In this document: positions 1-64,000 of the stretch, in pieces
Layout of the letters: every line of letters begins with the position of its first letter
Position numbering within the stretch: position 1 is the stretch's first letter
Assembly: GCA_016937575.1 (NCBI GenBank)
Contig: JAFHKN010000002.1
Coordinates: forward strand, 1,178,001-1,242,000
DNA from: Roseomonas aeriglobus
GTDB taxonomy: Bacteria > Pseudomonadota > Alphaproteobacteria > Sphingomonadales > Sphingomonadaceae
Length of the DNA stretch: 64,000 bases
Reading direction: 5' to 3'
The notes under the pieces: model-generated
Told to the model about the DNA's origin: nothing
The model's input: the letters and a program-made list of their open reading frames with translations, nothing else
Databases searched by the model: none
Position numbers and translations under genes: made by a program

Positions 1-295
1 TGCCGACCTTGGGTCGGATATACTGCATCGTGTCGTGGATCGCCATGCCGGCGGTCACCACGCCGCCCGGCGAATTGATGTACATCCAGATGTCCTTCTT
101 CGGGTTCTCGGACTCGAGGAAGAGCAGCTGGGCGGTAATGAGCGAGGCCATGTGATCCTCGACCGGCCCCACGACGAAGATGATGCGTTCACGCAGCAGG
201 CGCGAATAGATGTCGAAGCTGCGCTCGCCGCGGCTCGACTGTTCGATGACGATGGGGACGAGGGCGTTCTGAATGACGCTCATAGGGTCGTGCAT
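1..295 (-). CDS. clpP: ATP-dependent Clp protease proteolytic subunit ClpP (partial, N-terminal 98 residues)
   Basis: Translating the minus strand from ATG at 295 gives the ClpP N-terminus: [19 protein letters not shown], then [14 protein letters not shown], then [21 protein letters not shown], all highly conserved in the family. ClpP is the serine peptidase core that works with ClpX or ClpA to degrade unfolded and tagged cytoplasmic proteins. The catalytic Ser, His and Asp lie beyond the window edge and cannot be checked. A second in-frame ATG at 283 is an alternative start. The gene reads away from tig, as in the usual tig-clpP-clpX order, but a glycosyltransferase gene lies between them. 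Confidence 0.95.
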
Positions 296-357
296 GATGT
301 TCCCGCTCTTGGATTGACCGCGCCTACATCGGCGTTCGGGCGGGAGGGCGCAAGGGG

Positions 358-1278
358 TCAGGCTTGCGGTCCCGGGATCGCCAGATACGCCAGCCGTTTC
401 ATCTCGCGTCGTCCGCGCACGACGGTGTCCAGGATAAGCCCTGCGAACAGGTTAAGCACCGCGACGATCATCAGCCCCGTTGCCAGAATGGCTGTCGGAA
501 AGCGGGGGACGAGGCCGGTCTGGACGTAGGTGACGGCCAGCGGGATGGTCAGCAGGATCGCCGCCAGCGCCAGCACCCCGGCGATCGCGCTGAAGAACCA
601 CAGCGGGCGCTCGATGCGATACAGCGTCGCGATGGTGCGGGCGATGCGCGCGCCGTCGCGGTAGGTGTTGAGCTTCGACGCCGAGCCCTCGATCCGCGCG
701 AGATACCGGGTTTCGACCTCGCCGACGGGCATCTTCAGTTCGAGAGCGTGGACCGATATTTCGGTCTCGATCTCGAACCCGCCCGACAAGGCGGGGAAAC
801 TCTTCACGAACCGGCGCGAGAAGACGCGGTAGCCCGAGAAGATGTCGGTGAAGCTGCGCCCGAACAGCGAGGCGAGCAGCCCGGTCATCGCGCGATTGCC
901 GAGCACATGGCCGCGGCGATAGGCTTCGGCAGCCTCGTGCACGCGGGTGCCGACGATCATGTCGAGGCCGTCCTCGATCAGCCGCTCGACCATCGCGGGG
1001 GCGGAGGCGGGGTCATAGGTCAGGTCGCCATCGGCCATGACGTAGATGTCGGCATCGACATCGGCGAACATGCGGCGGACGACATGGCCCTTGCCCTGCA
1101 TGCGTTCGGTCCGGACGACGGCACCAGCGGCGCGCGCAACATCGGCCGTCCGGTCACGGCTGTTGTTGTCGTAGACGTAGATGGTGGCGTCTGGAAGGAC
1201 GTCGCGAAAGCCGGCGATCGTCTGCGCGATCGCGGCCTCTTCGTTGTAGCATGGCAGCAGGACGGCAATGCGTGGCAT
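358..1278 (-). CDS. Family 2 glycosyltransferase with two C-terminal membrane segments
   Basis: This 306-aa protein opens with [14 protein letters not shown], the nucleotide-binding strand of GT-A family 2 glycosyltransferases. It has DNNSRDRT and the metal-binding region [10 protein letters not shown] near residue 85. The catalytic domain covers roughly residues 1-220. Two hydrophobic helices follow (about 232-255 and 265-290), then a short basic tail. This is the dolichol/polyprenyl-phosphate sugar synthase-like layout, so a membrane-facing transferase for envelope glycan or lipid carrier is likely; donor and acceptor are unknown. It sits between tig and clpP on the same strand, an unusual position. 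Confidence 0.85.
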
Positions 1279-1291
1279 TCGGCCCCCAAAA

Positions 1292-1458
1292 CCTTCTCCG
1301 GAGGGAGAAGGATAGCGTAGCTTACCAGCTCGCTGGTTAGCGAAGCTTGGATGAGGCCGATCGCGCTATTGAGAGCGGGACACCCTCACCCAGCTACGAC
1401 TAGGGCCGGCTTTCGCCGACCCAAGTCTGCGCAACCCTCTTCCTCAGGGAGAGGGAAA
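1292..1458. repeat. Palindromic intergenic repeat between trigger factor and the glycosyltransferase
   Basis: The stretch starts with a perfect 8-4-8 palindrome (CCTTCTCC, GGAG, GGAGAAGG at 1292-1311) and ends with a related arm near 1438-1458 (CTCTTCCTCAGGGAGAGGG). Between them lie AGCTTACCAG/CTGGTTAGCGAAGCT-like inverted segments. It looks like a mobile or REP-like intergenic repeat and has no coding signal. It could also act as a terminator for tig. Confidence 0.55.
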
Positions 1459-1462
1459 AGGC

Positions 1463-3106
1463 TTACGCCTCGGCCTTCTTCTTCGCCGGCGCCTTCTTCG
1501 GCTTCACGGCCGCAGCGACGTCTTCGCCTTCCGCGGCCGGCTCGGCGGCGGCCTTCTTCGCCGGCGCCTTCTTGGTGGCGGCCTTCTTCACCGGTTCGGC
1601 TTCGACCAGCTCGTCGCCGGCAGCCGCAGGCGTTTCGGCCTCGGCCGCCTTCTTCTTGGCCGGCGCCTTCTTGGCAGCCGCCGGCTTGTCCCCGGTCGTG
1701 TCGGCCGCAGCCTTCTTCGACTTGCGGGCGACCGGCTTGTCGTGATCGTGGGTGTGCGTGCCGGTGTCGAAGCCGTCTTCGCTCTCGATCGCGGCTTCCA
1801 GCTCTTCGCGGGTCACTTCGCGATCGGTGATTTCGGCCTTGTCGAACAGGAAGTCGACGACCTTGTCCTCATAGAGGGGCGCGCGCAGCTGGGCAGCGGC
1901 CATCGGCTCCTGGCGGACGTACTGAACGAAGCGCTCGCGCTGATCGGGCGCATACTGCTGCGCAGCCGCCATGATCAGCTGGTTCATCTCGTTCTGGCTG
2001 ACTTCCACGCCGTTCGCCTGGCCGATTTCGCTCAGCAGCAGGCCCAGGCGCACGCGACGCTCGGCGATCTTGCGGTAATCGTCCTTTTCGGCTTCCAGCT
2101 CGGCCTTGGCGGCGTCGACATCGGCCTCATGCTCGGCTTCGTGCTGCAGCTGGTGCCAGATCTGGTCGAATTCGGCCTCGACCATCGACGGCGGCACGGC
2201 GAAGTCGTGGCCGGCGGCGAGCTGGTCGAGCAGCTTGCGCTTCATGTGGGTGCGGGTCAGGCCGTTCAGCTCCTGCTCCGCCTGGCCCTTCAGGATACCG
2301 CGCAGCTGTTCCAGGCTCTCGAGACCCAGATTCTTGGCGAGGCTGTCGTCGATCTTGGTTTCGCCGGCAACGCGGACGTCCTTGATCGTCAGGTCGAAGG
2401 TCGCCGGCTGGCCCGCCAAATTGGCGGCGCCGTAGTCCTCGGGGAAGGTGACCGAGATCTGCTTCTCGTCGCCCTTCTTCACCCCGACCAGCTGGTCCTC
2501 GAAGCCCGGGATCAGGCGGCCCGAGCCGATTTCGACCGACATGTCGGTGCCGGTGCCGCCGTCGAAGGCGACGCCGTCGGCGGTCTTGCCGACGAAGTCC
2601 ATCACGACCAGGTCGCCGGTCTGCGCGGCGTGGCCTTCGGCGGCGTCGTCATACGACTTCGCACCCTGCGCCAGTTCGGCGATGCGCGCGTCGAGCTGCG
2701 CTTCGTCCGGCTGTACGGTAAGACGCTCCAGCTTCAGGCCGTCGATCGAGGGGGCGGGGACGTCGGGAAGCACTTCCAGCTCGACCGTGACGACCGCATC
2801 CTTGCCCGGGGCATAATCGTCCTCCAGGCGGACCGACGGCTGCATCGCGGGGCGCAGCGCCTTTTCGGCCATCAGCTGCTGGATACCCGACTGGATCGCC
2901 GAATTCAGCGCATCGGCGGCAATCGCCTCGCCATGCATCTTGCGGATCAGGTTCGCCGGAACCTTGCCGGGGCGGAAGCCGGGCATGCGGATCTGCGGGG
3001 CCATACGCTTCACCTCGGCGTCGACCTTGCTGTCGATGTCCTTGGCGGTGATGGTAAGCGTAAAGGCGCGCTTGAGGCCTTCGTTCAGCGTCTCGACGGT
3101 CTGCAT
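1463..3106 (-). CDS. tig: Trigger factor, ribosome-associated chaperone with long Ala/Lys/Pro tail
   Basis: The N-terminus (MQTVETLNEGLKRAFTLTI) and the ribosome-docking GFRPGKVP motif near residue 45 identify trigger factor. The FKBP-like PPIase region covers about residues 155-240 (GDLVVMDFVGKTADG, then VGVKKGDEKQ) and is followed by the helical chaperone arms. It binds nascent chains at the ribosomal exit tunnel. At 547 aa it is about 100 residues longer than usual. The extra C-terminal part (from about 445) is a low-complexity tail of KKAPAKKKA-like repeats, resembling histone H1. Its function is not known from sequence. Confidence 0.95.
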   Translation of the reverse strand: MQTVETLNEGLKRAFTLTITAKDIDSKVDAEVKRMAPQIRMPGFRPGKVPANLIRKMHGEAIAADALNSAIQSGIQQLMAEKALRPAMQPSVRLEDDYAPGKDAVVTVELEVLPDVPAPSIDGLKLERLTVQPDEAQLDARIAELAQGAKSYDDAAEGHAAQTGDLVVMDFVGKTADGVAFDGGTGTDMSVEIGSGRLIPGFEDQLVGVKKGDEKQISVTFPEDYGAANLAGQPATFDLTIKDVRVAGETKIDDSLAKNLGLESLEQLRGILKGQAEQELNGLTRTHMKRKLLDQLAAGHDFAVPPSMVEAEFDQIWHQLQHEAEHEADVDAAKAELEAEKDDYRKIAERRVRLGLLLSEIGQANGVEVSQNEMNQLIMAAAQQYAPDQRERFVQYVRQEPMAAAQLRAPLYEDKVVDFLFDKAEITDREVTREELEAAIESEDGFDTGTHTHDHDKPVARKSKKAAADTTGDKPAAAKKAPAKKKAAEAETPAAAGDELVEAEPVKKAATKKAPAKKAAAEPAAEGEDVAAAVKPKKAPAKKKAEA

Positions 3107-3191
3107 GGTTGCGGCTTGGCTTTCTGAACTAAAAAGAGGAATCCGTTAACGGCGACCCACCTCCCGCGCGTGTCGCGTGAGAATGGATAGC

Positions 3192-3276
3192 TGGTGCGGG
3201 CGAAGGGACTCGAACCCCCACATCTTGCGATACTGGTACCTAAAACCAGCGCGTCTACCAATTCCGCCACGCCCGC
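3192..3276 (-). tRNA. tRNA-Leu (anticodon UAG)
   Basis: The minus strand folds as an 85-nt class II tRNA: acceptor GCGGGCG pairing with CGCCCGC, D-arm GGAATTGGTAGACGC, anticodon stem CTGGT/ACCAG around loop TTTAGGT (anticodon TAG), a long variable arm, T-loop GTTCGAGTC and an encoded CCA end. The long variable arm and anticodon define leucine. Confidence 0.95.
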
Positions 3277-3382
3277 GCGGCGGTTGGAGCCGCCGGTTGC
3301 GGCGGGCTCTATAGCAAAGCGTCTGCCTGGCGCAACCGCCGCGATGTGCAGGCGTTGGAGGGCGGTAAAGGAGATCAAGTCG

Positions 3383-3592
3383 ATGCCGGTCGAACCGCCT
3401 ATTCCCTCACCCGACGCCCCCCCGCCCGAAGCCCCGCCGCCGCCGATGCCGGGTCAGCCGGGGCCGGGCACGCCGCAGCCGGAAACTCCGCCGATGCCGG
3501 GCACGCCCGCGCAGCCGACCACGCCTCCGCCAGAGGTGTCACCGCCGACCCCGGATATCGACGTGCCGTCGCCGGGAACGGTGGTCGGGTAG
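3383..3592 (+). CDS. Small proline-rich protein of unknown function
   Basis: ATG at 3383 is preceded by a good ribosome binding site (AAAGGAG at 3366-3372). It opens a 69-aa frame starting MPVEPPIPSPDAPPPEA and rich in PPP, PG and TP motifs throughout. There is no signal peptide, membrane segment or recognised domain. The strong Shine-Dalgarno and lack of stops support a real gene despite the low complexity. It stands alone between tRNA-Leu and a repeat. Function unknown. Confidence 0.6.
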   Translation: MPVEPPIPSPDAPPPEAPPPPMPGQPGPGTPQPETPPMPGTPAQPTTPPPEVSPPTPDIDVPSPGTVVG

Positions 3593-3607
3593 AAGAGGAA
3601 TGGGTTC

Positions 3608-3735
3608 AGAGAAGGCGAAAGGCGCGAAGAAGAAAAGCCCAAAGACCGCGAAGCGGTCAAAAAAGGCATTTGGCCTTTATGTAAGCGCCTTGCAGTTGCT
3701 GGGATATCTTCTCTTTGCGCCTTCGCGCCTTCTCT
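3608..3735. repeat. Imperfect long inverted repeat
   Basis: The left arm AGAGAAGGCGAAAGGCGCG begins at 3608. A near-complementary arm (TTTGCGCCTTCGCGCCTTCTCT type) ends at 3735. Inside, AAAGGC-ATTTG-GCCTTT (about 3661-3677) after a run of A could be a terminator for either flanking gene. A 63-codon frame crossing it is probably chance. Confidence 0.5.
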
Positions 3736-3742
3736 GCAAAAC

Positions 3743-3982
3743 CTACTTCTTCTTTGCCGATGCTGCCAAGGCCAACCCCATCGCTACCTGAAGCGCCCCG
3801 TAGAGCCGCCGATGTCCGGGCTTTCCACGAAACGGAGCGACGAGCATCTCTGTGCCGGCTGCGTTCTCCTCCCACAGTTCAACGTGCCGCTGCGGCTGCA
3901 GCAGTCCGAGCAGGCCGTCGCCGATCATAAACACGGCAGCCATTTCGACAGCGCGGCCGGTCCAGTTCGCCTCGCGACTCAT
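3743..3982 (-). CDS. Small conserved-looking membrane protein (79 aa), coupled to the M1 peptidase
   Basis: ATG at 3982 overlaps the stop of the upstream peptidase gene (ATGA, 4-nt overlap), so translation is probably coupled. The protein has two weakly hydrophobic segments: AAVFMIGDGLLGLLQP near residues 14-29 and GALQVAMGLALAASA near the end. A short soluble part with HVELWEENAAG lies between them, and the C-terminus is KKK. No family recognised. The coupling implies co-expression with the peptidase, not a shared reaction. Confidence 0.65.
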   Translation of the reverse strand: MSREANWTGRAVEMAAVFMIGDGLLGLLQPQRHVELWEENAAGTEMLVAPFRGKPGHRRLYGALQVAMGLALAASAKKK

Positions 3983-5700
3983 CTCTTCCGCGCCGCGGAC
4001 GCTTGGGCCTGCACCGCCTCGATCGCTGCAGAACGGCGCAGCACGCGGGCCATCGGGTCGATCACGACATGCGCCGTTTCCGGAACGGTCAGCGTATCGC
4101 GGCCGCCGGTCATCGCCAGGCGCGTGACCTTGCCGTCGACCTCGACCTCGATCGGCATGGGGAAGGGCTTGTTCTTCGGCGTCTTCCACTGGAGCGTCAG
4201 CCGGCTGCCCTCGCGCGTTTCGACCAGGTCGGGCAGGGCGGCCTCGTCGAGATAGACGTCGAAGAACCAGCCATAGTCGGCACCGGTCACCTGATTGACG
4301 ATCTGGCGATATTCCTTCGCGGAACTGAACCGCGGCGCGAAATTGCCCGGGCGGGGATCGGGGCGGCCGTACACCGCGCGGCGTGTGATGTCGAAGAAGG
4401 CGGCGTCCCCGACCAGGCCGCGCAGCGTGTGGAGCATCCACGAGCCCTTGACGTAGATGTCGCCGCCCGGACCCTTGGCGTCATTGTAGACGTCGTCCGA
4501 CACCATCGACTTGCCCGACACGATCGGCATGCGGTTCGCGATCGTTTCGCGCTGCTTCATCAGCATCGTCAGATAACGGGCATCGCCTTCGCGCCACTTG
4601 CCATAGAGCGGCTGCATGTAGGCGCCGTAGCTTTCGTGCATCCAGAAATCGTCCCAGTCGGCCGCGGTCAGCTGGTTTGCGAACCATTCGTGACTGAATT
4701 CATGCTGGAACAGCCAGTCGAACCCCTCGGGTGCCTTCTTGTAGCCATTGCCGTACGCGTTGATCGTCTGGTGCTCCATGCCCAGATGCGGCGTCTCGAC
4801 CACGCCCACCTTCTCGTCGCCAAAGGGGAAGGGGCCGATCACGCTTTCGAAGAAGTCGAGCGTCGGGGCAAATTCGGCGAACAGCCCCTTTGCCTGAGCC
4901 TCCTCGCCCGGCAGATACCAATAGTACATCGGAATCGTGTTGCCGAAGCGGCTCTTGTAACTGCCCTTCATCTCTTCGTAGGGCCCGACGTTCAGCGCGA
5001 TCGCATAGGTGTTCGGATTGCGCGTCGACCAGTGCCAGGTCGTGCGACCATCGGGCAAGGTATCGACCGATTTCAGCACCCCGTTGGACGGCGCCTTCAG
5101 CCCCTTGGGCACGGTGATGTGCAGGTCCATCCGCTTCGGTTCGAACGTCGGCGAATCGATGCATGGCCAGAACAGGTCGCAGCCGGTGCCCTGGATGGCG
5201 GTCGCGATCCACGGCCGGCCGTCCTTCGTCTTCGACCAAACGAAGCCGCCGTCCCATGGCGCGCGCACGGCGACATGCGGCGTGCCGCCGTAGGTGATGC
5301 GGACCGCGAAAGCGGTGCCGGTGGCGATGCGGCGCGGCGGCGTGACGATCAGGCGTCCATCGGGATTGTTCCACGCGGCCGGCGGCAGCGGTCGCCCGTC
5401 GAGGCTGATCGCGCTGACCGGCAGGTTCTTGTCGAGGTCGATCGGAATGCGGTCGACTGGCCCCTTGGCGACGAAACGCAGCGTGGCGATGCCCGCAATC
5501 TGCTCGCGGTCGGGAAACACCTCGATCGCCAGGTCGACGGTATCGAGCGTCAGCTTCGCCTGGTCGGGCGTTACCGGACCACCCGAGCGCGCGGTCTGTT
5601 CGGTGATCGGCGGCTTGCCCGCTTCCGGCGCGGCGGAGGCGACCGTCGCAAAACCGGCCAGGGCAGCGCCCGCCATCATCATCGACATTCTCGTCCGCAT
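3979..5700 (-). CDS. M1 family metalloaminopeptidase, secreted
   Basis: This 573-aa protein begins with a signal peptide (MSMMMAGAALAGFATVASA, cleaved near residue 24). The zinc site is His333-Glu334-Phe-Ser-His337 with the third ligand Glu356, the HExxH-x18-E spacing of M1 peptidases. The upstream substrate-binding motif is in the variant form GMEHQTINAYG. It should remove N-terminal residues from peptides in the periplasm. It lacks the large C-terminal helical domain of PepN and resembles short M1 enzymes. Lon is divergent upstream; a 79-aa membrane protein gene overlaps its stop. Confidence 0.9.
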   Translation of the reverse strand: MRTRMSMMMAGAALAGFATVASAAPEAGKPPITEQTARSGGPVTPDQAKLTLDTVDLAIEVFPDREQIAGIATLRFVAKGPVDRIPIDLDKNLPVSAISLDGRPLPPAAWNNPDGRLIVTPPRRIATGTAFAVRITYGGTPHVAVRAPWDGGFVWSKTKDGRPWIATAIQGTGCDLFWPCIDSPTFEPKRMDLHITVPKGLKAPSNGVLKSVDTLPDGRTTWHWSTRNPNTYAIALNVGPYEEMKGSYKSRFGNTIPMYYWYLPGEEAQAKGLFAEFAPTLDFFESVIGPFPFGDEKVGVVETPHLGMEHQTINAYGNGYKKAPEGFDWLFQHEFSHEWFANQLTAADWDDFWMHESYGAYMQPLYGKWREGDARYLTMLMKQRETIANRMPIVSGKSMVSDDVYNDAKGPGGDIYVKGSWMLHTLRGLVGDAAFFDITRRAVYGRPDPRPGNFAPRFSSAKEYRQIVNQVTGADYGWFFDVYLDEAALPDLVETREGSRLTLQWKTPKNKPFPMPIEVEVDGKVTRLAMTGGRDTLTVPETAHVVIDPMARVLRRSAAIEAVQAQASAARKR

Positions 5701-5818
5701 CCCATTACCCCTCGATTTCGTATACGATCATGGCTTAGCGCAGTGCACGATTGATGCAATCTTGAGACCACCCATATATTCGCCACGCCCGCCGGAATCT
5801 GGCGGCCCCGGAGATTAC

Positions 5819-8275
5819 ATGAAGACTAGCTACCCCGTTCTTCCGCTGCGCGACATCGTCGTGTTCCCGCACATGATCGTGCCGCTGTTCGTCGGCCGCG
5901 ACAAGTCGGTGGCGGCACTTGAAGCCGCGATGGCGGACGACAAGGAAATTCTGCTGATCGCACAGCTCGACCCGAGCGAGGACGATCCCGGCCGCGACGA
6001 CCTGTACGATCTAGGCGTCACTGCCGAAGTGATGCAGATGCTGAAGCTGCCCGACGGCACGGTGCGCGTTCTCGTCGCCGGGCGCGAGCGTGCGCGGCTG
6101 GAAACGCTGGAGGACGCCGGCACCCATCTGACCGCGACGGTCAGTGCGGTCGCGGTTGACGATGGCCAGCTCGATGCGACGCGCGACGCGGTGCAGGCGC
6201 AGGTCGAGAAGCTGACGCCCGAGGACCTCAGCCCCGAACTCAAGGCGCTGATGCGCTCGGTGATCGATCAGTTCGAGAATTACGCCAAACTCAACCGCAA
6301 GCTGCCGGCCGAAACCGCAGTGCAGTTGGGCGAGCTGGAAGATCCGTCGCGCCTGGCTGACGCTGTCGCGGGCAACCTGTCGCTCAAGGTATCCGACAAA
6401 CAGTCCCTGCTGATCGAAACCGACCCGCGGAAGCGGCTGGAGATGGTCTTCGCCTTCATGGAGGGCGAGCTGGGCGTGCTGCAGGTCGAGAAGAAGATCC
6501 GCAGCCGCGTTAAGCGCCAGATGGAGAAGACCCAGCGCGAATATTACCTCAACGAACAGTTGAAGGCGATCCAGCGCGAACTCGGTAACGAGGGCGAGGA
6601 TGGCGACGGCGACGAGGTTGCCGAGCTGACCCAGAAGATCGCGACGCTGAAGCTCTCGAAGGAAGCGCGGACCAAGGCGACCGCGGAGCTGAAGAAGCTC
6701 AAGACCATGGCGCCGATGAGCGCCGAGGCGACGGTCGTGCGCAACTATCTCGACGTGCTGCTCGGGCTGCCGTGGGGCAAGAAGAGCAAGGTCAAGAAGG
6801 ATATCGCCGCGGCGCAGGCGATCCTCGACGAGGATCACTATGCGCTGGAGAAGGTGAAGGACCGGATTGTCGAATATCTTGCGGTCCAGGCGCGCACCAA
6901 CAAGCTGAAGGGGCCGATCCTGTGCCTCGTCGGCCCGCCGGGCGTCGGCAAGACGAGCCTTGGCAAGTCGATCGCCAAGGCGACCGGGCGCGAATTCATC
7001 CGCCAGTCCCTGGGCGGTGTGCGCGATGAAGCCGAAATTCGCGGCCATCGCCGGACGTACATCGGCTCGCTGCCGGGCAAGGTCGTGACCAACCTCAAGA
7101 AGGCTGGCACGTCGAACCCGCTGTTCCTGCTCGACGAGATCGACAAGCTTGGTCAGGACTTCCGCGGCGATCCTGCCTCGGCGCTTCTCGAGGTGCTGGA
7201 TCCGGAGCAGAACAGCAAGTTCAACGACCATTATCTCGAAATCGACATCGACCTGTCGGACGTGATGTTCGTGACCACGGCGAACTCGCTCAACTTGCCG
7301 CAGCCGCTGCTCGACCGCATGGAGATCATCCGGCTGGAGGGCTATACCGACGACGAGAAGGTCGAGATCGCCGAGCGGCATCTGATCGCCAAGCAGATCG
7401 AGGCGCATGGCCTGAAGGACGGCGAATTCACGCTGACCACCGAAGGGCTGCGCGCGTTGATCCAGAGGTACACGCGCGAAGCCGGTGTGCGTACGCTGGA
7501 GCGCGAGATCGCCAAGCTTGCCCGCAAGGCGCTGCGCCGCATCCTGGAGGGCAAGGCCGAGACGGTCACGATCACGCCCGAGAATCTTCACGAGTTCGCC
7601 GGCGTCCAGAAATACCGTCACGGCCTTGGCGAAGAGGAGCATCAGATCGGTGCGGTCACCGGCCTTGCCTGGACCGAAGTCGGCGGCGAACTGCTGACGA
7701 TCGAAAGCGTGACCGTACCCGGCAAGGGCGCGATCAAGCTGACCGGCAAGCTGGGCGACGTGATGAAGGAATCGGCGGAAACGGCGATGAGCTTTGTCAA
7801 GGCACGCGCGCCGAGCTACGGGATCAAGCCCAGCCTGTTTGCGCGCAAGGACATCCACGTCCATTTGCCGGAAGGTGCGGTGCCCAAGGACGGGCCGTCG
7901 GCGGGGATCGGTCTCGTCACCTCGATCGTCTCGACGCTGACCGGCGTCGCGGTGCGGCGCGAAGTGGCGATGACCGGCGAAGTCACGCTGCGTGGCCGCG
8001 TGCTGCCGATCGGCGGCTTGAAGGAAAAGCTGCTCGCGGCGCTGCGTGGCGGCATCACCACCGTCCTCATCCCGCAGGAGAATGAGAAGGATCTGGCGGA
8101 AATCCCCCAGAACATCCGCGACGGGCTGGAAATCGTGCCGGTCAAGCATGTCGACGAGGTGCTGCGTTTGGCACTGGTCGACGAATTGCACGCGATCGAC
8201 TGGACCGATGCCGACGAACTGGCCGCCATGCCGCCCCCCGGCGTGGCACCGGCGAGCGACACCGTCCACCACTGA
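5819..8275 (+). CDS. lon: Lon protease (ATP-dependent, S16 family)
   Basis: The start is ATG 5819 with GGAG at 5810-5813; upstream in-frame codons lack conserved sequence. The 818-aa protein begins [20 protein letters not shown], typical of the Lon N-terminal substrate domain. It has Walker [10 protein letters not shown] (Lys378), Walker [11 protein letters not shown], and the peptidase Ser-Lys dyad at Ser694 (KDGPSAGIG) and about Lys737 ([11 protein letters not shown]). Lon degrades misfolded and regulatory proteins in the cytoplasm. The HU gene follows on the same strand, as in many proteobacteria. Confidence 0.97.
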
Positions 8276-8432
8276 CAAGGGCGAGATTCCGGCGGAAATG
8301 CGCCGGGATCAAGCCGAATCCCTTTGACTCTGCACAGACGGCGCGGCTTACTGCCGTCCGTCTGGCGCGGGTCTCGGTCCGCGATTCCATCACGTCGATA
8401 ACGTGCGCGTTTCAAACGGGGGTTTTCTACGC

Positions 8433-8705
8433 ATGAACAAGCAGGAGCTGATCGGGCAGGTCGCCGAAGTGTCGGGGCTGGGCAAGGGCGACGCAAGCAA
8501 GGCCGTCGAGGCGGTGTTCGACAGCATTTCGAGCGCGCTCAAGAAGGGCGACGAAGTCCGTCTGGTCGGGTTCGGCACCTTTTCGGTCAGCAAGCGCAAG
8601 GCGTCGACCGGGCGTAACCCGCGCACCGGCGAGCCGATGACGATCAAGGCATCGAGCCAGCCGAAGTTCAAGGCCGGCAAGGTGCTGAAGGACTCGGTCA
8701 ACTAA
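8433..8705 (+). CDS. hup: HU family DNA-binding protein
   Basis: A 90-aa protein with the complete HU fold: MNKQELIGQVAEVSGL helices, VRLVGFGTFSVSKR strand, and the DNA-binding arm with the signature GRNPRTGEPM. HU bends and compacts DNA in the nucleoid. The start at 8433 matches the family N-terminus; the longer in-frame GTG at 8403 is not needed. It lies 157 nt after lon. A hairpin between (about 8335-8368) may attenuate lon or terminate it. Confidence 0.96.
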   Translation: MNKQELIGQVAEVSGLGKGDASKAVEAVFDSISSALKKGDEVRLVGFGTFSVSKRKASTGRNPRTGEPMTIKASSQPKFKAGKVLKDSVN

Positions 8706-8712
8706 GGGGCAT

Positions 8713-8756
8713 AAGCGGGCTGGACAGGGCCGCAAGAGCCCCGTAAAGGCCCGCTT
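8713..8756 (+). terminator. Hairpin between HU gene and tRNA-Val
   Basis: AAGCGGGC (8713-8720) pairs with GCCCGCTT (8749-8756), with a second partial stem inside. There is no long T-run, so it is a weak candidate terminator for the HU gene. Confidence 0.35.
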
Positions 8757-8768
8757 CCCACGAAGGAT

Positions 8769-8843
8769 GGGCGCGTAGCTCAGCGGTAGAGCACACCCTT
8801 CACACGGGTGGGGTCACAGGTTCAATCCCTGTCGCGCCCACCA
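8769..8843 (+). tRNA. tRNA-Val (anticodon CAC)
   Basis: A 75-nt cloverleaf: acceptor GGGCGCG/CGCGCCC, D-arm GCTCAGCGGTAGAGC, anticodon stem ACCCT/GGGT around TTCACAC with anticodon CAC, T-arm GGTTCAATC, encoded CCA. The valine assignment follows from the anticodon. Confidence 0.95.
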
Positions 8844-8852
8844 TCCTTTTCG

Positions 8853-8887
8853 AAAAGCCCGCAGGTCGCGTGACCGGCGGGCTTTTT
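8853..8887 (+). terminator. Rho-independent terminator after tRNA-Val
   Basis: AAAAGCCCGC (8853-8862) pairs with GCGGGCTTTTT (8877-8887), giving a GC stem followed by five T. It is placed 10 nt after the tRNA 3' end. The following 150 nt up to 9041 hold no gene that I can support. Confidence 0.8.
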
Positions 8888-9040
8888 CGTGCGCGCGGCG
8901 CGTGCGCCTTGCGGTACGCCGCATCCCCTCCGGCGGGTTGACGGGTACCGATGCTGACATGGGCGGCCGGCGCGGTCACGCTTAAGATAAGCTATTGCCC
9001 GGCCAACCAGAATTTCCAAATCCTATCCGACTAATGGGAT

Positions 9041-10036
9041 ATGGTGCGGTCGGAGGTCGCGAAATATGCCGACGACGAAATTGACGCGCGCGTGCGCACC
9101 GTGGGCGCGGTGACGGCCGTTCCCGACGTCGTTCAGGGGTTGCGGGTCAGTCGCGATGCCTGGCGCGCGAGGGCGGGCGACCGGCTGGAGACGGCCAGCT
9201 TTCCCTCGCAGGCAGCGGTCGGGGAGATCGTGCGGACGCTGGCTGCGGCGCTCTACCCGCGGCGGTTGGGCCGGTTCCGGGGCGATGTTGCACAGGAGGA
9301 CGCTTTCGTGGCGGCGCAACTGATCGCCGCCCTGACCGATCTCGAACGCGAGATCGGCAACGAGCTTCGCTATTGGCAGGTCGAGGCGCCTGTCGATTTC
9401 CCGGCCGAACACGCTGCGACGATCACCCGGCTGTTCGCCGCGACGCTTCCCGATGTCCGCCGCCAGATCGACGACGACGTCGATGCCGCCTATCTGGGCG
9501 ACCCGGCCGCGCGCAGCGTGGACGAGGTTCTGGTCTGCTATCCCGGGGCGATCGCCAGCCTGCATCACCGCATCGCGCACCAGCTGCATGCGTTGGGCGC
9601 GCCAATCGTTGCGCGACTGATTTCGGAGCTTGCCAACGAACGGACCGGGATCGACATTCATCCGGGTGCCACGATCGGCGACCATTTCTTCATCGACCAT
9701 GGCACCGGCGTGGTGATCGGCGAAACGGCGATCATCGGTGACCGCGTCCGGTTGTACCAGCATGTGACGCTGGGCGCGCGCAGTGCCCCCGGGCCGGCGC
9801 GGCGTCCGCCGCGTGCCGGCGCGCCGCGACACCCGGTCGTCGGCGACGACGTCGTCATCTATGCCGGAGCGACGATCCTGGGGCACGTCACGATCGGCGA
9901 CCGCGCGATCATCGGCGGTAACGTATGGCTGTTGTCGGACGTCGCGCCGGACAGCGTCGTTGTCCAGCCGGAGGCGGTCACCCTGCCAAATCGCGCCGCC
10001 GACGATGTGCGCGACGCCCTGGAGGCGGCGGCATGA
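9041..10036 (+). CDS. cysE: Serine O-acetyltransferase (EpsC/CysE type)
   Basis: The C-terminal half has the left-handed beta-helix hexapeptide repeats and acetyl-CoA site of CysE: GIDIHPGATIGDHFFIDHGT, GVVIGETAIIGDRVRLYQHVTLG, then a second set of repeats from VVGDDVVIYAGATILG. It acetylates L-serine with acetyl-CoA to O-acetylserine, the cysteine precursor. At 331 aa with a long helical N-terminus it fits the larger EpsC-like serine acetyltransferases. No clear Shine-Dalgarno precedes ATG 9041. The stop overlaps the next gene's start. Confidence 0.88.
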   Translation: MVRSEVAKYADDEIDARVRTVGAVTAVPDVVQGLRVSRDAWRARAGDRLETASFPSQAAVGEIVRTLAAALYPRRLGRFRGDVAQEDAFVAAQLIAALTDLEREIGNELRYWQVEAPVDFPAEHAATITRLFAATLPDVRRQIDDDVDAAYLGDPAARSVDEVLVCYPGAIASLHHRIAHQLHALGAPIVARLISELANERTGIDIHPGATIGDHFFIDHGTGVVIGETAIIGDRVRLYQHVTLGARSAPGPARRPPRAGAPRHPVVGDDVVIYAGATILGHVTIGDRAIIGGNVWLLSDVAPDSVVVQPEAVTLPNRAADDVRDALEAAA

Positions 10037-10779
10037 CGGCGACGCGGCGGCCCGTCGTCGGCATCATGTGCGGCAACGAAGTCGCCGGTCGCCCGATCCA
10101 GGCCGTCGCGAGCCGCTTCCTCGATCCGCTGGTCACAATCTGCGACGCGTCGGTCCTGTTGGTCCCGGCGTCGCGCGATGCGGTGGACGTGCCGCTGATG
10201 GGGCAGATGCTCGACGGCCTGTTGCTGACCGGCGGTCGGTCGCACGTCTCGCCGCAGGCCTATGGATCACTCGATCCCGAGCCGGAAACGGTCGATCCCG
10301 AACGCGATGCGGTCGCGCTTGCCCTGGCCGAGCGGATGATTGCCGCCGGCAAGCCGGTCTACGGCATCTGTCGCGGGCTGCAGGAGATCAACGTCCTCTT
10401 CGGCGGCACGCTCAGGACGCTTGATGCCGGTCCGCGGCATCATCGCGGGACGTGGGACGGCGACTATGACGCGCTGTTTGCGCATCGGCATGCGATCGAG
10501 CTCGTCGCCGGCGGTACGCTCGCCCGCCACACGCCGCGACGGCGGCTGGTCGTCAATTCGGTGCATCAACAGGGCGTCGCCCGTCTGGGCGCCGACCTGG
10601 CGGTGGAAGCGACGGCGACCGAGGACGGCGTGATCGAGGCCGTTCGGGCGACACACTGCGGCGCCGACGTCATGGCGGTGCAGTGGCATCCCGAATGGGA
10701 CGTCGATCGCTGCGCGGGCTGCCGCGGCTTCTTTACCGAATTCGGCACCTCGCTGCGACGGACTGCGCTGCACCATTGA
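10033..10779 (+). CDS. Class I glutamine amidotransferase, gamma-glutamyl-GABA hydrolase (PuuD)-like
   Basis: Starts at ATG 10033, overlapping the serine acetyltransferase stop (ATGA). The 248-aa protein has LDGLLLTGGRSHVSP, the nucleophile elbow GICRGLQEINV with the catalytic Cys near residue 116, and the His-Glu pair in AVQWHPEWD. These are the PuuD/peptidase C26 signatures; such enzymes hydrolyse gamma-glutamyl amides. The actual substrate here is unknown. Coupling to a cysteine-pathway gene may hint at a gamma-glutamyl thiol compound, but that is inference. Confidence 0.85.
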   Translation: MTATRRPVVGIMCGNEVAGRPIQAVASRFLDPLVTICDASVLLVPASRDAVDVPLMGQMLDGLLLTGGRSHVSPQAYGSLDPEPETVDPERDAVALALAERMIAAGKPVYGICRGLQEINVLFGGTLRTLDAGPRHHRGTWDGDYDALFAHRHAIELVAGGTLARHTPRRRLVVNSVHQQGVARLGADLAVEATATEDGVIEAVRATHCGADVMAVQWHPEWDVDRCAGCRGFFTEFGTSLRRTALHH

Positions 10780-10787
10780 GGCCGTAG

Positions 10788-10849
10788 TCGTCACACATCC
10801 GTAACATCCTCGTCACGCAAGCGTCTCCGAACCTCAACGCCCACGTCAC
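10788..10849 (+). promoter_or_regulatory. Candidate PhoB box array (six in-phase 11-bp units)
   Basis: Seven-base units begin every 11 bp at 10788 TCGTCAC, 10799 CCGTAAC, 10810 TCGTCAC, 10821 GCGTCTC, 10832 CCTCAAC and 10843 ACGTCAC, each followed by a 4-nt spacer. A 7+4 spacing with GTCAC or GTAAC cores is the layout of PhoB binding sites. A possible -10 (CTAGCG) lies about 10 nt after the last unit. The array ends 114 nt before the lipoprotein start. Binding is inferred. Confidence 0.6.
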
Positions 10850-10963
10850 ATCCCGGGCCTAGCGCGCCGATCGAAGGCCGACAGGGGGATCTGAGTCGGC
10901 CCGCGGGGGGCATCCGCTTCCCCGGACAGTCGCACACCAGCGAACCACGACACGGGAGACGTC

Positions 10964-12553
10964 ATGCGCAAGTTCAACCGCCTCGGGCTCATGTTCCTTG
11001 GCTCCACCGCCGCCCTCGCGCTCGCCGGCTGCGACGGCGCGTCCAGCGTCGCGTCGCCGGGCGAAGGCACGATCGTGATCCCGGCCCCCACGCCGGCGCC
11101 GTCGCCCACGTCGTCGCCAACCCCGACCGCCGGGACGCCGGCCGCAGCGTGTCCGTCGGGCTTCAACGACGGCGGCATCGTCGGCACCTATCGCGCCTGC
11201 CGCCTGCCGAGCCTGATCACCGGCACCGTCAGCCTGGCGAAGGTCGCCGGCGTCGCTTATGAAATCAACGGTCGCGTCGACGTGGGCGTGGACGCAGGCG
11301 GGGCCGGCACCGGCACCCAGACCGGCCTGCTCAACATCGCCGCTGGCGTCGTGGTCTTCGCCAACACGACGAATTCGGACAACGACTTCCTGATCGTCAA
11401 CCGCGGCAGCCGCATCAATGCGGAAGGCACCGAAACGCAGCCGATCATCTTCACCGCGCAGCAGAACCTGACCGGCGGCGTGACCGACGAGTCGCAGGGC
11501 CTGTGGGGCGGCGTCATCCTGGCGGGCCGTGCGCCGATCTCGAACTGCAACTCGACCGTCGCCGGCGGCAGCGTGAACTGCGAGAACGTCGTCGAAGGCA
11601 CCGGCAACGCGCTGTACGGCGGCGCCACCGCCAACGACACCAGCGGCACCTTCCGCTATGTCCAGATCCGCTATTCGGGCACCGTCATCAGCCCGAACAA
11701 CGAACTTCAGGGCCTGACGCTGGGCGGCGTCGGGTCGGGCACGACGATCGACCACGTCCAGGTCCATAATTCGTCGGACGACGGCATCGAAGTCTTCGGT
11801 GGCCGCGTGAACATGCGGTATCTGGTCCTGACCGGCGCCGATGACGATGGCCTCGACACCGATGTGGGTTGGCAGGGCCTGGTCCAGTTCGTGATCGCGG
11901 CGCAGAAGCCGAACAACACGCAGACCGACAACTATTCGACCGAGATCGATTCGAACGGCAACGAAGATGCGCTGCCGCGGCAGGATTATCGCCTGGCGAA
12001 CTTCACCTTCATCGACACCTCGACCGCGACCAATGCGGCGATTCGCATCCGGGGTGGCGCGGACGTGACGATGGTGAACGGTATCGTCGTGTCGAACACG
12101 CCCTGCCTGAACATCGTCGCGGGCGAAACCTCGGCGACCGACAAGTCGACCGTCCGTGCCGCCAACGCGTCGCTGCAGGATCGTGGCCCGCCGGTCTTCA
12201 ACTCGATCTTCTTCGCCTGCACCGGCAGCCTGTCGACGACGACGACCGTCAACGGCGTCACCGTGACGACGGCGGAGCAGGACGCCCTGGTCGCGGCCGG
12301 CAGCAACAACACCGCCAGCGGCACTGCGGCCAACGCGCTGCAGAACGGCTTCTACCCGACGGCGACGACGCTGGCCGTGCCGGCGTTCAATGCCGCCACG
12401 CTCAACCCCTCGGGCAGCGCGTTCCTGGTCCAGACCAGCTACATCGGCGCGGTCTCGGGCCCGAACGACACCTGGTTCCGCGGTTGGACCTGCAACTCGA
12501 ACCGCGCGAACTTCGGCACGAGCAGCAGCGCCTGCACCGGCCTGCCGAGCTGA
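10964..12553 (+). CDS. Outer-membrane beta-helix lipoprotein, partner of the downstream TonB receptor
   Basis: The N-terminus is a lipoprotein signal with lipobox LAGC (Cys23), followed by a Pro/Thr/Ser linker (TPAPSPTSSPTPTAG). The 529-aa body has right-handed beta-helix-like stretches: VVFANTT, GTRI-type turns, TTIDHVQVHNSSDDGIEVFGG and VNMRYLVLTGADDDGLD. It has several paired cysteines near the end. GGGAG lies 5-9 nt before ATG. No catalytic site is recognised. The fixed position ahead of a TonB-dependent receptor suggests a surface binding or processing role for that receptor's substrate. Confidence 0.75.
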   Translation: MRKFNRLGLMFLGSTAALALAGCDGASSVASPGEGTIVIPAPTPAPSPTSSPTPTAGTPAAACPSGFNDGGIVGTYRACRLPSLITGTVSLAKVAGVAYEINGRVDVGVDAGGAGTGTQTGLLNIAAGVVVFANTTNSDNDFLIVNRGSRINAEGTETQPIIFTAQQNLTGGVTDESQGLWGGVILAGRAPISNCNSTVAGGSVNCENVVEGTGNALYGGATANDTSGTFRYVQIRYSGTVISPNNELQGLTLGGVGSGTTIDHVQVHNSSDDGIEVFGGRVNMRYLVLTGADDDGLDTDVGWQGLVQFVIAAQKPNNTQTDNYSTEIDSNGNEDALPRQDYRLANFTFIDTSTATNAAIRIRGGADVTMVNGIVVSNTPCLNIVAGETSATDKSTVRAANASLQDRGPPVFNSIFFACTGSLSTTTTVNGVTVTTAEQDALVAAGSNNTASGTAANALQNGFYPTATTLAVPAFNAATLNPSGSAFLVQTSYIGAVSGPNDTWFRGWTCNSNRANFGTSSSACTGLPS

Positions 12554-12634
12554 GGACCCGATCCGGGGGCGCAGCGGACCGCTCGCGCCCCCGGACACCC
12601 TCATCCCGCGACATCTGCCGAAAGCTGACACGAC

Positions 12635-15313
12635 ATGAAGATCATCGCCCTCTGCCTCGCGAGTTCCGCGCTGGTGGCACCCGCCGCCCTGGCGCAGACG
12701 ACGACCCCGGCGACGCCGCCGGCCTCGACCCCGCCGGCCGCCCAGGACGACGCGCCTGCACAGCAGACGGTCGAGACCTCGACGCCCGGCGCGGAGGCGA
12801 TGGAGGACATCGTCGTCGTCGGCCGTCACATCCCCGACACCGTTCGCGCGACGCCGCAGGTCGTGTCGGTGCTGTCGGCCGAGGACATCGCGCGCACAGG
12901 CGAAGGCGACATCGCCGGCGCGCTTCAGCGCGTGACCGGTCTGTCGGTCGTGGGCAACGGATTCGTCTATGTCCGCGGCTTGGGCGATCGCTATTCGAGC
13001 TCGCTGCTCAACGGCTCGCCGCTCCCGTCGCCGGAGCCGCTGCGTCGCGTCGTCCCGCTCGATATCTTCCCGACCAATGTCATCGCCTCCAGCCTCGTTC
13101 AGAAAAGCTATTCGGCGAATTATCCGGGCGAATTCGGCGGTGGCGTCATCAACCTGACGACGCGCGCGGTGCCCGAAAAGACGTTCCTGCAGATCGGCGG
13201 GTCGGTCAGCGCGGACACGGTGACCACCAGCGAATTGGGCGTCGTCTACGATGGCGGCCGCTATGACTGGACCGGCTTCGATTCGGGCGAGCGGACCGTG
13301 CCCGGCTTCATCAAGCAGGCTGGCGCTGCCGGCGCGTCGGTGACCAACGCCGCCGATCTGATTACCCTGTCGAACGCGCCGACCACGCTGCTGCTTCAGA
13401 ACCCGCAGCTGCCGGCAAACCTGTCGGGCGAAACCAGCTTCGGCGGTTCGATCGACGTCGGCAGCGTGCGCCTGGGGCTCATCGGTGCGGCCGGCATCAA
13501 CAACGGCTGGCGCACGCGCGAAGCGACGCAGCAGGTGACCGATGCCGCGTCGGGCGCGCTGGTGCGCGATTTCCGCACGATCCTGACCGACAACCGCGTG
13601 ATCGTGAACGGCCTGTTGGGGCTCGGCGCCGAATTCGGCGACCAGAAGATCCGCTGGACCAACCTCTACATCCACGACACGCTGAAGCAGGGACGCCTGG
13701 CCAAGGGCAGCACCAGCAACATTGGCGTGCTGGCGGGCGGTATCCAGCCGTTCATCGAACAGAACACCAACTGGTTCGAACGCCAGCTGATCGACAGCCA
13801 GCTGGTCGGCGAATTCAAGATTTCGGACGTCAGCGTCGATGTTCGCGGCAGCTATGCCGAGACGCAGCGCAACTCGCCCTACGAGCGCGCCTTCACCTAT
13901 CAGTACAACACCGCCGCGCGCGACTACGTCAACAACCTGTCGGGCCTGCAGAACGCCAGCGTCAACTTCTCGGAGTTGAACGAGACCTTGTGGTCGGGTC
14001 AGGCCGACGTGTCCTATCGCCTGCCGGTCGGGCGCCCGGTGACTGTGTCGGCGGGCTATTATTACGCCGATACCGACCGCGACTCGACGCGTTACACCTT
14101 CCGCTACCAGCTGCCGGGCGGCGTGGCGCTGAACCCGGTCGCGGCACAACAGCGGCCCGATTTCCTCCTGAGCGACTCGACCATTCAGCGCTTCGGGATC
14201 GTGCTCCAGAACACATCGACCGCGCTGGGCGCCGCCGCCTATGACGCCGAGCTGACCGTTCACGCCGGCTATGGCCAGGTCGAAGCCGAAGTGATCGACG
14301 GCCTGCGCGCGAACCTGGGTGTTCGCTATGAAAAGGCCGACGAGCGCGTGACCACCGTCAACGGCACGCGCAACACGCTGCTCGCCAACGACTATTGGCT
14401 TCCCGCCGCGACGCTGACCTGGAACTTCGCCAGCGACATGCAGCTGCGTCTGCACGGGTCGAAGACGATCGCCCGCCCGCAGTTCCGCGAACTCGCGCCG
14501 CAGATCTATCAGGACTTCGAAAGCGACCGTCAGTTCTTCGGCAACCCGCTGCTGGTCGATTCGCAGCTGTGGAATGCCGAAGCGCGCTACGAATGGTTCT
14601 TCGGCCGCGACCAGCGCTTCACGCTGGCGGGCTTCTTCAAGAAGATCAACAACCCGATCGAGGCGGTCGCCTTCTTCCCGGCGGGCACCGACAATCTCCA
14701 GACCGGGTTCGCCAACGCGCCGTCGGCCAAGCTGTACGGAGCCGAGGTCGAGGTACAGAAGAAGTTCGATCTCGCGCCGATCTTCTCCGCCGACTTCTTC
14801 TCGACCAAGCGCCTGCTGGCGATCGCCAACTACACCTACACGCACTCGACCGTGTCGGCCGGTACCGAGCAGGTCGCGAGCCCGCTGCAGCCCGCCAACG
14901 GTGCGGCGGTGTTCGTGCCCGCGAACCTCATCTTCCGCGACGGCGCGCCGATGGTCGGCCAGTCGGACCATCTGGTGAACGTCCAACTCGGGATCGAAGA
15001 CACGGCATCGCTGTCGCAGTTCACCGTTCTGCTGAACTACGCGAGCGACCGCGTGACGAACCGCGGTCCGGTCGCAGCCGGCGGCGGCGTGCGCTTGCCC
15101 GATCTGGTCGAGCGCCCCGGCTTCCGCCTCGATCTCGTCGCTCGCCAGGGCTTCACCGTCCGCGGCGTCGATTTCGAAGTGAAGGCCGAGGGGCGCAATC
15201 TGACCGGCACCGGCTACCGCGAATTCCAGGACTTCGGGAACGGCGTGAAGGTCGACGTCAACCGCTACCGCCTGGGTCGCGTGTTCTCGCTGGGACTGAG
15301 CGCGAAGCTCTGA
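12635..15313 (+). CDS. TonB-dependent outer-membrane receptor
   Basis: An 892-aa protein with signal peptide (cleavage near ALAQ, residue 21), a pre-plug EDIVVVGRHIPDT motif, and a plug domain at about 65-195. The plug carries YVRGLGDRYSSSLLNGSPLP, LRRVVPLDIFPTNVIASSL and GEFGGGVINLTTRAVPEKT. A 22-strand barrel should make up the rest (tyrosine/aspartate-alternating strands, GAEVEVQKKFD). The last residue is Leu rather than the usual Phe. It imports a large or scarce substrate using TonB energy. The gene lies 81 nt after the lipoprotein gene and is probably co-transcribed under the Pho-box-like array. Confidence 0.9.
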   Translation: MKIIALCLASSALVAPAALAQTTTPATPPASTPPAAQDDAPAQQTVETSTPGAEAMEDIVVVGRHIPDTVRATPQVVSVLSAEDIARTGEGDIAGALQRVTGLSVVGNGFVYVRGLGDRYSSSLLNGSPLPSPEPLRRVVPLDIFPTNVIASSLVQKSYSANYPGEFGGGVINLTTRAVPEKTFLQIGGSVSADTVTTSELGVVYDGGRYDWTGFDSGERTVPGFIKQAGAAGASVTNAADLITLSNAPTTLLLQNPQLPANLSGETSFGGSIDVGSVRLGLIGAAGINNGWRTREATQQVTDAASGALVRDFRTILTDNRVIVNGLLGLGAEFGDQKIRWTNLYIHDTLKQGRLAKGSTSNIGVLAGGIQPFIEQNTNWFERQLIDSQLVGEFKISDVSVDVRGSYAETQRNSPYERAFTYQYNTAARDYVNNLSGLQNASVNFSELNETLWSGQADVSYRLPVGRPVTVSAGYYYADTDRDSTRYTFRYQLPGGVALNPVAAQQRPDFLLSDSTIQRFGIVLQNTSTALGAAAYDAELTVHAGYGQVEAEVIDGLRANLGVRYEKADERVTTVNGTRNTLLANDYWLPAATLTWNFASDMQLRLHGSKTIARPQFRELAPQIYQDFESDRQFFGNPLLVDSQLWNAEARYEWFFGRDQRFTLAGFFKKINNPIEAVAFFPAGTDNLQTGFANAPSAKLYGAEVEVQKKFDLAPIFSADFFSTKRLLAIANYTYTHSTVSAGTEQVASPLQPANGAAVFVPANLIFRDGAPMVGQSDHLVNVQLGIEDTASLSQFTVLLNYASDRVTNRGPVAAGGGVRLPDLVERPGFRLDLVARQGFTVRGVDFEVKAEGRNLTGTGYREFQDFGNGVKVDVNRYRLGRVFSLGLSAKL

Positions 15314-15376
15314 GCCCCCCTTGTCGACCCCGCGGCGGCGTGATCTGATCGCCGCCGTGGGAATGAGGGGGATGAG

Positions 15377-15952
15377 ATGCGCTGGTGGTTTTTAGTGGCG
15401 GCAGCGGTCGCGCTATTCGGTTGCGCACACAGCGTTGCCCCGACCCAACGCGAAACCCGATCCTGCGCGTTGACCCTCCCGCAGAAGCTCGCAAACGCTA
15501 GCTTATCGTTCGGCGACTTCGACCAATCGAACGACCATCCTGCCACGGCGGCCTCTCTGTCGGCGCGTGGGTGCCATGCCGCCGCGGCGGAGGCGGGGCA
15601 GGACTATCTCGCCCGTCGCAACGACCTGCCCGAACGTCTGCGGACGAGCGTGCTGTTCCATGTCGCGCGCAATCTGGCGATGGCCGGCCGCAACGACGAG
15701 GCGGCGACTGCGGCGCTGGGCGCGGTCCGGGATGATGGTGGCAGCGATCCCGCCTTCGATTGGAACGCCTATGTATTGGGCACATGGGCGTTCCTGAAGC
15801 GGGATCGCGCATTGTTGGAGGCCAAGCTCGTTCGGCTGCGGTCGCTGCAAGGCCACGCCAACGTTACCAACGCCCGCGTCTTGGATGGCCTCGCGCGCTG
15901 CTTTAGCAAACCCTACGCCGAGGCTGCGACACCCGCCTGCCAGAGGCCATAA
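15377..15952 (+). CDS. Hypothetical lipoprotein (191 aa)
   Basis: Starts with RWWFLVAAAVALFGC, a short lipoprotein signal with lipobox LFGC (Cys16). The mature part is alpha-helical, with repeats of the LRTSVLFHVARNLAMAGRNDEAA type that look like one or two TPR-like helix pairs (about residues 75-115). It has several cysteines. No family recognised. It follows the TonB receptor by 63 nt on the same strand and could be part of the same transcript. Confidence 0.65.
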   Translation: MRWWFLVAAAVALFGCAHSVAPTQRETRSCALTLPQKLANASLSFGDFDQSNDHPATAASLSARGCHAAAAEAGQDYLARRNDLPERLRTSVLFHVARNLAMAGRNDEAATAALGAVRDDGGSDPAFDWNAYVLGTWAFLKRDRALLEAKLVRLRSLQGHANVTNARVLDGLARCFSKPYAEAATPACQRP

Positions 15953-15955
15953 ACC

Positions 15956-16060
15956 CTCCCCGGCACGGGGAGGGGGACTGCCGAGAAGTGGTGGTGGAGG
16001 GGGCTATCCGCGAGGTCATCATTTGCGGGCCCCCCTCCGCCAGCGTTGCGCGCTGACGGC
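15956..16060. repeat. Intergenic palindromic repeat, copy A
   Basis: It begins CCTCCCCGGCACGGGGAGG (self-complementary), followed by GGGACTGCC and GGTGGTGGAGGGGGC, and ends with complementary CCCCCCTCCGCC. The same order of blocks occurs at 60854-60978, so this is a dispersed repeat. It lies between two convergent genes. Confidence 0.65.
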
Positions 16061-16068
16061 TTACACTT

Positions 16069-16749
16069 TCACCGCGGCCAGTGGCGTTCCCTGAACCATT
16101 TGGTGATGACGTATTTCGTGCCCGCGCGAACCTTCATCCCGTGGTGGAGTGTCGACGGGTTGACCCGCCCATCCGGCCGCAAGTTGTTCCATGCAACCAG
16201 CTTGCCCGTCTCCGGCTGCACGATCTTGTCGATCGCCTTGAACCGCGTCGCGCCGCCCGCGTCGGGCTCGTTGAGGTAGATCATGACCGTCCACGTCCGC
16301 TGTCCGGACACGGTGCAATATTTGGCGAAGTCGACGCCCGAGGGCTCGAAATAATCGGTGTGCGCCTTGAACTCCTGGCCCACTGCGTAGCGCTGGCCCT
16401 GCATCGGTTCGCCGAACATGGCGTCCAGACCGGTCAGTTCGCCGATCCGCCGATCGATCTCAACAACGTCTGGATCGTCATAGGCGAGGTCGCAGGTTTC
16501 GCTGGTTCGGAACAGGTCGTCGCCATTATAGTCCGACACGGTCGAGGGGCGGCGGGTGGCGTCGATCTTGGCGACGATCGCGGCGCACAGCGCCGGCTCA
16601 AGGAAATCCTTGCGCAGGAACATCGCAAGCTTCGGGCTGGGCACGCGCTGCACCTTGGGGTCGGCGAGCAGCCGTTCGATCACGGGCTCGGACGGAAAAC
16701 CCGATCCGACGGCGGGCTGGGCGTGGGGCTCGACGGTGACGGTGAACAT
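16069..16749 (-). CDS. 2-oxoglutarate/Fe(II)-dependent oxygenase, prolyl 4-hydroxylase type
   Basis: The 226-aa protein (start at MFTVTVEPHAQP, ATG 16749) has the double-stranded beta-helix oxygenase motifs: iron ligands HTDYFEP (His-x-Asp) and the distal His in TLHHGMKV, and the 2-oxoglutarate-binding Lys in GTKYVITKWF. WTVMIYLNEPDAGGATRF is typical of P4Hc-domain proteins. It should hydroxylate a prolyl or similar residue using O2 and 2-oxoglutarate. The substrate is unknown. A longer frame upstream runs through tRNA-His and is not credible. Confidence 0.88.
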   Translation of the reverse strand: MFTVTVEPHAQPAVGSGFPSEPVIERLLADPKVQRVPSPKLAMFLRKDFLEPALCAAIVAKIDATRRPSTVSDYNGDDLFRTSETCDLAYDDPDVVEIDRRIGELTGLDAMFGEPMQGQRYAVGQEFKAHTDYFEPSGVDFAKYCTVSGQRTWTVMIYLNEPDAGGATRFKAIDKIVQPETGKLVAWNNLRPDGRVNPSTLHHGMKVRAGTKYVITKWFRERHWPR

Positions 16750-16832
16750 GACCGCTCTTTTGCCAAAGCGCGCGCAGCGATGCCAGAGGCGCTTGATCGT
16801 TCGCGCGACTGCCGCTAAGCGCAGCCCGGCAC

Positions 16833-16910
16833 GGCGGTTGTAGCTCAGTTGGTTAGAGCATCGGTTTGTGGTACCGAGGGTCGCGGGTTCAAGTCCCGTC
16901 ATCCGCCCCA
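16833..16910 (+). tRNA. tRNA-His (anticodon GUG)
   Basis: The sequence folds with the extra 5' G(-1) opposite C73, as expected for tRNA-His. The anticodon stem is TCGGT/ACCGA with loop TTGTGGT (anticodon GTG), T-loop TTCAAGT, CCA encoded. The acceptor stem GCGGTTG/CATCCGC has one U5-U68 mismatch. Confidence 0.93.
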
Positions 16911-17016
16911 TTTTTCAGACAGTGTAGGGTCCGCGGCCGAAAAGGCTGGCGTCACGCGCGTCGAAAGATTATTGCGCCGCCCAGACATTTCCTAACCTGC
17001 CGCGGAGCCGCCACCT

Positions 17017-18069
17017 ATGAGCGCTGTCTGGGACCTTCCCGATTTCGACGAGCACGAGGGCGTGCACCTGATTCGCGAACCCAAGAGCGGGCTGACCGCG
17101 GTCATCGCGGTGCATTCGACCGCGCTCGGACCGGCGGCGGGTGGCGTGCGCTTCTGGCATTACGCCGATAACAATACCGCGATCACCGACGCGCTGCGCC
17201 TGTCGCGCGGCATGAGCTACAAGAACGCGATGGCCGACCTGCCGCTGGGCGGGGGCAAGGGCGTGGTGCTCGCACCGGCGCCGGGAGCGACGATCACCGA
17301 GGATCAGCTGCTCGCCTTCGGTGACGCGGTCGAGTCGCTCGGCGGCAAATATGTCACGGCCGAAGACGTCGGCATGTCGGAAGAGCGGATGAAGGTCATC
17401 GCGACCCGCACCCGTCATGTCTCCGGCCTGCCGGTCGCGGCCGGTGGGGCGGGGGGCGATCCGGGCCCCTTCACTGCGATGGGCGTCTATCTGGGCGTCA
17501 ATGCCGCCGCCAAGCGCGCGCTGGGCGTCGATTCGATGCGCGGCGTCCGCGTCGCCATTCAGGGTATCGGCAGCGTCGGCGGCGGGCTCGCCCGGCTGCT
17601 GGCAGCCGACGGCGCCGTACTGACGATCGCCGACGTCAACACCGACCGCGCGCACGCCTTGGGTGCGGAACTGGGTGCCGAGGTCGTATCGACCGATGCG
17701 GTGCTCGCGACCGAGTGCGATATCGTCAGCCCGAACGCGCTCGGCGCCATACTCGACGAAGCGTCGATCGCCGCGTTGAAGTGCAAGGCGGTCGCAGGTG
17801 GCGCGAACAATCAGCTGCGCCAGGCTGCGCATGGCAAGCTGCTCGCCGATCGCGGCATCCTCTACGCGCCCGATTACGTCATCAACGCCGGCGGTATCAT
17901 CAACGTCGGCCTGGAATATCTGGGGCAGGGCGACCGCGCCGAGGTCGAAGCGCGCATCGCCCGCATTCCCGACCGCCTGGTTCAGGTGTGGGACGAAGCC
18001 GACCGCACCGGCCAGCCGTCGAGCGACGTCGCCGATTCGATCGCGCGTCGCCTGATCGGCCGCGGCTGA
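17017..18069 (+). CDS. Leucine dehydrogenase-type amino acid dehydrogenase (Glu/Leu/Phe/Val dehydrogenase family)
   Basis: A 350-aa protein with GPAAGGVRFWHY, the catalytic-lysine motif PLGGGKGVVL, TAEDVGMSEERM, and the NAD-binding Rossmann motif GIGSVGGGLARLL near residue 187. These are Leu/Val/Phe dehydrogenase features, and the length fits that group, being shorter than GDH. It would reversibly deaminate a branched-chain or aromatic amino acid with NAD to the 2-oxo acid. The exact substrate cannot be read from sequence. Single gene after tRNA-His. Confidence 0.88.
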   Translation: MSAVWDLPDFDEHEGVHLIREPKSGLTAVIAVHSTALGPAAGGVRFWHYADNNTAITDALRLSRGMSYKNAMADLPLGGGKGVVLAPAPGATITEDQLLAFGDAVESLGGKYVTAEDVGMSEERMKVIATRTRHVSGLPVAAGGAGGDPGPFTAMGVYLGVNAAAKRALGVDSMRGVRVAIQGIGSVGGGLARLLAADGAVLTIADVNTDRAHALGAELGAEVVSTDAVLATECDIVSPNALGAILDEASIAALKCKAVAGGANNQLRQAAHGKLLADRGILYAPDYVINAGGIINVGLEYLGQGDRAEVEARIARIPDRLVQVWDEADRTGQPSSDVADSIARRLIGRG

Positions 18070-18112
18070 CCTGACAACGCGGGGCCGGCACGTCCGGCCC
18101 CCCGCCGGGACG

Positions 18113-18439
18113 TCAGAGCCCGCGCGTCCGCCGGCCGACCCATTTATGGCCCGGCAACAGGGCCGCAATCGCCGGCGCCATGCACGGCTGAATGTCGGCT
18201 TCCCTCTGGATCTTCGGCGCGCAGGCCAGCATCGCCTCGCAAACGCCCTTGTCGAGTGCCGGGTCGCCGCTCGCGCGCTTGACGATGCAGCGCATTTGCC
18301 CGGTCGCCTTGTCCTTGCGCATGATCGCGCGGAAGCGTTTTAGGCGTTGTGCGGCGATCGTAATCTCCTCAGGCGCCGGCTCCACGACGGTCGAGGTGGG
18401 GGCGGTCGATTGGGCGAGCAGCAGTGCGACGACGAACAT
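18113..18439 (-). CDS. Hypothetical small secreted protein (108 aa)
   Basis: Begins MFVVALLLAQSTAPTS, a short export signal. The mature region is basic, with four cysteines (MRCIV, GVCEAMLACAPK, QPCMAP) that could form two disulfides. No family recognised. It starts 2 nt after the PagL-like gene stop, so the two form an operon. Confidence 0.6.
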   Translation of the reverse strand: MFVVALLLAQSTAPTSTVVEPAPEEITIAAQRLKRFRAIMRKDKATGQMRCIVKRASGDPALDKGVCEAMLACAPKIQREADIQPCMAPAIAALLPGHKWVGRRTRGL

Positions 18440-18441
18440 CG

Positions 18442-19092
18442 TTATTTCCGCCCCAGCGCGTGGATCACGCGGACGCCCAGATGGTCGATGCCCGGATTGA
18501 CCTCGTTGAAGATCCGTCGGTGGCTATGGTGTTCCCACGACACCTCGGCGGCCCAGCGCGGGCTCAACCGGACGCCGATCGACGCGTTGGGGTTGAACAG
18601 GACCCGCGAACCGAAGCCGACCCGCGTCGTCGCGATGTCGTAGCGTCGCATGGCCTCCGCATTCGAAATGCCGGGTGCGAACGGGTCGGGCAGGAAGCGA
18701 TAGCCATCATGGATCGTCACGCCGATGCCGATCTGGCCGTAGAGCCGGTCCTTCAGGACATGCTGCCGCCATTCCGCGCCGATGCTGGCGAAGCTGGTCC
18801 GTCCGGCCGTGCTGATCTGCGCCTTCGCCGTCAATCGCGGCTTGAGCAGAAACGAGAGCGGCGCCGTGCGGTAAAGCAGCTGGAGGTCGACCGTCCCATC
18901 CTCGCCGCTGTCGAGATAGAAGACACCCGGCGGCGGGGCATCGATAGTGAGCTCGGCGCCGATCGGATGGAAGTTCGCGCCGTGCCGATATACGCCGAGG
19001 CCGACTTCCGCAGAAGGACCCAAGTCCTGCGCGAGGGCTGGCATCGAGACGAGCGCCATCGTGGCGCCAAGCGCGCGTTTGAACCCCATCAT
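18442..19092 (-). CDS. PagL-like lipid A 3-O-deacylase (acyloxyacyl hydrolase family)
   Basis: The 216-aa protein has a signal peptide (GATMALVSMPALAQ) and alternating beta-strand sequence of a small outer-membrane barrel. The C-terminal EVSWEHHSHRRIFNEVNPGID segment resembles the PagL active site, in which His and Ser sit as HxS followed by a Glu. PagL removes a 3-O-linked acyl chain from lipid A. The similarity is by motif only; the region is diverged from the classic HxSN form, so function is provisional. An in-frame longer start (19203) lacks a conserved sequence. Confidence 0.65.
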   Translation of the reverse strand: MMGFKRALGATMALVSMPALAQDLGPSAEVGLGVYRHGANFHPIGAELTIDAPPPGVFYLDSGEDGTVDLQLLYRTAPLSFLLKPRLTAKAQISTAGRTSFASIGAEWRQHVLKDRLYGQIGIGVTIHDGYRFLPDPFAPGISNAEAMRRYDIATTRVGFGSRVLFNPNASIGVRLSPRWAAEVSWEHHSHRRIFNEVNPGIDHLGVRVIHALGRK

Positions 19093-19172
19093 CTCGGCAA
19101 TCTCCCACCCGGCTGTCATCGCCAGCGGATTTGATGTAAATTGGCAACGAATTGCTGTCAAACAGAAAGAAT

Positions 19173-19799
19173 ATGATGTCCGCCGCATATTATCTGCCAG
19201 CACGCAAAGCCCGTTTATGTCGGATCGCGGGGGGTATCTTCATTCTGTTCGCCGTATCGAACCTGCTGACGCTCGGGCTGTGGCTGATCGGCCCTGCGCC
19301 CCACACCTACTGCGTGCCCGTGACATGCTGGATACAGTCGGAGCCGCTGACGCTGCTCGACGAAAACGACCGGACGATCTTGGCCGCTACACCCGGTCGC
19401 GCGCAGGCGTTTGCGGCGTATGTCGCGCAGCCCAAGGTGCGGGTCGGGATCATGGCGATCCGCGCGATCAAGGCGTTGCCGTTCTCGCTGATGGTCATGG
19501 GGATCGGCATCGCGCTGCTGCGCCTGGGCGGGCGCTCGGGAGACCCGCTCGCACGGGCATTGCCATGGATGCGTCGGGCATCGATCGCGGCGATCGCATG
19601 GGCGCTGGCCAAGGTCGTCGTCGATAGCCTGACGGCAACCGTCCTGTCCGCCGGACTGCCGGAAGGCTTTACCTATTATTTCGCGTCGGAGTGGAATGAG
19701 GTCGGGACGGCCTTGATGCTGGCGCTTGCGGCCTATGCAATGGCCTGGGCGATGGAAGCCGGCGTCACGGCGCAGCGCGACCTGGACGAATTCGTCTGA
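19173..19799 (+). CDS. DUF2975-type membrane protein
   Basis: About 208 aa with four predicted membrane helices: GGIFILFAVSNLLTLGLWLI, LPFSLMVMGIGIALLRL, ASIAAIAWALAKVVVDSL and VGTALMLALAAYAMAWAM. A periplasmic loop with two cysteines (YCVPVTCW) sits between the first two. This pattern plus an immediately following small HTH gene matches the DUF2975/HTH pair. ATG 19173 is chosen; a TTG at 19152 is an alternative. Its stop overlaps the next start (TGATG). Confidence 0.7.
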   Translation: MMSAAYYLPARKARLCRIAGGIFILFAVSNLLTLGLWLIGPAPHTYCVPVTCWIQSEPLTLLDENDRTILAATPGRAQAFAAYVAQPKVRVGIMAIRAIKALPFSLMVMGIGIALLRLGGRSGDPLARALPWMRRASIAAIAWALAKVVVDSLTATVLSAGLPEGFTYYFASEWNEVGTALMLALAAYAMAWAMEAGVTAQRDLDEFV

Positions 19800-20029
19800 T
19801 GCCGGTCATCGTCAATCTCGACGTGATGCTGGCCCAGCGCAAAGTCCGCTCGAAGGAGTTGGCCGAGGCGATCGGCATCACCGAATCGAACCTGTCGCTG
19901 CTGAAGTCGGGGAAGGTAAAGGGCGTGCGCTTCGGCACGCTCGCTGCGATCTGCCGCTATCTCGACTGCAAACCCGGCGATATCCTGGATTACGTTAGAT
20001 CCGACGACGATCTCGCGGGCGACGAATAG
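19799..20029 (+). CDS. Small XRE-family (YozG-like) helix-turn-helix regulator
   Basis: A 76-aa protein consisting of a single HTH: ELAEAIGITESNLSLLKSGK is the recognition region, followed by RFGTLAAICRYLDCKPGDIL. This is the Cro/XRE fold. It is translationally coupled (TGATG) to the membrane protein gene before it, suggesting that the pair acts together, with the HTH probably autoregulating. Confidence 0.85.
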   Translation: MPVIVNLDVMLAQRKVRSKELAEAIGITESNLSLLKSGKVKGVRFGTLAAICRYLDCKPGDILDYVRSDDDLAGDE

Positions 20030-20154
20030 GGAAGCGGGCGCGATGGCCCCGGCCTTCGCCGAGGCCGGCGACGTTTCGGGTCGACGATCGATGCGTCACA
20101 CTGCGCGTTCCTAGGTGACGGGCGTCGCATTCTCGCCTAGAGGCTCCAGCGATC

Positions 20155-20880
20155 GTGCCCAGCATCCACGCCCTCGCCAATCCTGCCCGCTTCCTGAAGA
20201 TCGCGCGTCCGCTGACGCCGGTGCTGTTCTGGCTGGGCATCGTGGCGATCGTGGTGGGCGCCTGGGCGGGGCTGACCCAGACGCCGCCCGACTATCTGCA
20301 GGGCGAGAGCGTCCGTATCCTCTACATCCATGTCCCGACCGCCTGGCTCGGTACCGGCGGCTGGACCGGCATCGCCGTGTCGAGCATCGTCTATCTCGTC
20401 TGGCGGCATCCGCTGGCGAACATCGCCGCGCGCGCGATCGCGGTTCCCGGTGCGCTGTTCGCGGCGCTGTGCCTGGCGACCGGTTCCATCTGGGGGCGGC
20501 CGACCTGGGGGACATGGTGGCAGTGGGATGGGCGGCTGACGTCGATGCTGCTGCTGTTCTTCGTCTACCTCGCGTACCTCGCCCTCGCGCGCGCGGATGC
20601 CGATCGCGGCGGGGACGGGCGAATACCGGCGCTGTTCGGGATCGCCGGCACCGTGTTGCTGCCGATCATCCGCTATTCGGTGGTCTGGTGGAACACGCTG
20701 CACCAGGGGCCCAGCATCACTGTGTCGGGGTCGACGATCTCGAACGAACTGCTGTGGCCGCTCGCATTGACCGTGCCGGGCTTCACGCTGTTCTTCGGGG
20801 CGATCGTGTTGATGCGGATGCGGGCGATGCTGGCCAAGGGCCGCGTTGAGGCGCGGATGCGGCGGATGGCGGCGACATGA
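20155..20880 (+). CDS. ccmC: Haem exporter/chaperone CcmC
   Basis: A 241-aa six-helix membrane protein with the tryptophan-rich haem-handling motif WGRPTWGTWWQWDGRL and flanking histidines (YIHVPTAW, WWNTLHQG). CcmC loads haem onto CcmE in the periplasm. The start is GTG at 20155; no better ATG lies nearby. It opens the ccm operon. ccmA and ccmB, the ABC partners, are not next to it. Confidence 0.93.
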   Translation: MPSIHALANPARFLKIARPLTPVLFWLGIVAIVVGAWAGLTQTPPDYLQGESVRILYIHVPTAWLGTGGWTGIAVSSIVYLVWRHPLANIAARAIAVPGALFAALCLATGSIWGRPTWGTWWQWDGRLTSMLLLFFVYLAYLALARADADRGGDGRIPALFGIAGTVLLPIIRYSVVWWNTLHQGPSITVSGSTISNELLWPLALTVPGFTLFFGAIVLMRMRAMLAKGRVEARMRRMAAT

Positions 20881-21005
20881 CCGCGTGGCCATTCATCATC
20901 GCCGCCTACGGCCTGACCGGCGCCGCCAGCGCGGGTGTCGCGCTGTGGTCGTTTCGTGCCATGCGCCGGGCGGAATCCGATGCCGAGAAGCTGACGCGGC
21001 GATGA
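20877..21005 (+). CDS. ccmD: Haem exporter small subunit CcmD
   Basis: A 42-aa membrane protein: MTAWPFIIAAYGLTGAASAG, one helix, then basic RAMRR and KLTRR. Size, topology and position between ccmC and ccmE identify it. CcmD helps release holo-CcmE from CcmABC. It overlaps ccmC by ATGA and ccmE by ATGA. Confidence 0.85.
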   Translation: MTAWPFIIAAYGLTGAASAGVALWSFRAMRRAESDAEKLTRR

Positions 21006-21436
21006 AGGCGAAGCATCAGCGTCTCACGCTTGTCCTGCTCGCGGTCGCGGCGGTCGTCGGAGCGGCCCTTCTCGCCATGTCGGCGCTCAAGGACCAGGCG
21101 GCGTTCTTCTACGCCCCAGCGGATCTGCGCGCGGCAAACGTCGCGGCGGGCACGCCGATCCGGCTGGGTGGAATGGTGCAGACGGGCAGCGTCAGGAAGC
21201 TGCCCGACGGCGTGACGACGGCGTTCGTCGTCACCGACAATCGCGATACCGTGCCGGTCACCTATCGCGGCATCCTGCCGGACCTGTTCCGCGAAGGATC
21301 GGGTGTCGTAGCGGAGGGACGGGTGAGCGCGGACGGCGGCTTCGTTGCCGACACGATCCTCGCCAAACACGACGAGCGCTACATGCCGCCGCAGGTGGCG
21401 GGCGCGATGCATAAGACCGAGACGTTGGAGAAGTGA
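21002..21436 (+). CDS. ccmE: Haem chaperone CcmE
   Basis: A 144-aa protein with an N-terminal membrane anchor (LVLLAVAAVVGAALLAM) and the OB-fold haem chaperone domain, including RLGGMVQTGSV and VTYRGILPDLFREG. The covalent haem-binding His and the Tyr of the HxxxY motif are seen in AKHDERYMP. It receives haem from CcmC and passes it to CcmF. Starts at ATG 21002 within the ccmD stop. Confidence 0.95.
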   Translation: MKAKHQRLTLVLLAVAAVVGAALLAMSALKDQAAFFYAPADLRAANVAAGTPIRLGGMVQTGSVRKLPDGVTTAFVVTDNRDTVPVTYRGILPDLFREGSGVVAEGRVSADGGFVADTILAKHDERYMPPQVAGAMHKTETLEK

Positions 21437-21462
21437 TGGGTTTTCCAACCTCTCCATCGTCA

Positions 21463-21547
21463 TCCCCGCGAAGGCGGGGATCAATAGGCGCCGAATGCCG
21501 TGAGTCTCGCGAGAGCCGGCCAGAATCTATCCCCGCCTGCGCGGGGA
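21463..21547. repeat. Paired palindromic repeat inserted between ccmE and ccmF
   Basis: Two related hairpins, TCCCCGC-GAAG-GCGGGGA and TCCCCGC-CTGC-GCGGGGA (about 21463-21479 and 21530-21547), flank a TCTCGCGAGA palindrome. The arms match repeats elsewhere in the window. It separates ccmE and ccmF by 127 nt in an otherwise overlapping operon. Confidence 0.65.
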
Positions 21548-21563
21548 CGACGTGGGTGTGTGC

Positions 21564-23486
21564 ATGACTGCCGAGGCCGGCCTCGCCGCGCTGTGGCTCG
21601 CCGCGGCGCTGTCGCTCCTCCAGCTCGCGATGGCCGCCATCGGCCTGCGGACGGCCCGCGAGGACGTGTCCGCCGCCGTTCGCCCGGTTGCGATCGTCGG
21701 GGGCGTCCTGAGCGCGATCGCCTTCGTTCTGCTGATCGCGCTGTTCGTTCAATCGGACATGAGCGTGAAGCTGGTCGCGGAGAACAGCCATTCGGATAAG
21801 CCGCTGATCTACAAGATCGCCGGTGCGTGGGGGAACCACGAAGGATCGATGCTGCTGTGGGTCACCGTGCTCGGGCTGGCCGGCGCGGCGATCGCGATTT
21901 TCGAACGACGTCTGCCTGCCAATACGCTGACAGCGACGCTGGGCGGACAGGCGACGATCGCGCTGGGTTTCTTCGCCTTCCTGCTGTTTGCGTCCAACCC
22001 CTTCGCGCGGCTCGACATCGCGCCGCCGAACGGCATGGGGCTCAATCCGCTGCTTCAGGACCCCGGTCTCGCCTTCCACCCGCCGACGCTGTATTTCGGC
22101 TATGTCGGCTTGTCGGTCGCGTTCAGCTTCGCGATCGGCGCGCTCGTTACCCGTGATGTCGGTCCGACCTTTGCCCGCGCGATGCGGCCGTGGGTGCTGG
22201 CGGCCTGGATTTTCCTGACGATCGGCATCACCGCGGGGTCGTACTGGGCCTATTATGAACTCGGCTGGGGCGGCTGGTGGTTCTGGGATCCGGTCGAGAA
22301 TGCTTCGCTGATGCCGTGGCTGGCGGCGACGGCGCTGCTCCATTCGGTGACGGTACTGGCGACGCGCGACGGCCTGCGCGCCTGGACGATCATGCTGGCG
22401 GTCGTGGCCTTCAGCATGTCGATGATCGGGACGTTCCTGGTGCGCTCCGGTATCCTGACGAGCGTCCATGCCTTCGCCGTCGATCCGACGCGGGGAAGCT
22501 TCATCCTGGCGCTGCTGGCCATCTACATCGGCGGCGCGCTGGCGCTGTTCGCGCTGCGAATCGGAACGGTGCGCGCGGGCACGACGTTCGAGCCGCTCAG
22601 CCGCGAAGGCGCGCTGGTCGCGAACAATCTGCTGCTGACGGTCATTCTGGGCGTCGTGCTGATCGGCACGCTCTACCCGATCGTCGCCGCATCGCTCGGC
22701 ACCCAGCTGTCGGTCGGTCCGCCTTTCTTCAATGCCGCCGCCGGCCCGATCGCGCTGCTGCTGGTCGTCGTGCTTGCCGCCGGACCGCTGCTGCGCTGGC
22801 GCAAGGACGGGTGGGGGGCACTGATCGAGCGGCTGACGTGGCCGATCGGCGCGACCGCGCTCGCGCTGTCGCTGTTCGCGCTGTTCGCGCCGTGGAAGGG
22901 CCTGTTGACGCTGCTCGGCCTGGGACTGGCGATCGGGCTCGCGGTCGCCAGTGTCGCACCTTTGTGGAAACGGAACCTGCGTCGCACGCCGCTGTTCACC
23001 TGGGGCATGGTCGTGTCGCATCTGGGCGTCGCGGTCGCGCTGTTCGGGATGGCGGCGGATAGCGCCTTCACCAGGGAAGCCCTGGTCGCCGCGCGGCCCG
23101 ATCAAGTGACGCAGGTCGGCCCGTTCGAGGTTCGGTTCGTTGGCGTCAAACCGGCGATCGGCCCCAACTGGTCGGCGATCGAGGCCCGGCTGGAGGTTAC
23201 CCGCGGCGAAGGGACGACGCAGGTCATGCGTCCGCAGCAGCGCTTCTTCGCCAATCCGGCAACGACGACCAACGAAGCGGCGATCTCGACGCGGATCGAC
23301 GGCCAGCTCTACACCGTGCTCGGCCAGCCCGACGGGGCGGGGCGGTGGCAGCTGCGGCTGTGGTGGAAGCCCTTCGTGACGTTCATCTGGTTCGGCGGCG
23401 CGTTGATTGCGCTCGGTGGGGCGCTGTCGCTCCTCGGCCGCGTTCGTCGCGAACGCCGCACCGATGCGCGGGAGATGTGGGCGTGA
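21564..23486 (+). CDS. ccmF: Haem lyase subunit CcmF
   Basis: A 640-aa, multi-helix membrane protein with the WWD motif WGGWWFWDPVENAS and the companion NPLLQDPGLAFHPPTLYFG block, which carry the haem-binding His residues. CcmF with CcmH attaches haem to CxxCH sites of apocytochrome c in the periplasm. ATG 21564 is preferred; a GTG at 21552 is in frame. Stop overlaps the next start (GTGA). Confidence 0.95.
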   Translation: MTAEAGLAALWLAAALSLLQLAMAAIGLRTAREDVSAAVRPVAIVGGVLSAIAFVLLIALFVQSDMSVKLVAENSHSDKPLIYKIAGAWGNHEGSMLLWVTVLGLAGAAIAIFERRLPANTLTATLGGQATIALGFFAFLLFASNPFARLDIAPPNGMGLNPLLQDPGLAFHPPTLYFGYVGLSVAFSFAIGALVTRDVGPTFARAMRPWVLAAWIFLTIGITAGSYWAYYELGWGGWWFWDPVENASLMPWLAATALLHSVTVLATRDGLRAWTIMLAVVAFSMSMIGTFLVRSGILTSVHAFAVDPTRGSFILALLAIYIGGALALFALRIGTVRAGTTFEPLSREGALVANNLLLTVILGVVLIGTLYPIVAASLGTQLSVGPPFFNAAAGPIALLLVVVLAAGPLLRWRKDGWGALIERLTWPIGATALALSLFALFAPWKGLLTLLGLGLAIGLAVASVAPLWKRNLRRTPLFTWGMVVSHLGVAVALFGMAADSAFTREALVAARPDQVTQVGPFEVRFVGVKPAIGPNWSAIEARLEVTRGEGTTQVMRPQQRFFANPATTTNEAAISTRIDGQLYTVLGQPDGAGRWQLRLWWKPFVTFIWFGGALIALGGALSLLGRVRRERRTDAREMWA

Positions 23487-24010
23487 AGCGCTGGCTGATC
23501 TGGCTGCCGTTCATCGTCTTCGCCGGCCTGCTCTGGTTGGTCGCGAGTGAATTATTGTCGCCGAGCGAGCGGCTGGTGCGCTCGAAGCTGGTCGACAAAC
23601 CGGTGCCGGCCTTCGCGCTGGATGGTATCGTCGCCGACAAGCCCGGTCTGTCGTCGGCGGACTTCGGCAAGGGGGAGCCGCGGCTGCTCAACGTCTTCGC
23701 CAGCTGGTGCGTGCCCTGTATCGCGGAGGCGCCGCAATTGCTGGCGCTGAAGCGCGCGGGCGTTCGCATCGATGCGATCGCAATCCGCGATCGGCCGGAT
23801 GCGGTGCAACGGTTCCTCGCGCGCAACGGCGACCCCTATGCGACGATCGGCGACGATCGCACGAGCCGCGTCCAGCTCGCGCTCGGCTCGTCGGGGGTGC
23901 CCGAAACCTTCCTGATCGACGGTCGCGGACGGATCGTGCGCCAGCATATCGGCGACATTCGCGCGGACGAGGTCGCGGATCTGATCGCGGCGGTGAGGGC
24001 GGCACGATGA
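23483..24010 (+). CDS. ccmG: Thiol:disulfide oxidoreductase CcmG/DsbE
   Basis: A 175-aa membrane-anchored thioredoxin-fold protein: signal anchor WLIWLPFIVFAGLLWLVAS, LLNVFASWCVPCIAEAP with the WCVPC redox site, and the cis-proline segment SGVPETFLIDG. It keeps the apocytochrome CxxCH thiols reduced. GTG start at 23483 overlaps the ccmF stop. Confidence 0.94.
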   Translation: MKRWLIWLPFIVFAGLLWLVASELLSPSERLVRSKLVDKPVPAFALDGIVADKPGLSSADFGKGEPRLLNVFASWCVPCIAEAPQLLALKRAGVRIDAIAIRDRPDAVQRFLARNGDPYATIGDDRTSRVQLALGSSGVPETFLIDGRGRIVRQHIGDIRADEVADLIAAVRAAR

Positions 24011-24402
24011 AGCGGAGCCTCCTACCGGCGCTCGCCTTTGCGCTCGTCGCTGCGGCGCCGCCGGCGGCACGCTGGTCGAACACCCAGCTGCCCGACGCCG
24101 CACAGGAAGCGAAGGCCAAGGCGTTGATGGAGACGCTGCGGTGCCTGGTTTGTCAGGGCCAGTCGATTGCCGACAGCGACGCAGACATGGCGGCCGACAT
24201 GCGCGCGCTGGTTCGCGAACGCATCCAACGGGGCGAGCAGCCGGGCCAGATCCGTGCGTGGCTGATCGAACGCTACGGCGATTACGTCACCTATGATCCG
24301 CCCTTCTCGGCGGTGACCGCACCACTGTGGCTGGCACCGATCCTGTTGCTGGTGCTGGGCGTCGTGATTGCGCGACTGTCCTTTCGCGGACGCCGCCGCT
24401 GA
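24007..24402 (+). CDS. ccmH: Cytochrome c maturation protein CcmH (CycL type)
   Basis: A 131-aa protein with a signal peptide, the redox motif LRCLVCQGQSIADSDA near residue 45, MRALVRERI, and ERYGDYVTYDPP followed by a C-terminal membrane helix. CcmH passes electrons in the CcmG-apocytochrome pathway and partners CcmF. Overlaps ccmG (ATGA) and the next gene (TGATG). Confidence 0.95.
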   Translation: MKRSLLPALAFALVAAAPPAARWSNTQLPDAAQEAKAKALMETLRCLVCQGQSIADSDADMAADMRALVRERIQRGEQPGQIRAWLIERYGDYVTYDPPFSAVTAPLWLAPILLLVLGVVIARLSFRGRRR

Positions 24403-25040
24403 TGGGCTGGCTCGCGCTCTTTGGCCTGATGGCGCTCGCCTTCGTCGCTCTCCTGCGGCTGGGCGTCTCCCGATCGCTGGCGTCGTTCCTGGGGGCGGCG
24501 CTGATGCTGGGCGCGGCCGGCTATGCGCTCCAGGGGCGGCCGGGGCTGGCAGGGGCGCCGGTCGCTACGCGCGCGCGCGGCGTGACGATCGACCCGGCGG
24601 TCAACGAGCTGCGGCTCGACATGTTCGGCCGCTATACGCAGGCCGCGCCCTATTTCGCGGCCGGCACGGCGTTTCAACGGATGGGCGACCAGCGGACCGC
24701 GGTGAATTTCTATCTGGGCGGCGTCAACGCCCGGCCGGACGATGCCGGGCTGTGGACGGCGCTGGGCGATGCCTATGCGCTGCATGATGGCGACACGGTG
24801 TCGCCGCCGGCGCGACTGGCGTTCGACCGGGCGATCAAACTGGCCCCGGACCATCCCGGTCCGCCATTCTTCCTGGGGCTGGCCTATGTCCGCGCCGGTC
24901 AGTTCCGTGCCGGCGCGCGCTGGTGGCGGCGGGCCTATGCGCTGGCGCCCAAGGGGATGGAGTACCGTGCCGAGATCGGCAAGCGGCTGGCGCTGCTCGA
25001 GATGTTCCTGGCAAGCCCGGCGGGCCAGGACGCGCCCTAA
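24402..25040 (+). CDS. ccmI: CcmI-like TPR protein, short form
   Basis: A 212-aa protein: two N-terminal membrane helices (GWLALFGLMALAFVALL and FLGAALMLGAAGYAL), then TPR-type repeats (FAAGTAFQRMGDQRTAVNFYLGG and ALGDAYALHDG, then FFLGLAYVRAGQFRAGARW). CcmI binds the apocytochrome C-terminus for haem ligation. It is shorter than the classical CcmI, with fewer TPRs. The position after ccmH supports the call. It ends the operon, facing trpE. Confidence 0.75.
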   Translation: MGWLALFGLMALAFVALLRLGVSRSLASFLGAALMLGAAGYALQGRPGLAGAPVATRARGVTIDPAVNELRLDMFGRYTQAAPYFAAGTAFQRMGDQRTAVNFYLGGVNARPDDAGLWTALGDAYALHDGDTVSPPARLAFDRAIKLAPDHPGPPFFLGLAYVRAGQFRAGARWWRRAYALAPKGMEYRAEIGKRLALLEMFLASPAGQDAP

Positions 25041-25103
25041 GGCGGAACCGGTCGGGCGGGTCCGCTGCCTTGGCGCGCGAACGACGCCAGCTACGCCATC
25101 AGG

Positions 25104-26594
25104 CTACTGCCCGAACCCGGCCTCACCCGCCCGCGCCACCGCCTCCCGCGCGGCGGCGATCAGGGCGCCGGCCTTGGCCTCGCATTCGCGCTGCTCATAT
25201 TCGGGGACGCTGTCGGCGACGATGCCGGCGCCGGCCTGAACGTGCATGACGCCGTCCTTCACCACCGCGGTGCGCAGCACGATGCAGCTGTCCATCGACC
25301 CGTCGGGCGAGAAATAGCCGACGCCGCCGGCATAGGCGCCACGCGCTTCGGGCTCCAGCTCGGCGATGATCTGGCACGCGCGGACCTTCGGCGCGCCGCT
25401 GACGGTGCCGGCGGGAAAGCCGGCGAACAGCGCGTCGAGCGCATCGGCATCCTCACGCACGCGGCCGACGACGTTCGAGACGATGTGCATGACGTGGCTG
25501 TAGAATTCGATTCCGTAGCTGTCGGTGACGCGGACCGTACCCGCCTGCGCGACACGGCCGACGTCGTTGCGACCGAGGTCGAGCAGCATGAGGTGCTCGG
25601 CGCGTTCCTTGGGGTCGGCGAGCAGCGAGGTGCGGTTCGCCTCGTCCTCCGCTGCGGTCTTGCCGCGCGGCCGGGTGCCGGCAATCGGGCGAATGGTGAC
25701 GTCGCCGTCGCGCACACGGACCAGGATTTCGGGGCTCGAACCCGTCAGCGCGAAGCCGGGCAGGTCGAGGTGGTAGAGGAAGGGTGAGGGGTTCACCCGC
25801 CGCAGTGACCGATAAAGTTCGATCGGCGGCAGCGTGAACGGCGTCGAGAAACGCTGAGCCAGCACGACCTGAAAGATGTCGCCGGCGACGATATAGTCCT
25901 TCGCTGCCGCCACCATCTCGGCGTAGCGACCGGGGGCGAGCGCGGGGGTCGGCTCGATCGCGACATGCGCTGCGCGGTGCGGCGGGGGCAGGGCGGCGGT
26001 GGCAAGGCGGGCGGCGGTCGCATCCAGCCGCGCCCCCGCGGCCTCGATCGACTGGCCCGGCCACACCGGCGCGACGAGGAACAGCGTGTCGGCCAGCCGG
26101 TCGAACACCAGCAGCACGGTCGGCCGTACGAAGATCATGTCCGGCAGGTCGAGCGGGCTGGGCGCGGCGCGCGGCAGGCGTTCGACAAGACCGATCGTCT
26201 CATAGCCGAAATAGCCGACCAGGCACGGCATCGCCCGCGGCAATGCGTCGGGCACGTCCATCCGGCACGATTCGACAAGCGCGCGCAGGGCGTCGAGCGT
26301 CGGGTTGCCGGCCGGGACAAAGGCATCGCGGTCGGTCAGCCAAGCCGCGTTGACCTCCGCGTAATTCCCGCGCGCGCGAAAGATCAGATCGGGGGCGAGG
26401 CCGATCAGGCTGTGCCGCCCGCGCACCGATCCCCCCTCGACCGATTCGAGCAGGAAGTCGCCGCGCCCCGGCTCGATCAGTTTCAGTGCGGCGGCGACCG
26501 GCGTTTCCGTATCCGCCACCTGACGCCGCCACAGCAGCGCGGGGCGGCCGGCCGCCAAGGCAGCGCGTGCCGCGTCCAGCCCCTCGGTCGTCAT
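25104..26594 (-). CDS. trpE: Anthranilate synthase component I
   Basis: A 496-aa chorismate-binding enzyme with the tryptophan feedback motif FLLESVEGG near residue 48. The conserved catalytic blocks are SPFLYHLDLPGFALTGSSPE, IAGTRPRGKT, RAEHLMLLDLGRND and PAGTVSGAPK. It converts chorismate with ammonia to anthranilate. TrpG is not adjacent here. The start overlaps the ppiD stop (TGATG), so it is coupled to the chaperone gene. Confidence 0.96.
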   Translation of the reverse strand: MTTEGLDAARAALAAGRPALLWRRQVADTETPVAAALKLIEPGRGDFLLESVEGGSVRGRHSLIGLAPDLIFRARGNYAEVNAAWLTDRDAFVPAGNPTLDALRALVESCRMDVPDALPRAMPCLVGYFGYETIGLVERLPRAAPSPLDLPDMIFVRPTVLLVFDRLADTLFLVAPVWPGQSIEAAGARLDATAARLATAALPPPHRAAHVAIEPTPALAPGRYAEMVAAAKDYIVAGDIFQVVLAQRFSTPFTLPPIELYRSLRRVNPSPFLYHLDLPGFALTGSSPEILVRVRDGDVTIRPIAGTRPRGKTAAEDEANRTSLLADPKERAEHLMLLDLGRNDVGRVAQAGTVRVTDSYGIEFYSHVMHIVSNVVGRVREDADALDALFAGFPAGTVSGAPKVRACQIIAELEPEARGAYAGGVGYFSPDGSMDSCIVLRTAVVKDGVMHVQAGAGIVADSVPEYEQRECEAKAGALIAAAREAVARAGEAGFGQ

Positions 26595-28540
26595 CAGTTG
26601 CCGGCGGGGGCGCCGGTGCCGGCCAGGTCGCCACGGACGCGCGACAGCACCGCTTCGTTGCGCTTCACGTCGACCGCCTTGCGCACGGCAGCGGCGAACT
26701 GTTCGCTCAATTCGCGCCCGCTGACCCCGCCCAGGCCCTGGCGGGTCGACGCGATCAGCGCGGCGTTGCCGGTCGCGTTCCCGGGCTGGATGGCGTCCAG
26801 ATAGACGACGAAATAGCCGCCGCGGTTCGGCGCCTCGAGCATCTTCGCGCGCTTGGCCGCCATCGAGAACATCAGCGCGACCGGCGGAGGCAGTTGGCCG
26901 CCCTGGCGCGCAAGCTCGGCGCGGGTGGCGTTGAGCTGCTGGAGCGGCGGCAGCTTGACGCCGGTGCCCTGAAGCGCGGCGGGGAGCGGCGTGCCGCCGT
27001 TGATCTTGGCGACCGCAGCCGATGCCAGGGCACGGGCCGCACGCAGGTTGCGATCGATCACGAAGTCGCGCGCGACTTGCTCCTTGATCTGGGCGAGCGG
27101 CGGCGGTGCGGCGGCGACGACATTGCCGATACCGACAACGGCGAAGCTGCCGTCCGCATCGGTGGGCACGAGCTGCGGCGAATCGCCCGGCTCGGCTGCG
27201 AAGGCCGCCTGTGCGAGACGCTGGAGCATCGGGTCGGGCTGCGCGGTCGGCGCGGTCGGATCGACGCCGGCGGCGGTCAGCGGCTTCGTCGCCTGGGCGG
27301 CCAGCTTGCCGTCCGCGACGACCTCATCGAACGTCGCATTGCCGCCGATCGCGTCGTCTAGCTTGTCGTGGATCGCAGCCAGCGCCTCTTGCGCCTTCAC
27401 CTTGCCGAGCTCGGCGGTGAGTTCGGGCGTCGCTTCGGCGAGCGACTTGCCCGCGACCGGCTGGATCGAATCGACACGGACGACGTGCCAGCCGAGCGGT
27501 GAGCGCAACGGGCCCAGCACCGCCCCCTGCGCTGCGCCGAACGCTGCGTCGGCGATGGCGGCGCTGGTCGCGGTGGTGATGGCGGCCTTGTCTCCTGCCG
27601 GAATCGTGCTCGGCTCCAACCCGGCGGCACGCGCCGCAGCGGCGATCACGGTGCCGCCCTTGATCTTGGCAGCAAGCGCGTTGGCCGCGGCCTGATCGGC
27701 CACGACGACCTGCGTCAGCGAGCGCTTCTCGCTGGCCGCGAACCGCGCGCGGTTCTGGTTATACGCCTGCGCGATCTCGGCTGCGGTCGGCTGCGCGGTT
27801 GCTGCGACATCGGCTGCCTTCACGACGGCGTAGCGGACGACGCGACGTTCCGGGATGGTGTAGCGGGCTCGCTGGCGGGTGTAATAGGTCTGCAGTTCGG
27901 CGTCCGTCGGCGCCGCGCCACCGTCGATGGCCGACACCGGGATATAGGCGACCGTGCCCTGGCGACGCTCGAGCAACAGCGAGGCATAGGGCAGTGCCAA
28001 CTGCGCCGGCACCTGGCTCGCACCGGCGGTGGGGGCGAGCAGCTGGCGCGACAACATGCCGCGTTCGATATCTTCGCGAATGCCCTTGTCGGTCAGGCCC
28101 TGCTGCTTGAGCAGGTTTTCATAGGCCGTCTGACTGAACTTGCCGTCGAAGCCCTGGAACGCCGGGATGCCCGCAATCTCGCCATCGACCGCTCGCTTGC
28201 TGGCGGCCATGCCGATCTTTTCGGCGAATTTCTGAAGGGCCAGATCGTTGACGACGCGTTCGACGATCGATTCGAACCCACCCTGCGCGACGAAGGCCTC
28301 CATCGTCAGGGCCGGATTTTGTTGGCGGATATTGTCGTAAGCGGTGCGCACACGCTGGCGCAGGTCCGCCTCGCCGATTGCCGCGTTGCCGACCGTTACC
28401 GCCGAACCCGTGCTGGTGCCGCCGTTGCGAACATTGTTGATGTCGCCCGCCGCAAACGCCAGCGCGATCACCGCGAGGATGCCGAGTGTGATCGGAATCC
28501 CGAGCTTTGACTTGGTGATGCGGCGGAAGAAGCTGAGCAT
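26594..28540 (-). CDS. ppiD: Periplasmic peptidyl-prolyl isomerase PpiD/SurA family
   Basis: 648 aa, starting at MLSFFRRITKSKLG with one N-terminal membrane helix (GIPITLGILAVIALAFAAG). A SurA-N-like helical region (about 40-180) contains QGGFESIVERVVNDLALQKF. A parvulin domain near 270-370 has LGPLRSPLGWHVVRVDSIQPV. The rest is periplasmic and chaperone-like. It folds outer-membrane and periplasmic proteins. Divergent from tpiA; the start at 28540 fits the family N-terminus. Confidence 0.9.
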   Translation of the reverse strand: MLSFFRRITKSKLGIPITLGILAVIALAFAAGDINNVRNGGTSTGSAVTVGNAAIGEADLRQRVRTAYDNIRQQNPALTMEAFVAQGGFESIVERVVNDLALQKFAEKIGMAASKRAVDGEIAGIPAFQGFDGKFSQTAYENLLKQQGLTDKGIREDIERGMLSRQLLAPTAGASQVPAQLALPYASLLLERRQGTVAYIPVSAIDGGAAPTDAELQTYYTRQRARYTIPERRVVRYAVVKAADVAATAQPTAAEIAQAYNQNRARFAASEKRSLTQVVVADQAAANALAAKIKGGTVIAAAARAAGLEPSTIPAGDKAAITTATSAAIADAAFGAAQGAVLGPLRSPLGWHVVRVDSIQPVAGKSLAEATPELTAELGKVKAQEALAAIHDKLDDAIGGNATFDEVVADGKLAAQATKPLTAAGVDPTAPTAQPDPMLQRLAQAAFAAEPGDSPQLVPTDADGSFAVVGIGNVVAAAPPPLAQIKEQVARDFVIDRNLRAARALASAAVAKINGGTPLPAALQGTGVKLPPLQQLNATRAELARQGGQLPPPVALMFSMAAKRAKMLEAPNRGGYFVVYLDAIQPGNATGNAALIASTRQGLGGVSGRELSEQFAAAVRKAVDVKRNEAVLSRVRGDLAGTGAPAGN

Positions 28541-28659
28541 TGACGGGCCGTTCGATAGGATGTGACGCGCCGCTTTAGGGGGGCGGGCGCCGCCCATCAA
28601 GCTTGTGCCGCGCGCATGTGCCGCTATCGCAGGTGCCGACGAGACTTGAGGGGAACGAC

Positions 28660-29397
28660 ATGACGCGGCGCAAGCTGGTGGCAGGGAATTGGAAGATGAA
28701 CGGCGATCGTTCGGCGCTGGCTGAACTGGATGCGATCGCGGTGGCAGCGGCAGCGCACCCGGAAGTCGATGTCGCGCTGGCGGTGCCCTTCACCTTGATC
28801 GAGCGGGCGGCCGAACGGGCATCGGGTATTGCGATCGGCGCGCAGGACGTTCACGCGCAGGACAAGGGCGCCCACACCGGCTGCGTATCGGCGGCGCAGG
28901 TCAAGGAAGCGGGGGCGAGCTTCGTCATCGTCGGCCACAGCGAGCGTCGCGGCGATCAGGGCGAGACGAGCCACGACGCCTGGGCGAAGGCCGCCGCGGC
29001 GCACCGCCACGGCCTGAACGTCATTCTGTGCTGCGGCGAGACCGAGGCCGAACGCGACGCCGGCCGCGCCGAGCGCGTGGTCCAGGCGCAGGTCGAAAAG
29101 TCGCTGCCCGACGACGCCGATGGATCGTGGCTGACGCTCGCCTACGAACCGCGCTGGGCGATCGGCACGGGCCGCACGCCGACGCTGGACGAGATCGCCG
29201 GCATCCATGCGATCGCCCGGGCGAAGATGCGGCAGATGATCGGCGAAAGGGCCGACGGCGTGCGCATCCTGTACGGGGGTTCGGTGACGGGCGAGAATGC
29301 CGCGACGATCCTCAACGTGGAGAATGTCGACGGCGCGCTGGTCGGTGGGGCAAGCCTGACCGCCGCGAAGTTCGTGCCGATTATCGACGCTGCGTGA
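28660..29397 (+). CDS. tpiA: Triosephosphate isomerase
   Basis: A 245-aa TIM barrel with the complete active site: LVAGNWKMNG (Lys), VIVGHSERRG (His) and LAYEPRWAIGTG (Glu). The phosphate loop is LYGGSVTGENA. It interconverts DHAP and glyceraldehyde 3-phosphate. GAGGGGAAC lies just before ATG 28660. ppiD is divergent upstream. Confidence 0.97.
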   Translation: MTRRKLVAGNWKMNGDRSALAELDAIAVAAAAHPEVDVALAVPFTLIERAAERASGIAIGAQDVHAQDKGAHTGCVSAAQVKEAGASFVIVGHSERRGDQGETSHDAWAKAAAAHRHGLNVILCCGETEAERDAGRAERVVQAQVEKSLPDDADGSWLTLAYEPRWAIGTGRTPTLDEIAGIHAIARAKMRQMIGERADGVRILYGGSVTGENAATILNVENVDGALVGGASLTAAKFVPIIDAA

Positions 29398-29446
29398 GAG
29401 AGTAGCGAAGCTAATCGCGAACGGACCCGCGGCGTCGACGGCCGGC

Positions 29447-29490
29447 GGCGCTGCGAGCGCCGACCGACGGCATGGGCAGTGCCCATGCCG
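29447..29490. terminator. Two perfect hairpins between convergent genes
   Basis: GGCGCT-GCG-AGCGCC (29447-29461) and CGGCATGGGC-AGT-GCCCATGCCG (29468-29490, 10-bp stem) lie between the tpiA end and the DUF3072 gene end. They could terminate both. No T-run. The 200-nt gap has no other gene. Confidence 0.45.
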
Positions 29491-29597
29491 CCTGCTGGCC
29501 TACGCCGCGCGACAGTTTAGCGACGTCTAGCTTATCCTAACGGTCTGACCGGCGCGGAGACGCGGGCATCCCGAACGTCCCCAGAAGCGACGGTCCC

Positions 29598-29810
29598 TCA
29601 CGCTCCCCGCCCGGTCTCCGCCTGCAGGGCGTCGATCCGCTTGGACGCATCCGCCTTCGTCAGCGTATCGTCGAATTCCGCCCCGGCTTCCTCAGACAAT
29701 GTCTTGAGATAGCTTGCCTGCGCGCCGGTCATCGGCTCGTCGCCGGTGGTCCAGTCGTCGGGGTCCTTCTCGGCGTTTCCTGTCGGGTGGTCCTTTGGGT
29801 TGTCGGTCAT
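29598..29810 (-). CDS. DUF3072 family small protein, likely stress-induced
   Basis: A 70-aa acidic protein with DDWTTGDEPMTGAQASYLKTL, the DUF3072 signature, then EEAGAEFDDTLTKADASKRID, probably helical. Function unknown. The candidate EcfG promoter just upstream suggests induction by general stress. AAGGAAACG precedes the ATG at 29810. Confidence 0.82.
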   Translation of the reverse strand: MTDNPKDHPTGNAEKDPDDWTTGDEPMTGAQASYLKTLSEEAGAEFDDTLTKADASKRIDALQAETGRGA

Positions 29811-29836
29811 GGCGAGCGTTTCCTTTCGCCATGACC

Positions 29837-29861
29837 AACGCCGATGTTCTTTATCCGTTCC
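29837..29861 (-). promoter_or_regulatory. Candidate EcfG (general stress) promoter for the DUF3072 gene
   Basis: On the minus strand GGAAC (29861-29857), a 16-nt spacer, then CGTT (29840-29837) matches the alphaproteobacterial EcfG consensus exactly. It ends 26 nt before the ATG and overlaps the 3' end of the alanine dehydrogenase gene. Confidence 0.7.
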
Positions 29862-30957
29862 ACGCCTCGTAGGCGAGGTCGAGGTCGTCGGCGACCGCCT
29901 TGTATGCGATCTTGCCCTTGTACACGTTCAACCCCGCGGCAAGGTGCGGATCGGCCTTCATCGCGGCCTCGGCGCCCATGTTCGCGAGCTTCAGCGCGAA
30001 GGGGAGGGTCGCGTTGTTCAGTGCGAAGGCCGACGTGCGGGCGACCGCGCCCGGCATGTTGGCGACGCAATAATGAATGACGCCATCGACTTCGAACACC
30101 GGATCCTGATGAGTCGTGGCATGGCTGGTTTCGAAACAGCCGCCCTGGTCGATCGCGATGTCGACCAGCACCGCGCCGCGCTTCATCGTCTTCACCATCT
30201 CGCGGGTGACGAGCTTGGGCGCCGCCGCACCCGGCACCAGTACCGCGCCGATCACGAGATGCGCGTTCTTCACCGCCGCGGCGATCGCCGCCTTCGATGC
30301 ATAGGCCGTCTTGATCTGCGAGCTGAAGAACATGTCCAGCTCAGCCAGGCGGTCGTTGTTGATGTCATAGATGGTGACGTCCGCGCGCATGCCGACGGCC
30401 ATCTGCGCGGCGTTCACGCCCGATACGCCGCCGCCCAGGATCGCAACCTTGGCCGGCGCCACGCCGGGAACGCCGCCCAGCAGAACGCCGCGACCGCCCT
30501 GTTCCTTCTCCAGGTAATGCGCACCGACCTGGACCGACATGCGGCCGGCGACCTCGGACATCGGCTTCAGCAGCGGCAGGCCGCCGCGCGGGGAGGTGAC
30601 CGTTTCATAGGCGATGCAGGTCGCGCCCGACTTCATCAGCCCTTCGGCCTGCGGCTTGTCGGCGGCGAGGTGGAGGTAGGTGAAGAGCACGTGGCGCGGC
30701 TCGAGCAGCGCGATCTCGCTCGCCTGCGGCTCCTTGACCTTCACGATCATGTCGCTCTGCGCGAAGACGTCCGCCGGCGTACCGACGATGCGCGCGCCGA
30801 CGTCGACATAATCCTGGTCGGCGAAGTCGATGCCCGCGCCGGCGTTCGTCTCGACAATGACTTCGTGACCTGCGGCGACCAGTTCGGCCACCGACGGCGG
30901 GGTGAGCCCCACGCGATATTCGTGGTTCTTGATTTCCTTGGGCACGCCGACGCGCAT
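29851..30957 (-). CDS. ald: Alanine dehydrogenase
   Basis: A 368-aa enzyme with MRVGVPKEIKNHEYRVGLTP at the N-terminus, catalytic Lys and His in VKVKEPQ and FTYLHLAADK, and NAD-binding VAILGGGVSGVNAAQMA. It interconverts L-alanine and pyruvate with NAD. Divergent from an Lrp-type gene 131 nt upstream, its likely regulator. A 7-4-7 palindrome lies in its leader. Confidence 0.96.
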   Translation of the reverse strand: MRVGVPKEIKNHEYRVGLTPPSVAELVAAGHEVIVETNAGAGIDFADQDYVDVGARIVGTPADVFAQSDMIVKVKEPQASEIALLEPRHVLFTYLHLAADKPQAEGLMKSGATCIAYETVTSPRGGLPLLKPMSEVAGRMSVQVGAHYLEKEQGGRGVLLGGVPGVAPAKVAILGGGVSGVNAAQMAVGMRADVTIYDINNDRLAELDMFFSSQIKTAYASKAAIAAAVKNAHLVIGAVLVPGAAAPKLVTREMVKTMKRGAVLVDIAIDQGGCFETSHATTHQDPVFEVDGVIHYCVANMPGAVARTSAFALNNATLPFALKLANMGAEAAMKADPHLAAGLNVYKGKIAYKAVADDLDLAYEAWNG

Positions 30958-30973
30958 GATCTCTCTCCGTATA

Positions 30974-30991
30974 AAGTGCGTTGCCGCACTT
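30974..30991. promoter_or_regulatory. Palindrome in the ald/Lrp intergenic region
   Basis: AAGTGCG-TTGC-CGCACTT is a perfect 7-4-7 inverted repeat, 17 nt upstream of ald and 98 nt from the regulator gene. It is a candidate Lrp operator or a leader hairpin of ald. Confidence 0.45.
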
Positions 30992-31088
30992 GTAGCGTCT
31001 TTCCTTCCGAAAATCCGTGCAAAGTCCTCGGGAATTCTGCGACTGCACGCATGGATTTATCGTGCCTCTGCGGTAGAGCGGAAGAACC

Positions 31089-31559
31089 ATGCAACTCGAC
31101 CGTATCGACTCGACCATCCTGCGCATCGTCGCCGAGGATGCCCGCCTGTCCGTCAGCCAGATCGCAGCCCGCGTCGGCCTGTCGCAATCGGCCTGCACGC
31201 GCCGGATGCAGGCACTCGAGTCGTCGGGGCGGATCCTGGGCTACGGCGCCCGGCTCGGCCGTCGCGCGCTGGGGTTCAAGGTGCGTGCGCTGGTCGACAT
31301 TACGCTGTCGACCCAGGTCGAGGAGGATCTGGCGCGGTTCGAGGCGGAGGTCGGGGCGATCCCCGGGGTCGTCGCCTGCGCGCTCGTGTCCGGCAACCAG
31401 GACTATCGCCTGACGATCGTCTGCCGCGACCTGGACGATTACGAACGGTTGCACCGCGAGCATCTGGGCCGGCTGCCCGGCGTGCTGACGATCAGCAGCA
31501 GCTTCGTCCTGCGCGAGGTTCCGACCCGGGGGGAGGCCGATGCGATCTTCGGGGAGTAG
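31089..31559 (+). CDS. Lrp/AsnC family transcriptional regulator
   Basis: A 156-aa protein with an N-terminal HTH (DRIDSTILRIVAEDARLS, then IAARVGLSQSACTRRM) and a C-terminal RAM ligand-binding domain (RALVDITLSTQ, GVVACALVSGNQDYRL). It is divergent from ald, as AldR-type regulators of alanine dehydrogenase usually are, so control of ald by alanine is inferred. Confidence 0.9.
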   Translation: MQLDRIDSTILRIVAEDARLSVSQIAARVGLSQSACTRRMQALESSGRILGYGARLGRRALGFKVRALVDITLSTQVEEDLARFEAEVGAIPGVVACALVSGNQDYRLTIVCRDLDDYERLHREHLGRLPGVLTISSSFVLREVPTRGEADAIFGE

Positions 31560-31868
31560 GCGCGTCTCAGCACGAAGGGGGAGGGCGGGATCGCCCGTAT
31601 GCGAAACCATTTTCCTACATGGCCGAAATCTGCTTCACCCTGTCGGATGAGATCGACGTCACTCTGTCCGACCGAACGCCAGCTTCGAAAGCGGCAAAGG
31701 TGACAAAGGTGACAAAGGCTGACGAATGCACTGCGGTATCGCAACTTTTGGCACCCCGTTGCGGGGCGTTGCGCACAGTGCTAGGCGCCGCCGCGCTATG
31801 CCAATGGAAGGCGCCCAGGTCGTGACCATGACCGTTTCTGTCGGCGACACCGCCGGAAGGTTCCCCCG
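31560..31868. other. Gene-free 309-nt region before kup with a short tandem repeat
   Basis: It holds a 9-bp unit CAAAGGTGA repeated at 31695, 31704 and, slightly changed, 31713. It also has a CCCCG-TTG-CGGGG hairpin (about 31754-31766) and a GGGCGGGA/TCGCCC stem near 31583 that may terminate the Lrp gene. No convincing gene. It may contain the kup promoter. Confidence 0.5.
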
Positions 31869-33794
31869 GTGAGCGCCGCGCTCCCGGCCGACTCACTCCA
31901 TCCCGACAGCGATGCCGATGGCCACTCCCATGCCAAGCAGGGACTGGCCCGGCTCGCGTTGGGGGCGATCGGCGTCGTTTACGGCGATATCGGCACGAGT
32001 CCGCTCTATGCGATGAAGGAAGTGTTCGTCGGTCATCACCCCCTGACCGTCGATCAGCTTCACATCTTCGGCGTCATCAGCCTGATGTTCTGGTCGCTGA
32101 TGCTGATCGTGACGTTGAAATACGTCCTGCTCATCCTGCGTGCCGACAACAATGGCGAGGGCGGCAGCCTCGCGCTGCTCGCGCTGATCCAGCGCCAGAG
32201 CGGTCACGGCAAGCGCTGGGGCCCGAGCCTGGTGATCCTGGGCGTTCTGGCGACCGCATTGTTCTTCGGCGACTGCATGATCACCCCGGCGATTTCGGTG
32301 CTGTCGGCGGTCGAGGGGCTGTCGACCGTCCAGGCCGGGTTCGACGGCTGGGTGCTGCCGATCGCCATCGGGATCATCGTCGCGCTGTTCTATCTGCAGT
32401 CGATCGGCACGGCGCGGGTCGGCAAGGTCTTCGGACCGATCATGCTCCTCTATTTCGTCACGCTCGCGGTGCTGGGGTTGATCAACATCTTCCACCGCCC
32501 CGACGTGCTGATGGCGCTCAATCCGATCTGGGCGGTGCGCTTCGCGATGAACGACGGGACGTTGGCGTTCCTGGCGCTCGGCTCGGTCGTACTGTGCGTG
32601 ACGGGGGCCGAGGCGCTCTACGCCGACATGGGCCATTTCGGCCGCCGCCCGATTCAGTTCGCCTGGGCGATGCCGGTGCTGCCGGCGCTGATGCTCAACT
32701 ATCTGGGGCAGGGCGCACTGCTGCTCGACAATCCGGCGGCGGCGGAAAATCCGTTCTTCTTCATGGCAAGTGAAGACTTCCGCCTGCCGCTCGTCATCCT
32801 GGCGACGATGGCGACCGTCATCGCCAGCCAGGCGGTCATCACCGGTGCCTATTCGGTCGTCCAGCAGGCCGTGCAGCTGGGGCTGATGCCGCGGATTCGC
32901 ATCGATCACACCAGCGCGTCGGAGGCCGGGCAGATTTATATCCCGGTCATCAACTGGGCGTTGCTGGCGATGGTGCTGCTGCTGATCCTCGGCTTCCAGG
33001 AATCGTCCAACCTCGCCGCCGCTTATGGCATCGCGGTCACGGGGACGATGTTCATCACCACCTGCATGATGGGCGTGCTGTTCCGTCGCGTGTGGGGCTG
33101 GCCGGTCCCGATCGTGGCGTTGTTCATCGGCGTCTTCGTGCTGATCGATGGCCTTTATTTTGCGTCCAACCTGACGAAGGTGCCCGATGGGGGCTGGTTC
33201 CCGCTCCTCGTCGGGATCATCATCTTCGTTCTGCTAACGACTTGGGCCCGGGGCCGCGCGTTGATGATCGAGCGGCTGGCGGAAGCGGCGATGCCGGTGA
33301 AGATCTTCATCCAGTCCGCGGCCAGTTCGGCGACGCGGGTGCCCGGGACGGCGGTCTTCATGACGTCGACCGCGGACGGCGTGCCGCACGCGCTGCTCCA
33401 CAATCTGAAGCATAACAAGGTCATCCACGAGCGTGTCATTCTGCTGACCGTCAAGATCGCCGACGTTCCGTTCGTGCCGGAGACGAAGCGGGTGACCCAG
33501 GATGACCTCGGCAAGGGCTTTCACCGTATGGTCCTGAAGTTCGGCTTCATGCAGGAACCCGACGTCCCGAGCGCGCTGAAGCTGGTCGGCAAGGACAAGT
33601 GCGGCGAATTCCGGATGATGGACACCAGCTTCTTCCTGGCCCGCCAGACTTTGCTGCCGTCGGAAAAGCCGGCGATGGCACTGTGGCGCGAGCATCTCTT
33701 CGCCTGGATGCTGCGCAACGCGGAAAGCGCGATGGAATTCTTCCGCCTGCCGACCAATCGGGTGGTGGAGCTGGGGAGCCAGGTGGAGATCTGA
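31869..33794 (+). CDS. kup: Potassium uptake transporter Kup
   Basis: A 641-aa protein with [20 protein letters not shown] at the start of helix 1, the GDxGTSPLY signature of the HAK/KUP family, about 12 membrane helices to residue 450 and a C-terminal cytoplasmic domain. It imports K+ with H+. GTG at 31869 with GGAAGG upstream is the likely start. Monocistronic by appearance. Confidence 0.96.
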
Positions 33795-33809
33795 GCCGCG
33801 TGCCTTGCC

Positions 33810-33873
33810 GTTCGTGTTGAGCCTGTCGGGGCACCGGTCCCGAACACGCCCTTCGACAAGCTCGGGGCGAACG
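33810..33873. repeat. Imperfect inverted repeat after kup
   Basis: CGTTCGTGTTGAGCCTGTCG (from 33810) is nearly complementary to the CTTCGACAAGCTCGGGGCGA-type arm ending at about 33873. Such palindromes are scattered in this window. It may terminate kup. Confidence 0.55.
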
Positions 33874-33888
33874 GAGTAAGCGCCTGCC

Positions 33889-35025
33889 ATGTCCCAGCCC
33901 CTCAACATCCTCCACCTCCATTCCAGCTTCTCGCTGGGCGGCAAGGAAGCGCGCGCGGTTCGGCTGATGAACGCGTTCGGGGACCGGGCGCGTCACACGA
34001 TCGTCTCGGGCGTACCCGACCAGCTCGGCGCCCGCGATGCCATCGCCAGGGGGATCAAATACGAGATCGCGCAGAACCCGCCGCCGTTGACGGGAAGCCC
34101 CTCGGTCGCGCGGTTCGAAGCCATTGCCAAGTTCATGGCGCGGTTCGACCTCGTCCTGACCTACAATTGGGGCGCGATCGATGGCGTGATGGCCAGGCGT
34201 GTCTTTTCCAAAGGCATGCCGCCGCTGATCCATCACGAGGATGGGTTCAACGCCGACGAGGCGCTGCGCCTGAACCGCAAGCGCAACTATTATCGCCGCT
34301 TCGCACTGCCGGCTACCCATGCGCTGGTCGTCCCGAGTCATCAGCTGGAACGGATCGCGCTGGATATCTGGAAGCAACCGAAGGGGCGGGTGCTCCGCAT
34401 CTCGAACGGCATTCCCACCGGGCTCTATGCGGCCAAACCCGATCCGAAGGCGATCCCCGGTCTCGTCAAGCGCAACGGTGATTTCGTCGTCGGAACCGTG
34501 GCGGGGCTGCGCGAGGTGAAGGACATCCCCGCCCTTGTCCGCGCATTCGGCGGCCTGCCGGGCAAGGCGAAGCTGGTCGTCGTCGGTGAGGGGCCGGAGG
34601 AAGGCGCGATTCGCGATGCGGCCGACGCCATGTTCCTCGGCGACCAGCTGATCATGCCCGGTTTCCTGCGCGACCCGTACCGCTACATCGGCCTGTTCGA
34701 TGTCTTCGCGCTATCGTCGCGGTCCGAACAACAGCCGATCGTGGTGATGGAGGCGATGGCCGCCGGATTACCGATCGTGGCGCCGCCGGTCGGAGACGTG
34801 GCCGAAATGGTCGCGCCCGAGAACCACCATTATCTCGCCCCCGACCGGCGCGAGGTCGTGCTGCGCGACCGCATCCAGATGCTGCAGAGCCGGCCGGACG
34901 AACGCGCCCGAGTCGGGCACGCGAACCAAGCGCGGGCACGCCAATTGTTCGACGAGTCGGCGATGATTGCCGCCTATGCCAGGCTTTACGCCGATGCCGC
35001 CGGTCGATCGGGCGCACTTGGCTGA
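33889..35025 (+). CDS. Family 4 glycosyltransferase
   Basis: A 378-aa GT-B enzyme: ILHLHSSFSLGGKEARAV at the N-terminus (acceptor domain), VVGTVAGLREVKDIPALVRA in the donor domain, VVGEGPEEGAI, and the sugar-nucleotide motif RSEQQPIVVMEAMAAGLPIV. It transfers a nucleotide-linked sugar, probably to an envelope or exopolysaccharide acceptor. Product unknown. Stands alone. Confidence 0.9.
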   Translation: MSQPLNILHLHSSFSLGGKEARAVRLMNAFGDRARHTIVSGVPDQLGARDAIARGIKYEIAQNPPPLTGSPSVARFEAIAKFMARFDLVLTYNWGAIDGVMARRVFSKGMPPLIHHEDGFNADEALRLNRKRNYYRRFALPATHALVVPSHQLERIALDIWKQPKGRVLRISNGIPTGLYAAKPDPKAIPGLVKRNGDFVVGTVAGLREVKDIPALVRAFGGLPGKAKLVVVGEGPEEGAIRDAADAMFLGDQLIMPGFLRDPYRYIGLFDVFALSSRSEQQPIVVMEAMAAGLPIVAPPVGDVAEMVAPENHHYLAPDRREVVLRDRIQMLQSRPDERARVGHANQARARQLFDESAMIAAYARLYADAAGRSGALG

Positions 35026-35086
35026 TTATTCTCGCCATTTTCGTGCGTTGGGCGTAGGGGCGAGCCAGATTTGACGTGGAGGCGAT

Positions 35087-36490
35087 GTGTTCAAGGGCTT
35101 GACGCCGATTAACTATGGCGGTCGCGAGGTTTGGCCGCTGGTCGAAGGCGGAAAAGGCGTCGCCGCGACGAACCATATGTCGGCGGGCGCCTGGGCGGCG
35201 GCCGGCGGGATCGGCACGGTGTCGGCGGTGAACGCCGACAGCTACGATCCCGAAGGCAAGATCATCCCCCAGATCTATCATGCGCTGACGCGTCGCGCCC
35301 GGCACGAGGAGCTGATCGAATACGCGATCGAAGGTGCCGTCCAGCAGGTGAAGCGCGCCTGGGACATCGCCGGCGGTAAGGGTGCGATCAACATCAACGT
35401 TCTGTGGGAGATGGGCGGGGCGCAGCGCGTGCTGCACGGCGTCCTCGAACGCACCCGCGGGCTTGTCGCCGGCGTGACCTGTGGCGCGGGCATGCCGTAC
35501 AAGCTGAGCGAGATCGCCGCTTCCTACAATGTCAGCTATCTGCCGATCGTCAGCTCCGGCCGCGCGTTCCGCGCGCTATGGAAACGCGCCTATTCTAAGG
35601 CGGCGAACTGGCTGGCGGCCGTGGTCTATGAGGATCCCTGGCTCGCCGGCGGGCACAATGGTCTGTCGAATGCCGAAGACCCGCTGAAGCCGCAGGACCC
35701 CTATCCGCGCGTCAAGGAATTGCGTGACGTGATGCGCGAAGGCGGGATCAGCGACGATGTGCCGATCGTGATGGCCGGTGGCGTCTGGTATCTGCGCGAC
35801 TGGAGCGACTGGATCGACAATCCCGAACTTGGCAAGATCGCCTTTCAGTTCGGCACCCGCCCGCTGCTGACGCAGGAAAGCCCCATTCCGCCGGAATGGA
35901 AGGCCAAGCTGATGGAGATCGAACCCGGCGAGGTTTTGCTCCATCGCTTCTCGCCGACCGGCTTCTATTCATCTGCGGTCCGCAACCCGTTCCTGCGCAA
36001 CCTCGAAGCGCGTTCCGAACGCCAGATCGCCTTTTCGTCGCAGCAGGCGGGCGACCATACCCATCAGCTCGACGTCGGCGTGAAGGGAAAGAATTTCTGG
36101 GTGACGCTGGGCGACCTGATGCGCGCTCGCGAATGGTATGGCCATGGCTTCACGGACGCACTGAAGACCCCGGACAATACGCTCGTCTTCGTGACGCCCG
36201 AGGAAAAGGCGACGATCCGCAAGGACCAGGCTGACTGCATGGGCTGCCTCAGCCAGTGCGCGTTTTCGTCCTGGGCCGATACCGAGACGAATTCGACGGG
36301 GCGCCTCGCCGATCCGCGCAGCTTCTGCATTCAAAAGACGCTGCAGGACATCGCGCACGGTGGCCCGACCGATCAGAACCTGATGTTCGCCGGCCACGCC
36401 GCCTATAACTTCAAGAAGGACCCCTTCTATTCGAACGGGTTCGTACCGACGGTGAAGCAACTGGTCGATCGTATCCTGACCGGCGACTGA
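35087..36490 (+). CDS. Nitronate monooxygenase-like FMN flavoenzyme with C-terminal cysteine cluster
   Basis: A 467-aa TIM-barrel flavoprotein with GGREVWPLVEGGKGVAATNH at the N-terminus, GVTCGAGMPYKL, and FMN-phosphate region VPIVMAGGVWYL then FQFGTRPLLTQ. These are features of the nitronate monooxygenase/2-nitropropane dioxygenase family, usually about 320-350 aa. An added C-terminal part has Cys384-x2-Cys387-x3-Cys391 (DCMGCLSQC) and Cys414, like a [4Fe-4S] or zinc site. GTG start at 35087, with GTGGAGGCG just before. Substrate unknown. Confidence 0.75.
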   Translation: MFKGLTPINYGGREVWPLVEGGKGVAATNHMSAGAWAAAGGIGTVSAVNADSYDPEGKIIPQIYHALTRRARHEELIEYAIEGAVQQVKRAWDIAGGKGAININVLWEMGGAQRVLHGVLERTRGLVAGVTCGAGMPYKLSEIAASYNVSYLPIVSSGRAFRALWKRAYSKAANWLAAVVYEDPWLAGGHNGLSNAEDPLKPQDPYPRVKELRDVMREGGISDDVPIVMAGGVWYLRDWSDWIDNPELGKIAFQFGTRPLLTQESPIPPEWKAKLMEIEPGEVLLHRFSPTGFYSSAVRNPFLRNLEARSERQIAFSSQQAGDHTHQLDVGVKGKNFWVTLGDLMRAREWYGHGFTDALKTPDNTLVFVTPEEKATIRKDQADCMGCLSQCAFSSWADTETNSTGRLADPRSFCIQKTLQDIAHGGPTDQNLMFAGHAAYNFKKDPFYSNGFVPTVKQLVDRILTGD

Positions 36491-36514
36491 TCGACCGGGC
36501 AGCGATTCTCGGCC

Positions 36515-37006
36515 TTACGGGGCCGTGCTGCCCTCCAGGGCGTGGGTGATCGTCCGCATGGGGTTGGTCAGCACCTGCGTGACCGTTACCGCCGCATAGC
36601 CGGCGCCGGCCATTATGGCGGCGCCGAAGGCGACGTAGCGAAGCTTCTGCGCGATATTGTCTGCGCGGCGGGCCGATTCGTCCGGACGCGGCAGTCGCCG
36701 GCGTTCGCTGCGGATCTCGCCCAGCATCGCCTCGGCCTTGGTGGCGTTGGGGTTCACCAGTGCGGGAATATCGATCGCATCCTGGGTGCGGACGCCGAAT
36801 TCATTGCCCTGTACCCACATCGTTCGGGCGACGATGACCTGGGTTGCGCGGCGGACTTCGATATAGGCGCCGCGCTGGGGCGGACGGGCAACCGAGATCC
36901 GCATGCCATGGACGGACACGTTGCGGATGGCGATATCCTGCCACCCGTCTGCGGACTTCATCCGGGCGGTGACCGCAATCGTCTGCCTGGCTTCACGCGG
37001 TTTCAC
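36515..37006 (-). CDS. PilZ domain protein with membrane segment
   Basis: A 163-aa protein. The N-terminal ~85 residues are a PilZ beta-barrel with NVSVHGMRI (NxSxxG). The RxxxR arginine motif is only partly kept (KPREARQ), so c-di-GMP binding is uncertain. A C-terminal membrane helix (YVAFGAAIMAGAGYAAVTV) anchors it. Probably links c-di-GMP or envelope signals to a membrane process. Isolated gene. Confidence 0.75.
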   Translation of the reverse strand: MKPREARQTIAVTARMKSADGWQDIAIRNVSVHGMRISVARPPQRGAYIEVRRATQVIVARTMWVQGNEFGVRTQDAIDIPALVNPNATKAEAMLGEIRSERRRLPRPDESARRADNIAQKLRYVAFGAAIMAGAGYAAVTVTQVLTNPMRTITHALEGSTAP

Positions 37007-37127
37007 TATTCATGCCCTGTTGTGGCGACGCACGTCACCCGCTTCCCCGGACATCACTTTAGCCGTAACCGATTACCAGATGATTGATCGGCCTCTACGG
37101 CGCGGCATCAAATCGGCTTGCGCCGGA

Positions 37128-38123
37128 TCAGGCCCAGCCCTCGAGCACCTGGTCGGGCGGACGGTGGCCATCGGACCATGCCTTGATATTGGCGATCACG
37201 CGCTCGCCCATCGCCAGGCGTCCTTCATAGGTCGCCGAACCCATGTGCGGCAGCATCACGACGTTCGGCAACGCAAGGAGCCGCGGGTCGATCGCCGGTT
37301 CGTGCTTCCAGACGTCCAGCCCGGCGCCGGCCAGCCGACCACCCTCCAGCGCATCGACCAACGCGTCTTCGTCCAGGATGCCGCCGCGGCTGGTGTTGAT
37401 CAGATAGGCGGCTGGCTTCATCAGCGCGATGCGGTGGGCGTCGATCAGGTTTTCACTGTCCGGGTTGCGCGGCGTGTGCAAGGTCACGATGTCGGCCATA
37501 GCCAGCATCTCGTCGAGGTTGGGATGCCACTCCGCCTGCAGTTCCGCTTCCACGACCTTGGGCAGCCGATGGCGATTGTGATAATGGATCGTCAGACCGA
37601 AGGCGCGGGCGCGGCGGGCGACGGCCTGGCCGATGCGCCCCATGCCGACGATCGCCAGCGCCTTGCCGCCGATGCGGTGCCCGAGCATGCCCCCGGGCGA
37701 CCAGCCGCTCCAGGCGCCCGAACGGACCAGCTTTTCCCCTTCCGCCAGCCGACGCGGCACCGACAGGATCAGCGCCATCGTCATGTCGGCGGTATCCTCC
37801 GTCAGCACGCCTGGCGTGTTGGTGACGAGGATACGCCGTGCGCGCGCCGCTTTCAGGTCGATGTGGTTCACGCCAGCGCCGTAATTGGCGATTAGCTTGA
37901 GGCGCGGCCCGGCCGCTGCGATCAGATCGGCGTCGATCGCGTCGGTGACGGTAGGAACCAGCACGTCGCAATCCGCCATCGCCGCGGCCAGGCTGACACG
38001 GTCCATCGGTGCGTCGGTGAGGTTCAACTCGGCATCGAACAGCGCAGACAGTCGCGACAGCACCGCATCGGGCAGGTCACGGGTGACGATCACCCGGGGG
38101 CGGGCGGGGCGCGGTTCGGCCAT
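37128..38123 (-). CDS. D-isomer-specific 2-hydroxyacid dehydrogenase (glyoxylate/hydroxypyruvate reductase type)
   Basis: 331 aa with the NAD(P)-binding GMGRIGQAVARRA motif. The catalytic triad is Arg in INTSRGGILDEDA, Glu in DVWKHEP and His in MLPHMGSAT. It reduces a 2-oxo acid such as glyoxylate or hydroxypyruvate; the true substrate is not shown. Divergent from the SH3 gene. Confidence 0.92.
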   Translation of the reverse strand: MAEPRPARPRVIVTRDLPDAVLSRLSALFDAELNLTDAPMDRVSLAAAMADCDVLVPTVTDAIDADLIAAAGPRLKLIANYGAGVNHIDLKAARARRILVTNTPGVLTEDTADMTMALILSVPRRLAEGEKLVRSGAWSGWSPGGMLGHRIGGKALAIVGMGRIGQAVARRARAFGLTIHYHNRHRLPKVVEAELQAEWHPNLDEMLAMADIVTLHTPRNPDSENLIDAHRIALMKPAAYLINTSRGGILDEDALVDALEGGRLAGAGLDVWKHEPAIDPRLLALPNVVMLPHMGSATYEGRLAMGERVIANIKAWSDGHRPPDQVLEGWA

Positions 38124-38209
38124 ATGTCCCGATTGGCGTGATGCCGGGCGCCAGTCAACGGTTGAACCGGGCGGAGCCGGCGCGGTAGACGGGACTCTGG
38201 AGGACGACG

Positions 38210-38695
38210 ATGCGCAAGCTCATGATTTTGGCCGCGGCAACGGCAGTGACGCTGACGGTGCCGCATGCGCCTGTCGACGCGCAGAAACGCAAGACGCCCT
38301 ATTATGCGTCGATCTCCGCCGGGCAGGCGCGGATGCGCACCGGGCCAGGGCGCAACTACCCTGCGAGCTGGCTCTACCAGCGCGCGGGCCTGCCGGTGAA
38401 AGTCGTCGACGTCTACAAGGAATGGCGCAAGGTCGAGGATCCGGGCGGCACGCAGGGGTGGATGCTGGCCAATTTGCTGACCGACACCCGGCACGCGATC
38501 GTCACCGATACCATCGTCGTGCTGCGCGACCGGCCGAGCGGGTCGGGTCGGATGCAATACCGCGCCCAGCCCGGCGTCGTCGGCAAGATTAGCAAATGCG
38601 CCGGCGGCTGGTGCCATTTCGACGTGAAGGGCCGTGGCGGCTTCGTCGAGGCGATCCACCTGTGGGGCGTCGATCCGGGTGAAGAGGTCGAATGA
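38210..38695 (+). CDS. Secreted bacterial SH3 domain protein
   Basis: A 161-aa protein with signal peptide (LAAATAVTLTVPHAPVDA) and two SH3_3-like domains: ARMRTGPGRNYPASWLYQ through KVEDPGGTQGWM (about 38-85), and VVLRDRPSGSG to CAGGWCHFDVKGRGGFV (about 102-150). Such domains bind cell-wall peptides. ATGA overlap with the next gene. Confidence 0.85.
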   Translation: MRKLMILAAATAVTLTVPHAPVDAQKRKTPYYASISAGQARMRTGPGRNYPASWLYQRAGLPVKVVDVYKEWRKVEDPGGTQGWMLANLLTDTRHAIVTDTIVVLRDRPSGSGRMQYRAQPGVVGKISKCAGGWCHFDVKGRGGFVEAIHLWGVDPGEEVE

Positions 38696-39147
38696 GATTC
38701 GCTCGCGCAGACCTCGACCACCACGCCGTCGTCGCGCTGCTGGAGCATCATGTCCGCGAGGCGCACCGTAATTCGCCGCCGGGCAGTGTCTTCGCGCTCG
38801 ACCTGTCGGCACTGCGCCTGCCCGAAATCCGTCTGTGGAGCGTCTGGGACGACGAAACGCTGCTGGGGCTTGGCGCCTGGAAGGCCCTGGGCGGCGGGGA
38901 TGGGGAACTCAAGTCGATGCGGACCGCGCCGGGACATGAGCGCAAGGGCGTCGGCAAGACCATGCTGGCGCATCTTGTCGCCGATGCTCGCGCCGCGGGG
39001 GTGACGCGCCTGCTCCTCGAAACCGGCACGAACGAGGCCTTTGCTCCGGCGCGGGCAATGTATGAAGCGGCGGGGTTTCAGCCGACGGGCGCGTTCGGGG
39101 ACTATGTGCTGACCGACTTCAATCGCTGCTACGAGCTGGCGATCTGA
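38692..39147 (+). CDS. GNAT family N-acetyltransferase
   Basis: 151 aa with the acetyl-CoA motif [20 protein letters not shown] (Q/RxxGxG/A form) and motif [14 protein letters not shown]. It acetylates a small molecule or protein amine; substrate unknown. Its start overlaps the SH3 gene stop, so the two are co-translated. Confidence 0.9.
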
Positions 39148-39200
39148 TCGGGCGGCTGGCGGAAGAAGACATCGTCGTAACCGAACGATATGAGCGCGGG

Positions 39201-39761
39201 ATGGCCCGGCTACTGCTGTTCAACAAACCCTTCGACGTCCTGTCGCAATTCACCGATCGCGGATCGCCGACGGTGCGGTCGACCCTGTCGGACTTCATCG
39301 CGGTGAAGGGTGTCTATCCCGCCGGCAGGCTCGACCGCGACAGTGAGGGGCTGCTGCTGCTGTGCGATGACGGTCGGTTGCAGGCCCGGATCGCCGATCC
39401 GCGTTTCAAGATGCCTAAGACCTATCTCGTTCAGGTCGAAGGCGATCCGCAGGAGCCGGCGCTGGACCGCCTTCGGCAGGGCGTGCAGTTGAAGGATGGC
39501 ATGACCCTGCCCGCGGAAGTCGCGCGGATCGACCCGCCGGACCTATGGCCGCGCGATCCACCGATCCGCCAGCGCAAACACATTCCCGACAGCTGGCTGG
39601 AAATTACCATTCGCGAGGGGCGCAACCGGCAAGTGCGGCGCATGACGGCCGCGGTCGGGTTGCCCACGTTGCGGCTCGTGCGCTGGTCGATCGGCGACTG
39701 GACCGTCGCCGGAATCGCGCCGGGCCGGTTCGAGATCCTATCCCCTTCGGCAGAGATGTAG
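39201..39761 (+). CDS. rluE: rRNA pseudouridine synthase, RluE/RsuA family
   Basis: A 186-aa protein without an S4 domain: [14 protein letters not shown], the catalytic [13 protein letters not shown] (Asp), and [17 protein letters not shown]. This matches the short RluE branch (23S rRNA pseudouridine 2457 in E. coli). Position on rRNA is inferred from family. Confidence 0.9.
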
Positions 39762-39767
39762 CGCCCT

Positions 39768-40598
39768 GTGAACTACCGTCATTCTTACCATGCCGGCAAC
39801 AGCGCCGATGTCGTGAAGCACAGCCTGCTGATCGCGCTTGTCCGGGCCTTACAGCAGAAGCCGGGCGCGCTGACGCTGATTGATACCCATGCCGGTTGTG
39901 GGCTCTACGACCTCGGCGGCGAACAGGCGCAGCGCACGGGGGAGGCGGCTCACGGCGTGCTGCGGGCTTTTGCCGATCCGACCCCCCTGCTCGACGACTA
40001 TCGCGCCGCCGTGCGCGCGGTAAACGTCGGAGCAGACCCTGACCGCTACCCCGGCTCCCCGCAGTTTCTGGTGCAGCTTTTGCGCCCGCAGGATGTGCTA
40101 ATACTGAACGAAAAGCATCCGGAAGACGCCGCCTCTCTGCGCGCTGCGATGCGCGGGACGCCCGCTGCCGTCCATGAACGCGACGCCTATGAACTGTGGC
40201 TGGCGATGGTTCCGACCCGGACGCCGCGTGGCGTGGTGGTGGTCGACCCGCCGTACGAGCAGACCGACGAGCGCGAGCGTATCACCACAACGCTCGCCGC
40301 GGCACATCGCAAATGGGCGCATGGGGTGACGGTCGTCTGGTATCCGCTGAAAGACCGCGCCACGCATCTTCAGTGGAAGGGGAAACTGCGGCGGCTCGGC
40401 ATTCCGAAGTTCCTGTCGGTCGAGCATTGGCTGTACGATGCCGACCAGCCCGGCGCCTACAACGGTGCGGGTCTGTTCATCGTCAACCCGCCCTATGCCT
40501 TCACCCAGGCGCTGCCGCCCCTACTCGAAGCGCTACGCGCCGCGCTGGCGCCCGACGGTCATCGCGGTGAGATTTCCGCCTATTGGCTGAAAGAATAG
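39768..40598 (+). CDS. rlmJ: 23S rRNA (adenine-N6)-methyltransferase RlmJ
   Basis: 276 aa beginning NYRHSYHAGNSADVVKH, the RlmJ hallmark, with SAM motif LIDTHAGCGLYDL and the catalytic VVVDPPYEQTDE (DPPY). It methylates A2030 in E. coli 23S rRNA, in helix 72. GTG start at 39768, 6 nt after the pseudouridine synthase gene; both modify 23S rRNA and are probably co-transcribed. Confidence 0.94.
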   Translation: MNYRHSYHAGNSADVVKHSLLIALVRALQQKPGALTLIDTHAGCGLYDLGGEQAQRTGEAAHGVLRAFADPTPLLDDYRAAVRAVNVGADPDRYPGSPQFLVQLLRPQDVLILNEKHPEDAASLRAAMRGTPAAVHERDAYELWLAMVPTRTPRGVVVVDPPYEQTDERERITTTLAAAHRKWAHGVTVVWYPLKDRATHLQWKGKLRRLGIPKFLSVEHWLYDADQPGAYNGAGLFIVNPPYAFTQALPPLLEALRAALAPDGHRGEISAYWLKE

Positions 40599-40617
40599 CC
40601 ACTTGGCCATCTTCGTT

Positions 40618-40701
40618 CCCCGGCTAAGGCCGGGGCCCGGGTCGCGAGCGCCATCCGTGATCACCGAAGTCGCCCCAACCGGGCCCCGGCCTTCGCCGGG
40701 G
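40618..40701. repeat. Inverted intergenic repeat between rlmJ and the thiolase gene
   Basis: CCCCGGCTAAGGCCGGGGCC (40618-) is mirrored by GGCCCCGGCCTTCGCCGGGG (ends 40701). Both arms are self-palindromic. The same core is found at 41983-42050 and 46501-46599. It lies between convergent genes. Confidence 0.65.
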
Positions 40702-40747
40702 CACAGTCTCTGAGCGCCGCAATATCACTCGATACCGCTGCGGTAGG

Positions 40748-41941
40748 TCAGTCCATCAACTCCACCGCCATCGCGGTCGCTTCGCCGCCACCGATGCAGA
40801 GCGACGCCATGCCGCGCTTCTGACCTGTCGTCTCGAGCGCCGAGAGCAGCGTCGCCAGAACCCGGGCGCCGCTGGCACCGATCGGGTGGCCGAGCGCACA
40901 GGCGCCGCCGTGGATGTTGAGGACGTCGTGGGCGATCCCCAGGTCGTGCATCGCGATCATGGCGACGACGGCGAAGGCTTCGTTGACTTCGAACAGGTCG
41001 ACGTCGCCGATCTGCCAGCCGGCGCGCTCCAGCGCCTTGTTCGTCGCGAACACGGGGGCGGTGGTGAACAGGGCGGGCTTGTGGGCGTGGGCGGCGTGGG
41101 CGACGACGCGCGCGACCGGGGTCAAACCGAGTTTTTCGGCGATACTCGCACGGGTCATCACCAACGCGGCGGCGCCGTCGCTGATCGACGAGGCGTTGGC
41201 GGCGGTGATCGTGCCGTCCTTCGAGAAGGCGGGCTTCAGCGTCGGGATCTTGGCGACGTCGCCCCTGGCGGGCTGTTCGTCCAAGGTGATCGTGGTCGGG
41301 CCCTTTCGACCCGAAATCTCCACGGGCACAATCTCGCGGTCGAATGCACCGGAGCCTTGTGCCTTCTGCGCGCGCTGGAGGGACTGGATTGCAAAGTCGT
41401 CCATCGCCGCCCGCGTGAACTGATATTCGCGCGCGGTGTCCTCGGCGAAGCTGCCCATCAGCTTGCCGGGGTCGTACGCGTCCTCGAGCCCGTCGAGGTA
41501 CATATGGTCCTTCATGACGTCGTGGCCGATGCGGGCGCCGCCGCGGTGGCGCATCGACAGGTAGGGCGCGTTCGTCATGCTCTCCATGCCGCCCGCGACG
41601 ATGACGTCGGCGGAACCGGCCGCCAGCGCATCGGCGGCCATGATCGCCGCCTGCATGCCGCTGCCGCACATCTTGTTGACGGTCGTCGCCTCGATATGGT
41701 CGGGCAGGCCCGCCTTCAATGCCGCCTGGCGCGCGGGCGCCTGGCCGAGGCCGGCGGGCAGGACGCAGCCCATGTAGATCTTTTCGATCGCATTGCCCTT
41801 GAGGCCGGCGCGCTCGACCGCCGCGCCGACCGCGGTCGCACCGAGTTCGGTCGCGGTCGCGCCGGTCAGACAGCCTTGGAAACTGCCCATCGGGGTGCGG
41901 GCATAGCTGGCGATGACGACGGGATCGGTGGTCATGGACAT
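40748..41941 (-). CDS. Acetyl-CoA acetyltransferase (thiolase)
   Basis: A 397-aa thiolase with all active-site residues: nucleophilic Cys in TVNKMCGSGMQAA, His in GGACALGHPIGASGAR and the second Cys in SLCIGGGEATA. It condenses two acetyl-CoA to acetoacetyl-CoA or cleaves 3-ketoacyl-CoA. PHB synthesis or fatty-acid use cannot be told apart here. Confidence 0.93.
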   Translation of the reverse strand: MSMTTDPVVIASYARTPMGSFQGCLTGATATELGATAVGAAVERAGLKGNAIEKIYMGCVLPAGLGQAPARQAALKAGLPDHIEATTVNKMCGSGMQAAIMAADALAAGSADVIVAGGMESMTNAPYLSMRHRGGARIGHDVMKDHMYLDGLEDAYDPGKLMGSFAEDTAREYQFTRAAMDDFAIQSLQRAQKAQGSGAFDREIVPVEISGRKGPTTITLDEQPARGDVAKIPTLKPAFSKDGTITAANASSISDGAAALVMTRASIAEKLGLTPVARVVAHAAHAHKPALFTTAPVFATNKALERAGWQIGDVDLFEVNEAFAVVAMIAMHDLGIAHDVLNIHGGACALGHPIGASGARVLATLLSALETTGQKRGMASLCIGGGEATAMAVELMD

Positions 41942-41982
41942 CCTCTCGAAACTTTGTGCAGGCGGTTCAAAATCGAATTGGG

Positions 41983-42050
41983 CTCCGGCGAAGGCCGGAG
42001 CGCTGGAGATTGTGCGCTCTCGACCGCCAACACCCCCGTCTTCGCCGGGG
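41983..42050. repeat. Palindromic repeat upstream of the thiolase gene
   Basis: CTCCGGC-GAAG-GCCGGAG (41983-42000) and the CCCCGTCTTCGCCGGGG arm (ends 42050). Same family as the element at 40618. Confidence 0.55.
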
Positions 42051-42095
42051 CACGAGTCAGTCGAGGGCCGTATGTCGTGGCTCCTAGCGCGCCGA

Positions 42096-43682
42096 TCAAT
42101 GCAGGTCGACCGGGGCCGCCTTCTCCCCCGACGTCGGTCGCGGCGGCTTCTGGAGGAAAACGACCAGCGGCACCGAAAGCGCCGTAACGATCGCCATCGC
42201 CCAGAAATCGTCGAGGTAGGCGATCATCGCGGCCTGACGGTTCACCTCGGCATCGATCATCGAGAGCGCAGCGTCGGCCGCCATGCCGAAGCGTTGCAGA
42301 CTGGACAGGTCATAGCTCGACAGCGCGTCCGAGGTGATGTTCGCGGCAAGGTCGGCGTGGCTGGTCTGGACGTTGCGCGCGAGCAGCGCGGTCACGGCCG
42401 AAATCCCGACCGACGCACCGATATTGCGCATGAGGTTCATCAGCGACGACGCTTCGGTGCGATACTGCGGCGGCAGCGTCGCGAATGCCATCTGATTGAG
42501 GGGCATGAAGACGAGGCCGAGGCCGAGCCCCTGGATCAGCCCCGAGACGACGAACGGCTGCGATCCCATGACGATCGTCCACGTCGTCATTTCGTAAAGC
42601 GACCCCGCTGCGACCGCAAAGCCGAAACCGACCAGAATGCGCGGATCGAAGCCGCGCTGGGTCAGCTGAGCGGCGACGAACATGCTGAACACGATGCCGA
42701 AGCCGCGTGGCATCAGCAACAGGCCGGTATCGACGACCGGATAGCCGTAGATGCGCTGAAGCATCGGTGGGAGCAGCGCCATCGTCGCCATCATCACGAC
42801 GCCGACGACCAGCATGAAGGCCAGACCGGTGACGAGGTTGCGGTTCTTGAACAGATCGCGGTCGAACATCGGTCGCTTGCCGGTCGCAAGGTGGACGACG
42901 AACATCCATAGCGCGATGAAGGCGACCAGCGCCTCGACGACGACTTCACCCGATGAGAACCAGTCCTCGGTCTGGCCGCGATCGAGCATCAGCTGCAGTG
43001 CGGCGATGCCGATCGCGAGTAGGCTGAAGCCCAGGACGTCGAACGGCCGCACCTTGACCGGGCGCGACGGGAGCAGCCACCACAGCACCGCGAAACAGAA
43101 GATGCCGAGCGGCAGGTTGACGTAAAACACCCAGCGCCAGCTGTAGCTCTCGGTCAGCCAGCCGCCGATGACCGGCCCCAGGATCGGACCGACCATGATG
43201 CCCATGCCCCAGACGGCCATCGCCTTGCCCTGGCGTTCGGGCGGGTTGATGTCGAGCATCACCGTCTGGCTGAGCGGGTTCATGAAGGCCGCGCTGATCC
43301 CCTGCAGGATGCGGAAGGCGACCATCTCCTCCAGGTTCTGCGCCATGCCGCAGAGCGCCGAGGCAATGACGAAGCCGACGACCGACCAAAGGAACAGGTT
43401 GCGGCTGCCGACGCGGTCCGACAGCCAGCCGGTGATCGGAATCGCGATGGCCGAAGCGACAATATAGCTCGTCAGCACCCAGGTCACGGTATCCGCCGTC
43501 GCGCCCAGCGCAGGCTGCATATGCGGGAGTGCGACGTTGGCGATGGTGGAGTCGAGAATCTGCATGATCGTGGCGAGCATGACGCCGACGGTCAGCAGGG
43601 GGCGGTTGCTGGTCTGGAGTGCGGCAGTCCCGGGCCCGGGCGCAGCGGGGCGTGCGGCGGGGGAGGGGGCGGTGGTGGCCAT
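42096..43682 (-). CDS. emrB: DHA2-family MFS drug efflux transporter (EmrB type)
   Basis: A 528-aa transporter with about 14 membrane helices, TIMQILDSTIANVALPHM in helix 1 (Asp of the DHA2 family), motif A WLSDRVGSRNLF and motif C GPILGPVIGGWLT. It exports drugs with H+ antiport, together with EmrA and an outer-membrane channel. Follows emrA by 50 nt in a marR-emrA-emrB operon. Confidence 0.93.
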   Translation of the reverse strand: MATTAPSPAARPAAPGPGTAALQTSNRPLLTVGVMLATIMQILDSTIANVALPHMQPALGATADTVTWVLTSYIVASAIAIPITGWLSDRVGSRNLFLWSVVGFVIASALCGMAQNLEEMVAFRILQGISAAFMNPLSQTVMLDINPPERQGKAMAVWGMGIMVGPILGPVIGGWLTESYSWRWVFYVNLPLGIFCFAVLWWLLPSRPVKVRPFDVLGFSLLAIGIAALQLMLDRGQTEDWFSSGEVVVEALVAFIALWMFVVHLATGKRPMFDRDLFKNRNLVTGLAFMLVVGVVMMATMALLPPMLQRIYGYPVVDTGLLLMPRGFGIVFSMFVAAQLTQRGFDPRILVGFGFAVAAGSLYEMTTWTIVMGSQPFVVSGLIQGLGLGLVFMPLNQMAFATLPPQYRTEASSLMNLMRNIGASVGISAVTALLARNVQTSHADLAANITSDALSSYDLSSLQRFGMAADAALSMIDAEVNRQAAMIAYLDDFWAMAIVTALSVPLVVFLQKPPRPTSGEKAAPVDLH

Positions 43683-43732
43683 GTCTCACGCCCCTCCCTG
43701 GACAAGGAAGGGGGCGGGACGGGCGGCCTGGG

Positions 43733-44782
43733 TCACTTGCGCACGTCCACACGCACGTCGGCACTGAGGCCGGCGATCAGCTGACGCGGGCTCTTCTCGT
43801 CGATCGCGATGCGCACCGGCACGCGCTGCGTAACCTTCACCCAGTTGCCGTTCGCGTTCTGCGCAGGGAGCACGGAGAATTCGCTGCCCGTGCCCGCGCC
43901 GATCGAGGCGACGTGACCGCGCAGCTTGACGCCAGGATAGGCATCGAACGTCACTTCCGCGGCCTGCCCGACCCGCATGTGGGCGAGATCGGTTTCCTTG
44001 AAATTGGCATCGACCCACGACCTGGCGTCGGCGACGATGGTGACCGCGGGCAGCCCGGTGACCATCATCTGGCCGACCTGCAACCGGTCGGCCTGGCTGA
44101 CCTGACCCGACACCGGCGCGCGGACGGCGGTGCGTGACAGGTCGAGCAGCGCCTTTTCGCGCGCGACACGGCCGGCGGCGACCTGCGGATTCTGGCCCGG
44201 GACTGCGGCACCCGATGCGAGCTTCGCGCGCGCCTCGTTGGCGTCCGCAACCGCTGACTGATACGACGCGCGGGCCTGTTCGAGCGAGTGCTGGGCCTGC
44301 TCGAACCGGGCCCGGGTCGTGAAGCCGCGCTGCATCAGCGAATCCTGTCGCGCGAAATCCTCCTGCGCAGCCGCAATGCGGTCCTTGGCGGCCTGAATGT
44401 CGGCGCCGGTGCCGACATAGCTCGCCTGCAGCGTCTGGACGTTGACCTGCGCGCCGGCGATCTGGGCATCGGCCTGCTCGACCGCGATACGGTACGGCTG
44501 GGGATCGATGCGGAACAGCAGATCACCCGCCTTCACATGCTGGTTCTCCCGCACGTCGACGGACACGATGCGCCCGGCGACGTCGGACGCCACCGATACC
44601 TTGTCCTGGCCGACATAGGCGTTGTCGGTCGATACATAGCGGCCCGAGGTCGCATAGAAATAGCCGGCGATCGCCACCACGATCAGCGGCACGCCGAACA
44701 TCAGGATCGCGCGGATCCATCGGCGCTTCGCCTTGACGGGAGTGGCGGTATCCGTGGCGATCTTGGGGTCTGCATCAGCCAT
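43733..44782 (-). CDS. emrA: Membrane fusion protein EmrA/HlyD family
   Basis: 349 aa with an N-terminal anchor (AILMFGVPLIVVAIAGYFY), the biotinyl-lipoyl-like motif SVDVRENQHVKAGDLLFRID, an alpha-hairpin coiled coil (about 95-200) and beta-barrel domain VRAPVSGQVSQADRLQVGQM. It bridges EmrB to an outer-membrane factor. The start overlaps the marR stop by 8 nt. Confidence 0.93.
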   Translation of the reverse strand: MADADPKIATDTATPVKAKRRWIRAILMFGVPLIVVAIAGYFYATSGRYVSTDNAYVGQDKVSVASDVAGRIVSVDVRENQHVKAGDLLFRIDPQPYRIAVEQADAQIAGAQVNVQTLQASYVGTGADIQAAKDRIAAAQEDFARQDSLMQRGFTTRARFEQAQHSLEQARASYQSAVADANEARAKLASGAAVPGQNPQVAAGRVAREKALLDLSRTAVRAPVSGQVSQADRLQVGQMMVTGLPAVTIVADARSWVDANFKETDLAHMRVGQAAEVTFDAYPGVKLRGHVASIGAGTGSEFSVLPAQNANGNWVKVTQRVPVRIAIDEKSPRQLIAGLSADVRVDVRK

Positions 44783-45224
44783 GGGCGGCGTCCTTCGGCA
44801 TATCGGTCAGGTTGGTGCGAACGCGTTCCAGCGCCGCGGTCAAGTTCGTGCGATCGGTGTCGTCCAGTCCAGCGAAAGCGGCGCCGAACATCTCGTCGGC
44901 ATGAGCGCGGAGCTGTTCGAGCACCGGCTTGGCCGCATCGGTCAGAAAGATCTGCCAGGCGCGACGATCGGCGGGCTCGCGGCGGCGCTCGACCATGCCG
45001 GATTCCTCCAACCGGTCCACCATCCGGCATAGTGTGATCGGCTCGACTTCCAGCAGATCGGCGAGGCCGCCCTGATTGATCCCTTCATTCCGCGAAAGGG
45101 TGACGAGAGTTTTCCACTGTGCGCGGGTCGCGCCCACCAGGCGTGCCCGCTCGTCGAAACGGCGGCGCATCAGGCGCGAGACATCACTGATGAGAAAGCC
45201 TAGGCTGTCGGATATACGGCGCAT
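44775..45224 (-). CDS. MarR family repressor of the efflux operon
   Basis: A 149-aa winged-helix regulator: LGFLISDVSRLMRRRFDERA, recognition region GGLADLLEVEPITLCRMVDR, wing ERRREPADRRAWQIFLT. It likely represses the emrAB operon until a drug binds. The 18-bp palindrome begins 1 nt upstream of the ATG. No Shine-Dalgarno is visible, so the mRNA may be leaderless. Confidence 0.9.
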   Translation of the reverse strand: MRRISDSLGFLISDVSRLMRRRFDERARLVGATRAQWKTLVTLSRNEGINQGGLADLLEVEPITLCRMVDRLEESGMVERRREPADRRAWQIFLTDAAKPVLEQLRAHADEMFGAAFAGLDDTDRTNLTAALERVRTNLTDMPKDAAHG

Positions 45225-45225
45225 A

Positions 45226-45243
45226 TAATAAGCATGCTTATTA
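45226..45243. promoter_or_regulatory. Operator palindrome for the MarR regulator
   Basis: TAATAAGCATGCTTATTA is a perfect 18-bp palindrome, AT-rich in a GC-rich genome, lying between marR and the divergent GFA gene. Size and shape fit a MarR dimer site overlapping a promoter. Confidence 0.75.
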
Positions 45244-45297
45244 AAAGCCAGCGAGCATTACGTGCGTTGCGTGCAATCGCATGTGCAGGAGATGACG

Positions 45298-45741
45298 ATG
45301 CGGAGACAGATGACGGGCGGGTGCCTGTGCGGTTCGAAGCGCTATGTCGCGACCGTGGCGGACGACGACGCCTATCTGTGTCACTGCCGAATGTGTCAGC
45401 GTTGGTCGGGCAGTGTGTCGATCGCGCTCAAGGGGATGAAGAAGGCCGACGTGCGCTGGGATACGCCGCCCGATTTCTTCACGTCCTCGCCGATCGCGCG
45501 CCGCGGCTTTTGCGCGACGTGCGGCACGTCGCTGACCTTCGAGTTTCCCGACAGCGAGACGATGGACCTGACCGTCGCCAGCTTCGACGACCCGTCACGG
45601 TTTCGGCCTAGGCATAATTACGCGGTCGAAAGCTGGCACACGGCATGGCTGGACGTACGCGACCTGCCCGCTATGCGCAGCGAGGATAACCCCAATGTCG
45701 TCGAGAGATGGATGAAGGCCTGTGGCAAGCTCCCCGACTGA
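45298..45741 (+). CDS. GFA-family zinc protein (glutathione-dependent formaldehyde-activating fold)
   Basis: 147 aa with the zinc cysteines of the Mss4-like GFA fold: GGCLCGSKRY, CHCRMCQRWSG and GFCATCGTSL. Many such proteins are of unknown function; formaldehyde activity is not shown. AGGAG sits 7 nt before ATG 45298. Divergent from marR across the palindrome. Confidence 0.85.
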   Translation: MRRQMTGGCLCGSKRYVATVADDDAYLCHCRMCQRWSGSVSIALKGMKKADVRWDTPPDFFTSSPIARRGFCATCGTSLTFEFPDSETMDLTVASFDDPSRFRPRHNYAVESWHTAWLDVRDLPAMRSEDNPNVVERWMKACGKLPD

Positions 45742-46483
45742 AACGCGCTTCTTCACCAGCTTCGACGGCGAGCGGATCGCCTATCGCGAAATGGGCGAGG
45801 GGCGCGCGGTCGTCCTGATTCACGGCTATTTCAGCGACGCGCAGACGAACTGGATCAAGTTCGGCCATGCCGAAAAGATCGCGGCGCGTGGCTGTCGGGT
45901 CATCATGCCCGACCTGCGAGGCCATGGCGAAAGCGCGACGCCGCACGATCTGTCGGCCTATCCGAACGATGCCCTGACGAAGGACGGCCATGCCCTGGTC
46001 GCACATCTGGGTCTCACGGAATATGACCTGGGCGGCTATTCCCTCGGCGCGCGGACGACGGGGCGGATGCTGGCAACGGGGGCAACGCCGCGGCGGGTGA
46101 TGTTCACCGGCATGGGGCTGGAGGGGTTGACCGATGCCAGTGGGCGGTCGGACCATTTCCGCAATGTGCTGACGAACCTCGGCAAGCATCCGCGCGGGTC
46201 GCCGGCGTTCATGGCGGAGGCGTTTCTAAAGACCACTGGCGGCGATGCACAGGCATTGCTGGGCGTGCTGAACACGTTCGCCGATACGCCGCGCGAGGTG
46301 CTGGAAAGGGCGTCGCAACCGGCGCTGGTGGTCATGGGGCGCGAGGATGACGAGGTCGGATCGGGCGCGGCCTTGGCCGATGTGCTACCGAACGCGCGAT
46401 ATGTTGAGGTCGGTGGCGGTCACATGGGAGCGGTGACCAAGCCGGAGTTGGGCCAGGCGATGGCGGATTTCCTGGCGGGGTAA
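45722..46483 (+). CDS. Alpha/beta hydrolase
   Basis: 253 aa with the oxyanion motif VLIHGYFSD, nucleophile elbow LGGYSLGARTT (Ser), an acid Asp near MGREDDEVG, and catalytic His in VGGGHMGAV. Substrate unknown. GTG start at 45722 overlaps the end of the GFA gene by 20 nt. Confidence 0.85.
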   Translation: MASSPTETRFFTSFDGERIAYREMGEGRAVVLIHGYFSDAQTNWIKFGHAEKIAARGCRVIMPDLRGHGESATPHDLSAYPNDALTKDGHALVAHLGLTEYDLGGYSLGARTTGRMLATGATPRRVMFTGMGLEGLTDASGRSDHFRNVLTNLGKHPRGSPAFMAEAFLKTTGGDAQALLGVLNTFADTPREVLERASQPALVVMGREDDEVGSGAALADVLPNARYVEVGGGHMGAVTKPELGQAMADFLAG

Positions 46484-46500
46484 CCCGGAGCGAATCTGTT

Positions 46501-46599
46501 CCCCGGCAAAAGGCCGGGGCTCAGTTACCAGGCGCCAGATGGTCGACCGACTACGCGCCTCAGGGTTGGCTGAAACTGGACCCCGGCTTTTCGCCGGGG
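46501..46599. repeat. Inverted intergenic repeat after the hydrolase gene
   Basis: CCCCGGCAAAAGGCCGGGG (46501-46519) is mirrored by CCCCGGCTTTTCGCCGGGG (46581-46599). Same core as the elements at 40618 and 41983. It lies between convergent genes and may terminate both. Confidence 0.65.
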
Positions 46600-46610
46600 A
46601 AAAGTTACGG

Positions 46611-47126
46611 TTAGGCGTCTGTCTTGTCTTTTGCCGAAACCGGCTTGCCGTCTCGCACCGCGTACAGGATCCCGCCGACCGTGGCGGCGATCGCTGCCGC
46701 GCCGCCGATCAGCGCCGCGAAAAAATTGCGGTCGCCCATCTTGTCGCGCGTCTCCGAGACTTTCTGGGCTGGCGCGGATTGCGCAACCGAGCGACGGGCG
46801 CTGCTCGCTGCGTCGGATACCGTTTCGGCCGCCTTGGTCGCCTGACGAGACACCTTGGTCGCCGCCGACTTGGCTGCTGTCGTCGCACTCGTCGCGGCGG
46901 TGGGCTTTGCCGCTGCGGTGGTCCGACGCGACGACCCGGTCGAAGCGCGTTTGGCCGGCGCCTTGCGTGCGGGCTTCGGCGCCGCGGTCGCCGCCGTTTC
47001 GCCTTCGTCCTTCGCAGCCGCGGGCGTCTTGGTCGCGCGCGGGGTCGCCGTGCGGGTCGTCTTTCGGGTTCCCGTGGCGGCCTTGCGGCGGGGCGGCGGT
47101 GCGGGGGTCTTGGGCGTATCGGCCAT
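46611..47126 (-). CDS. Histone H1-like Ala/Lys/Thr-rich protein with C-terminal membrane helix
   Basis: A 171-aa protein beginning MADTPKTPAPPPRRKAATGT. Residues 1-105 are low-complexity, basic and rich in A, K, T and R (KPARKAPAKRASTG), then a helix with SAATKVSRQATKAAETVSDA. A membrane-like segment (FFAALIGGAAAIAATVGGILYAV) follows near 137-159. It may tether DNA or other polyanions to the membrane. Function unknown. Confidence 0.65.
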   Translation of the reverse strand: MADTPKTPAPPPRRKAATGTRKTTRTATPRATKTPAAAKDEGETAATAAPKPARKAPAKRASTGSSRRTTAAAKPTAATSATTAAKSAATKVSRQATKAAETVSDAASSARRSVAQSAPAQKVSETRDKMGDRNFFAALIGGAAAIAATVGGILYAVRDGKPVSAKDKTDA

Positions 47127-47200
47127 GGCGGTCGCTCCGATGAAGATCGTTTCGCCGCCAACGCCTAACAAGCCAAGGGTATCCCCGCAATCTCGTTACA

Positions 47201-48640
47201 TCAGCGGAACGGCGGCTCGCTGAACGCGCGCAGCTTGCGGCTGTGGAGCTTTGGACCCTCGCGGCGCAGCTCCTCGCAGGTTTCGATGCCGATGCGCATA
47301 TGTTCGTTGATCGCGCGTTCGTAGAAGCGGTTGGCCTGACCCGGCAGCTTCAGTTCGCCGTGGAGCGGCTTGTCCGAGACGCACAGCAGCGTCCCGTAGG
47401 GCACGCGGAAGCGATAGCCCTGCGCGGCGATCGTCGCGGATTCCATATCGATCCCGACCGCGCGGCTGAGCGAGAATCGCAGTGCGGACTGCGAGTAGCG
47501 CAGCTCCCAGTTACGGTCGTCGGTCGTGACGATGGTGCCGGTGCGCAGACGACGCTTCAGTTCCTCGCCCGACTGGCCCGACACGGTCGCCGCGGCACGC
47601 GCGAGCGCCTGCTGCACTTCGGCGATCGCCGGCACCGGAATTTCCGGCGGAAGCACGTCGTCGAGCACATGGTCATCGCGCAGATAGGCGTGAGCAAGCA
47701 CATAGTCGCCGATCCTCTGCGAGGGGCGCAGGCCGCCGCAGTGGCCGATCATCAGCCACGCTTCGGGGCGCATCACCGCCAGGTGATCGCAGATCGTCTT
47801 CGCGTTCGACGGGCCGACGCCGATGTTGACCAGGGTAATGCCGGTGCCGTCGGCGGCCATCAGGTGATAGGCCGGCATCTGGTGCCGCCGCCACGCGCTG
47901 CTGTCGCCGGCGATCTTGTCGACCTCATCCGGCGCGGTGATGACGATCCCGCCGGCGCCCGACAGACCGGTGAAACGTGAATCCGGCCCCAGCTGCGAGG
48001 CGCCCCAGCGGACGAATTCGTCGACGTAGCGGTGATAATTGGTGAACAGCACATAGCGCTGGACATGCTCCGGCGGCGTGCCGGTGTAGTGGCGCAGGCG
48101 AGCCAGGCTGAAGTCGGTGCGTAACCCATCGAACAGCGCCAACGGGCGGACGCCATCGACCGATTCCCACATGCCGTCGGCGATCTCGTCGCCGATGTGC
48201 GCGAGTTCGGTCGCCGGAAAATGGCGGGCAAGCTCGAGCGCCGAAACCTCGTCCAGCGCCAGCGCATGGCCGGGATCGAGGACATAGGGGAAGGGGATTT
48301 CCTGCCGCCCTTCGGCGGCCGAAACCTCGACGTCGTAATCCTCGATCAGCAGAGTCAGCTGTTCGATCAGATAATCGGCGAAGATCGCAGGCTTGGTGAC
48401 GCTGATCGCATAGTCGCCGGGAGTCACCAGCCGACCGAACGAGCGGAACGGGGCGGGACGGTCGGCGCCCGGACGGAATGTCAGGCGGATCTCGGGATAG
48501 GCGAAGGATCCGTCGAGCCGCGCTTCGGGCGGGGGCGGGGTGCCATCGGTAAGGTAACGGGTCAGTGCCGATTTCAGACGGTCGACCGAGGCGGAATAGA
48601 GGCGGTCGAGTTCGGCGATAATGTCAGATGCTTGAGTCAT
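47201..48640 (-). CDS. amn: AMP nucleosidase
   Basis: 479 aa, with the N-terminal AMP-regulatory domain and a C-terminal nucleoside phosphorylase-like catalytic domain (ITLVNIGVGPSNAKTICDHL, WLMIGHCGGLRPSQRIGDYV, VGIDMESATIAAQGYRFRVP). It hydrolyses AMP to adenine and ribose 5-phosphate, helping adenylate balance. Close to the E. coli length. Confidence 0.94.
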   Translation of the reverse strand: MTQASDIIAELDRLYSASVDRLKSALTRYLTDGTPPPPEARLDGSFAYPEIRLTFRPGADRPAPFRSFGRLVTPGDYAISVTKPAIFADYLIEQLTLLIEDYDVEVSAAEGRQEIPFPYVLDPGHALALDEVSALELARHFPATELAHIGDEIADGMWESVDGVRPLALFDGLRTDFSLARLRHYTGTPPEHVQRYVLFTNYHRYVDEFVRWGASQLGPDSRFTGLSGAGGIVITAPDEVDKIAGDSSAWRRHQMPAYHLMAADGTGITLVNIGVGPSNAKTICDHLAVMRPEAWLMIGHCGGLRPSQRIGDYVLAHAYLRDDHVLDDVLPPEIPVPAIAEVQQALARAAATVSGQSGEELKRRLRTGTIVTTDDRNWELRYSQSALRFSLSRAVGIDMESATIAAQGYRFRVPYGTLLCVSDKPLHGELKLPGQANRFYERAINEHMRIGIETCEELRREGPKLHSRKLRAFSEPPFR

Positions 48641-48737
48641 CGAGAAGCGTTACGCCGCACGCGTTACGCTGGCAAGACTCGCGAAACCGGGCGACCCGTA
48701 TCGGCCCGCGAGGGACCGATACGGGCCGCAATCCGGA

Positions 48738-49037
48738 TCAGTTTTTGGCGGCCGACGACTTGGCCGGGGTCCGCTTGGCCGGCGCTGGCTTCTTCGTCGC
48801 CGTATCGTTCGACGACTTCGACGCCGACAGCTTAGTCGCGCCATAAGCCGCACCGGCAACGGCGGCAGTCGCCCCGGCGGCGATCGCGGCGGCCGTTTTC
48901 GGATTCGCCTTCACGGCGTCGACGGCAGTCTGCACCGCGTCGGTCACCGCGTCCTTCGCGTTGGCGAACAACGCCTGACGGCCCTCGGTCGTCGTCACCG
49001 AGCTCTTGCTGGCGTTTTCGGTCGTGGTCGTGGCCAT
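48738..49037 (-). CDS. Small Ala/Lys-rich protein, likely stress-induced
   Basis: 99 aa starting MATTTTENASKSSVTTTEGR, with an amphipathic helix (ALFANAKDAVTDAVQTAVDAV), a hydrophobic AAAIAAGATAAVAGAAYGAT and a KKPAPAKRTPAKSSA tail. Resembles the A/K tail of trigger factor and the 171-aa protein nearby. GGAGTAT precedes the ATG. The EcfG-like promoter suggests a stress role. Confidence 0.65.
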   Translation of the reverse strand: MATTTTENASKSSVTTTEGRQALFANAKDAVTDAVQTAVDAVKANPKTAAAIAAGATAAVAGAAYGATKLSASKSSNDTATKKPAPAKRTPAKSSAAKN

Positions 49038-49068
49038 GAGATACTCCATTTCGTTACGCGGAGGGATC

Positions 49069-49093
49069 AACCCCATGGCTGGCGCTCGGTTCC
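49069..49093 (-). promoter_or_regulatory. Candidate EcfG-type promoter for the 99-aa protein
   Basis: On the minus strand GGAAC (49093-49089), 16 nt, then GGTT (49072-49069), one base off the EcfG consensus CGTT. It ends 31 nt before the ATG, with GGAG between. Confidence 0.55.
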
Positions 49094-49151
49094 CGAAGGA
49101 GGGGGCGAGACGCCCCTCGTGGATGGCCTGCGCAACCCACGAGCGACGGCA

Positions 49152-49634
49152 TTACATAGTGTCCAGCAGATGCTCGGCCGAGCTCACCTTGAACTCGCCC
49201 GGTGCCTCCACATGCAGCTGCTCGACCACGCCGTCGTTGACGATCATCGAGAAACGCTGGCCGCGGGTGCCCATGCCGAACTTAGACCCGTCCATCTCCA
49301 GGCCGGTGGCCTTGACGAAATCGGCGTTTCCGTCCGCAAGCATCGTCACGGTGTCGCCGGCCTGGTTCGAGGCGTTCCACGCACCCAGCACGAACGCGTC
49401 ATTGACTGCGGTGCAGGCGATTTCGTCGATCCCCTTCGCCTTCAGCGCGTCGGCCTTTTCGATGAAACCCGGCAGGTGCTTGGCCGAACAGGTCGGGGTG
49501 AAGGCACCGGGTACCGAGAACAGCGCGACCTTGCGCCCGGCAAAGAACTCGTCGGACGTCACGCCTTCCGGCCCGTTCTCGGTCGCCTTGGCGAAGGTCA
49601 CGCTGGGAATACGGTCGCCAACCTTGATCGTCAT
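49152..49634 (-). CDS. Peroxiredoxin, Prx5 type
   Basis: 160 aa with peroxidatic Cys in VPGAFTPTCSAKHLPGF, the VNDAFVLGAWNASN block and RGQRFSMIVNDGVV. It reduces hydrogen peroxide and alkyl hydroperoxides, usually with glutathione/glutaredoxin. The start is ATG 49634. Confidence 0.94.
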   Translation of the reverse strand: MTIKVGDRIPSVTFAKATENGPEGVTSDEFFAGRKVALFSVPGAFTPTCSAKHLPGFIEKADALKAKGIDEIACTAVNDAFVLGAWNASNQAGDTVTMLADGNADFVKATGLEMDGSKFGMGTRGQRFSMIVNDGVVEQLHVEAPGEFKVSSAEHLLDTM

Positions 49635-49750
49635 GTCGTGATCTCCTGTCCTGCCGGCACCGTCGTCCGGCCATTGTCGGTCGGGCGCACCTGTGGACGA
49701 CGCGCAAAATTTTTCAAGCGGTGGCGGCACCGCCAGCGGCGGGCTGGCGA

Positions 49751-50089
49751 CTGTCCTGTGGAGATAGAAGCGTCGTGACGGAGCCGATTTTGGTTCGGGG
49801 CAAGATGTGAGGAGTGGAGCGATGCTGATGCATCGTGACCGACGAGCGACGCCGCCGGGGTCCCCACGAAGTGATACTTTGTGGGGTGGCCCCGCCCTGG
49901 GGCAAGATCGGTCCGCCGCTTCGCGGTTGCCCTGTCGCGCCCGCCGGCTGCGTCGGGGTTCCCCGCAAAATATTACTTTGCGGGGGCCCGGCCGCGAGCC
50001 TTGCAGGTAGCGCCGCTACCTGCCGCGACACGCTCCTTGCCGGACAAACACAACGGGGCAATCACGATGCTTCTATCTCCGCAGGACAG
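49751..50089. repeat. Structured intergenic element with 28-nt inverted ends and three hairpins
   Basis: 49751-49778 (CTGTCCTGTGGAGATAGAAG..) and the reverse complement of 50062-50089 agree in 26 of 28 positions. Between them are hairpins at 49862-49886 (CCCCACGAAGT/ACTTTGTGGGG), 49961-49985 (CCCCGCAAA/TTTGCGGGG) and 50003-50023 (GCAGGTAGC-GCC-GCTACCTGC). It has no credible gene. This may be a non-autonomous mobile element; no target-site duplication was seen. Confidence 0.6.
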
Positions 50090-50108
50090 ACCCTATGTTC
50101 AGACACTG

Positions 50109-50669
50109 ATGCAGACCGCTACCTTCCTGACCGGCCAGTTCCTGCTTGCGATGCCCGGCATCGGCGACCCGCGATTCGAACGCGCGGTCATCGCCATGTG
50201 CACCCATGACGAGAGCGGGGCGCTGGGCATCGGCATCGGCACCATCGTCGACGGGCTCAGCTTTCACGACATGTTGAAGCAACTCGATATCGCGCCGGGC
50301 GACACGCCCGACGTGCCGGTCCATCTGGGCGGCCCGTGCGAGACGCGGCGTGGCTTCGTGCTGCACTCGCGCGACTGGAGCGGCGCGGATACGGTCGATG
50401 TCGCGGGGCGCTGGTCGATGTCGGGCACGATCGACGTCCTGCGCGCGATCGCCGATGGCACGGGGCCGCGGCGATGGCTGCCGGCGCTCGGCTATGCCGG
50501 GTGGGACGAAGGGCAGCTGGACGAGGAGATGCGGCGCCACGGTTGGTTCAACGTCGCCGGCGACGACACGCTGTTGTTCGATACGCCGGCCGGCGACCGC
50601 TGGACGGCCGGTTTCGCGCGCGAGGGCATCGACCCGCGTATGCTCGCCGCAACGACGGGCACGGCCTGA
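50109..50669 (+). CDS. yqgE: YqgE/AlgH family protein
   Basis: 186 aa with the family N-terminus FLTGQFLLAMPGIGDPRFERAV, then GALGIGIGTIVDGLSF, VHLGGPCETRRGFVLHS and GYAGWDEGQLDEEM. The biochemical role is unknown. ATG 50109 gives the family length of about 187 aa; an in-frame ATG at 50067 would add 14 residues that come from the inverted repeat, so I prefer 50109. Confidence 0.88.
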   Translation: MQTATFLTGQFLLAMPGIGDPRFERAVIAMCTHDESGALGIGIGTIVDGLSFHDMLKQLDIAPGDTPDVPVHLGGPCETRRGFVLHSRDWSGADTVDVAGRWSMSGTIDVLRAIADGTGPRRWLPALGYAGWDEGQLDEEMRRHGWFNVAGDDTLLFDTPAGDRWTAGFAREGIDPRMLAATTGTA

Positions 50670-50736
50670 CAAGCCATTGCCGGGCGCGGTCCGCTGCGTC
50701 ATGCTCCACGGCATCGTATTGCGCGGAGTCTTGTCG

Positions 50737-52155
50737 ATGTCGAAAGCGATCCTGGCCAGTGGCCTGTTGATGCTGGCTGGTCCGGTTGCGGCGCAGGAGG
50801 ACGTTCCCGCCGCGGCATCGCCCGCGACCGCGCAGGGCGATCTGTCGGTCACCATCTACAACAACGACGTGGCGCTGGTGCAGGACATCCGCCGCATCGA
50901 CCTGCCCACGGGCCGCACGCGCCAGGCCTTTCCCGATGTCAGCGCGCAGATCCGGCCCGAGACAGTGTCGCTGAGCGCACCCGACGCAGGCGTCGTCGAG
51001 CAGAATTTCGACTATGATCTGCTGAGTCCCACCAGCCTGATGGAAGCCGCGGTCGGCGAGACGCTGACACTGGTCCGTACCAACCCGGCGACCGGGGCGG
51101 AGACGCGTGAGCGGGCGAAGGTGCTGGCGGTGAACGGCGGCGTCGTGCTGCAGATCGGCGACCGGATCGAGGTGTTGCGCGACGACGGCCTGCCGGTGCG
51201 TGTCGTGTTCGACAAGATTCCGCCCAACCTGCGCGCGCGGCCGACGCTGTCGGTGACGCTGGCGAGCGAGCGAGCGGGCGTCCGGCCAGCGACCTTGTCC
51301 TATCTCACCCGCGGCCTCGGCTGGCAGGCCGATTATGTCGCACTGTTCGATGACAAGGCGGGAACGATCGACGTCCAGGGCTGGGTGACGCTGCGGAACA
51401 CGACCGGCACGACCTTTCAGTCCGCCCGGACCTTGCTGGTGGCGGGCGACGTTGCCTCGGCTACGGACATGCAGAATTCCCGCCCGCGCACGGTGCGGCA
51501 GCGGCCGCTGCGTCAGGCGGGGACCGAGACGGCCGCGCGCGAGCAACTGGGCGACTTCTACCTCTATCCGCTCGCCGAGCGGACGACCATCGCCGACAAG
51601 CAGACCAAGCAGGTCAGCTTCCTGGACGTAAAGGGGGCGGCGGCGACGTCGGGCTATGAGTTCGTCAACGGCTGGCTGAACTCGACGCGCGAGCCGGTGA
51701 GTGCGGGCTCGATGCTGCGCTTCGCCAATTCGCGCGGCGGGGGCTTGGGCGACGCGTTGCCGGCGGGGACGGTGCGGGTCTATGTCCGCGATGCGCGGGG
51801 CCAGGCGCAATTCACGGGCGAGAATGCCATCGGTCATACACCGCAGGGCTCGCGGATTGCGCTGCGCACCGGCGACGCCTTCGATGTGAAGGTGCAGCCG
51901 GTGGTCGAGGAGCGGACGCAGCTCGGCTCGGATCGCTGGCGCACGCGGATGCGCTATACGGTGACCAACGCGCGGCCGCGGCCCGTGACGGTCGATGTGG
52001 TGCAGGGCGGGCTCGACTGGGGCTTCGCCGACACGCGGATAACCCAGGAAAGCCAGAAGAGCGTGCGCCGCGATGCCGATGCGACGATCTGGTCGGTGGC
52101 GGTGCCGGCGAACGGCACGACCGTGGTTACGGCGACGTTCGAAACCCGCTACTGA
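50737..52155 (+). CDS. DUF4139-type secreted protein, first of a tandem pair
   Basis: 472 aa with signal peptide (ILASGLLMLAGPVAAQ). The body has LSVTIYNNDVALVQDIRRIDLP, SYLTRGLGWQADYVALFD, and a C-terminal beta-rich domain with MRYTVTNARPRPVTVDVVQG and ATFETRY. These features fit DUF4139 proteins, which are predicted periplasmic or surface beta proteins. Function unknown. GGAG lies before ATG 50737. It overlaps the next gene (TGATG). Confidence 0.8.
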   Translation: MSKAILASGLLMLAGPVAAQEDVPAAASPATAQGDLSVTIYNNDVALVQDIRRIDLPTGRTRQAFPDVSAQIRPETVSLSAPDAGVVEQNFDYDLLSPTSLMEAAVGETLTLVRTNPATGAETRERAKVLAVNGGVVLQIGDRIEVLRDDGLPVRVVFDKIPPNLRARPTLSVTLASERAGVRPATLSYLTRGLGWQADYVALFDDKAGTIDVQGWVTLRNTTGTTFQSARTLLVAGDVASATDMQNSRPRTVRQRPLRQAGTETAAREQLGDFYLYPLAERTTIADKQTKQVSFLDVKGAAATSGYEFVNGWLNSTREPVSAGSMLRFANSRGGGLGDALPAGTVRVYVRDARGQAQFTGENAIGHTPQGSRIALRTGDAFDVKVQPVVEERTQLGSDRWRTRMRYTVTNARPRPVTVDVVQGGLDWGFADTRITQESQKSVRRDADATIWSVAVPANGTTVVTATFETRY

Positions 52156-53690
52156 TGTTCTGGCTGGCCGCCCTGCTGTTCGGTGCGGCGCACGTCGCAG
52201 CTGAACCGCCGACCGTGAAGGCATCTGCCCCGACCGACATCGCGGTGACGGTCTATCGCGATCCCTATCGTGGACGTGACGGCACGATCGACCGGCGTAA
52301 CCCGAACGGCTTTGCGCTGATTTCCGAAACGCGCACGGTGAGCTTGCCCGCGGGCGAGTCGACGGTGCGGTTCGAAGGCGTGGCCGACGGGATGATCCCG
52401 GTCAGCGCGGTGATCGACGGCCTGCCCGGGGGCACGGTCGAGAAGAATCGCGACGCGCGGTTGCTCTCGCCCGCCGCGCTGATCGACGGGACGCTGGGCC
52501 GTCGCGTGACGCTGCGCCGGACCAACCGCGCGACCGGCGCGATGCGCGAGGAAGAGGCGACCATCGTCGGGGGGCCGCAGCCGGGCGTCGTGCTGCGGAC
52601 GGCGAGTGGGATCGAGACGCTGAAGTGTAGCGGGCTGCCCGAGACGCTGGTCTACGACCGCGTGCCCGGCGGCCTGTCGACCGATCCCGTGCTCAGCGTT
52701 ACGACGCGCAGTCCGCGGGCGGTGACGGCGAAGGTGACGCTGTCCTATCTTGCGACCGATTTCGATTGGGGGGCGAGCTATGTCGCCACGCTGAAGCCCG
52801 ATGGATCGCGGCTCGACCTGTTCGCATGGATGACGCTGGCCAATGCCAACGCGCAGCGTTTTCCGGCGGCGACGGTCAACGCCGTCGCCGGACGGCTGGA
52901 GCGGCGGTTCTTCCGGCAATATCGCTATCCGACGCCGTCCCTTTTTCTCCAATGCTATCCGCTGGGCACGACGACGTCCGATCTGCCTGAGTATGGACGC
53001 GAGGCGGCCGAAGACATTGTCGTCACCGGCAGCCGGATGATGCGTGCCTTTGCCGATGGGCCACCGCCGCCGCCACCACCCCCGCCGCCAGCGCCCGCAG
53101 CGCCACCACCGCCGGAGGATCTCGGCGACCTGAAACTCTATCGTGTGCCAGAGCGGGTGGAGGTCGCGGCGAACCAGCAGAAGCAGGTGGCGCTGTTGAG
53201 GCGGGACGGCGTCCGCTTCGAACGCGTCTACGCCGGGCAGGTGTTGTCGGGCGCGACCGGAAGCTGGCCGATGGCGATCGAGCTGCGGATGAGGAATGAT
53301 GCGGCGGGCGGCCTCGGCGTGCCGCTGCCGGCTGGAAGTACCGCGCTGTACGGCGATCGCGATGGTGAGCGGGTGCTGCTCGGGCTGGGACGGCTCGACG
53401 ATACTGCGGTGGGTGGCAAGGTTCGGCTGAGCGCTGGCGTAAGTTCGCAGGTCATGCTGGCGCAGGCCTTCGTCGGTGGCGCGGGGGCGCTGACGGTGAC
53501 GAACGCCAATCCGGCGCCGGTCACGGTCGAGGTTCGCGTCGGCGGGGCGGGGGATACGGCGATCGGGGGCTTCTCGGCCAACGTCGCAAAGGTCGATGGG
53601 GTCTGGACCTGGATGGCAGCGGTCCCCGCGAACGGGCAGGCGACGTTGTCGTATCGCGTGGAGGATCGGCGGAGTCGGGCACGGAAGTAA
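52155..53690 (+). CDS. DUF4139-type secreted protein, second of the pair, with IVVTGSR and polyproline insert
   Basis: 511 aa, signal peptide (FWLAALLFGAAHVAAE), and the same fold as the preceding gene: TVYRDPYRGRDG, TLSYLATDFDWGASYVATLK, LTVTNANPAPVTVEVRVGGAG. Around residues 280-320 lies AAEDIVVTGSRMM followed by a run of ten prolines. IVVTGSR is otherwise the pre-plug signature of sphingomonad TonB receptors. Coupled to the first gene by TGATG. Confidence 0.75.
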   Translation: MFWLAALLFGAAHVAAEPPTVKASAPTDIAVTVYRDPYRGRDGTIDRRNPNGFALISETRTVSLPAGESTVRFEGVADGMIPVSAVIDGLPGGTVEKNRDARLLSPAALIDGTLGRRVTLRRTNRATGAMREEEATIVGGPQPGVVLRTASGIETLKCSGLPETLVYDRVPGGLSTDPVLSVTTRSPRAVTAKVTLSYLATDFDWGASYVATLKPDGSRLDLFAWMTLANANAQRFPAATVNAVAGRLERRFFRQYRYPTPSLFLQCYPLGTTTSDLPEYGREAAEDIVVTGSRMMRAFADGPPPPPPPPPPAPAAPPPPEDLGDLKLYRVPERVEVAANQQKQVALLRRDGVRFERVYAGQVLSGATGSWPMAIELRMRNDAAGGLGVPLPAGSTALYGDRDGERVLLGLGRLDDTAVGGKVRLSAGVSSQVMLAQAFVGGAGALTVTNANPAPVTVEVRVGGAGDTAIGGFSANVAKVDGVWTWMAAVPANGQATLSYRVEDRRSRARK

Positions 53691-53791
53691 ATTCCGTGCC
53701 CTTTCGTCGGGCGGCGCTACGGAGCCGCCGGCCGGCCGCCGGAGCAGCGCATCGCGTCGCTTGCGCTGGCGCCCTTCGGCTCTCCGGTGGC

Positions 53792-53811
53792 ATATAAAGA
53801 ATCCTTTATAT
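53792..53811 (+). promoter_or_regulatory. AT-rich inverted repeat upstream of ahcY
   Basis: ATATAAAG-AATC-CTTTATAT is a perfect 8-4-8 inverted repeat 62 nt before ahcY. It may be an operator for a methionine-cycle regulator of the SahR (ArsR) type, or a leader hairpin. It does not have an obvious SAM or SAH riboswitch core. Confidence 0.5.
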
Positions 53812-53873
53812 TTGCCTTTGCGCGCCTTTCCGGCTAACGGCGCCCGCATCAATCCAGTTTCGGAGACATCCAA

Positions 53874-55295
53874 GTGGCCACCGCCCCCGCGACCCGCGCG
53901 AACGATTACGTCATTGCCGACATCAGCCTCGCCGAATTCGGCCGTCGCGAAATCGAGATCGCCGAAACCGAAATGCCGGGCCTGATGGCGCTGCGCGAGG
54001 AATTTGGGAGCTCGCAGCCGCTGAAGGGCGCGCGCATCACTGGCTCGCTGCACATGACGATCCAGACCGCGGTGCTGATCGAGACGCTGACCGCGCTCGG
54101 CGCGCAGGTCCGTTGGGCGACCTGCAACATCTATTCGACGCAAGACCATGCCGCCGCCGCCATCGCCGCGACGGGCGTGCCGGTGTTCGCGGTCAAGGGC
54201 GAGAGCCTGGCCGAGTATTGGGACTACGTCGGCGACATCTTCAACTGGGGTGCGGACGGCGATGGCACCACCGCCAACATCATCCTGGACGACGGCGGCG
54301 ACGCGACGATGTTCGCGCTGTGGGGCGCCAAGCTCGAAGCCGGCCAGACGATGGGCGAGCCGGAGAACGACGAGGAAGTCGAATTCCAGCGCGCGCTGAA
54401 GGCGTTCATCGCCAAGTACCCGGGTTACCTGACCGAGACGGTGAAGAACCTGAAGGGCGTGTCGGAAGAGACGACGACCGGCGTGCACCGCCTGTACGAG
54501 ATCGCGAAGAAGGGCGAGCTGCCGTTCCCCGCGATCAACGTGAACGATTCGGTCACCAAGTCGAAGTTCGACAACCTCTACGGCTGCAAGGAATCGCTAG
54601 TCGACGCGATCCGTCGCGCCACCGACGTCATGCTGGCCGGTAAGGTCGCCTGCGTCGCCGGCTTCGGTGACGTCGGCAAGGGCTCGGCCCAGAGCCTGCG
54701 CAACGGTGGCGCTCGCGTGCTCGTGACCGAAATCGACCCGATCTGCGCACTGCAGGCGGCGATGGAAGGCTTCGAGGTCGTGACGATGGACGAAGCCGTC
54801 GAGCGTGCCGACATCTTCTGCACCGCGACCGGCAACGCCGACGTCATCACCGCCGAGCACATGGCGAAGATGAAGCCGATGTCGATCGTCTGCAACATCG
54901 GCCACTTCGACAGCGAGATCCAGATCGCCGCGCTGTCGAACTACGAGTGGACCGAAGTGAAGCCGGGCACCGACCTGGTGAAGTTCCCGGACGGCAAGCA
55001 GATCATCGTGCTCGCCAAGGGGCGCCTGGTGAACCTGGGCTGCGCGACCGGTCACCCGTCGTTCGTCATGTCGTCGTCGTTCACCAACCAGACGCTCGCG
55101 CAGATCGAGCTGTGGACGGCGGGCGAGAAGTACGAGAACAAGGTCTACGTCCTGCCGAAGCACCTCGACGAAAAGGTCGCAGCGCTGCACCTGGAAAAGC
55201 TGGGCGTGAAGCTGTCGAAGCTGACCCCGAAGCAGGCCGGCTACATCGGCGTGCCGGTGGAAGGCCCGTTCAAGCCGGATCATTATCGCTACTAA
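53874..55295 (+). CDS. ahcY: S-adenosylhomocysteinase
   Basis: 473 aa with [15 protein letters not shown], the NAD-binding [29 protein letters not shown] and C-terminal [10 protein letters not shown] (Lys/Tyr completing the NAD site). It hydrolyses SAH to adenosine and homocysteine, relieving methyltransferase inhibition. GTG start at 53874. The next plus-strand gene, beyond an M1 peptidase block, is divL. Confidence 0.97.
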
Positions 55296-55310
55296 GCTGG
55301 CGATCCGACC

Positions 55311-55359
55311 GAAACAGTGCGGGGCGGGGGAGCGATGGCTTTCCCGCCCTGTTTCGTTT
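55311..55359 (+). terminator. Terminator of ahcY
   Basis: GAAACAG (55311-55317) pairs with CTGTTTC (55349-55355), with an inner GGGCGGG/CCCGCCC stem, followed by GTTTG. Confidence 0.6.
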
Positions 55360-55377
55360 GTGGCTGAATCTAAGCCG

Positions 55378-55514
55378 CTCCCCTTCAGGAGTTGCAGGTC
55401 GGTCAGGCCCCCTGACCTAAACGATGCGGGGCATCGTTTACCTGCAACTAAGTTGGGGTAGGGCGGTGCCGCACCCGGTACGCTCGTGGATAGGCCCCTC
55501 CCCTGAAGGGGAGG
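55378..55514. repeat. Nested palindrome with perfect three-way junction
   Basis: Outer arms CTCCCCTTCAGG (55378-55389) and CCTGAAGGGGAG (55502-55513). Inside, GTTGCAGGT (55391-55399) pairs with ACCTGCAAC (55440-55448) and encloses hairpins GGTCAGG-CCC-CCTGACC and AAACGATGC-GGG-GCATCGTTT. It lies between convergent genes. No gene inside. Confidence 0.75.
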
Positions 55515-55521
55515 CGAGAAA

Positions 55522-55998
55522 TTACGGCAGCGTCACCCGGTGCGCCGCCCCGTCGCTGACCACCAGCGTTCGTACCGTCCGGCCGCGGCGAACCTCGACC
55601 TGGTTGGTCTGGCGCGGATAGACGTCGCGCAGCACCGACGATCGCACCGTCAGCGCTTTGGTCCCCGGTTGAACTTTGCCAGTGAAGGCCACGCGGACTT
55701 CCTGCGCGTCGATGTCGACCTTACCCGGCGTCAACGCGACCGCGCCCTTCGCATCGCTCAGCACGAAGCGCCGCCCGAGATACGCAACCAGCGCCCGCAC
55801 GGCGTCGGGGTCGTCCAGGCTCGCCTGCGCGTTCGGCGCGATCGAGGACAGCGCAGGTTCGATGTCGTGCGCCTCGAACCGGTGCGACACGGTAACCGTA
55901 TTCGCCGCGCCCAAAGTCACGACGGTCAACGCATCGTGACCGCGGTGCGCAGCCGCGGGGGCGGCGAGAAGGGCGAGGGCGAGAAGCCAGCGACGCAT
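55522..55998 (-). CDS. Secreted DUF6702-like protein, partner of the M1 peptidase
   Basis: 158 aa with signal peptide (LLALALLAAPAAAHRGHD). The mature part is beta-rich: NTVTVSHRFEAHDIEPAL, AQEVRVAFTGKVQPGTKAL. The HRGHD start and size suggest DUF6702, but this is tentative. It begins 1 nt after the peptidase stop, so the pair is an operon. Confidence 0.6.
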   Translation of the reverse strand: MRRWLLALALLAAPAAAHRGHDALTVVTLGAANTVTVSHRFEAHDIEPALSSIAPNAQASLDDPDAVRALVAYLGRRFVLSDAKGAVALTPGKVDIDAQEVRVAFTGKVQPGTKALTVRSSVLRDVYPRQTNQVEVRRGRTVRTLVVSDGAAHRVTLP

Positions 55999-55999
55999 T

Positions 56000-58393
56000 T
56001 CAGTTCCCCGCATTCGGCAATGTGCGGAGCGACCCCGGCAACACCTTCACGTCCGAATCCTTCATCCGGTTCGGGATGCTGGTCGGCTCGTCGATGCTCA
56101 GCGTCTTCGTCTCGATCCGCCCGTCGAAGATGTTGTTCGACCGGTCGGCGTCGGCCGTTTCCCACAGCGGATCGAGCTCGGCGCGGGTGACGGTCTTCGG
56201 CGTCACCAGCTGCCACGTCACGCGGCGGCTGTCGTGGCGCCAGATTTCGGCGGGGATACGCTTCGTTTCGGTCGTGCCGTCCGCGTAATCGACCTTCAGG
56301 ATGACCGGCATCACCAGCCCGCCGCGGTTGGAGAAGGTGAAGCGATAGAAATTGTCCGTCGTCGCACGCGCCGCGCGCTCTTCCGGCGTCAGGTCCGCGG
56401 CCGCTTCCGCCGCCTGCCGGCGCTGCTTCGGCGTCACGGTGAACTCGTCGGTTTCGTTGTAGAAGTCGCGGGTCGCCGGATCGCGCTCGACGACCGTTCG
56501 CTCGGTGTTGCGCGAGGCGGTCAGCGACTTGGGCTCACTTTGGCGGATACGGCGGCGCTCGGCGCTTTCGGCCACCGGGTCACCCCCGTCGATCCGCGCC
56601 CGTACGACTGAATCGAGCGAGATGTCGACATGGTCGGTCGTGTAGAACCACCCGCGCCAGAACCAGTCGAGATCGACGCCTGAGCTTTCCTCCATCGTCC
56701 GGAAGAAGTCGTACGGTGTCGGATGCTTGAAGCGCCAGCGGTTGGCATATTCGCGGAAGGCGCGGTCGAACAGCTCACGCCCCAGGATCGTCTCGCGCAG
56801 GATGACCAGCGCCACCGCTGGTTTCCAATAGCCGTTCGCGCCGAACTGCAGCACCGAATCCGACTGGGTCATCAGCGGGACCTGGTTCTGCGAGAGCATG
56901 TACTCGGCAATTCCGCGCGGTTCGCCGCGGCGGGAGGGGAAGTCCTTGTCCCACAGCTTTTCGGCCTGGAACTGCAGGAAGCTGTTCAGCCCCTCGTCCA
57001 TCCACGTCCACTGGCGCTCGTCCGAATTGACGATCATCGGGAAGAAATTGTGTCCGACTTCGTGGATGACGACCCCGATCAGCCCGTATTTCGCGCGCTC
57101 GGTATAGGTGAGTGCACCGGTTTTCTTGTCCTTCACCGGTCGTGGGCCGTTGAAGGAAATCATCGGATATTCCATCCCCCCGACCGGCCCGTTGACCGAC
57201 TGCGCGACCGGATAAGGATAGGGGAAGGAGAAGCGCGAATAGACGTCGATCGTGTGGGCGATCGACTTGGTCGAATAGGCGTCCCACAGCGGGCGCGCTT
57301 CCTTGGGGAAGAAGGACATCGCCATGACGAGCGGCTGTTCTGCGCTGTCCTGTTTCACGCCCATCGCGTCCCAGGCGAACTTGCGGCTGGAGGCCCAGCC
57401 GAAGTCGCGGACGTTCTGCGCGGCGAAGCGCCACGTCTTTTCACCTGCTGCCTTGCCGCGCTCGGCGGCTTCGGCTTCCTCGGGCGTAACGACATAGACG
57501 GGGGCAGTGGCGGTCTTCGCCTGCTCCAGGCGCTGGCGCTGAGCGGGGCTCAGGATCGTGTCCGGATTCTGCAGCACGCCGGTGGCCGAGACGACATGGT
57601 CGGACGGCACGGTCAGATCGACGCGATAGTCGCCGAATTCCAGGGTGAACTCGCCGTTGCCTAGGAACGCCTTGTTGTGCCAGCCTTCATAGTCCGAATA
57701 GACCGCCAGCCGCGGGAACCACTGCGCGCCTTCGAAGATGCAGTTTCCGTCCTCGCCCTGTGCCGTGAAGCATTCATAGCCGGAGCGCCCGCCGACGACC
57801 TTGTTTTCGACCATCGGGAACGACCAGTCGATGGTGAAGGTCACTTCGCCGCCATTGGCCGCGACCGCCTGGGGTAGCTCGATCCGCATCAGCGTATCGG
57901 TGAACGAGAATTTGAGCGGGTTGCCGGCCGCATCGCGGACCGCAGCGATGGTGAAGCCGCCCTCCCATTCCTGCATTCGCTTCACGCGGCGGATTTCGCC
58001 GAGCGTGATGCTGTCGCCACCGGTCGTCTCGGTCATCGCCGCGATCGACGAGCGCTTGTAATCATTCTGGTCGAGCAGCAGCCAAAGATAGGGCAGCGCG
58101 TCGGGCGAGTTGTTGCGATATTTGATAGTCTGGCGACCGGACACCGTGCGCTTGGCTTCGTCCAGACGAGCGGTGATGTCGTAGTCAACTTTCTGCTGCC
58201 AATAGCGATAGCCCGGCGCCCCGCTGGCGTTGCGATAGTCGGTCGGGGTCGGCCAGTCCTCGCCCTCCAGCTGGCGGAACTTGTCTTCGAAATTGCCCTT
58301 GGTCTGGCGGAGCGCTTGCGCGGCGGCGGGGGCGGACAGCACCAGCGTGGCGGCAAGGGCGGCGAGCCCCGCGCCGTGAAACTTTCCGGTCAA
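56000..58393 (-). CDS. M1 family metallopeptidase (large secreted form)
   Basis: About 797 aa. TTG at 58393, with GGAG 7 nt upstream, fits best; it starts LTGKFHGAGLAALAATLVLS, a signal peptide cleaved after APAAAQ. The zinc site VVIHEVGHNFFP and the third ligand in WTWMDEGLNSF have exact HExxH-x18-E spacing, and the upstream motif is in the variant form GGMEYP. It cleaves N-terminal residues from peptides. Divergent from divL. Confidence 0.85.
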   Translation of the reverse strand: MTGKFHGAGLAALAATLVLSAPAAAQALRQTKGNFEDKFRQLEGEDWPTPTDYRNASGAPGYRYWQQKVDYDITARLDEAKRTVSGRQTIKYRNNSPDALPYLWLLLDQNDYKRSSIAAMTETTGGDSITLGEIRRVKRMQEWEGGFTIAAVRDAAGNPLKFSFTDTLMRIELPQAVAANGGEVTFTIDWSFPMVENKVVGGRSGYECFTAQGEDGNCIFEGAQWFPRLAVYSDYEGWHNKAFLGNGEFTLEFGDYRVDLTVPSDHVVSATGVLQNPDTILSPAQRQRLEQAKTATAPVYVVTPEEAEAAERGKAAGEKTWRFAAQNVRDFGWASSRKFAWDAMGVKQDSAEQPLVMAMSFFPKEARPLWDAYSTKSIAHTIDVYSRFSFPYPYPVAQSVNGPVGGMEYPMISFNGPRPVKDKKTGALTYTERAKYGLIGVVIHEVGHNFFPMIVNSDERQWTWMDEGLNSFLQFQAEKLWDKDFPSRRGEPRGIAEYMLSQNQVPLMTQSDSVLQFGANGYWKPAVALVILRETILGRELFDRAFREYANRWRFKHPTPYDFFRTMEESSGVDLDWFWRGWFYTTDHVDISLDSVVRARIDGGDPVAESAERRRIRQSEPKSLTASRNTERTVVERDPATRDFYNETDEFTVTPKQRRQAAEAAADLTPEERAARATTDNFYRFTFSNRGGLVMPVILKVDYADGTTETKRIPAEIWRHDSRRVTWQLVTPKTVTRAELDPLWETADADRSNNIFDGRIETKTLSIDEPTSIPNRMKDSDVKVLPGSLRTLPNAGN

Positions 58394-58496
58394 CTGCAAT
58401 CTCCCTCTGCGCCTTTGACCCAAGCCTAACAGAGACAGTGTAACATCCGCAATCGCGCCATTGGCGGGGCGGTCTTTCGTGCTTAAGAGCCGTGCG

Positions 58497-60839
58497 ATGA
58501 TCGCGATGACGACCACCACGGCGGTATTGGCGGGGGCTGTCCTCGCGCTGTTGATCGCCGGCGCGGCGTGGGCGCTCTACACCGGCCTGTCGGCGCGGGT
58601 CGAAGCGCGGTTGCTGACCGACGAGAGCAGCCGCAGCAACGCGCTGCTCGGTACCGGCCCCGCGCAGGCGGCGATCGTGCGCGGCGACGGGCGTGTCGAG
58701 CTGCCGCAACGCGTGGCCGACTGGCTGGGGCTGACGAGCGCGCCGCGCTATCTGACCGATCTCGGCTCGACGAGCGAAGGCCTGCCCCAGGATGATCTGG
58801 ATGCGCTATCGGCCGCCGTGCTGGCGGCGCAGCGGGCCGGCAAGCCGTTCCGCATGAGCGTCGTCGCGCGGGGCGCGTCGCGGCGGTTGTCGGTCGTCGG
58901 CGTGCGCGCGCCCGAGGCAGCATTGGCGCCGGGCGGCGTCGTCCTGTGGTTCTCCGACCAGACCGAGAGCGAGGAGGAGATCGGTCGTCTCGCTGCCGAG
59001 GCGCAGGACCTGCACGAGGCGTTCGAGGCGCTGGCGGGCCTGATCGAGGCCGCGCCGATGCCCATGTGGTATCGCGACCGCGACCTGGCGCTGGCGATGG
59101 TCAATTCCGCCTATGTCGAGGCGGTCGAGGCCCCCGACGCGCGGACTGCGATCGATCGCGGACTGGAACTGGTCGAAGGGTCGGGCATGGGCGGCCCGCT
59201 CGCCAACGCGGCCATCGCGCGCGACACCGGCAGGCCGCAGATGGCCGCGGTGCCGGCGACGATCGGCGGGGCGCGCCGGATGCTGCGCGTCCATGACGTG
59301 CCGCTGGCAACCGGCGGCGTCGCGGGCTTCGCGGTCGACGTCGACGAGCTCGAACAGGCGCGCGGCGGCATGAAGCGTTTCGGCGAGGCGCAGCGGGCGA
59401 TGCTCGACCGTCTGTCCGCAGGCGTCGCGCAGTTCGCGCCCGATCGCAGCCTCATCTTCTGCAACCAGCCGTTTCGTCGGATTTTCGGCCTGCGCGAGGA
59501 GTGGCTGCGCGATCGCCCGGAGTTCGACCGCGTGCTCGAGCGCATGCGCGAGGCGAAGCGCCTGCCCGAGGTCCGCGACTTTCCGGCGTGGAAGACCGAG
59601 CGCCGCGGCTGGTTCCTGTCGCCCGAGGCGGGGCAGGAGGAAAATTGGCACCTGCCGAGCGGGACCCACCTGCGCGTCGTGCCGCAACCGTTGCCCGATG
59701 GCGGGCTGGTCGTGGTGTTCGAGGATCGCACCGAGCAGGTCCAGCTGGCGAGTGCGCGCGACACGCTGCTGCGCGTGCGGACCGCGACATTCGACAACCT
59801 CTACGAAGCGCTGGGCGTGTTCGCCGCGGACGGGCGGTTGCAGATCTGGAATCAGAAGTTTCGATCGCTCTGGGGGTTCGAGGAGGAATTGCTCGCCAGC
59901 CATCCGCGGGTCGATGCGCTGGCCAAGGCAGCCGCGCCCAAGTTGGAGAATCCGCGCAGTGCCGAGGTCATCGGCGACCTCGTCCGGTCGGCGACGGTCG
60001 ATCGATTGAATCGCGCCGGGCGCTTCGCCTTTGCCGATGGACGACAATTCGAATTTGCCGCTGTGCCGCTGCCCGATGGCAATGCGCTGTTCACGATGCT
60101 CGACGTCACCGCCAGCCGCCGGGTCGAGCGGGCCTTGACCGACCGTAACGAGGCGCTGGAGGCGGCGGACCGGGTGAAGACGCAGTTCGTCGCCAACATG
60201 AGCTATGAGCTTCGCACGCCGCTCACCTCGATCAAGGGCTTCGCCGAGATGCTGCACGGCGGCTATGCGGGTGCGATGACCGAGGCGGGGACCGGTTACG
60301 CCGAGGCCATCCTGCAATCGGTCGATCGCCTGTCCGCGCTGGTCGACGATGTGCTCGACCTGACGCAGGAGGATGCGGCCGGCAAGCGGGGGCAGGTCGA
60401 CCTGGAACTGCTGGCGCGCGAGGCGGTCGAGAGCATCGCCGCCGAGGCGCAGGCCAAGCGGATCGCGCTGGCGGTCGACGTGCTCGGGTCGGCGGGCCGC
60501 GTGACGGGCGATCCGGTGCGGCTGCGCCAGTCGGTCGAGCATCTGTTGCGCCATGCGATCGCGGGAACGCGGGTCGAGGGGCGGGTGCTGCTGCATATCG
60601 ATGGGACGGACGGCAGGGCGCGGATCGTCGTGTCGGACGATGGCCCCGGCATGAGCAAGGAGCAGGCAGCGAAGGCGTTCGACCGGTTCGCCCATCATGG
60701 CATCGCGCGGGACGGGGAGCGGGCGCTGGGGCTGGGGCTGCCGCTCGCCAAGCGGTTCGTCGAGGCGCACGGGGGCACGATCGCGCTGGTCAGCGAGCCC
60801 GGGCAGGGTACGCTGGTGACAATCGAGTTGCCGCGGTGA
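58497..60839 (+). CDS. divL: DivL-type pseudo-histidine kinase with PAS domains
   Basis: 780 aa: N-terminal membrane helix (AVLAGAVLALLIAGAAWALY), PAS regions around residues 180-270, 305-420 and 440-540, HisKA at about 560-630 and HATPase at about 680-780. The H-box reads FVANMSYELRTPLTSIKG with Tyr570 (TAT 60204-60206) in place of His, as in Caulobacter DivL. The N-box is VEHLLRHAIAGT, with His instead of the usual Asn; DDGPGM and GLGLPLAKR are kept. DivL regulates CckA and the cell cycle. Position next to ahcY and tsaE supports the name. Confidence 0.9.
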   Translation: MIAMTTTTAVLAGAVLALLIAGAAWALYTGLSARVEARLLTDESSRSNALLGTGPAQAAIVRGDGRVELPQRVADWLGLTSAPRYLTDLGSTSEGLPQDDLDALSAAVLAAQRAGKPFRMSVVARGASRRLSVVGVRAPEAALAPGGVVLWFSDQTESEEEIGRLAAEAQDLHEAFEALAGLIEAAPMPMWYRDRDLALAMVNSAYVEAVEAPDARTAIDRGLELVEGSGMGGPLANAAIARDTGRPQMAAVPATIGGARRMLRVHDVPLATGGVAGFAVDVDELEQARGGMKRFGEAQRAMLDRLSAGVAQFAPDRSLIFCNQPFRRIFGLREEWLRDRPEFDRVLERMREAKRLPEVRDFPAWKTERRGWFLSPEAGQEENWHLPSGTHLRVVPQPLPDGGLVVVFEDRTEQVQLASARDTLLRVRTATFDNLYEALGVFAADGRLQIWNQKFRSLWGFEEELLASHPRVDALAKAAAPKLENPRSAEVIGDLVRSATVDRLNRAGRFAFADGRQFEFAAVPLPDGNALFTMLDVTASRRVERALTDRNEALEAADRVKTQFVANMSYELRTPLTSIKGFAEMLHGGYAGAMTEAGTGYAEAILQSVDRLSALVDDVLDLTQEDAAGKRGQVDLELLAREAVESIAAEAQAKRIALAVDVLGSAGRVTGDPVRLRQSVEHLLRHAIAGTRVEGRVLLHIDGTDGRARIVVSDDGPGMSKEQAAKAFDRFAHHGIARDGERALGLGLPLAKRFVEAHGGTIALVSEPGQGTLVTIELPR

Positions 60840-60853
60840 CCGTGTCTTCACAT

Positions 60854-60978
60854 CCTCCTCGGCACGGGGAGGGGGACCGCGCACAAAGTGCGTGGTGGAG
60901 GGGGGGCGCCGCGAGTGCACCGCCTGCCGCACGCCCCCTCCACCGGCTTCGCCGGTCCCCCTCCCCGTGCCGGGGAGG
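60854..60978. repeat. Intergenic palindromic repeat, copy B, ahead of tsaE
   Basis: The left arm (60854-60878, CCTCCTCGGCACGGGGAGG..) and right arm (60954-60978) are complementary in 24 of 25 positions. Inner arms GGTGGAGGGGG/CCCCCTCCACC and a GCAC-AAA-GTGC hairpin add to it. The same block order as 15956. The right arm carries GGGGAGG, the ribosome binding site of tsaE. Confidence 0.7.
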
Positions 60979-60985
60979 ATTTTAG

Positions 60986-61429
60986 GTGCTGCTCCCCGAC
61001 GCCGAGTCTACCGACACATTCGGCCGCCGCCTCGCGCCCTTGGTGCAGGTCGGCGACGTCATCACGCTGTCGGGCCCACTCGGCGCCGGCAAGACCAGCA
61101 TTGCCCGCGGGCTGCTGTCCGCGCTTGGGCTGCCGGGCGAGGCGCCATCGCCGAGCTTCGCGATCGTCCAGCCCTATGACCCGCCCGAAGTGCGGCTGCC
61201 GGTGCTGCACGTCGATCTCTATCGCATCGACGATCCGGCCGACCTCGACGAACTGGGCCTCGACGACGCGCGCTGGACGTCGCTGCTGCTGGTCGAATGG
61301 GCCGAGCATGCCGGGCCGGACGCCTGGCCGGACGCCCTGCATTTGACGCTGTCGGTCGCGGACGACGGCGGGCGTGTCTTGACAGCCGCGGTGCCGCCGG
61401 GCTGGGAGGATCGATGGTCCCGGATATGA
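60986..61429 (+). CDS. tsaE: tRNA threonylcarbamoyladenosine biosynthesis ATPase TsaE
   Basis: 147 aa with Walker A SGPLGAGKTSIARG, LGLPGEAPSPSFAIVQPYD and LLVEWAEHA, all typical of TsaE. It works with TsaB and TsaD to make t6A37 in ANN-decoding tRNAs. GTG start at 60986, with GGGGAGGA 7 nt upstream inside the repeat arm. Overlaps amgK by 16 nt. Confidence 0.93.
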   Translation: MLLPDAESTDTFGRRLAPLVQVGDVITLSGPLGAGKTSIARGLLSALGLPGEAPSPSFAIVQPYDPPEVRLPVLHVDLYRIDDPADLDELGLDDARWTSLLLVEWAEHAGPDAWPDALHLTLSVADDGGRVLTAAVPPGWEDRWSRI

Positions 61430-62391
61430 ACCCGCCCGCGATGGCGGCCGAATTCTTGAAGTCTTTGGGGTGGGAGGATGCCGACGTCGTGCCGCTGGCC
61501 GGCGACGCGTCGTTCCGCCGCTATTTCCGTGCGGTCGGGCATGAACGCTCGGCCATTTTGATGGACGCGCCGCCGCCGCACGAGGACCCGCGCCCCTTCA
61601 TCGCAATCGCCGAGTGGTTGGGCGGACACGGCTTCGGCGCGCCGCAGATCCTGGGCAGCGATCTGACCCACGGGCTGGTGCTGCTCGAGGACTTCGGCGA
61701 CGCGCGCTTCCGCGAGACGGTCGACGCCGCGCCGGAAAGCGAGCTGCGGCTGTACGAGGAAGCGGTCGACGTCCTCATCCGCCTGCGCGACGTACCCGCC
61801 GCCGATATCCCGCCGTACGACGCCGGCCAGCTGCACCGCGAAGCCGCGCTGCTGACGGAGTGGTATTGCCCGGCGGTCGCCGCAGACGTCGATGTCGACG
61901 GCTATCGCGCGGCGTGGGACGCCGTGTTCGCGACGGCGATCGCCGACACGCCGGTGACCGTGCTGCGCGACTATCACGCCGAGAACCTGATGCTGATCGA
62001 GCGGGGGCTTGGCCTGCTCGATTTCCAGGACGCGCTGGCTGGTCATCCGGCTTACGACCTCGTCTCGCTGCTTCAGGATGCGCGGCGCGATGTGCATCCT
62101 GATCTGGAGGCAGCGATGCTGGACCGGTATCTGCGCATCACGGGTGCGGGCGAGGCGTTCTCGACCGCCTACCACGTCCTCGGGGCGCAGCGGAACGCGA
62201 AGATCGTCGGCATCTTCACCCGTCTGTGGCAGCGCGACGGCAAGCCGCGCTATCCGGGACTGTGCCCGCGGGTGTGGGAATATCTGAACCGCGATCTGGA
62301 GCATCCCGCGCTCGCCCCGGTGAAGGCGTGGTTCGATGCCAATCTGCCGCTCGAGCTGCGCGGCGACCCGATGGTGATCGCTCAGCGATGA
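61414..62391 (+). CDS. amgK: N-acetylmuramate/N-acetylglucosamine anomeric kinase AmgK
   Basis: 325 aa phosphotransferase of the APH fold: LAGDASFRRYFRAV, LLEDFGDARF, VTVLRDYHAENLML (catalytic Asp) and LLDFQDALAGHPAYDLVSLL (metal Asp). With the adjacent murU it forms the MurNAc-1-P recycling bypass to UDP-MurNAc. GGGAGGA precedes ATG 61414; an ATGA start at 61426 is an alternative. Confidence 0.9.
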   Translation: MVPDMNPPAMAAEFLKSLGWEDADVVPLAGDASFRRYFRAVGHERSAILMDAPPPHEDPRPFIAIAEWLGGHGFGAPQILGSDLTHGLVLLEDFGDARFRETVDAAPESELRLYEEAVDVLIRLRDVPAADIPPYDAGQLHREAALLTEWYCPAVAADVDVDGYRAAWDAVFATAIADTPVTVLRDYHAENLMLIERGLGLLDFQDALAGHPAYDLVSLLQDARRDVHPDLEAAMLDRYLRITGAGEAFSTAYHVLGAQRNAKIVGIFTRLWQRDGKPRYPGLCPRVWEYLNRDLEHPALAPVKAWFDANLPLELRGDPMVIAQR

Positions 62392-63143
62392 CCCGTACGC
62401 TCGCGATCCGCCCCGATCCCGGCGCGCAGGTGCCGCAGACCGCGATGGTGATGGCCGCGGGCCTCGGCAAGCGGATGCGTCCATTGACCGCGACGCGTCC
62501 CAAACCCCTGGTCGAGGTCGCCGGCAAGCCGCTGATCGACCATGTCTTCGACCGGCTGCGGTCGGCCGGCGTGCCGCGCGCGGTCGTCAACGTCCATTAC
62601 ATGGCTGACGCGCTGGAGGCGCATCTGCGCGCGCGGGTGAAGGATATCGACGTCGTCGTGTCCGACGAGCGCAAGCAGCTGATGGAGACGGGCGGCGGCC
62701 TGATCCAGGCGCGCGACATGCTGGGGGATGCGCCGTTCCTGTGCATCAACAGCGACAACCTGTGGATCGACGGCCCGACCGATGCGATCCGCGCACTCGC
62801 AGCGGCGTGGGACGATGCGCGGATGGACGCGCTGCTGTTGATGGTGCCGCTGGCGCGCGCGCACAGCCATCGCGGCAAGGGCGACTTCCACCTCGACCCG
62901 TTCGGGCGGATCATCGGCCGTCGCGAGGCGGGCAAGCTGGCGCCGTTCGTCTACACCGGCGTTCAGATCCTCCACCCGCGCGTCCTGGTCGATGCGCCGG
63001 AGGGGCCGTTCTCGACGATGCTGTTCTGGGAGCGCGCGATCGAGGCCGGTCGGGCGTGGGGGCTGGTCCATCAGGGGCTATGGTTCGACGTCGGCTCGCC
63101 GCCCGCGATCCCTGCGGCGGAGGCGATCCTTGCCGATGGCTGA
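62388..63143 (+). CDS. murU: N-acetylmuramate 1-phosphate uridylyltransferase MurU
   Basis: 251 aa nucleotidyltransferase: AMVMAAGLGKRMRPLTATRP (nucleotide loop), KPLVEVAGKPLIDHVFDRL, ETGGGLIQARDML and FLCINSDNLWID. It makes UDP-MurNAc from MurNAc-1-P, bypassing MurA and so lowering fosfomycin sensitivity in species that have it. ATGA overlap with amgK; overlaps addB start. Confidence 0.92.
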   Translation: MTRTLAIRPDPGAQVPQTAMVMAAGLGKRMRPLTATRPKPLVEVAGKPLIDHVFDRLRSAGVPRAVVNVHYMADALEAHLRARVKDIDVVVSDERKQLMETGGGLIQARDMLGDAPFLCINSDNLWIDGPTDAIRALAAAWDDARMDALLLMVPLARAHSHRGKGDFHLDPFGRIIGRREAGKLAPFVYTGVQILHPRVLVDAPEGPFSTMLFWERAIEAGRAWGLVHQGLWFDVGSPPAIPAAEAILADG

Positions 63144-64000
63144 TCGGCGTCGGCCGGGGCTCTACACCATCCCCCGGCACCGGGCGTTCGCCGACGCGCT
63201 CGCCGCCGGGCTGATCGCGCGCTATTCGGACGCCGGTATGGGGCTGGCGCGCGGCGTCGTCATAGTGCCGACCAACCGCGCGCGCCGGGCGATCAACGAC
63301 GCGTTCGTGCGGGCGAGCGGCGGGGCGTTGCTGCTGCCGCGGATCGTCGCGGTCGGAGACGTCGATCTGGAAGAAGCGGTCGGCGCGCTGTTCGACCTGG
63401 ATGCCGCGGAGCCCGTGCCGGCTGCAGTCGAGCCGTTGCAGCGCCGGCTGATCCTGGCGCGATTGGTGCAGGAAGCCGATCCCGCGCTCGACGCCGCGGA
63501 GGCGGTACGGCTCGCGGGCGATCTCGGGCGGACGCTCGACCAGCTGCTGATCGAAGAAGTGTCGCCGGCCGGCCTGCGCGACATTGCGCTGGCCGAGGGG
63601 CTGTCCGAACATTGGGCACGGGCGCTGTCGAGCTTCACGCTGGTGCTCGACCGCTGGCCGGCGGAACTGGCAGGGCATGGCCGCATCGAGCTGGCGGAGC
63701 GTCGTAGCCGGCTGCTCGATCGAACCGCTGCGGCCTGGCGCGCTCGCCCGCCCGAGGGCTTCGTCTGCGCGGCGGGTGTGACTTCGGTCGCCCCGGCCGT
63801 CGCTCGATTGCTGCGGACCATCAGCGAACTGCCCAATGGATCGGTCGTGCTGCCGGGTGTCGACCTGGCGATGGGCGACGAGGAATGGGACGCGCTCGGC
63901 CCGTTCGAGCGCGACGAGGTAACAGGTCGCCAGCCGCGCGGCGAGGAAACGCACCCTCAATATCACCTGAAGATCTTGCTGCGCCGCATGGGTGTCGCGC
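63136..64000 (+). CDS. addB: Double-strand break repair protein AddB (partial, N-terminal 288 residues)
   Basis: From ATG 63136: GLYTIPRHRAFADALAAGLI, GVVIVPTNRARRAINDAFV, LLLPRIVAVGDVD, SFTLVLDRWPAELAGHGRIE. This is the alphaproteobacterial AddB N-terminus (inactivated-helicase side). AddAB resects broken ends for RecA. Overlaps the murU stop by 8 nt. The nuclease and Fe-S cysteines are outside the window. Confidence 0.9.
   Translation, partial: MADRRRPGLYTIPRHRAFADALAAGLIARYSDAGMGLARGVVIVPTNRARRAINDAFVRASGGALLLPRIVAVGDVDLEEAVGALFDLDAAEPVPAAVEPLQRRLILARLVQEADPALDAAEAVRLAGDLGRTLDQLLIEEVSPAGLRDIALAEGLSEHWARALSSFTLVLDRWPAELAGHGRIELAERRSRLLDRTAAAWRARPPEGFVCAAGVTSVAPAVARLLRTISELPNGSVVLPGVDLAMGDEEWDALGPFERDEVTGRQPRGEETHPQYHLKILLRRMGVA

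Follow-up and report, generated by a model that had tools for sequence, protein, structure and literature searches.

The stretch of DNA analysed here, hereafter the window, comprises 64,000 nt of Roseomonas aeriglobus (contig C2, positions 1178001-1242000, in a genome of 4.28 Mb). A peptidase-C26 gene is followed by a gene for a lipoprotein and then by genes for a TonB-dependent receptor and for a protein without a family hit (Table 1). The 184-nt gap between the stop of the peptidase gene (10779) and the ATG of the lipoprotein gene (10964) holds an array of six head-to-tail 11-bp units and a proposed -10 element, and a G+C-rich hairpin lies between the lipoprotein and receptor genes.

Table 1 Features at the locus and Pho-box-like pairs elsewhere in the genome; positions without a contig name count from the first base of the window
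Feature	Position	Strand	Basis or remark
Peptidase-C26 gene	9925-10779		upstream neighbour
Array of six head-to-tail 11-bp units	10786..10851	+	phasing, pstS matrix, conservation
CCTAGC, proposed -10 element	10858..10863	+	position; conserved spacing
Lipoprotein, 529 aa, precomputed family PF28492	10964..12553	+	homologue of Caulobacter ElpS-kind lipoproteins
G+C-rich hairpin, 11-bp perfect stem, between the two genes	12562..12595	+	fold z-score
TonB-dependent receptor, 892 aa, Plug and beta-barrel domains	12635..15313	+	domain searches
191-aa protein without family hit	15377-15952		after receptor gene
Pho-box-like pair before a further TonB receptor gene	C2:2923261	-	L176
Pho-box-like pair before a further TonB receptor gene	C5:136697	+	L177
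Pho-box-like pair before a further TonB receptor gene	C2:836373	-	L171

A phased array upstream of the lipoprotein gene

The first-pass annotation had described seven-base units at 10788, 10799, 10810, 10821, 10832 and 10843, spaced by exactly 11 bp, and these positions agree with the sequence. Taken as complete 11-bp units, the repeats start at 10786, 10797, 10808, 10819, 10830 and 10841, with the cores GTCAC, GTAAC, GTCAC, GTCTC, TCAAC and GTCAC. The fifth unit, which had been called weak, is indeed degenerate, both here (TCAAC) and across orthologue promoters. Scored against GTCAC at 11-bp steps, the array reaches 25 of 30 at 10790, higher than anywhere else in the window on either strand, with runners-up of 22 on the forward and 21 on the reverse strand. 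The maxima of 100 dinucleotide-preserving shuffles of the window ranged from 18 to 22, and none reached 25. In the genome, the array is the only place that fits GTCACN6GTCACN6GTCAC with no more than one mismatch. We conclude that the array is real and not a product of chance.

PhoB-dependent promoters are defined by tandem 11-bp direct repeats with seven conserved bases plus four (PMC4415409), and the array has this layout. For comparison with Pho boxes of the same clade, expectation maximisation, seeded with the TGTCAT repeat, was run on regions upstream of pstS in family genomes and gave a 22-bp matrix. Of the 19 pstS-like loci found, 16 were used; L085-L087, a second copy and two weak matches, were excluded. 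No sequence of the array locus was included in the training set. The matrix, with the consensus CccTGTCATcAAA.CGTcACg, ranks 10786 first of all positions on both strands of the window. The Pho-box reading of the first-pass annotation is supported, the units of the array agreeing with pstS boxes from the same family. Within one window, the two-unit matrix by itself does not reach significance (59 of 100 shuffled windows hold an equally good site); the case is built on the phasing of all six units and on conservation.

Conservation and promoter spacing among orthologues

Searching named genomes with an alignment of the lipoprotein gave at least 552 confirmed loci, of which the best 80 were used; exclusion of five loci with fewer than 150 bases upstream left 75 upstream regions. 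The pstS matrix reaches at least 8 bits in 60 of these 75 regions and at least 12 bits in 40. Control tiles from the same loci, on both strands, reach these values in 131 (2.1%) and 54 of 6266 cases, respectively; 8 bits are also reached by 2.2% of mononucleotide shuffles and by 3 of 75 reverse complements. Single weak matrix matches nevertheless count for little, because 12 of the 75 regions still reach 8 bits, and three reach 12 bits, when read backwards without complementing. The counts are moreover not independent, since the loci include close relatives. In a separate, earlier set of 30 loci (the window's own included), 11 had arrays that none of 200 mononucleotide shuffles reached; this set comes partly from the same species, and some species are common to the two sets.

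PhoB sites overlap the -35 position (PMC3348028). In the window, CCTA starts 14 nt after the first base of the CGTCAC of unit 6, and YGTCAY is followed by CCTA at the same offset in 45 of the 75 orthologue regions from the best 80 loci, so that the last box lies at the -35 position, at a fixed distance from the proposed -10 element. At other offsets the strict pattern has a mean of 0.26 and a maximum of 2 occurrences, apart from further peaks at 36, 47 and 58, which equal 14 plus 22, 33 and 44 and correspond to phased units upstream. With a relaxed half-site, 49 of the 75 regions have CCTA at offset 14 (other offsets: mean 1.19, maximum 6), and the reverse-complement control gives 0. The first-pass annotation had proposed a search for 11-bp-phased units upstream of orthologues as a check; by matrix score as well as by spacing, they are conserved.

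The 49 orthologue promoters selected by the relaxed half-site and CCTA were aligned with that of the window. Strict YGTCAY is present in unit 6 of 46 of these 50 promoters, this unit being set by the selection; it is present in units 1 to 4 of 21, 9, 9 and 15 promoters, respectively, and in unit 5 of none, which indicates that the weak fifth unit is a shared trait. The same degeneracy of the penultimate unit is found in the E. coli pstS promoter, which also resembles the array in its 11-bp units, its strong last unit and its CCTA at 14 nt; its CCTA offsets of 14, 36 and 47 are likewise seen in the orthologue promoters. The array differs from it in having six units rather than four, and units of the form CGTCAC rather than TGTCAT; each unit is therefore weaker and the number larger. 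The sphingomonad pstS promoters, from which the scoring matrix was derived, share the 11-bp units of the array, and 9 of 16 have CTA at 26 nt (15 + 11). Upstream of the genome's own pstS, half-sites recur every 11 bp, and the stretch inspected contains no CTA element.

The exceptions fall both inside and outside the sphingomonads. Fifteen of the 75 regions from the best 80 of at least 552 loci remain below 8 bits: six from sphingomonads (L088, L089, L096, L097, L099 and L131) and the others from five Brevundimonas, Asticcacaulis, Xanthomonas (7.3 bits), a Caulobacteraceae MAG and Oceanicaulis (L166). The relaxed half-site with CCTA spacing is absent from 26 of the 75, and is kept in several regions with scores below 8 bits, among them Xanthomonas L126, Brevundimonas L150 and Asticcacaulis L153. 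Both promoter tests are failed by eight regions (L089, L130, L131, L137, L147, L148, L161 and L166), four of them from Brevundimonas, although six phased units are visible in L089. PhoB control of the pair is best supported in Sphingomonadales.

The lipoprotein-receptor pair and its relation to ElpS and CC0171

The lipobox of the lipoprotein ends at Cys23 and is followed by a Pro/Thr-rich linker. Residues invariant among 21 sequences include D272, D273, E276, D294, D295, D298 and D300. In the Pfam and NCBIfam libraries searched, the protein has no match at E <= 0.001; PF28492 is the precomputed family of this protein and of relatives among the matches listed. The beta-helix fold named in the first-pass annotation is putative: Pfam Beta_helix is found in one of 21 family members, weakly (E = 0.7). 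Sequence searches of the PDB yielded no convincing relative for the lipoprotein (five matches with E values of 0.57-7.9, in the linker) and, for the receptor, only regions of the colicin I receptor. The residue directly after the lipidated Cys is Asp in the window protein and Gly in the other 20 aligned sequences; Asp in this position is considered an inner-membrane retention signal (PMC2996285).

Of 199 family genomes, 141 contain matches to the lipoprotein. Its best named relatives are from Sphingomonas, and the pair has representatives in Sphingomonadales, Caulobacterales and Xanthomonadales. In 78 of the best 80 of at least 552 loci, the lipoprotein gene has the receptor gene directly behind it in the same orientation; in the remaining two, the contig ends there. 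The sequence extends at least 1.5 kb past the receptor gene in 70 of these 80 loci; among these 70, gspC is the next gene on the same strand in 30, and gsp genes lie elsewhere in the locus in five more. Four gspC-gspD pairs were checked against Pfam. In the window genome there are no gsp genes beside the pair, and gspC is at C2:642933. A search at E <= 1e-4 found no pstS in the best 80 loci. The hairpin between the two genes has no clear T run after its stem. Across 79 lipoprotein-receptor gaps (those of the 78 loci and of the window), 64 have a folding z-score of -2 or lower against mononucleotide shuffles, a mild control, and 49 contain a perfect stem of at least 8 bp; the window itself has z = -1.9.

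Some relatives depart from the usual gene structure. Four loci (L149, L156, L159 and L160) have frames of 926-947 aa, against about 500 aa otherwise, apparently with a doubled lipoprotein domain. In Xanthomonas arboricola pv. guizotiae CFBP 7408, the lipoprotein frame is interrupted and forms two open frames (L126:5866-7470), and a full-length relative is present in another Xanthomonas (P0323). In P0349, a piece of PstS (TIGR02136 positions 50-145) runs into a complete PF28492 protein; this looks like a run-on of adjacent sequence, and we set it aside.

The gene order recalls that described in 2010 in Caulobacter crescentus, where CC0170 (ElpS) and CC0171 directly precede gspC-N, with similar gene organisation in Xanthomonas campestris, Sphingomonas alaskensis and Hyphomonas neptunium (PMC2996285). 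According to that report, ElpS is a surface lipoprotein of about 50 kDa that is produced specifically under phosphate starvation and whose release requires type II secretion. Its over-production raises alkaline phosphatase activity in supernatants, ElpS itself being no phosphatase, and deletion of elpS leaves phosphatase activity unchanged; expression of cc0171 is reported for rich as well as poor medium, with the data not shown there (PMC2996285). PhoB of C. crescentus controls, directly or indirectly, the type II secretion system, PstSCAB and a variety of TonB receptors, among others (PMC11208175).

Like ElpS and CC0171, the window pair consists of a lipoprotein gene followed by a TonB receptor gene, homologous lipoproteins are present in Caulobacter species, and relatives share the order lipoprotein-receptor-gspC in the 30 of 70 loci noted above. 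Over 513 columns, the window lipoprotein shares 44% identity with P0285 of Caulobacter endophyticus, a protein of the same family, and the Caulobacter homologues P0257, P0273, P0280, P0285 and P0312 have 486-489 residues. Family, size and gene order suggest that it is an orthologue of CC0170, which is not named among the matches listed (at least 120). The loci differ in that the type II secretion genes are directly downstream in Caulobacter and elsewhere in the window genome; we therefore regard the window pair as a homologue of ElpS-CC0171 rather than of the full locus. The promoter array is described here for the window pair, and the term "Pho box" is absent from the text of PMC2996285. The first-pass annotation was not aware of any link between this pair and phosphate, but one is already in print for the homologous elpS-cc0171 (PMC2996285). 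A literature search by abstract openings found no report of PhoB control of the pair in a sphingomonad.

Phosphate depletion also induces TonB transporters with partner lipoproteins in Flavobacterium (PMC8115612), where PusCD and the lipoprotein Fjoh_3856 (FI) with the transporter Fjoh_3857 (Tbdt) likewise pair a TonB transporter with an outer-membrane lipoprotein. The window lipoprotein differs in that no SusD family was found in it or in the family members searched, and we therefore rejected membership of the SusCD/PusCD group.

Proposed regulation and role of the pair

The genome encodes PhoB 4.4 kb after pstS, at C2:2084085; the match scores 332 bits, above the cut-off of 296. The array, its match to the pstS matrix, the conserved -10 spacing and the presence of an encoded PhoB together uphold the promoter part of the Pho-box reading. 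The array is a predicted PhoB operator made up of three tandem Pho boxes, and PhoB very probably controls an operon of lipoprotein and TonB receptor that resembles ElpS-CC0171. For the window organism, both the binding of PhoB and the response to phosphate are predictions from sequence.

Loose three-unit matches are common, with 77 genome matches at up to three mismatches against 50 for the reversed pattern, and might suggest that the units reflect chance or base composition. We reject this explanation, whose likelihood is negligible: no shuffle reaches the six-unit score, and both the phase and the -10 spacing are conserved in orthologues, with no occurrence in the reverse-complement control. 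A different regulator is harder to dismiss, since response regulators of the OmpR family commonly bind 10-11-bp direct repeats and a search with the PhoB model found twelve further regulators in the genome that match nearly the whole model. Were one with a similar 11-bp direct-repeat site to bind the array, the operon would answer a different signal. However, the matrix was trained on pstS promoters alone, the -10 spacing fits the pstS promoters of the same family and of E. coli, and the Caulobacter homologue is produced specifically in phosphate starvation (PMC2996285); we consider control by such a regulator improbable.

How the pair would serve the cell is less clear than how it would be controlled. 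The most straightforward role for the two proteins would be to import a phosphorus compound, and we give this an even chance; the suggestion of the first-pass annotation that the substrate is a phosphate compound is plausible. The operon could also be phosphate-controlled while the lipoprotein, once released, stimulates extracellular phosphatase, as suggested for ElpS, and the receptor has a separate job. The rise in supernatant phosphatase upon over-expression of ElpS, itself inactive (PMC2996285), and the position of gspC after the pair in many loci fit this division of labour, which we regard as a serious possibility that falls short of an even chance. Set against it are the unchanged phosphatase activity of the elpS deletion (PMC2996285) and the pairing of lipoprotein and receptor, which extends more widely than the linkage to secretion genes and therefore points to a joint function of the two proteins. 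With PhoB control and import taken together, the PF28492 lipoprotein and its receptor might tentatively be seen as machinery that captures and imports a phosphorylated ligand in phosphate starvation. Such machinery would be a counterpart in Proteobacteria, with an unrelated lipoprotein, of the phosphate-utilisation SusCD systems of Bacteroidota.

Under this capture-and-import model, phosphorylated PhoB would fill the six units head to tail when phosphate is low, and the downstream unit, overlapping the -35 position, would help polymerase onto the CCTAGC at 10858. A single transcript would then encode the lipoprotein and the TonB-dependent transporter. The hairpin between the genes may lower the yield of receptor and so leave the lipoprotein more abundant. 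The lipoprotein, probably displayed at the cell surface on the outer membrane, would capture a phosphorus-containing ligand or help to release it, and the transporter would import it.

A widespread outer-membrane pair, mostly annotated as a hypothetical protein beside a TonB receptor, thereby gains a likely regulator and a promoter layout, and is linked to ElpS, the one homologue found with experimental data. Its ligand is narrowed to one that it would pay to import, or to process extracellularly, under phosphate shortage. The layout of Pho boxes and -10 element can also help to list the Pho regulons of sphingomonads. A stricter two-unit pattern, which has 10 matches in the genome against 3 for a reversed control, was rejected for that purpose because it misses both the array and the site of the genome's own pstS. 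With these misses and about three false matches expected among the 10, its matches are leads only; three of the 10 precede genes with a TonB receptor plug domain (Table 1).
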